A stretch of 22,910 nt of DNA from the IMG/VR virus record IMGVR_UViG_3300020189_000071, positions 1 through 22,910 of that record; one strand, written 5' to 3'. This DNA is from a virus. Below are positions 1-22,910 of this stretch, piece by piece. How positions within the stretch are numbered: the first letter of the stretch is position 1; every line of letters begins with the position of its first letter. Below the pieces are notes generated by a model. It had not been told where the DNA came from. It worked only from the letters and a program-made list of their open reading frames with translations, and searched no databases. The position numbers and the translations under genes were made by a program.

Positions 1-1935
1 AACACAATGGGTTCTATAGTCCGCTGCCTATGGGCTTGGGAAGACACTAATGCCAATTCTTATCTTGGTGTTGGGTCAGAGGGGGATGCTCTTTCTGCTT
101 CTACCGGCGCTCTCCAAGTTATTGAGAGCGGTACGGCGACAGACATTACGCCCCAGCAAACCACTGTTGATATTGCCGTTAGTTTTTCTACAACCGCGGG
201 AAGCAACGAAGTTATCATAACCGATACCGGCAGGAACGCCGACAACTACGACGCGATATACATAAAAACTCCGGTAAGTGTTGGCGGACTTGTTCTTTTT
301 GGGCAATACAGAGTGTATAATCCGGGGGGAGCAGCTAACACTTACCGCATATACGCTACAGACGCCTTAAATGAGCCAGCCTTAGCCACGTCTACCGTAG
401 CTAATGGCGGAGCTGTCCCCGAGTTTGATACAACAAACGGAAGCACGTTTGTATCGATAACTCTTGCTGATCATGGCTATTCCATAGGCTCTACTTTTCC
501 TGTTCTTGTTGCCTCTACCGTTGGCGGAATAACTCTCACTGGAAATTATATTGTTACCGAAATAACGTCTTCTGACGTATTTGTCATATCTGGTACATCA
601 GAAGCAACTTCTACAGCGAACGCTTTTATGAATAGCGGTAATCTTTACGCTATTTTTTACAACGGAATTGGACCTATTCCTGCGGGGACAGGGTACGGCA
701 TCGGGGGGTATGGGCTTGGGGGGTATGGTACCGGCACGTCGCCTACCGCAGGTACCGGTACGCCGATAACTGCTACTGATTGGACCTTGGATAATTGGGG
801 AGAAAACCTCATCTCGTGCCCACTTAATGGGCCGATCTACAATTGGTCCCCTACCGCCGGAGACCCCGTTGCCGTTGTCATCCCCGGAGCACCTCCAGTC
901 AATGACGGCATTTTTGTTGCCATGCCGCAAAGACAAATCATTGCGTGGGGCTCAACTTTCACGGGGGTTAAGGACCCCCTGCTAGTCCGTTGGTGCGACG
1001 TAAACGATTATGATGTTTGGACAGCCTTAATAACTAATCAGGCTGGCTCATACCGCATTCCAAAAGGCTCGCGCATCGTTCAATGCATTCAAGGTCCCCA
1101 ACAAAGTCTCATATGGACAGACATTGGTGTGTGGGCCATGCAATATGTTGGGCCACCATATGTTTATCAATTCAACGAGCTTGGTAGCGGATGCGGGCTT
1201 ATAGGTCGCAAGGCGGCGACATCTATTGGTGGTGTTGTATATTGGATGGGTCCAAGTCAATTTTATAGACTTTCTGGTGGGGGAGTTGAACCTATCCCTT
1301 GCCCAGTATGGGACGTTATTTTCCAAGATTTAGATACCGATAATTTAGATAAAATAAGAGTTGCCCCAAACAGTAGGTTTGGCGAAATTGCTTGGTATTT
1401 TCCAACTTTATCTAATGGGGGCGAAAACGAAGGGTATGTAAAATACAATGTAATACTTAACCAATGGGATTACGGATTTAATACAGACGAAAATCCATAT
1501 GTAGCCCGTTCTGCTTGGATTAACGAGAGTGTTCTTGGTCCCCCAATAGGTTCCGGGCTTGATCAGTATCTTTATCAGCATGAGACATCAACTGACGCGG
1601 ATACGCGCCCAATGACGTCTTCTTTTCAGACCGGTTACTTTGCCATGACTGATGCGGACGTTAAAATGTTTGTTGATCAAATATGGCCGGATATGAAGTG
1701 GGGATATTACAACGGTTCTCAAGGAGCAAACGTAAAAATAACTTTTTATACGGCCGATTATCCCGGAGATACCCCCATTACTCACGGCCCGTACGTAATG
1801 ACTAACTCGACAAAGTTTATAACTCCAAGAATACGAGGGAGGCTCGTTTCTATTAAGGTTGAGAGTAGCGACATTGGGTCGTTTTGGCGGCTTGGTAATA
1901 TACGCTATCGTTCGCAGATTGACGGGAAATACTAA
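1..1935 (+). CDS. Tail nozzle / DNA-stabilisation-like virion protein (P22 gp10-like), 5' partial
   Basis: The frame is open from base 1. The first ATG is at 7, but the sequence there (a GSIVRCLWAWED-like stretch leading to SYLGVGSEGDAL) corresponds to a strand that lies some 50-60 residues into related phage proteins, so the true start is probably upstream of the window. A glycine-rich loop near codons 228-242 (GIGGYGLGGYGTG) and a later stretch with WTDIGVWAMQYVGPP and GLIGRKAA...YWMG are typical of the beta-propeller proteins related to P22 gp10, which sit below the portal, close the filled head and bind the tail. The protein is almost entirely beta-rich with no membrane segment. Its stop (TAA 1933-1935) overlaps the ATG of the next gene by one base, so the two are probably translationally coupled. 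The family assignment rests on remembered motifs. The virion role is strongly supported by the neighbours. Confidence 0.72.
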   Translation, partial: NTMGSIVRCLWAWEDTNANSYLGVGSEGDALSASTGALQVIESGTATDITPQQTTVDIAVSFSTTAGSNEVIITDTGRNADNYDAIYIKTPVSVGGLVLFGQYRVYNPGGAANTYRIYATDALNEPALATSTVANGGAVPEFDTTNGSTFVSITLADHGYSIGSTFPVLVASTVGGITLTGNYIVTEITSSDVFVISGTSEATSTANAFMNSGNLYAIFYNGIGPIPAGTGYGIGGYGLGGYGTGTSPTAGTGTPITATDWTLDNWGENLISCPLNGPIYNWSPTAGDPVAVVIPGAPPVNDGIFVAMPQRQIIAWGSTFTGVKDPLLVRWCDVNDYDVWTALITNQAGSYRIPKGSRIVQCIQGPQQSLIWTDIGVWAMQYVGPPYVYQFNELGSGCGLIGRKAATSIGGVVYWMGPSQFYRLSGGGVEPIPCPVWDVIFQDLDTDNLDKIRVAPNSRFGEIAWYFPTLSNGGENEGYVKYNVILNQWDYGFNTDENPYVARSAWINESVLGPPIGSGLDQYLYQHETSTDADTRPMTSSFQTGYFAMTDADVKMFVDQIWPDMKWGYYNGSQGANVKITFYTADYPGDTPITHGPYVMTNSTKFITPRIRGRLVSIKVESSDIGSFWRLGNIRYRSQIDGKY

Positions 1936-2354
1936 TGGCCGCGTCTCTTGATGACATTCTAACAACACAAAAGAACGGCGTTATTGCGATCAATAACATC
2001 GGTATTGCGGCGACCGGTCTGTGGAACTATTCGCGGGGAACCCCTTTGAGTTCTGGGGCCGCAACGACGGCGTCTTTTGCGAACCTATACACTGTGCCGA
2101 CAGGTAAACAAGTCGCTATCGTAGACATGGAAATATGCAATACCGGCTCTTCGCCAGCCACATTCAGCATTTGCCTCGTGCCGCAGGGCGAGGCAGCCGA
2201 CGCGAGCACTGCTGTTTTTTATGACGCTCCAATACCGGGGAACACAACGGTTCAATGGACCGGACAACAAGTCCTGCTGGCTGGCGGGAGTGTCCAATCC
2301 AAGGCATCCACGACCGCCGTTTCAATTAAAATTGGTGGGGGGCCGGGCCAATGA
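1935..2354 (+). CDS. Small beta-rich virion protein of unknown function
   Basis: A 139-aa protein starting at the ATG inside a TAATG junction with the nozzle-like gene. The N-terminus, ASLDDILTTQKNGVIAINNI, is a motif I recognise from short phage structural proteins encoded beside gp10-like genes. The rest reads as alternating beta strands (YTVPTGKQVAIVDMEICNT, TTVQWTGQQVLLAGGSVQSK), consistent with a single beta-sandwich such as a decoration or tail-accessory domain. There is no signal peptide or membrane span. Its stop overlaps the next start as ATGA (2351-2354). The coding call is firm from position, codon pattern and coupling; the precise role is unknown. Confidence 0.75.
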   Translation: MAASLDDILTTQKNGVIAINNIGIAATGLWNYSRGTPLSSGAATTASFANLYTVPTGKQVAIVDMEICNTGSSPATFSICLVPQGEAADASTAVFYDAPIPGNTTVQWTGQQVLLAGGSVQSKASTTAVSIKIGGGPGQ

Positions 2355-3643
2355 CCATTACAGTTTATCCTCCTTATGGATCAACAATAAACAACGCCAT
2401 CTATACGCAATTTGGCGGTGGAACGGTAGACGCCTTTGGTCGTTTGCGGGTGTCTAGTCCGTACACTGTTTTTGATGCGCAGTCTCGATTTGAGTCTACA
2501 GCTTCTTATAGTTATGTTACAGACACCGGCGGCACTACTGCATACAATACCAATAAGTCATCTGTGAACTTGAATGTAACAACAACGTCTGGCTCTCATG
2601 TTCTAGCTCAGACACGCCGCACTTTCCCGTACCAGCCCGGTAAGAGCCTGTTGACGATGCAGACTTTTACCATGAACACGGCTACCACAAACCTGACGCA
2701 GCGGGTCGGATATTACAACGGAAATAACGGTGTTTATTTGGAGCAGGGTCCTAACGGCGTAACGTTTGTTATCCGCACTTATACTGGTGGCTCCGTAGAC
2801 GATACACGCTATGTTGCTCAATCTAATTGGAACGGAGACAAGCTGGATGGAACCGGTCCATCTGGCGTTACACTTGATTTAACAAAAACCCAAATTCTTT
2901 GGTTTGATTTTGAGTGGCTTGGGGTTGGTAATGTCCGCTGTGGGTTCGTTATCAATGGCCAGTATGTTATTTGCCATACCTTTGAGAACGCCAATTTCCA
3001 GACTGCGGTATATATGCAGACTGCAATTTTGCCGCTTAGGTATGAGATATTTACCACCGGCACGACCGCTGGCGCGGCCACTTTGCAGATGATTTGTTCT
3101 ACGGTAATTTCTGAGGCTGGATACCAACAAACATCTCAAAGATACATTGCCCGAAGAGACTCAAATGGCATAACGGTAGCCAATAACACTGGTCTTGATT
3201 TTACGCCTCTGGTATCAATCCGTGTAAATTCAAGTTATTATGGTGCTGTTGTCTTGCCGGAAGGAATACAATTCTACCCAACAAGCAGCGGTTCAACCGG
3301 TTACGAAGTTGTTTTAATAAAGAACGCGACGCTTACCGGGGCAACATGGGGCGGGACAGCCCTGTCTGGTGGGCAAGTGGATGTTGATCTGGCGGCTACG
3401 GCAGCTACTGCTACGGCAAATAACATAGTCCAGACCTCATATGCGGCTGATGCCTCGCAGTCTACCTTCAGCACTGACGTTCCGACTGGTTATAATTTCT
3501 CCCTCCAGTTAGGATATAACGCTACTCTGACAGGGGAAGGATTTGCCAGCAGTGATACCTATACATTGGCAGCCCGTGGGTTGAATAATAGCCCAGTGGG
3601 CGCTGGTACGGGTGCTCTCTCATTCTATAACTTGACGGTGTAA
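2351..3643 (+). CDS. Virion structural protein, beta-rich, function unknown
   Basis: A 430-aa protein beginning at the ATG of an ATGA overlap with the preceding gene. The region near residues 28-45 (DAFGRLRVSSPYTVFDAQ) is a conserved signature seen in structural proteins of several tailed phages, including cyanophages. The protein is rich in Thr, Ser, Asn and Gly, has few charged residues and lacks a signal peptide, as expected of a folded virion surface or tail protein. A carbohydrate-binding or baseplate-like role is possible but not shown. It ends three bases before the next start, inside the same co-transcribed virion block. Confidence 0.7.
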   Translation: MTITVYPPYGSTINNAIYTQFGGGTVDAFGRLRVSSPYTVFDAQSRFESTASYSYVTDTGGTTAYNTNKSSVNLNVTTTSGSHVLAQTRRTFPYQPGKSLLTMQTFTMNTATTNLTQRVGYYNGNNGVYLEQGPNGVTFVIRTYTGGSVDDTRYVAQSNWNGDKLDGTGPSGVTLDLTKTQILWFDFEWLGVGNVRCGFVINGQYVICHTFENANFQTAVYMQTAILPLRYEIFTTGTTAGAATLQMICSTVISEAGYQQTSQRYIARRDSNGITVANNTGLDFTPLVSIRVNSSYYGAVVLPEGIQFYPTSSGSTGYEVVLIKNATLTGATWGGTALSGGQVDVDLAATAATATANNIVQTSYAADASQSTFSTDVPTGYNFSLQLGYNATLTGEGFASSDTYTLAARGLNNSPVGAGTGALSFYNLTV

Positions 3644-3645
3644 AA

Positions 3646-4341
3646 ATGCCCCTGAAGCGCGGTTCATCTCAAAAAACTATTAGTTCCAACATCTCGGAGA
3701 TGGTGAAGGCTGGTCATCCTCAGAAGCAGGCTGTTGCCGCGGCGCTTGAAACCGCTCGAAAGGTGCGGGCGACGGGCGGGAAGGCTAGGATGCCGAACGT
3801 CAATGATGTACCAAAAGAGCTTCGCGAATTGGCCCCTGCGCCAAAAGGCTTGCCGCACGTTAATTCGCTGAATGTCGACAAGAAGTTTTGGATTGACGAG
3901 CCGGAAAAGAAAAAGTCCGGCGGCCCAACAAAAGCGCCCCTGCCGACCGGCGCTCCAGAAAAGCTCCACGTTGGGCCTATTCACAGCCCGGTTGCCGGGC
4001 GTACCGATCACCTGCCGATGCACGTCCCGAGCGGCGCTTACGTCATACCCGCCGACATTGTTTCGGCGCTGGGTGAGGGTAACACTATGGCGGGCTTCCG
4101 CGCCGTCAAAATAATGTTTAAGGATGCTGGCGGCGCTACAATCACTGACGCTGAACAGGAGGGGGATCCGGTTGCTATTGTCGCCGCTGGCGGCGAATAC
4201 GTCTTGTCTCCCGAGGAAGTAATGTGGGCCGGTAACGGCGACATGGACCGGGGCCACAAGGCTCTGGATGAGTGGGTAAAGGGCACCCGTTCTGAAACAA
4301 TCAAGACGCTTCAGAAGCTGCCCGGACCCAAAAAAGATTGA
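3646..4341 (+). CDS. Conserved phage protein with N-terminal PLKRGSSQKTISSNI motif
   Basis: A 231-aa basic protein. Residues 1-40 (PLKRGSSQKTISSNISEMVKAGHPQKQAVAAAL) form a short helical motif found at the N-terminus of many phage proteins encoded among tail and head genes. A central stretch, DHLPMHVPSGAYVIPADIVSALGEGNT, is the second recognisable block of this family. A Lys/Pro-rich linker (about residues 75-110) separates the two. No enzymatic motif is visible. The ATG follows the previous stop by two bases and has only a weak ribosome-binding site, which suggests translation by reinitiation. It is followed by a strong AGGAGAGGG Shine-Dalgarno for the GNAT gene. It may be a virion-associated or assembly protein. 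Confidence 0.68.
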   Translation: MPLKRGSSQKTISSNISEMVKAGHPQKQAVAAALETARKVRATGGKARMPNVNDVPKELRELAPAPKGLPHVNSLNVDKKFWIDEPEKKKSGGPTKAPLPTGAPEKLHVGPIHSPVAGRTDHLPMHVPSGAYVIPADIVSALGEGNTMAGFRAVKIMFKDAGGATITDAEQEGDPVAIVAAGGEYVLSPEEVMWAGNGDMDRGHKALDEWVKGTRSETIKTLQKLPGPKKD

Positions 4342-4353
4342 GGAGAGGGTTAA

Positions 4354-4866
4354 TTGGCTGAGAAAAAGGGTGAAAAACGCAATAATCTGGTCGTCCGTGT
4401 AGCAACTCCGGACGATCTTGAAGAGATAATGGCTCTGGCAATGGCCGCCTGCGAGGAGAATGGCTTCGTTTTGCCAAGTCAGGAAAAGCTACTGTACGAG
4501 ATATGGCCAGCATTAAATCGAGACAAGGGTATCATTGGCGTAATTGGCGAGCCGGGGGGCGCCGCGGAAGGGGCAATCCTTTTGAGAATTGGTAACATAT
4601 GGTATAGTGACCACCAAATTCTCGAAGAACGCGCCGTGTTCATTCATCCTGATTTCAGGGCGGCGAGCGGTGGTAGGGCTAGAAAACTATGTGATTTCGC
4701 CAAAAAAGTCTCGGATGAGCTTGGCTTACCCCTAACGATTGGCGTCCTTTCCAATCAAAGGACGGAGGGGAAGGTCAGAATGTACCGAAGAATTTTTGGT
4801 GAACCCTCCGGTGCTTTTTTCCTGTATGGGAAAAGAACTGGAGAGTGGAAGCCTGCTGCAGAGTAG
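4354..4866 (+). CDS. GNAT-family N-acetyltransferase-like protein
   Basis: A 170-aa protein. The chosen start is TTG at 4354 because a near-perfect Shine-Dalgarno (AGGAGAGGG, 4341-4349) sits five bases upstream and no ATG fits the N-terminus. The fold pattern is that of GNAT enzymes: an N-terminal VRVATPDDLEEIMALAMAACEENG helix, a central sheet (AEGAILLRIGNIWY), the ERAVFIHPDFR strand, and an acetyl-CoA-binding-type loop (RAASGGRARKLCDFAKK, loosely R-x-x-G-x-G/A) followed by a helix. Family members transfer an acetyl group from acetyl-CoA to an amine. The substrate here cannot be told. GNAT-like genes recur among phage virion genes, where they may modify a virion or host protein or have been recruited structurally. 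Confidence 0.72.
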   Translation: MAEKKGEKRNNLVVRVATPDDLEEIMALAMAACEENGFVLPSQEKLLYEIWPALNRDKGIIGVIGEPGGAAEGAILLRIGNIWYSDHQILEERAVFIHPDFRAASGGRARKLCDFAKKVSDELGLPLTIGVLSNQRTEGKVRMYRRIFGEPSGAFFLYGKRTGEWKPAAE

Positions 4867-4879
4867 AGCTTCCCGCTAC

Positions 4880-4893
4880 CCGGCCAAGGCCGG
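4880..4893. repeat. Short GC-rich inverted repeat between GNAT and the giant virion gene
   Basis: CCGGCC, two bases, GGCCGG: a perfect 6-bp inverted repeat whose RNA hairpin would have a loop of two to six bases. It lies in the 42-base spacer, five bases before the GGAG ribosome-binding site of the 1539-aa gene. There is no T-tract, so it is not a convincing terminator. It could slow RNA polymerase or protect an mRNA end. Confidence 0.35.
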
Positions 4894-4908
4894 AAACGGA
4901 GAAATGGT

Positions 4909-7900
4909 ATGGGCGGTGGCAAGACGCAAACTACTACACAGCAAGTACAAATACCCCCCGAGGTACTTGCTAGATACAATGCCGTAAACGCCCGTGCCGA
5001 AGCTGTCGCAGAACAACCGTTTCAAGCCTACAGTCAGGATCCCAACGCCTTTGTTGCGCCGCTTACCGCCACGCAGCAGGCTGGCATATACAATGTAAAT
5101 CAGGCCGCTGGAGCTGCACAGCCTTACTATCAGGCTGGCACAAATTTGACTATGGGCGGAGCGCAAAACGTTGGGCCATTAACCCAGCAGCAAATTCAGT
5201 ATTATCAAAACCCATATACTCAAGCTGTAGCAGACCCAACTATCGCCGCCCTCAGACAGCAGCAGGGTGAACAAACTCAGGGTGCTATAGGAAATGCAAT
5301 AAAGTCTGGCGCATTTGGTGGTGACCGGGCGGGCATTCAGATGGCTAATTTAGCCCGTCAACAGGGTCTTGGTATGGCTCAGGCCGTCAACCCGATCTAC
5401 CAGCAAGCGTATCAAAATGCCCTCAATGCGGCCGTAGGTCAGCAAAACGTTGTTGCGCAAGATCTTCAACGCCAGTTGGCTGCAGGACAGCAACTTGGTG
5501 GTCTCGGCACTGGCGCACAGCAGGCCGCACTCAGTGGCGCACAAGCGCAATTGGCTGCTGGCACGACCGAACAACAGACGCAGCAGGCTGGCCTGCAGGC
5601 ACTCTACAATCAATTCCAACAGCAACGTGCCTACCCGTTCCAGCTCGCGCAGTTCCTTGGCAACATCGCTATGGGTACCGGCTCTTTGTCTGGATCCACG
5701 ACCACGACGACGCAGCCTGCGGGCTTCTTCTCCGACGAACGCTTGAAGGAGAACATGCGGCCGGTGGGTGAGACTAAAGATGGCCAGACCATCTATAGCT
5801 TTAATTACAAAGGCGACCCCCGCACACAAATTGGTTTGTCTGCACAGGAAGTTGCCGAAAAGCACCCAGAAGCTGTCAATAAAGCTAAGGTTCCGGGTCT
5901 AGGTGGAGCAGAAGCCCTTACGGTGGATTACAAGAAGGCTACTTCTGATGCGGCCGAGAAGGCTGTCGGGGGCGGCTTACAGGGCGAAAGAATTGCCCCG
6001 AGACCGCCTATGTCAGCGCCCATGTCTTTGGGCTCGCTGAACCTCACTCCAATTGCTAATCCTTTCCAAACACAACCGCCGGGTGGTTTGGGCGGCGCTG
6101 CTCCGGCCATGCTTACCGGTAATATTCCAATCCAGCCGTTTGCGGGTGAAATCAATCGCGCCCCGCCGACGGAAGGCGTGTCCCTCGGCACTCGCGAAGG
6201 GTGGCAGGCCGAGCTGGCGTCTCTGTACAATGGGCGTCCGTTTGAGAGCGGTGAGCAGTACGCTAACATGCGTAGGCAGCAACTTATGAACAAATTGGCG
6301 GGCATTGACGCACAACCGATGGTCATCACTCCCCCCGCGCCCCCAGTAGTTGTAGATAATTGGAATTACGACGATAACTGGGCTCGCGGCGGGTACGTTG
6401 ATGAGCCGGGTTACTATGGTGCTGGCGGCCGTCCTGAGCGTGCTCGCGGGGGTATGAGCGATTCGACATGGAAAGCCATTGTGGAGGCAGTGGGACGCAA
6501 CATAAATATTGGCTCTCAGTCTTACGCGGGTGCGTCCGGAACACCGGGCGGCGGGGGCGGCGGGGGCGGTTACGCCGCTATGGGGACGAAGAACCCCCTT
6601 GCTGTTGCCAAACTGGCGACCGCCAGCCGTCTCCCTTCCCGAGGGCCGAGCGGCCTCGCGCAGGCTGCATCTATAGGACAGCAAGTGGCATCCATAGCGA
6701 AGGATGTCTACGGGGGATATAAGAAAATTACCGAAAAGAATGACGATAAGAAACCAAATGGAGCCAAGACGAAAGCTAATTATGGGGGTCGTATCGGATA
6801 CCAAGGGAAGGGCTTTGTTGAGGGGGAAATGCCCTACTCAGATGAAGAAGATAACAATTCAGACTTCTTTAGGAGAGATAAAGGAATTAAGCCGGTAAAC
6901 GCAGGTTCTTCTGATCTTACCGCTGCGCTTAATGACGTTAACAAGGGTCTTGCAAGCACCCCAAGAGGAGATCCCAAAAAACCTCCTTCCAGTGCCCCGC
7001 GGCCAAGCGGCGGAGGCGTTAATCAACTTATGAATGTCGTCAAGACGGGTAAATCGCTTGTTGATACGGCTTCTAAGGCTGGATCGGGCCTTAGCAGTGT
7101 CCTCGGCGGTGCAGGGGCTGAAATGGCCGCTGGCTCGGGTCTCGGTGCCGCGGGTGCTGAGACTGTCGCGGGCGGCCTTGGTGCCTTGGGCGCTGAAATG
7201 GCCGCCGGTACTGGTGCCGGGCTCGGCATGCTGGGCGCTGAGGCCGTTGGCGCGGGAGCTGCCGGAGCAGCAGGAGCTTTGGGTGCCGAAGCAGCCCTTG
7301 GAGCCGTCGCTGCTCCCGCACTGGCTGAAGGCGGTAAGGCTGCGTTGGCGGGATTGTTGGCACTCCTCTCCGATCCGCGTAGCAAGCACGACGACGAAGT
7401 TGCTGGCCACCTGTTCAATGGCCAGCCGGTCCATACCTTCAAGTACAACGGCGACAACAAGACCCGCATGGGCCTGATGACGACCGAGAGCGACCGCCGC
7501 GCCGTCCACAATCTTGGCGGTCTTGAGATGCTCGACTACAAGAAGGCGACCGACGTGGCTGCGGGACTGGCTCCCCGGCAGGCTGCTCAGAGAGGCGGCC
7601 CGTTTGTCGATCCCGACATGCCTGCCATAGGAGCTGTCGAGACCGCCCTCAATGTGCCCCGACAATATCAGCCGATTATTGCCAAGGTATCGGAAAAGAC
7701 TGGCGTTCCGGCGAATATAATTGCTGCTCTTATGTCTCAGGAAAGTAGCTTCAACCCAAAGGCTGTTGGCCGCTCAGGTGAAATTGGCTTAACACAGATT
7801 TTGCCCAGCACTGCCCGTGATCCGGGCTACGGCATGAAGGGTGTTGATCCTGAGAGCTTGCGGGATCCGCAGGCCAACATCCTGTTTGGCGCAAACTATC

Positions 7901-9528
7901 TGGCGAACAAGGCCCGGCATCTGGGGCTCGATCCTTCCAGCCCCGAGGCCCTGATGGCCTACAACGCCGGTTCCAATAAAGAAAGATACGCTCGCGAAGT
8001 CATGGCCAAAGCCGGTCGTTATGATCCGACTGTCGACGCCAAGTACGCCAATTTCACCTACACGCCTGCCGCAAGAGCGGTTGAAAGTGCCAAAAACCTC
8101 AATCGTCCGTCTAAGGGCCTGCCCGGCGATGACCGCTACCGCTTCAGTAAGGAGCCCGGCCAGTTCGTAAAGGACACCCCGCGATCTGCCCCGTGGAGTT
8201 ACTTTGGCAAGGGCCTGCTCGGCAAATTGGGTGTCAGCCCCGATACGGCGTCAGCTCTGACATCCGAGAAATTTATTGTACCCCTCATTGGAGGTATTGG
8301 ATCGATGCTGGCCTCGAGACGTCCCACCCTTGGCGGAGCGCTCGGTGAGGGCGCTATCGGCGGTCTAAGCGCCTACACCGCCCTGCGTAAGCAGGAAGCC
8401 GAGGAGGAGAAGGCTAAGGGTCCTGCGACTGTTCAGGCAGAGACGGCTCGCAGCATCGCTATCGGTAACGTGCAGAAGAGCGTTCAGGTAATTGGTACGA
8501 CCCGGATCGTGTGGCTCGCTAACGGAACGCCGATGCGCTACGGAGAGTACATGGATTTGGTTGAAAGTGGCAAAGCTCCCAAGCTCTTGGGCAGTGTACC
8601 CACGGGGCCTGAAGCAAAAAAGAAATTAGAAGAAGCCGGTCTACCGACCGAAGACGCTGCAGTTTCTCCAAAAACACTTGCTACAGGGAAGACGCCTACT
8701 GAAAAGAAGCCTGCCGTAGGGAAGACGCCTACTGAAAAGAAGCCTGCCGTAGGGAAGACGCCTGTTGCGTCACCGTTTATTGACAATAAAACAATTGCCG
8801 TCGCTAAAGAAGATCGTAAGATCGTCGACAACGCTGGTGAAGCAGGCGCAATAGCCACGGACGCCGCAAAAAGATATTCGACAGCAGTCAAGTCTTCCGC
8901 GCAGGCGGCAAGAGATAGCGCCCGTTATATGGGCGATCTAGCCGAGAACCTTGCCAAAGCAGCTAAGGGTAAGGGCTTAAACGAAACGGGATTTGGTTTC
9001 AATGGGCGAGCCGAAGTTGTCAGTGCCTTGAATACGCTTGCTCGTAGTTTTGGACTTGGTCCAAATGTGTTTGGCAAAGCTGATAAAATTAAACAAATAA
9101 ATGAAAAAATATCTGCTCTTCAGGCTGCCGCCAGTGCCAAGGGGGCGGGGCAAGAAAGTTACGCGGCGCTTGATCTTTTGAAGAAAGCGATTGCGCAACC
9201 GAGCATGGACCCGCAGGCTTTTGCGAAGCTATCTGCCGATCTAATGGTGCAGACGCAGAGGGCGATAGATCGTGCAAACCACCTCGACGCATATATCAGC
9301 GCAGTAAAAGGGGCGACGGGCCACCTTGCGTCAAAGGATTTTGAGCGCTTGCGCCCATCTTCCCTGTACACCAAGGAAGTGGATGCCATATCAAAAATTA
9401 TATTACTAAGACCGCAACTTCTATTCGACATCCGACGCCGAAAATATACTCCTAAGCAAATAGACGACGGATTAAAAAAGATTTTTGGGTTATCCAACAT
9501 GAGCAGATATTTCATCGGAGAACAATAA
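4909..9528 (+). CDS. Giant virion protein with two S74 chaperone-like segments and a lytic transglycosylase domain
   Basis: A 1539-aa protein. The ATG at 4909 is preceded by GGAG at seven bases. In order: a Gln/Ala-rich helical N-terminus (about 1-270); a Peptidase_S74 (intramolecular chaperone) segment starting at Ser275 (SDERLKEN...) and ending near VDYKKAT; Gly-rich linkers; an Ala/Gly-rich hydrophobic stretch (about 730-818); a second, diverged S74-like segment from Ser821 (SDPRSKHD...) also ending in DYKKAT; a soluble lytic transglycosylase domain with Glu945 in QESSFNP, GLTQILPSTA (about 960-969) and AYNAG (1017-1021); a linker with a 33-bp tandem repeat; and a charged helical C-terminus. 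Transglycosylases cut murein glycan strands, so this protein probably opens the host wall during DNA ejection. S74 domains normally trimerise and self-cleave before their Ser. Whether either copy is active here is unknown. The stop overlaps the next ATG as TAATG. Confidence 0.85.
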   Translation: MGGGKTQTTTQQVQIPPEVLARYNAVNARAEAVAEQPFQAYSQDPNAFVAPLTATQQAGIYNVNQAAGAAQPYYQAGTNLTMGGAQNVGPLTQQQIQYYQNPYTQAVADPTIAALRQQQGEQTQGAIGNAIKSGAFGGDRAGIQMANLARQQGLGMAQAVNPIYQQAYQNALNAAVGQQNVVAQDLQRQLAAGQQLGGLGTGAQQAALSGAQAQLAAGTTEQQTQQAGLQALYNQFQQQRAYPFQLAQFLGNIAMGTGSLSGSTTTTTQPAGFFSDERLKENMRPVGETKDGQTIYSFNYKGDPRTQIGLSAQEVAEKHPEAVNKAKVPGLGGAEALTVDYKKATSDAAEKAVGGGLQGERIAPRPPMSAPMSLGSLNLTPIANPFQTQPPGGLGGAAPAMLTGNIPIQPFAGEINRAPPTEGVSLGTREGWQAELASLYNGRPFESGEQYANMRRQQLMNKLAGIDAQPMVITPPAPPVVVDNWNYDDNWARGGYVDEPGYYGAGGRPERARGGMSDSTWKAIVEAVGRNINIGSQSYAGASGTPGGGGGGGGYAAMGTKNPLAVAKLATASRLPSRGPSGLAQAASIGQQVASIAKDVYGGYKKITEKNDDKKPNGAKTKANYGGRIGYQGKGFVEGEMPYSDEEDNNSDFFRRDKGIKPVNAGSSDLTAALNDVNKGLASTPRGDPKKPPSSAPRPSGGGVNQLMNVVKTGKSLVDTASKAGSGLSSVLGGAGAEMAAGSGLGAAGAETVAGGLGALGAEMAAGTGAGLGMLGAEAVGAGAAGAAGALGAEAALGAVAAPALAEGGKAALAGLLALLSDPRSKHDDEVAGHLFNGQPVHTFKYNGDNKTRMGLMTTESDRRAVHNLGGLEMLDYKKATDVAAGLAPRQAAQRGGPFVDPDMPAIGAVETALNVPRQYQPIIAKVSEKTGVPANIIAALMSQESSFNPKAVGRSGEIGLTQILPSTARDPGYGMKGVDPESLRDPQANILFGANYLANKARHLGLDPSSPEALMAYNAGSNKERYAREVMAKAGRYDPTVDAKYANFTYTPAARAVESAKNLNRPSKGLPGDDRYRFSKEPGQFVKDTPRSAPWSYFGKGLLGKLGVSPDTASALTSEKFIVPLIGGIGSMLASRRPTLGGALGEGAIGGLSAYTALRKQEAEEEKAKGPATVQAETARSIAIGNVQKSVQVIGTTRIVWLANGTPMRYGEYMDLVESGKAPKLLGSVPTGPEAKKKLEEAGLPTEDAAVSPKTLATGKTPTEKKPAVGKTPTEKKPAVGKTPVASPFIDNKTIAVAKEDRKIVDNAGEAGAIATDAAKRYSTAVKSSAQAARDSARYMGDLAENLAKAAKGKGLNETGFGFNGRAEVVSALNTLARSFGLGPNVFGKADKIKQINEKISALQAAASAKGAGQESYAALDLLKKAIAQPSMDPQAFAKLSADLMVQTQRAIDRANHLDAYISAVKGATGHLASKDFERLRPSSLYTKEVDAISKIILLRPQLLFDIRRRKYTPKQIDDGLKKIFGLSNMSRYFIGEQ
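8685..8763 (+). repeat. 33-bp in-frame tandem repeat in the giant virion gene
   Basis: Two complete 33-base units (8685-8717 and 8718-8750) and a 13-base partial third copy (8751-8763) begin with AGGGAAGACGCCT. They encode an 11-residue unit, GKTPTEKKPAV, in a Lys/Pro-rich linker. The copies are essentially identical at DNA level, which points to a recent slippage or unequal-exchange expansion of a flexible spacer between the wall-cutting half and the helical C-terminus. Confidence 0.9.
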
Positions 9529-11900
9529 TGGACGAAGAAAATCCTCTCCTGAAAGATCATTTTTTCCATCTAGCCCCCGCGCAACCAAAAAGCACGGAAC
9601 CGGAAGTTCTTCCGCTCGATATACGTTTGAAAGGTATAAATAAGCCACTTCCTCCGGGCCCTACGCTTCGGGAAACGGCTTTAGATGTTGCGAAATCCGT
9701 ATTGTCGGAAGGTGCAAAAGGCGCTGCTGCTACAGTAGTGGGTGGCCCCGGTTCTGTTGAGACATTCATCGCTAAAGACATCCCGGAAGCTCTTCGTTCC
9801 GGCGCGTTGTGGACGGCCAAGAAGCTCGACATAATCTCTCCTAAAGAGCAAGAGGAATACGGTCGGAAGCCGCTTCCGTGGGTGGGCGATCAGACTAAAA
9901 TGCAGAAGAAGGGGTATTCTTCCCCCATCCTGCACTTGCCCACATACAAGGGTGTCGAGAAAACTTTCAAACAGACAATGAAGGCCGCTGGCGCTCCGGA
10001 AGCGCTCACCTATGAGCCGCAGACGACGCCCGGTAAGATTGTTGGTAAGGGCGCTGAGTTTGCCGCACAAGGGTTGCCGGGAGCACTGCGCACCTTACCG
10101 GGCAGGCTTATAACCGGAGGTGGCGCAGGCGTAGGCTCTGAGCTTTTGGCGCTCTCTTCTGAAGACAAGGGGAGCGAAGAAATTAGTCGCCTTACGGGCG
10201 CATTGGCTGGCGGCATTGGATCTGGCCTCGCAGCGAGTGCCGTTGGGCGTTTGTTTGGCGGTCTGCGCGGGATGGTTGTGCCTAAAGGCGTAAGCAATAG
10301 ACGCATAGCCGCCGCTCTTGCTGAAGATATTCGTCGTGGCCAGACAAACATGACGATGGATCAATTACAGGAAGCAATGCGCACGGGTGCGCCTCTTAGC
10401 ATTGCTGATATGGCCGGTCCGCAAACGCGCAAGCTCCTTGGGAGCATGGCGGAGCGCACACCTGTTGCGTCTGAGGCTGCGACATCTTTCAATCAGCAGT
10501 TGCAGCAGCGGGTGAAGGAGAGCGGGGAACGTCTCAAAGGAAACATTGACAATATTTTTGGTGGACCAATTGATGCTGCGCGTGCGCAAGAGCTGGCGCA
10601 GCAGTCCGGAAAAATTATCCGCGATCAAGTCTACAGCATAACGCGATCTAATCCTCTTGCCCAATCCATGCCGCAAAATAAATTTTCTTCCCTACTAAGC
10701 AGGCCAATTGTTCAGCAGGCAATGAAAAGGGCGGAAGAAACAGCAAAGAACAACCCTAGCTTTAATATCCGTGTACCCTCCGTTACTCCGGGCAAAGCCG
10801 CTGTTCCCCCACAGACAACAGGGACAACGTCTGGTGTAGTTACTACGCCCGGACAAAAAGCCGTTCCTCCAAGGGTTACAAACGGAAACTTGTCTTATTG
10901 GCATCAGGTGCAGCGGGAACTTCGAGACATTGGAGAAGTTGCGAAGGGGCAACGAGACAACACGCTTGCGTCTTCTGCTCAAAATGCGCGAGATCAGATA
11001 CTCAAGACACTCGATACTGTTCCCGGCTATAGGAACGCCCGCGGCGTTGCCTTTGAAACATTCAATGCGGCTGACGCCCCGGAGGCAGGCTATAAGTTCT
11101 TTGGAAACATGAACAGCTTCAAGCGCAAAGAAATTGCCGATGCGTTTAGAACAATGACACCAGAGCAGCGAGAATTGTTTGCCACGGGGTTTGCCCAGCG
11201 CTTGTCTGAAACGGCGGCTAAAGGCGAGTCGGGTATAAACTCTTTGGCAAAGTCATTCAACAATCCTGATTTCCGTAGCCGGGCGCTGATGGTTCTTGGA
11301 CCTCAGAGATATTCCGCAATACAGGGTCAAGTTCTATCAGAACAACTCCTGTCTAAAGTTAAGCAATTACAATTTATTGCAGAAAAAGGCGGAATGAAAG
11401 AATTTGCCGAAAAGCTGGCCCCGCCCGCAATTGTTGGAGCTGTTGGTGGGGCAGCTATGGAGGCGGCTTTTCTTGGCGGCCAGTTTTCTGTTGAATTGGC
11501 GATTAAAGCCGCTATAGGGGCAGGTATTGGATCCGCAGGCAAGATTGCGTTAGATGCGACTGAGAGACGTATTGCCAACAAACTGCTGCCTTTGGCGACA
11601 TCCACCGACCCACGAGACATACAGCGACTAGGAGACCTTGCTCGGCAGAACAGTGCCGTCGGGCGCTTGTTCAATAAAATGAGCACAATTCTAAGTAACA
11701 CTGTGACAGCTTACGGGCAGGGAACTCCAACAACTGAACGCCCCGGTCGAGCCACTGGCGGATCGGTCAAGGGTGCGGTAAACTTGCGGGCACTCGCTAA
11801 CGCGGCCCGGAAGCAGGTCACGCAGAGCACCGAGGAATTTCTCAAGGAAAGCGACGATCAGGTCGCCAAGGCCCTTGATATAGCGAACCAGCATATTTGA
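9528..11900 (+). CDS. Internal virion / DNA-ejection-type protein
   Basis: A 790-aa protein whose ATG lies in the TAATG junction with the giant gene, implying coupled translation. It is mostly helical and Ala/Gly/Gln-rich. Two hydrophobic Gly/Ala-rich segments stand out: about residues 218-250 (LTGALAGGIGSGLAASAVG) and about 625-680 (IVGAVGGAAMEAAFLGG... AIKAAIGAGIGSAG). Both look able to enter a membrane. Long amphipathic stretches and a basic C-terminal RATGGSVKG motif also occur. Size, order and composition match ejected inner-core proteins of podoviruses, which form a channel across the host envelope (functional analogues of T7 gp15/gp16), but I see no specific homology motif, so the role is inferred from context. 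No catalytic motif was found. Confidence 0.68.
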   Translation: MDEENPLLKDHFFHLAPAQPKSTEPEVLPLDIRLKGINKPLPPGPTLRETALDVAKSVLSEGAKGAAATVVGGPGSVETFIAKDIPEALRSGALWTAKKLDIISPKEQEEYGRKPLPWVGDQTKMQKKGYSSPILHLPTYKGVEKTFKQTMKAAGAPEALTYEPQTTPGKIVGKGAEFAAQGLPGALRTLPGRLITGGGAGVGSELLALSSEDKGSEEISRLTGALAGGIGSGLAASAVGRLFGGLRGMVVPKGVSNRRIAAALAEDIRRGQTNMTMDQLQEAMRTGAPLSIADMAGPQTRKLLGSMAERTPVASEAATSFNQQLQQRVKESGERLKGNIDNIFGGPIDAARAQELAQQSGKIIRDQVYSITRSNPLAQSMPQNKFSSLLSRPIVQQAMKRAEETAKNNPSFNIRVPSVTPGKAAVPPQTTGTTSGVVTTPGQKAVPPRVTNGNLSYWHQVQRELRDIGEVAKGQRDNTLASSAQNARDQILKTLDTVPGYRNARGVAFETFNAADAPEAGYKFFGNMNSFKRKEIADAFRTMTPEQRELFATGFAQRLSETAAKGESGINSLAKSFNNPDFRSRALMVLGPQRYSAIQGQVLSEQLLSKVKQLQFIAEKGGMKEFAEKLAPPAIVGAVGGAAMEAAFLGGQFSVELAIKAAIGAGIGSAGKIALDATERRIANKLLPLATSTDPRDIQRLGDLARQNSAVGRLFNKMSTILSNTVTAYGQGTPTTERPGRATGGSVKGAVNLRALANAARKQVTQSTEEFLKESDDQVAKALDIANQHI

Positions 11901-11910
11901 GGATCAATCG

Positions 11911-12774
11911 ATGGCGTCGTCATACACAACAAATAAGTCTCTAGAAAAACCGGCCAACGGCGACTACGTCGACACTTGGAACGTGCCGGTAAATGGTGAC
12001 TTGGATATTCTCGATAAAGCCCTCGGTGGCGTACTTAGTCTAAACGCCACAAGTGGATCTGCGACGCTTACTTCAAGTCAGTATCAAAATCTTATCTTCG
12101 ATATTTCTGGGGCCATTTCGGCGAGCGTTACATATACCATCCCGTCCGGCATAGGCGGCGTATGGATCGTTCGAAACACGACGACAGACGCTTCTGGGGG
12201 ACCGTGGTCAGTAATAATTGCGTCTGCTGGGGGCGGTACATCTGCTACCATTACGAGATCGCAAAACGTCGTAATATTTTCTGACGGGACAAACATCCGG
12301 GCCACGACGACTATCGCTGGATCAGACACGCAACTTATCTTCAACTCTGGCAATGTACTCACCGGATCAGCAAACTTGACGTGGGACGGCTCTACGCTTG
12401 ACGTGACGGGGGCAGTCACTGCTTCAGGAAACGTAACCGCGGATGTTGTAAATGATGCTCTGGGAGACGTTCGCGATATACCGGCCAATTCGAAGAGCAG
12501 TGCGTATACTCTAGTCGCCAGCGACGCTGGTAAATACATAAGCATTACTACCGGAGGAGTTACCGTTCCCTCTGGTGTGTTTTCTGCTGGTCAAGCCGTT
12601 GGAATATACAATAACAGCGGCTCGTCTCAGACTATCACACAGGGGACTAGCGTAACTCTTCGTAAAGTCGGAACCGCTACAACCGGAAACCGGACACTGG
12701 CCCAGTATGGACTTTGCTCGGTATTGTGCGTTGGTACCAACTTGTTTGTCATAACGGGTGGCGGCCTTACATAA
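11911..12774 (+). CDS. Tail fibre protein
   Basis: A 287-aa protein, ATG preceded by GAGG (seven-base spacing). The N-terminus, SSYTTNKSLEKPANGDYVDTWN followed by NGDLDILDKALGG, is a widespread adaptor motif that starts many phage tail-fibre proteins and is thought to attach the fibre to the virion. The middle is a repetitive beta-rich shaft, including a DGSTLDVTGAVTASGNV-type segment. The C-terminal 90 residues (ISITTGGVTVPSGVF..., IYNNSGSSQTITQG, TTGNRTLAQYGLCSVLCVG) match the distal domain common to these fibres. It probably contributes to host recognition. The stop overlaps the next start as TAATG (12772-12776), tying it to the glycine-rich protein. Confidence 0.82.
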   Translation: MASSYTTNKSLEKPANGDYVDTWNVPVNGDLDILDKALGGVLSLNATSGSATLTSSQYQNLIFDISGAISASVTYTIPSGIGGVWIVRNTTTDASGGPWSVIIASAGGGTSATITRSQNVVIFSDGTNIRATTTIAGSDTQLIFNSGNVLTGSANLTWDGSTLDVTGAVTASGNVTADVVNDALGDVRDIPANSKSSAYTLVASDAGKYISITTGGVTVPSGVFSAGQAVGIYNNSGSSQTITQGTSVTLRKVGTATTGNRTLAQYGLCSVLCVGTNLFVITGGGLT

Positions 12775-13490
12775 TGACATCAATTATATGGCTCGGCTTT
12801 ACTGACATACAGGCTCCGCCGGGCACTCTAATAGATACGCAAGAGTTTACCTCCACTGGATCCGGGACTTGGACAAAGCCGAGTGGTGCCTCCTATGCTG
12901 AAATAGAAATATGGGGCGCGGGAGGCGGAGGGGGTAATGGATACAACGGCGGCGAAGCTTCTCAAGGGGGGCAGGGCGGAGCTTACAAAAAATATACTGT
13001 CCAGTTTTCAGAATTGAGTTCTACGCAAAACGTTTTTGTTGGAACGGGCGGCACTAGCGCCCCGCATGATGGAACAGCCGGAGCTGCCGGAGGTTTCTCT
13101 TGGTTTGGCGAGACATTTTGGGCTATCGGTGGTTACGGTGGAGCCGGTCAATTTCAGGCAGCGCAAGCTGCAACGTCATACACGCCGACGGGGTCTATTA
13201 GCGGAACATTAGACACCGAAGAAACGGGCGGGGCTGGTGGAACGAATGGCGGCGCTGGCTCTGATACCACTTACGCCGGTGCTGGCGGCGGGGGCGGCTC
13301 AAACTATTACAGCTACGGTCTGGGTGGTACATCCACTAATGGGGGCGATGGTGGAGACGGAGGCGGATGGTACAACCCGACCTACGGCCAGTCGGGCGTA
13401 CAGCCCGGAGGCGGCGCTGGAGGCCAGTCGAACACTTCGCCATTAACAACCGGCGGAAACGGAAAGATCATAGTTAAATCTTACGCATAA
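12774..13490 (+). CDS. Glycine-rich tail-tip / receptor-binding protein
   Basis: A 238-aa protein. I place the start at the ATG at 12774, which overlaps the tail-fibre stop, and not at an in-frame ATG 60 bases earlier inside the fibre gene. After an N-terminal segment (TQEFTSTGSGTWTKPSGASYAEIEIWGAGGGGG), the chain is dominated by Gly runs (GGGGGNGYNGG, GAGGGGGSNYYSYGLGG, GGDGGDGGGW). Such Gly-rich domains form layered polyglycine-helix sandwiches in some phage adhesins, for example the gp38 tip adhesins of Salmonella phage S16-type viruses, and display variable loops that bind the host. The gene is last in the rightward block, and its stop codon abuts the leftward terminator hairpin. The adhesin role is inferred. 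Confidence 0.75.
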   Translation: MTSIIWLGFTDIQAPPGTLIDTQEFTSTGSGTWTKPSGASYAEIEIWGAGGGGGNGYNGGEASQGGQGGAYKKYTVQFSELSSTQNVFVGTGGTSAPHDGTAGAAGGFSWFGETFWAIGGYGGAGQFQAAQAATSYTPTGSISGTLDTEETGGAGGTNGGAGSDTTYAGAGGGGGSNYYSYGLGGTSTNGGDGGDGGGWYNPTYGQSGVQPGGGAGGQSNTSPLTTGGNGKIIVKSYA

Positions 13491-13520
13491 AAAACCCCCG
13501 ACCGAAGACGAGGCCGGGGG
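13489..13520 (-). terminator. Intrinsic terminator of the leftward transcript
   Basis: CCCCCGACC (13495-13503) pairs with GGCCGGGGG (13512-13520), with one A/C mismatch and an 8-base loop. Read leftward, the hairpin is followed directly by six T residues (the A-run at 13489-13494), a textbook Rho-independent terminator for the replication/lysis operon. Read rightward, no T-tract follows, so it is one-sided. The T-tract overlaps the last bases of the glycine-rich gene's stop codon. Confidence 0.82.
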
Positions 13521-13521
13521 C

Positions 13522-13560
13522 AAGTCAGTTTCGGGAACAAACATCGGAACAAAAGTCAGT
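13522..13560. repeat. Short direct repeats in the convergent intergenic region
   Basis: AAGTCAGT occurs at 13522-13529 and 13553-13560, enclosing GGAACAAA at 13534-13541 and 13546-13553. These lie between the terminator and the second hairpin in the 125-base spacer separating the two convergent gene blocks. No gene or promoter is visible here, and the repeats have no obvious assigned role. Confidence 0.5.
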
Positions 13561-13578
13561 AACTGGCCTCAGTCCACC

Positions 13579-13598
13579 TGTTGGCACTATTGCCAACA
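13579..13598 (+). terminator. Perfect hairpin, possible terminator for the virion block
   Basis: TGTTGGCA, CTAT, TGCCAACA form a perfect 8-bp stem with a 4-base loop, about 90 bases past the end of the last rightward gene. The sequence after it (AGATTGCGCATGTTT) is not a clean T-tract, so termination efficiency is uncertain. It may equally protect the 3' end of the rightward mRNA. Confidence 0.45.
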
Positions 13599-13615
13599 AG
13601 ATTGCGCATGTTTAT

Positions 13616-14077
13616 TCAGTCGCGCAATTCTTCAAGATCATCTAAACGTTTTTGATGAACTCGTATCCCGTGCAAAACTGTAGTGTGATCTCTTTTACCA
13701 AACAACCGTCCGATTTGCGGTAAAGAAAAAGTTGGTCGTCTATTTCTGATCTCCCACATTGCTTCTTGCCGCGCTATAACAAAACGCTTTGTGCGAGAGG
13801 GTCCACGCAAATCAGAAACCCGGACACCGTGTTTTATAGCTACTTCATACATAATTTTCTGCACTTCGTTCAAGTGCTTTGGTGGCTCAAGCGAAATAAC
13901 CGGAGTTTCTTCGCTTTGCTCTGTCTCTGCCGCTCTTTTCTGCTCAGGCGGCGGCAATTTTTTGATTGGAAGTACGATGACTCCATTCCTTATTGCCGCC
14001 TCTTTGGAGGTTGTTTCAATGCGTTGGCGGACATTCTTGTAGTGCTGATAGAGAGCTTCCGGCGTGTCAAATTCCAT
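13616..14077 (-). CDS. Stand-alone DnaA domain IV (DnaA-box-binding) protein
   Basis: A 153-aa protein; ATG at 14077 preceded by GGAGAA. Residues about 70-146 match the C-terminal DNA-binding domain of the replication initiator DnaA: a GVRVSDLRG helix, SRTKRFVIARQEAMWEIR, and the signature SLPQIGRLFGKRDHTTVLHGIR. The residues that read the DnaA box in E. coli DnaA (Asp433, His434, Thr435, Thr436, His439) correspond to Asp130, His131, Thr132, Thr133 and His136. The AAA+ ATPase domain and domains I-II are absent and replaced by a 70-residue charged N-terminus. It should bind DnaA boxes without ATP-driven unwinding, so it could mark a phage origin, recruit replication factors, or compete with host DnaA. 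It is the last gene of the leftward operon, directly after a small membrane-protein gene. Confidence 0.85.
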   Translation of the reverse strand: MEFDTPEALYQHYKNVRQRIETTSKEAAIRNGVIVLPIKKLPPPEQKRAAETEQSEETPVISLEPPKHLNEVQKIMYEVAIKHGVRVSDLRGPSRTKRFVIARQEAMWEIRNRRPTFSLPQIGRLFGKRDHTTVLHGIRVHQKRLDDLEELRD

Positions 14078-14078
14078 T

Positions 14079-14210
14079 TTACTTTCTCCATTCTTGAATT
14101 TTTTCTTCGATGGCCAAGACCATCACCAACGTGAAGAAGCCGCAACCGACAACAGTTAGGACGGAAATTGCGGTGGCGCTGATAAGCGCCAATCCAAACA
14201 AGTATTCCAT
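14079..14210 (-). CDS. Small single-span membrane protein (43 aa), holin candidate
   Basis: A short gene: ATG at 14210 with a strong AGGAGGGG Shine-Dalgarno a few bases upstream, TAA at 14079-14081. It fills the space between the transglycosylase stop (14220) and the DnaA-domain start (14077) almost exactly. The protein is a hydrophobic stretch of about 33 residues (MEYLFGLALISATAISVLTVV, then GCGFFTLVMVLAI) followed by a charged tail, EEKIQEWRK. It probably crosses the inner membrane once with the tail in the cytoplasm. Its position beside an exported murein-cutting enzyme suggests a lysis role such as a holin-like pore. A VVGC sequence could be read as a lipobox, but the hydrophobic stretch continues beyond it and no N-terminal basic residues precede it, so a lipoprotein is less likely. 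The function is inferred. Confidence 0.65.
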   Translation of the reverse strand: MEYLFGLALISATAISVLTVVGCGFFTLVMVLAIEEKIQEWRK

Positions 14211-14219
14211 TATCCCCTC

Positions 14220-14807
14220 CTAGTCCCAATAGCCGGGAGCCCTTCTAACCATAGCGACATATATACGCTTGTAACGCTGCGCTTTACGACGCAATCTTAT
14301 GGCCCAGCCTCTAGGCCCCGCAACGTGGCACGCAGACATTTCAGCTTCAGTCCTGACTCCACTGCGAATACACATTCGCATGTGAGCAATACCGGCGGCT
14401 ATGCCGTAGGCCGCCTCATTCAGCCTGCGTGGATTAAAGCCTAGAGCGCGAGCAGACCTTGGCATAACTTGCATTACACCCCTCGCCCTCCCGTGTCGTG
14501 TGCGCGGCCCAACAGCCCTCGGATTAAACCTGCTCTCAACATAAGCTATCTTAACGGCAGATCGTACCCACCGCCTGCCTAATTTGGCTCTTGCTTGACG
14601 CGCCACCATGCGCCTCACAAGCCTCTTACGTTTTGAAACGCTGCGAATACGGGAGATGTTATCTCCATAAGAAAAAATGGCGGGGGCCTTTAATCCTTTG
14701 CTCCAATAGAGCTTATCCTTGCGGAAAAAGTCTGCCGCGCTTTCTTCTTGGGCTATTGCGGGAGTGGCTATTGCAATAGATGCTGCGAGGGCCAAGGTGA
14801 CTTTCAT
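14220..14807 (-). CDS. Sec-exported lytic transglycosylase (SLT family), probable endolysin
   Basis: A 195-aa protein whose ATG at 14807 overlaps the upstream stop as ATGA. The first 20 residues are a classical signal peptide: a Lys, a hydrophobic core (LALAASIAIAT) and an AIA|QE cleavage site. The mature chain is strongly basic. Residues about 75-135 carry the SLT core: Glu91 in AYVESRFNPRAVG is the expected catalytic acid, followed by GVMQVMPRSARALGFNPRRL. It should cleave the MurNAc-GlcNAc bond in the periplasm after host Sec export. The adjacent 43-aa membrane protein supports a lysis cassette. An alternative is a wall-remodelling role early in infection, since it sits in the replication operon and is presumably expressed with it. 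Confidence 0.82.
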   Translation of the reverse strand: MKVTLALAASIAIATPAIAQEESAADFFRKDKLYWSKGLKAPAIFSYGDNISRIRSVSKRKRLVRRMVARQARAKLGRRWVRSAVKIAYVESRFNPRAVGPRTRHGRARGVMQVMPRSARALGFNPRRLNEAAYGIAAGIAHMRMCIRSGVRTEAEMSACHVAGPRGWAIRLRRKAQRYKRIYVAMVRRAPGYWD

Positions 14808-15160
14808 TTCTTCAGGTCCTCTTTTGGTTCTTTTTTAATGATTGCCCCAAACGCGCCATCAACAATCTTAACTGTTTGTTTGATGCTGATCTCTTCTTCT
14901 TCAAGATCAATTGCAGCTAATTCAGCGTATCCTGAAATGTCACGCCAACTATCAATATGATTATTATCGCCTTGCAAAATGCGCGTGACTTTCATAGCAA
15001 TCATTTCCAAACTCGTTACTTGCGCATCAGTCAACTTTCCTCTGCTCCAATTTGGCCCCGTAGCCCAAAGCCGCAAAGTATCTTGGATCATGCGGGATAC
15101 ATCTCTGTACCTACCACTGATCTTTTCTCTTTCGTTTAATATTTCTCTTACGTTTTGCAT
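14804..15160 (-). CDS. DUF6378-like protein
   Basis: A 118-aa acidic helical protein; ATG at 15160 with GAGGGA upstream, 11 bases after the helicase stop. The pattern ILNEREKISGRYRDVSRMIQ, then LTDAQVTSLEMIAMKVTRILQGDNNHIDSWRDISGYAELAA, matches the DUF6378 family as I remember it, which is common in phages and has no established activity that I know of. The conserved helix with D-x-W-x-D-I-x-G-Y-A resembles that of all-alpha nucleotide pyrophosphohydrolases, but the metal-binding E-x-x-E pattern of those enzymes is not clear here, so I do not claim that function. Its stop overlaps the transglycosylase start (ATGA, 14804-14807). Confidence 0.68.
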   Translation of the reverse strand: MQNVREILNEREKISGRYRDVSRMIQDTLRLWATGPNWSRGKLTDAQVTSLEMIAMKVTRILQGDNNHIDSWRDISGYAELAAIDLEEEEISIKQTVKIVDGAFGAIIKKEPKEDLKK

Positions 15161-15171
15161 TTTTCCCTCTT

Positions 15172-16518
15172 CTATTTTGATGACGGTTTCAGGGCCGCAA
15201 GCAGACCCCTCTGCGTCATGTCTTTATGAGCAAGGACGCCCATAACTCTCTCGTCAATCGTACCCTTACCGATTATGTGAAGAATACGCACCGGCTTTTC
15301 TTGACCCTGTCGGTGTAGGCGTGCGTTGAATTGCTGGTAATATTCCAGTGACCATGTCAGGCCAAACCATACAATGAGACTGCCCCCATTTTGTAGATTT
15401 AATCCGTGACCGGCCGACGCGGGGTGCGCCAAAAGCATTTTAATCTCACCCGCGTTCCACTTGTCAATAGTGTTCTGTTTTTTATCGAGGACAATTGCAT
15501 TCGGAAAACGCTCTTGTAAACGAGCCAAATCGGACTTGTAATTGTATGCAACAAGCAGCGTCTCGTTCTGGTTTTCGTCGAGTATTTCCTCCAAGGCGTC
15601 TAGCTTTACCTTGTGCGTTTCTGACCAGTTTTTCTTTTCATCGGTGTAGACCGCACCATTGGCAAACTGCAGCAGCTTGTTTGCTAGGACCGCTGCCGTC
15701 GCCGCCTCGACCTCTTCGCCGTCCTCCAGCTCTGCCAGTAGCGTCTTCTCAAATTCCTTGTACGTCGCCAGAGCCTCTGGTGGTAATTCGATACTCTCGA
15801 TCAGATCAATGCGCGGCGGCACGTCGAGGTAGTCTTCCGCGCTCATATGCAGGACACGCGGCAACATCAGGGCGTGTATCTTCTCAGCGGCGCCCTCCCG
15901 GATGTTCCATTTATATCCCATGTAGTCGCTCTCAAAGAAACGCTGCTTGTAGGCCGTAACAGTGCGCCCGAGAGCCTCTCCAAAGTCGATAAGGAACATC
16001 TGTGGCCAGACGTCCAGCAGGCTGTTGGGGGAGGGCGTACCGGTCAGGAGGACCATGTACTCGGTCATCGGAAGAACACGCCGCAACGCCCGGAACCGCT
16101 TTGCTGATGGGTTCTTGAAGCTACTACTTTCGTCTATTATGACCATGTCGAATGGCCACTTGGGGCCGTAGTGCTTGACGAGCCAGTCGACGTTCTCGCG
16201 ATTAATGACGTACACGTCCGCAGATGTCATCAGGGCCTCAAGGCGCTGCTTTGCCGTGCCCGTAGCGACCGAGACGCGCAGGTGATCGAGGTGCGCCCAC
16301 TTGGCCGCCTCCTGCCGCCACACACTGTTGGCGACGCGCAGGGGCGCGATGACGAGCGTCTTGCGTATCTGGAAGTCGTCGATCAGGTCGCTGACTGCCG
16401 TCAGAGTAGACGTCGTCTTGCCGAGACCCATGTCGAGGAAGAGACCGCAACGCTTTCTGTCCTTGATGAAGGACACTGCCCGGTTCTGGTATGCGTGAAG
16501 ATTGTTGCGGTCTAGCAT
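15172..16518 (-). CDS. SNF2-type DEAD-like DNA helicase/translocase
   Basis: A 448-aa superfamily 2 enzyme. I choose the ATG at 16518, which overlaps the VRR-NUC stop by seven bases and gives the usual family start (LHAYQNRAVSFI). An earlier in-frame ATG at 16566 would overlap more. Motifs in order: Q-like motif at the N-terminus; Walker A DMGLGKT (Lys34); Ia (LVIAPLRVANSVW); Walker B IIDESSSFKN (Asp129-Glu130); motif III LLTGTPSPNS; motif V HPASAGHGLNLQNGG; motif VI QFNARLHRQGQ with the arginine finger. It should hydrolyse ATP and translocate on double-stranded DNA, probably in phage replication or recombination. SNF2 genes sit next to VRR-NUC genes in many phages, as here, and the two products are thought to act together. 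Confidence 0.9.
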   Translation of the reverse strand: MLDRNNLHAYQNRAVSFIKDRKRCGLFLDMGLGKTTSTLTAVSDLIDDFQIRKTLVIAPLRVANSVWRQEAAKWAHLDHLRVSVATGTAKQRLEALMTSADVYVINRENVDWLVKHYGPKWPFDMVIIDESSSFKNPSAKRFRALRRVLPMTEYMVLLTGTPSPNSLLDVWPQMFLIDFGEALGRTVTAYKQRFFESDYMGYKWNIREGAAEKIHALMLPRVLHMSAEDYLDVPPRIDLIESIELPPEALATYKEFEKTLLAELEDGEEVEAATAAVLANKLLQFANGAVYTDEKKNWSETHKVKLDALEEILDENQNETLLVAYNYKSDLARLQERFPNAIVLDKKQNTIDKWNAGEIKMLLAHPASAGHGLNLQNGGSLIVWFGLTWSLEYYQQFNARLHRQGQEKPVRILHIIGKGTIDERVMGVLAHKDMTQRGLLAALKPSSK

Positions 16519-16778
16519 TCTATTGAACTTATATCTTCCAATTTCGAGATTACTAACACCGTGCATCCAAGAGATCGACGTTTCTTGTGATCCCGCTCCT
16601 GCAGCGGCGTAGGCTTTTTTCCGGGCGCTTTACATTCTACGAATATGATCTTCCCGCCGGGTAACGTGACAATACGGTCTGGCACGCTGCGGCGTCCGGG
16701 GGAGACAAATTTTTCGCATAACCCTCCAAGGTCTTTCACTCGACGTACAAGTGCTCGCTCTATTTGCTTTTCTAGCAT
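16512..16778 (-). CDS. VRR-NUC domain nuclease
   Basis: An 88-aa protein consisting of one VRR-NUC (PD-(D/E)XK superfamily) domain. Visible catalytic pattern: an early acidic helix (EKQIERALVRRVK), VSPGRRSVPDRIV with Asp34, then FVECKAP with Glu48 and Lys50, then a Gln-containing helix (PTPLQERDHKKRRSLGC). Length is typical of the stand-alone viral form. The eukaryotic relative FAN1 cuts branched DNA. Phage versions are presumed to resolve replication or recombination intermediates. The stop lies inside the start region of the SNF2 gene (seven-base overlap), so synthesis is probably coupled. Confidence 0.88.
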   Translation of the reverse strand: MLEKQIERALVRRVKDLGGLCEKFVSPGRRSVPDRIVTLPGGKIIFVECKAPGKKPTPLQERDHKKRRSLGCTVLVISKLEDISSIEC

Positions 16779-16794
16779 CGGCGAACCTTATTCG

Positions 16795-17238
16795 TCAATC
16801 GAGTTTCTGAAATTTTTGCATTGGGATGATGACGCACGGCTCGATGTCCTGAGCGTCGCCCCGATCACGTCTTCCAGCCGTCTTCAGTTTCATTTCTGGC
16901 CAAGGATCTTCGGCTTTTAACCTGTACGCAAAAACACCGTCGGTCAGGCCAAGAACCAGAATGAACGCTATATTGTGCGTTTCTTTCCAGCGTCGTCCAG
17001 CCTGCCACTTGTGTGCGCTCAGGATAAGTCCGCCCCACCCGTCCAACGTATCGTAGTCGTAGTTTCGGCATTTTATCTCCATTACGCCAACGATCCGGCC
17101 CTTGCGGGTCAGAGAATAGTCAATTTCACAAGCAATCTTTAGTTTTTCTGCGTCGCAATCCCAACGTCTCTCCAAGGCCTCGGCAATCTCCCGCTCGTTC
17201 TGGCGGTCCTTATCGCTCTCGTACATTGGCCGGGGCAT
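16795..17238 (-). CDS. PD-(D/E)XK-like putative nuclease
   Basis: A 147-aa protein; ATG at 17238 preceded by a GGTAGG ribosome-binding site. I do not recognise a named family, but the central part has the layout of a restriction-endonuclease-like fold: a helix with Glu (NEREIAEALERRW), Asp40 in EIDYSLTR, then VGVMEIKCRNY with Glu54 and Lys56 (the E-x-K signature). A further helix and strands (HKWQAGRRWKETHNIAFILVLG) follow. These are the residues expected to bind metal and cut DNA. It lies directly upstream of the VRR-NUC gene (16-base gap), making two compact nuclease-like genes in series before the helicase. It could be a recombination nuclease or an inactive DNA-binding relative. Confidence 0.62.
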   Translation of the reverse strand: MPRPMYESDKDRQNEREIAEALERRWDCDAEKLKIACEIDYSLTRKGRIVGVMEIKCRNYDYDTLDGWGGLILSAHKWQAGRRWKETHNIAFILVLGLTDGVFAYRLKAEDPWPEMKLKTAGRRDRGDAQDIEPCVIIPMQKFQKLD

Positions 17239-17239
17239 G

Positions 17240-17374
17240 TTACCTACCGCAACAAACTAACTCTGCAATCACGCTGTAATGGCCGTGAGGCTCCAGCATT
17301 GGCGTTATCAGGCACCCGCTCGTCCAGACAGTATTGACGTCGTGCAGGCGGGCGTAGAAACAGTATCTTATCAT
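17240..17374 (-). CDS. Small hypothetical protein (44 aa)
   Basis: A short gene between the polymerase and the PD-(D/E)XK-like gene. ATG at 17374 overlaps the polymerase stop as ATGA, and the TAA (17240-17242) ends one base before the next ATG, so it fills the apparent 132-base gap exactly. The peptide (MIRYCFYARLHDVNTVWTSG, then CLITPMLEPHGHYSVIAELV and CCGR) is Cys-rich with four Cys and two His, has no membrane span, and could bind a metal. No family is recognised. The coding call rests on fit and coupling, not homology. Confidence 0.55.
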   Translation of the reverse strand: MIRYCFYARLHDVNTVWTSGCLITPMLEPHGHYSVIAELVCCGR

Positions 17375-19149
17375 ACTTCAACCCCGACGTCTTTTAATGC
17401 ATCTTTAGCCATGAGTAAGTATTTGGCGTAATGCACATCGCGCGGCATTTCTTTGGGCAACTCCATCAAAGGTCTAGCGCCCTCCGATCGCGGAACCCGG
17501 TTGGAGTTCCTCGCGTAGTGAATTGCTTCCTTCTCGATTGCGTCCGCAGAGTAATAAAACCGCACAGCCTTGCCGAGAAAATGACCACGCCATATTGCGC
17601 CGCCCGTAACAGTTCGTATGTGAACGAACCGCGTAACATCTTTGCTGGTCAGTATCGTATTGCTCAGTGATGTTCCTGCGCTCAGATAATTGGCGACGGC
17701 GTCACTGACGATCTGGAAGTCGGCGTTCTTGTTCAGCAGCGGGTCCGCATAGACGCCCTTGCGCTTGGTCTTGCCGTCCAGCTTAACCGCAATGTAGTTG
17801 TTCACGTCCCGGCTGTGCAGCGAGCGATAGTCTGACCGCTCAAGCTCGAAGCTGGTCTGCATCGACCATTCGAACGTCACGCCCATGATCTTGTCTTCGA
17901 GTGCCTTGTCGAACAGAACGACGACGCCGTCGGTGTTGGCGCTGACGACCTTTGCGCCCGCGCCCTCCAACATCTCGATCAGCATCAACAGGCAGAGCTG
18001 GCCCGTGACCGTCGTCTGGATCATCAGCTCCGGCGCGTACAGGCTGGAGTACATACTGCCCAGCTTCCCAAACGACCCGTTCACGACGATCTTCAGGGTG
18101 TCTGCCGTCACCTTGTCGCCCGCAGCCTTGGCCCGCAGTCGCCGCGTTACAATGTCCTTGTAGACCGTCAGAAAGTCAGCGCCCATCGACTTCGGCGACA
18201 GGCGCTGCTTCAGGATGATGTTGGGATAGTACGAGGAAACGTCGAAGTCGGCAAGGATCTGCTCGGATGTTGCCACGACGCTGCGCGACTTCTCGCAACT
18301 ATGCAGGCCGCCAATGCCCATCTTGTACTCGGTGTCACCGATCATGATCTTCTTGTCCTGCAGCTCTTTTGGGAGCTGCACAGAGCCGTTCAGTCCGACG
18401 GGGAAGTCGCTATTCAGAACCATGCGGAATACTTCCTGCAGGTGCGGCGACTGGAACTCAACGAAGCCGGGGTCTTCGTACTTCAGCAGAGACCCAATCT
18501 CAGCCTTGCGCGGCTTGTAGGACTTGCCGGTCAGCTCTGTCAGCTCGTGTTTTATGACCGCCTCGGCTATCTGTGCGTCGCTCTTGCTGCGCAGATCAAT
18601 TCCCCCATACTGCTGCCCCATTTCCTCTCGCAGGCGTATCTGCCCCTCCAAAGCTTTGTAGAGACGCTCTGTGGTGTCGAGATCGTTTGCGCAATACTTC
18701 TTCAGCTCTTCCGCCTGATCGGCGGTGATCATCGCGTCTGGCTGGATTGGCAGATCCTGCATGCGGGGAGCATTCAGCCTGCCACCGTAAATTTTCAGGC
18801 TGGCTTTGCCGGGCGCTACCTCAAAGATGTCTATGTGGTCCCACGGGTCAGTCTGCAGGTCGTGCCTCTGCGCAATTTTCCACGCGGGCAATTTTGACTT
18901 AATCAAGTCGTCCGAAAGTTCTTTTATCTGTGAACATTCCCAACCGGCCAATACGGCCGCAATTATGTATAGATCGTAGGAATTTCCGTTGAAGCTGACC
19001 GTCGTGTCTGACGCCATCAGGCGATTTATTCTGCGGGGGTCGATTGATTGGCCCTCAAACATTTCAATCGTTGCGTACTTTCCTGTCTCTAATTTTTTGA
19101 ACATAAGTAAGAAGTAGTTTTGGTAAACTTCGCAATCTAGAACTAGCAT
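17371..19149 (-). CDS. Compact family B DNA polymerase with 3'-5' exonuclease
   Basis: A 592-aa replicative polymerase from the ATG at 19149. An upstream TTG at 19182 with a GGAG site is an alternative, adding 11 residues. Exonuclease motifs: Exo I LVLDCEVY (Asp5, Glu7), Exo II FNGNSYD (Asp59), Exo III YCAND (Tyr152, Asp156). Polymerase motifs: A, DVSSYYPN (Asp303); B, KIVVNGSFGK (Lys353); C, NTDG (Asp407), where the first Asp of the usual DTD is Asn; a late KTKRKG basic motif follows. Only about 50 residues separate A and B, so the fingers are very short and the TPR1 insertion of protein-primed polymerases is absent. That agrees with a phage-encoded primase at the right edge. It should copy the phage genome with proofreading. 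The 5' end is overlapped by the HNH gene. Confidence 0.85.
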   Translation of the reverse strand: MLVLDCEVYQNYFLLMFKKLETGKYATIEMFEGQSIDPRRINRLMASDTTVSFNGNSYDLYIIAAVLAGWECSQIKELSDDLIKSKLPAWKIAQRHDLQTDPWDHIDIFEVAPGKASLKIYGGRLNAPRMQDLPIQPDAMITADQAEELKKYCANDLDTTERLYKALEGQIRLREEMGQQYGGIDLRSKSDAQIAEAVIKHELTELTGKSYKPRKAEIGSLLKYEDPGFVEFQSPHLQEVFRMVLNSDFPVGLNGSVQLPKELQDKKIMIGDTEYKMGIGGLHSCEKSRSVVATSEQILADFDVSSYYPNIILKQRLSPKSMGADFLTVYKDIVTRRLRAKAAGDKVTADTLKIVVNGSFGKLGSMYSSLYAPELMIQTTVTGQLCLLMLIEMLEGAGAKVVSANTDGVVVLFDKALEDKIMGVTFEWSMQTSFELERSDYRSLHSRDVNNYIAVKLDGKTKRKGVYADPLLNKNADFQIVSDAVANYLSAGTSLSNTILTSKDVTRFVHIRTVTGGAIWRGHFLGKAVRFYYSADAIEKEAIHYARNSNRVPRSEGARPLMELPKEMPRDVHYAKYLLMAKDALKDVGVEV

Positions 19150-19534
19150 GAGGAGTGGCCTCTTTCTTTTTGAAGTTGACAATTATTGCTCCGCCGCGAC
19201 CCTTCTGGAGCATGTCCATAAAATTGTCTCGCAGAGTACCTAAACGCAGATGGGCGGGGTTGCAACAGCGGCGGTTGTCGCAGGAGTGCATTATGACATT
19301 CTTTGCACCTGTAATGTCAACTTTTGGGTGGGCTAGATGAAAACTTATTCGATGAGCAGAATAAACTTTTTTATTTATCTTAAATCTACCGTATCCGGCC
19401 GCGGTCGCCGTGGACTTCCAATTCCAGCATTCGTCTGACGACCTTACGTCTACTTTAGCCCAAAACCGTTTGACGTCTCTATACGTCATCGAAGGTATTT
19501 TCTGAGGCCGGTGACGTGTGCGTTTGAAATTCAT
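19064..19534 (-). CDS. HNH homing-type endonuclease
   Basis: A 156-aa protein from the ATG at 19534. A longer GTG start at 19573 lies inside a terminator-like hairpin and is less likely. The ribosome-binding site is weak. Core motifs: a FWAKVDVRSSDECWNW-type N-terminal segment, GYGRFKINKKVYSAHRISFHL, then the metal/zinc-binding HSCDNRRCCNPAHLRLGT and DNFMDMLQKGRG, as in free-standing phage HNH endonucleases. Such genes copy themselves by cutting a cognate site that lacks them. The last 40 or so codons overlap the first part of the polymerase gene in another frame, so the tail of this protein is overprinted on polymerase coding sequence. The inferred history is insertion at the polymerase 5' end, with the HNH frame running on until a chance stop. 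Confidence 0.85.
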   Translation of the reverse strand: MNFKRTRHRPQKIPSMTYRDVKRFWAKVDVRSSDECWNWKSTATAAGYGRFKINKKVYSAHRISFHLAHPKVDITGAKNVIMHSCDNRRCCNPAHLRLGTLRDNFMDMLQKGRGGAIIVNFKKKEATPHASSRLRSLPKLLLTYVQKIRDRKVRND

Positions 19535-19552
19535 TTGATACCCATAAAGTAA

Positions 19553-19582
19553 CCCCGCCGAGGGCTGGTACACTCGGCGGGG
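19553..19582 (-). terminator. Stem-loop 1: perfect 10-bp hairpin, terminator-like
   Basis: CCCCGCCGAG (19553-19562) and CTCGGCGGGG (19573-19582) pair perfectly around a 10-base loop. In the leftward transcript the stem is followed by TTACTTTAT, a weak U-rich run, so it may terminate part of the transcription coming from the ssDNA-binding gene before it reaches the HNH and polymerase genes. Confidence 0.65.
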
Positions 19583-19623
19583 AAGTCTGACGTGAAGGTG
19601 TCATCGGAGATTCCGTCAGACTT
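19583..19623 (-). promoter_or_regulatory. Stem-loop 2: perfect 10-bp stem, 21-base loop
   Basis: AAGTCTGACG (19583-19592) pairs perfectly with CGTCAGACTT (19614-19623). One bulged base allows three more pairs (GAA with TTC). It directly abuts stem-loop 1 with no spacer. No coding function is possible for this region, which lies between two gene ends. Confidence 0.6.
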
Positions 19624-19624
19624 A

Positions 19625-19651
19625 CTTGAGCGTCATGGAGAACCGCTCAAG
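19625..19651 (-). promoter_or_regulatory. Stem-loop 3: perfect 8-bp stem, 11-base loop
   Basis: CTTGAGCG (19625-19632) pairs perfectly with CGCTCAAG (19644-19651). It is one base from stem-loop 2 and starts six bases after the ssDNA-binding gene's stop codon. It is therefore the first structure formed in the 3' untranslated part of that mRNA. Confidence 0.6.
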
Positions 19652-19657
19652 ACTACT

Positions 19658-20182
19658 CTACATGAAATCAACGTCTTCGTCATCATCGAATGCGTCGAAG
19701 TCATCTAAACTCGCACTCACGCCATCAGAGAACGGTTTCCCGTCCTTGAAGAACTGAACCGCGAGAAGGTTCGCGTTAATCCGCTTGCCATACTCATTAT
19801 TCTGAGCCCACAGCTCGACCGACGCATTGACGTAGCAGCCTGCGTATAGACGATTGTCGTCCTCAGTTAGTGCGCTCTTGTCTCGGTCAATTACCATCGG
19901 ACGCTTCTGGCTGCTGGCCTTGAACGACATGGTGTTGTCGTATCCGTCGTAGCCAATCTCGTCTCCGTCTTTCATGCAAATCTTGTCCGGACCGAGTTTC
20001 GCGCCCTTGAGATTTGTTTTAATCGCGGCCTTAATCGCCTCGTTGATCTCTTCGATCTTGTCGGCGTGCTTGTCCTTGTCAAGGAGGAAGGTTGCCTCGA
20101 ACTTCGTTTCCTTGCCGTTGAATACGGCTTTATGGAAAATGCTCGGGAAGGAGAGGCGGACATTGTTTAGTTTAAGTTTCAT
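19658..20182 (-). CDS. DUF2815 single-stranded DNA-binding protein
   Basis: A 174-aa protein; ATG at 20182 with GAAAGG seven bases upstream. The sequence (KLKLNNVRLSFPSIFHKAVFNGKETKFEATFLLDKDKHADKIEEI..., later RPMVIDRDKSALTEDDNRLYAGCYVNASVELWAQNNEYGKRINANLLAVQFFKDGKPFSDG) follows the DUF2815 family, an OB-fold ssDNA-binding protein characterised in the Enterobacter phage Enc34. The acidic C-terminus (DDFDAFDDDEDVDFM) is the kind of tail that ssDNA-binding proteins use to recruit partners. It should coat single strands during replication and recombination. Three stem-loops follow the stop codon and may set its expression above that of the polymerase. Confidence 0.87.
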   Translation of the reverse strand: MKLKLNNVRLSFPSIFHKAVFNGKETKFEATFLLDKDKHADKIEEINEAIKAAIKTNLKGAKLGPDKICMKDGDEIGYDGYDNTMSFKASSQKRPMVIDRDKSALTEDDNRLYAGCYVNASVELWAQNNEYGKRINANLLAVQFFKDGKPFSDGVSASLDDFDAFDDDEDVDFM

Positions 20183-20230
20183 CGTTCTACCTTTCAGTTT
20201 TAGTTGAAACGCCGCAGCGTCTTTTCTGGC

Positions 20231-21358
20231 TTACTCATCAAAATCGTCTGGGTCAACTACGTCAAACATATCAACCACAGACTTTATCGCTGGCCGCGGA
20301 TCTTGCTCCGGCGCAATGGTCGGCGCACCTTGCGGCTTTATAATAAGGTGAGAAATTTTATTAGCGTGTTTCTTGCCAATCAGTTTCTCAGCCTGCGACG
20401 GAGAAATCAGTTTCCTGCTGAAAATCTGATTATCGTCGTAATACTCAGACAGGAACTCTTCCGCGTCACTCTCGTCCTGCCACTTCCGCAGGCTGCGACC
20501 CTCTACCAACTTGAACCCCTCAAACCCTTCGCCCGCGACGAGCTTCTCTTTGACTGTCTTCTCTACAGCCGACAGCCACGCCTCGATTATGGGCTTGCGG
20601 TTCATGACCAAGGACAACTGCTTTTCCGTGAGACTGTTTGCTGGCTTCGATGGTTCGAGATCCTCGAAGTCTGCAAGAATTGTCTCTGCAGTCATCGCCA
20701 TCAGTGCCGGGCATGTTGCTTTTGCCTTACAGAACCGGCACTGTTTTTCTCCCGGTACGCGCGGCGCGTCGGGCTCTTGCGTCGCCTCGGCAGCCTGCCG
20801 CATGGCTTCGCCAAATTTCATCAGGTCAGAGACCGAAATCTCAAACTCGCTGATGTGATCTAGCCGCGGCTGGACGATACTCACCTTCACATTCTTTGGA
20901 CGCCACACCCACTCGAACTCGCTGTATGCGCCAAGCGCATACAAGAGCGCCTGCGGGTTGTTATCCGCAAACACCTGCACGCCCTTGCCATATTTCAAAT
21001 CAACGACGTGCAGTGTGTCGTCGGTAATCAGGATCGTGTCCGCCGTGCCGAAACCGTCGGGCACCCAGTCGGCGAAGCTAACGCGGCGTTCTACAAAGAG
21101 AGCCTTGAGCTTCCGCTCAGGGTAGAGGTTCATGACGTAGTCGACATAGAGCTGGACGCCGTCGATCATCTCCTGATCTTTAGTGTAGTCCCGCGGTTCT
21201 CCCTGCCGGTTCAGAACCTTTTCCATGATGTCATGCGCACGAGTACCCTCCTCGGCGAACGGCGACGAACGGTCGGGAATACCTTCCTCCGCCGCGACTG
21301 AGCCGGGGCACACCGACCAGCGATGTGCCCCGCTCGCGCTCAACTTAGCGTGAGCCAT
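20231..21358 (-). CDS. DUF2800 Cas4/RecB-like PD-(D/E)XK nuclease
   Basis: A 375-aa protein; its ATG overlaps the upstream stop by one base (TGATG). The N-terminal [21 protein letters not shown] is the DUF2800 signature. Nuclease residues visible: His42 ([12 protein letters not shown]), Asp107 (GFGTADTIL), Asp120 and Lys122 (VVDLKYGKG). Four cysteines, Cys17 plus Cys207, Cys210 and Cys216 ([15 protein letters not shown]), are arranged like the iron-sulphur clamp of Cas4 and AddB nucleases. It should be an exonuclease that works with the downstream ssDNA-binding protein, and the DUF2800-DUF2815 order is conserved in many phages. A 48-base gap separates it from the ssDNA-binding gene. Confidence 0.87.
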
Positions 21359-21633
21359 CAGTTCAGCCCTTTCTTTTTCTCTTCCTCGTCTTCCTCAATG
21401 ATTGCCGCAATCATTGCGCGAAGCTCAACAATCAGTTCGTCGATTGCCTCGTCGTGCTTCTCGGGTGGAAGGGCTTTGACGAGTGTCGTACCGAGCAACG
21501 AGACAAGCGTAGTAACCGCTTCGAGCACTGTAAAGTTCATCTCTGCGAACATGCGATCCATGACCTGCCATGCGCCGAGTATCTTGTCGTCGCTGCTGGT
21601 TACCGGGTCTTGGCTTTTGTTTTCTTCAGACAT
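21358..21633 (-). CDS. Small helical protein of unknown function (91 aa)
   Basis: ATG at 21633 overlaps the upstream stop as TAATG, and its own stop overlaps the DUF2800 start, so it is firmly embedded in the operon. The protein is acidic and helical ([35 protein letters not shown], then [24 protein letters not shown]). The central helix is fairly hydrophobic but interrupted, so a membrane span is doubtful. I recognise no family. Its position suggests an accessory to the replication proteins. Confidence 0.7.
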
Positions 21634-22040
21634 TACTCGATCTCCCCCTTCGCAACCATCGCGGCGATGGTCAGTAGTTGGCCATGAATTTCTGCATAGT
21701 GACGCGGCTCGACCTTCTGAACGTGGTTGTAGCCGTATGACTTTAACAATGGCAGGATCAGTTTCTTGGCTTCAGATGACGCCTGCGCAATCTCAAACAT
21801 AACTTTGTACATCTCGTCGTAAGTTATGCCGTCGTCCGCTGTTACACGGTTGTCGCCACTTTCCGCCGCTGTTACACGGTTGTCGCCACTTTTCTTGGGC
21901 TTCGGAGCTGCCTCAGACTTCTTGTCCACAATCTCATCAGCAGCAGCCGTTGACGCGGTAGCGTCTTTTGCAGCTAACTTTTCTAACGCGGCGGCTATCC
22001 GTTCGACTGCCGCGGTTAACTTTTCAAATTCTTGTTCCAT
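21633..22040 (-). CDS. First leftward-operon protein: coiled coil plus small C-terminal domain
   Basis: A 135-aa protein. I choose the ATG at 22040 because AAAGGA lies about seven bases upstream. The longer version from 22091 would run through the promoter region. Residues 1-25 (EQEFEKLTAAVERIAAALEKLAAK) form a heptad-like coiled coil. A linker rich in Ala, Lys and Asp contains a 10-residue unit, SGDNRVTA(A/D), repeated twice. The C-terminal 65 residues (YDEMYKVMFEIAQASSEAKKLILPLLKSYGY... VEPRHYAEIHGQLLTIAAMV) resemble a small helical domain that appears in phage proteins encoded next to ssDNA-binding genes, but I cannot name it. It is the first gene after the divergent promoter region and is likely expressed early. 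Confidence 0.72.
   Translation of the reverse strand: MEQEFEKLTAAVERIAAALEKLAAKDATASTAAADEIVDKKSEAAPKPKKSGDNRVTAAESGDNRVTADDGITYDEMYKVMFEIAQASSEAKKLILPLLKSYGYNHVQKVEPRHYAEIHGQLLTIAAMVAKGEIE
21836..21892 (-). repeat. 30-bp tandem duplication inside a coding linker
   Basis: A 27-base sequence beginning CCGCTGTTACACGGTTG is present at 21836-21862 and again at 21866-21892, period 30. It is in frame and encodes a duplicated 10-residue unit. The DNA identity suggests a recent event. Confidence 0.92.
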
Positions 22041-22061
22041 GATTTTGTCCTTTCTTTTCTC

Positions 22062-22090
22062 TTGTCGAGAACGATTGATTACGATATGCA
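22062..22090 (+). promoter_or_regulatory. Possible rightward promoter of the HTH gene
   Basis: TTGTCG (22062-22067) and TATGCA (22085-22090) are 17 bases apart and upstream of the TTG start at 22123. Both are partial matches to the sigma-70 consensus. The site overlaps the leftward candidate, so the two would compete. Confidence 0.25.
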
Positions 22091-22100
22091 ACGATTTGTG
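22071..22100. promoter_or_regulatory. Three helically phased ACGAT direct repeats (candidate operator)
   Basis: ACGAT begins at 22071, 22081 and 22091, exactly 10 bp apart, in an 82-base divergent spacer. The repeats cover the candidate -35/-10 spacing of the leftward promoter. Head-to-tail repeats at one helical turn fit cooperative binding by a small BldC/Xis-like protein such as the one encoded at 22123. Confidence 0.55.
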
Positions 22101-22104
22101 TCAA
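22076..22104 (-). promoter_or_regulatory. Candidate leftward promoter of the replication operon
   Basis: On the minus strand a perfect TTGACA (22104-22099) is followed after 17 bases by TAATCA (22081-22076), a poor -10 match. It points at the gene starting at 22040. The -35 is convincing. The -10 is weak, so the promoter may need an activator or a different sigma factor preference. Confidence 0.4.
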
Positions 22105-22122
22105 TTCCGTGGGAGAAAAATT

Positions 22123-22329
22123 TTGAAGCCGATAACATCATCTAAACTGGCCGCCCTTCTGGGCGTGTCGAAGGGCACCATTCTGCGAATGGCGAAGGCT
22201 GGGGAGATACCCTACCTGCGCCTGCCGTCGGGTCATTATCGCTTTTATCTTGAAGACGTTCGCCGGGTTCTGGAACCGACGCCGCTCGAGCTGCTGGAAA
22301 TGCGCAGAAACAAAATTGAACAAAAATAA
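22123..22329 (+). CDS. BldC/excisionase-like MerR-type HTH protein (68 aa)
   Basis: The start is TTG at 22123: GGGAGA lies seven bases upstream and the protein begins exactly at the domain edge. A longer upstream frame would run back through the divergent operon. The whole chain is one winged helix-turn-helix: ITSSKLAALLGVSKGTILRMAKAGEIPYLRLP, then SGHYRFYLEDVRRVLE, as in HTH_17/excise proteins, BldC and phage Xis. Streptomyces BldC is of nearly the same length and binds direct repeats head-to-tail. Here three phased repeats lie just upstream, which suggests autoregulation and control of the divergent replication operon. No integrase is visible, so an excision role is not supported. The gene is followed by an AT-rich tract and a DnaA box. 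Confidence 0.8.
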   Translation: MKPITSSKLAALLGVSKGTILRMAKAGEIPYLRLPSGHYRFYLEDVRRVLEPTPLELLEMRRNKIEQK

Positions 22330-22340
22330 AATTATCCACA
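22306..22340. other. AT-rich tract with a perfect DnaA box (candidate origin element)
   Basis: TTATCCACA (22332-22340) matches the strongest E. coli DnaA box sequence exactly. It lies in the 29-base spacer before the primase gene, next to an A-rich stretch with short AACAAAA-type repeats (22306-22331). One box alone does not prove an origin. A 9-base match is expected by chance in about one in six windows of this size, counting both strands, but its position between HTH and primase genes and the phage's own DnaA domain IV gene raise its weight. Confidence 0.45.
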
Positions 22341-22358
22341 GGTTTCGAGGGGGTTCGG

Positions 22359-22910
22359 ATGACCGAACAAAAAGCAAAATTCATTGTCACCTACTGCCGG
22401 GACTTCAACTCTGCGGAAGTTATGCACCTGAGCTGGGAACAGCTTGTGAAGGGCTTCGCCAAGTCGGTGGAGTTCGACAGCAAGGAGGCGTCGGCCAAAC
22501 GCGCCTCGTTCATTGGGGGGCCGCTGACTGACCCGTCCAAGGGCCGCAAGGGCAACGTCGCCGTCCGCCACTTGGCAGTCCTCGACTACGACAAGGTCGA
22601 CATCCCTCTCAGCATGGTCGAGTTCCTTGAGATTACTGGATCGTTTGCTGCAGTGATCTACTCCACCTTCCGCCACACGCCCGAGGAGCCTCGCCTGCGG
22701 GTGGTTGTGCCCCTCTCGCGCCCCGTGCTGGCCGAGGAGTATCCGGCGGTCATAGACAGGCTGGCGACGGAGCTGCGGCTGGGGACGCCCGACAAGTGCT
22801 CCTACGTCATGAACCAGCTCATGTTCATGCCGTCGCATCAGCCGGTAGTGGAACCGTTCTTTGTGGAAGTTAAGAACGACTTCTGGGTCGTACCTGACGA
22901 CTTGACGGTG
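22359..22910 (+). CDS. Archaeo-eukaryotic-type primase (VirE/D5-like primase-helicase), 3' partial
   Basis: ATG at 22359 with GAGGGGG six bases upstream. The frame is open to the window end (184 codons visible). The visible part looks like an AEP primase domain: HLAVLDYDKVD with Asp76 and Asp78 as metal ligands, then AVIYSTFRHTPEEPRLRVVVPLSRPV, the block seen in phage and plasmid primases associated with VirE/DUF5906 helicases (usual form T-H-S-H-T-P; here S-T-F-R-H-T-P), and NQLMFMPSH. It should make RNA or DNA primers for the phage polymerase. The full protein would be expected to continue into a helicase domain beyond the window. It is transcribed rightward with the HTH gene, divergent from the other replication genes. 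Confidence 0.72.
   Translation, partial: MTEQKAKFIVTYCRDFNSAEVMHLSWEQLVKGFAKSVEFDSKEASAKRASFIGGPLTDPSKGRKGNVAVRHLAVLDYDKVDIPLSMVEFLEITGSFAAVIYSTFRHTPEEPRLRVVVPLSRPVLAEEYPAVIDRLATELRLGTPDKCSYVMNQLMFMPSHQPVVEPFFVEVKNDFWVVPDDLTV

Follow-up and report, generated by a model that had tools for sequence, protein, structure and literature searches.

A three-hairpin array downstream of a phage single-stranded DNA-binding protein gene and a putative operator hairpin at the start of the neighbouring polymerase gene

The DNA analysed here (the window), a virus record of 22.9 kb (22,910 nt), has on its minus strand genes for an exonuclease (DUF2800), an Enc34-type single-stranded DNA-binding protein (SSB), an endonuclease of the HNH type, and a DNA polymerase. 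The SSB gene (19658–20182; phrog_112; PF10991, E = 1.7e-38) ends in a TAG stop codon at 19658–19660, 6 nt ahead of an array of three closely spaced hairpins. Beyond the array lie the HNH open reading frame (ORF; 19064–19534, minus strand), which is inserted between the SSB and polymerase genes and is missing from this slot in most relatives, and the polymerase gene (17371–19149, minus strand; phrog_1252, E = 9e-186). The most likely start of the HNH gene is the ATG at 19534, since the mechanically assigned GTG start at 19573 falls within the third hairpin. The polymerase is assigned the ATG at 19149 because the conserved N-terminus of its family begins there, the TTG at 19182 being upstream of that conserved start; the HNH ORF, at its 3' end, consequently overlaps the start of the polymerase gene. 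A preliminary description of the region had the leftward transcript passing from the hairpins into the polymerase, but the gene that comes first after them is the HNH ORF.

Read along the coding (minus) strand, the array consists of HP1 (19651–19625), HP2 (19623–19583), and HP3 (19582–19553). HP1 has an 8-bp stem (19644–19651 paired with 19625–19632) and an 11-nt loop that includes the invariant sequence UUCUCCAUG (19634–19642), HP2 has a 10-bp stem (19614–19623 with 19583–19592) and a variable 21-nt loop, and HP3 has a 10-bp stem (19573–19582 with 19553–19562) and the invariant loop UGUACCAGCC (19563–19572). The three perfect inverted repeats reported earlier from the raw sequence are all present, as judged from repeat listing, direct reading, and alignment. 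The density of structure that had been called striking is indeed beyond chance: when the whole window was randomised 300 times under a first-order Markov model, three non-overlapping perfect repeats (arm of at least 8, loop of 3–30) never fell within 110 nt. The minus-strand fold of the array has a predicted energy of -55.4 kcal/mol (z = -4.9) and was matched in stability by none of 200 shuffles; the plus strand is structured to an equal degree. After correction for G+C content, few other sites in the window fold as strongly as the array, the strongest being at 20900–21020 (minus strand) within the exonuclease gene. A closing stem of AGTA with TACT, once thought capable of joining the hairpins into a four-way junction, appears only in the predicted fold of the window and is lacking from the folds of both diverged copies described below.

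A search of IMG/VR with the SSB and polymerase recovered the region in identical form in L001 and L002 and in diverged form in L003 and L004, the SSBs of the latter two being 91–93% identical to that of the window. Folded singly, L003 and L004 form the same three hairpins, 0–1 nt apart, with z-scores of -5.9 and -4.9, respectively. Compensatory substitutions in homologues, which the preliminary description had asked for, were found both in an alignment of the three sequences and by hand count. All 22 aligned pairs are paired in all three sequences (100% of cells) and 6 of the 22 have changed on both sides, nearly all of this covariation, among the only three distinct array sequences found, representing one evolutionary split; in a control with partners shifted by 1–3 columns, pairing fell to 27–47% and double changes were absent. 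The 22-pair count took in only the inner five pairs of HP1, and because MAFFT misplaced one gap in this hairpin a hand count was added; in the correct register, five of the eight HP1 pairs are double-changed, one of these being G-U in L003 and mismatched (G-G) in L004. By the same manual count, HP2 has two double-changed pairs and HP3 has 2 of 10. G-U pairs are tolerated in HP1 and HP2 of L003, and these two pairs only lean towards RNA; the covariation itself does not separate RNA from folded single-stranded DNA.

The loop sequences UUCUCCAUG (loop 1) and UGUACCAGCC (loop 3) are identical in all three, although fourfold-degenerate sites in the flanking genes differ by 32–43%; the HP2 loop is entirely different in L003 and L004. 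Fixed loops on exchanging stems point to selection on structure together with loop sequence, and the comparison indicates that the array is a selected element. A guess made from raw sequence about phage RNA structure has in this case passed a comparative test, and the combination of fixed loops and changing stems is a signature of the kind associated with sequence-specific recognition. Scans of IMG/VR for the loop patterns gave, outside the window's clade, chance matches without matching paired flanks, and a nucleotide search found the array in no named phage. A repeated or mobile element was considered and rejected, in that each carrying record has a single copy and the array is absent from the records of eight other relatives and from the other loci scanned. 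Pairing between loops, or between a loop and a downstream ribosome-binding site, was likewise discarded, the short matches seen by eye not being kept across the window, L003, and L004.

Counting the window's own type, the slot between the SSB and polymerase genes could be compared across 67 distinct relatives. The median stop-to-start distance between the two genes is 65 nt; the slot measures 56–108 nt in 56 of the 67 and contains insertions in 11. In short slots a hairpin follows closely on the SSB stop codon, and most also have a 13-nt hairpin where the polymerase gene starts; a U-rich tail (5 or more U among the 8 nt following a stem) is found in about 28 of the 67 distinct slots. The earlier proposal that the SSB 3' untranslated region carries a structured element is thus upheld by the compensatory changes and by the position of the array, where nearly all relatives have a post-SSB hairpin. 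The comparison further indicates that the array takes the place of the single GC-rich SSB 3' hairpin in a small clade, and that the HNH gene entered behind it. Insertions into the slot are frequent, among them the HNH gene of the window, another HNH gene carried by L107, and further segments, coding or structured (L039/L041/L047, L043, L091, and L118/L119). In L003 (4337–4594) and L004 (3121–3378), an ORF of 85 aa belonging to no known family and an intrinsic terminator lie between the array and the HNH gene; this separation shows that the array goes with the SSB rather than the HNH gene. A different structured segment of roughly 120 nt fills the slot in L039 (approximately 3020–3190), L041, and L047, and had no Rfam match in any of the three. 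The slot of L118 and L119 has an insert of 460–770 nt after the SSB gene, with a T-arm-like TTGGGTTCAACTCCCAA stretch in L118; a group I intron or tRNA was rejected here, as neither ARAGORN nor the Rfam models match.

The hairpin at the polymerase start of the window, GAGG-CCACU-CCUC, is 13 nt long, lies directly before the AUG (19150–19162, minus strand), and is a putative translational operator. Across relatives it conforms to NNGG-[CAU][CUA]AC[CU]-CCNN (also written NNGG-NNAC(C/U)-CCNN) followed by AUG. Among 19 distinct hairpins of this kind, the outer positions are paired in 15, with G-C, C-G, A-U, and U-A all represented, compared with a mean of 6.9 and a maximum of 13 in shuffles. All 19 have A-U or G-C as their second pair, and all 19 have AC in the loop, the search pattern itself having required AC. 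Departures among polymerase starts include CG in L095 and L101 and absence of the motif in L069, L084, and L091. The motif occurs once in the window and 67 times in 376 kb of relatives' DNA, where 62 of the matches coincide with or closely precede a start: 59 have ATG or GTG within 3 nt, and three (L061, L079, and L085) are just upstream of or overlap the polymerase ATG. The remaining five (L076, L080, L094, L097, and L098) are one opposite-strand motif, TTGGACACTCCAATGA, near 549–588 (minus strand), a second copy of this hairpin type that possibly lies at another gene start.

Unbiased scans of IMG/VR gave 12 matches to GAGGCTACCCCTCATG, 10 of them directly before a polymerase of the window's type and two before HNH genes (L193 and L197), and seven matches to the compensated form AAGGCTACCCCTTATG, three of them before a polymerase of this type. 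The isolates PHS21 and AL, both phages of Pseudoalteromonas, have GCGG-CUACC-CCGC and GUGG-CUACU-CCAC, respectively, a compensated pair in which the Shine-Dalgarno sequence is outside the hairpin, so that the Shine-Dalgarno sequence does not by itself account for the pairing. The motif was absent from Seuratvirus and the other Queuovirinae tested, an Acidovorax phage, and Vibrio LP.1. On sequence evidence, the polymerase-start hairpin covaries and is nearly exclusive to the window's polymerase type, and it is a stronger general result than the array. Its fold alone (-4.1 kcal/mol) is not unusual among shuffles, and a hairpin this weak would need a bound protein.

In T4 and RB69, the polymerase represses its own translation by way of a hairpin in which the loop AC matters, the loops being -UAAC- in T4 and -CAAC- from SELEX (PMC3014915). 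The hairpin described here resembles the T4/RB69 gene 43 operator in its location at the polymerase translation start, at or overlapping the ribosome-binding site, and in its AC-containing loop (here -NNAC(C/U)-). It differs in having a much shorter stem (4 bp), in abutting the AUG and enclosing the Shine-Dalgarno sequence in most of the phages, and in belonging to an unrelated phage group. The putative likeness to a gp43 operator is one of resemblance rather than demonstrated homology, because the window's polymerase matches B-family structures only weakly, in the palm region.

Comparison of the array with described RNA classes yielded no covariance-model match among 4227 Rfam families for 19300–19800 up to E = 1, and a tRNA or tmRNA was rejected by ARAGORN. 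Like the Rho-independent terminators and attenuators of phage replication genes, the array offers GC-rich pairing right after a stop codon (HP3 itself is a GC-rich stem of 10 bp, against the 5 bp or more expected of a terminator), and the slot of relatives often holds a hairpin with a U-tract. Unlike them, it comprises three abutting hairpins with two sequence-invariant loops, and the weak U-rich run noted previously is present in the window (UUACUUUA) but is not conserved, being replaced by CCCCUCC in L003. A consensus terminator scan placed no minus-strand terminator at the array. A simple or canonical intrinsic terminator is disfavoured because no U-tract is conserved, and the fixed loops speak for a partner that binds them; their invariance suggests something more than a passive terminator.

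Our tentative reading, in which we place a little less than even confidence, is that the array is an SSB 3' RNA element, transcribed on the minus strand, that protects the SSB mRNA, limits read-through, and binds a partner by its loops. The array would form, and protect, the 3' end of an abundant SSB mRNA, and only part of transcription or translation would pass through it into the HNH and polymerase genes. Such a limit would be in keeping with SSB probably being required in quantity and polymerase in small amounts. On this reading the loops UUCUCCAUG and UGUACCAGCC are probably contacted by a protein or a further RNA that tunes read-through, while the polymerase would be under a second, separate control exerted by the 13-nt hairpin that adjoins or overlaps the ribosome-binding site of its gene. 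Stabilisation of the mRNA and attenuation by the array are plausible, and the array represents a new variant within intergenic RNA control in phages. A bolder and rather unlikely extension is a new class of regulatory RNA, in which a phage replication protein reads the two fixed loops on their freely covarying stems and the array acts jointly with the putative operator at the polymerase start, giving a two-part control of SSB and polymerase dosage of T4-independent origin.

Other readings can be built on the same features. The two invariant loops atop covarying stems, in an independent, gene-like structure 3' of a coding sequence, would also suit a small regulatory RNA or its precursor, the exposed loop UCUCC of which is complementary to GGAGA and could pair with the Shine-Dalgarno sequences of other mRNAs. 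We consider this unlikely: the complement of loop 1 is not in excess in the window, words resembling GGCTGGTACA number 30 against 17 in shuffles but are scattered over the window on both strands and not at gene starts, and neither an own promoter (consensus scan) nor an Rfam match was found. Distinctly unlikely is an mRNA binding site for the SSB or polymerase, acting either as an autogenous operator or as a decoy akin to the polymerase-start hairpin. The array is located between the two genes, a UAC(C/U)-type sequence occurs in the HP3 loop and in the polymerase-start loop of many relatives, and T4 gp32 and gp43 autoregulate by binding their own mRNAs (PMC3014915), but HP3 misfits the polymerase-start motif, the single window match to which lies at the polymerase start, and the shared UACC is only four letters long. 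The T4 gene 32 operator shares with the array the presence of a conserved structured element in an SSB mRNA; it is, however, a pseudoknot 5' of the gene, whereas the array consists of three simple hairpins 3' of it.

The proximity of HP3, which ends at 19553, 18 nt ahead of the likely HNH ATG at 19534, raises the further prospect of a control leader that holds translation of the HNH homing endonuclease low, in the manner of stable hairpins known upstream of the ribosome-binding sites of I-TevI, mobE, and seg43(25) (PMC2988022). We hold this to be more doubtful again, as the HNH ribosome-binding site is not sequestered within a hairpin and the array stays with the SSB in L003 and L004, where the 85-aa ORF and terminator intervene before the HNH gene. 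Equal folding of both strands and the neighbouring replication genes would be in keeping with an element acting as DNA, in which hairpins extruded from single strands would serve as a signal for replication or be recognised by a nuclease. This is very improbable given the placement of the array right after a stop codon in a slot of terminator-like hairpins, the tolerance of G-U pairs in L003, and the single copy per record.

The occurrence of the polymerase-start hairpin in dozens of relatives, two isolates among them, makes it testable whether polymerase autoregulation through an AC-loop hairpin has arisen more than once, outside T4. The hairpin is also seen in association with other genes. 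In L107/L193 (approximately 5828–5843, plus strand), an unrelated HNH gene lies exactly between the hairpin and the polymerase gene, such that the HNH gene has gained the hairpin and the polymerase has lost it, and in L197 a hairpin of the same type precedes another HNH gene near terminase genes.
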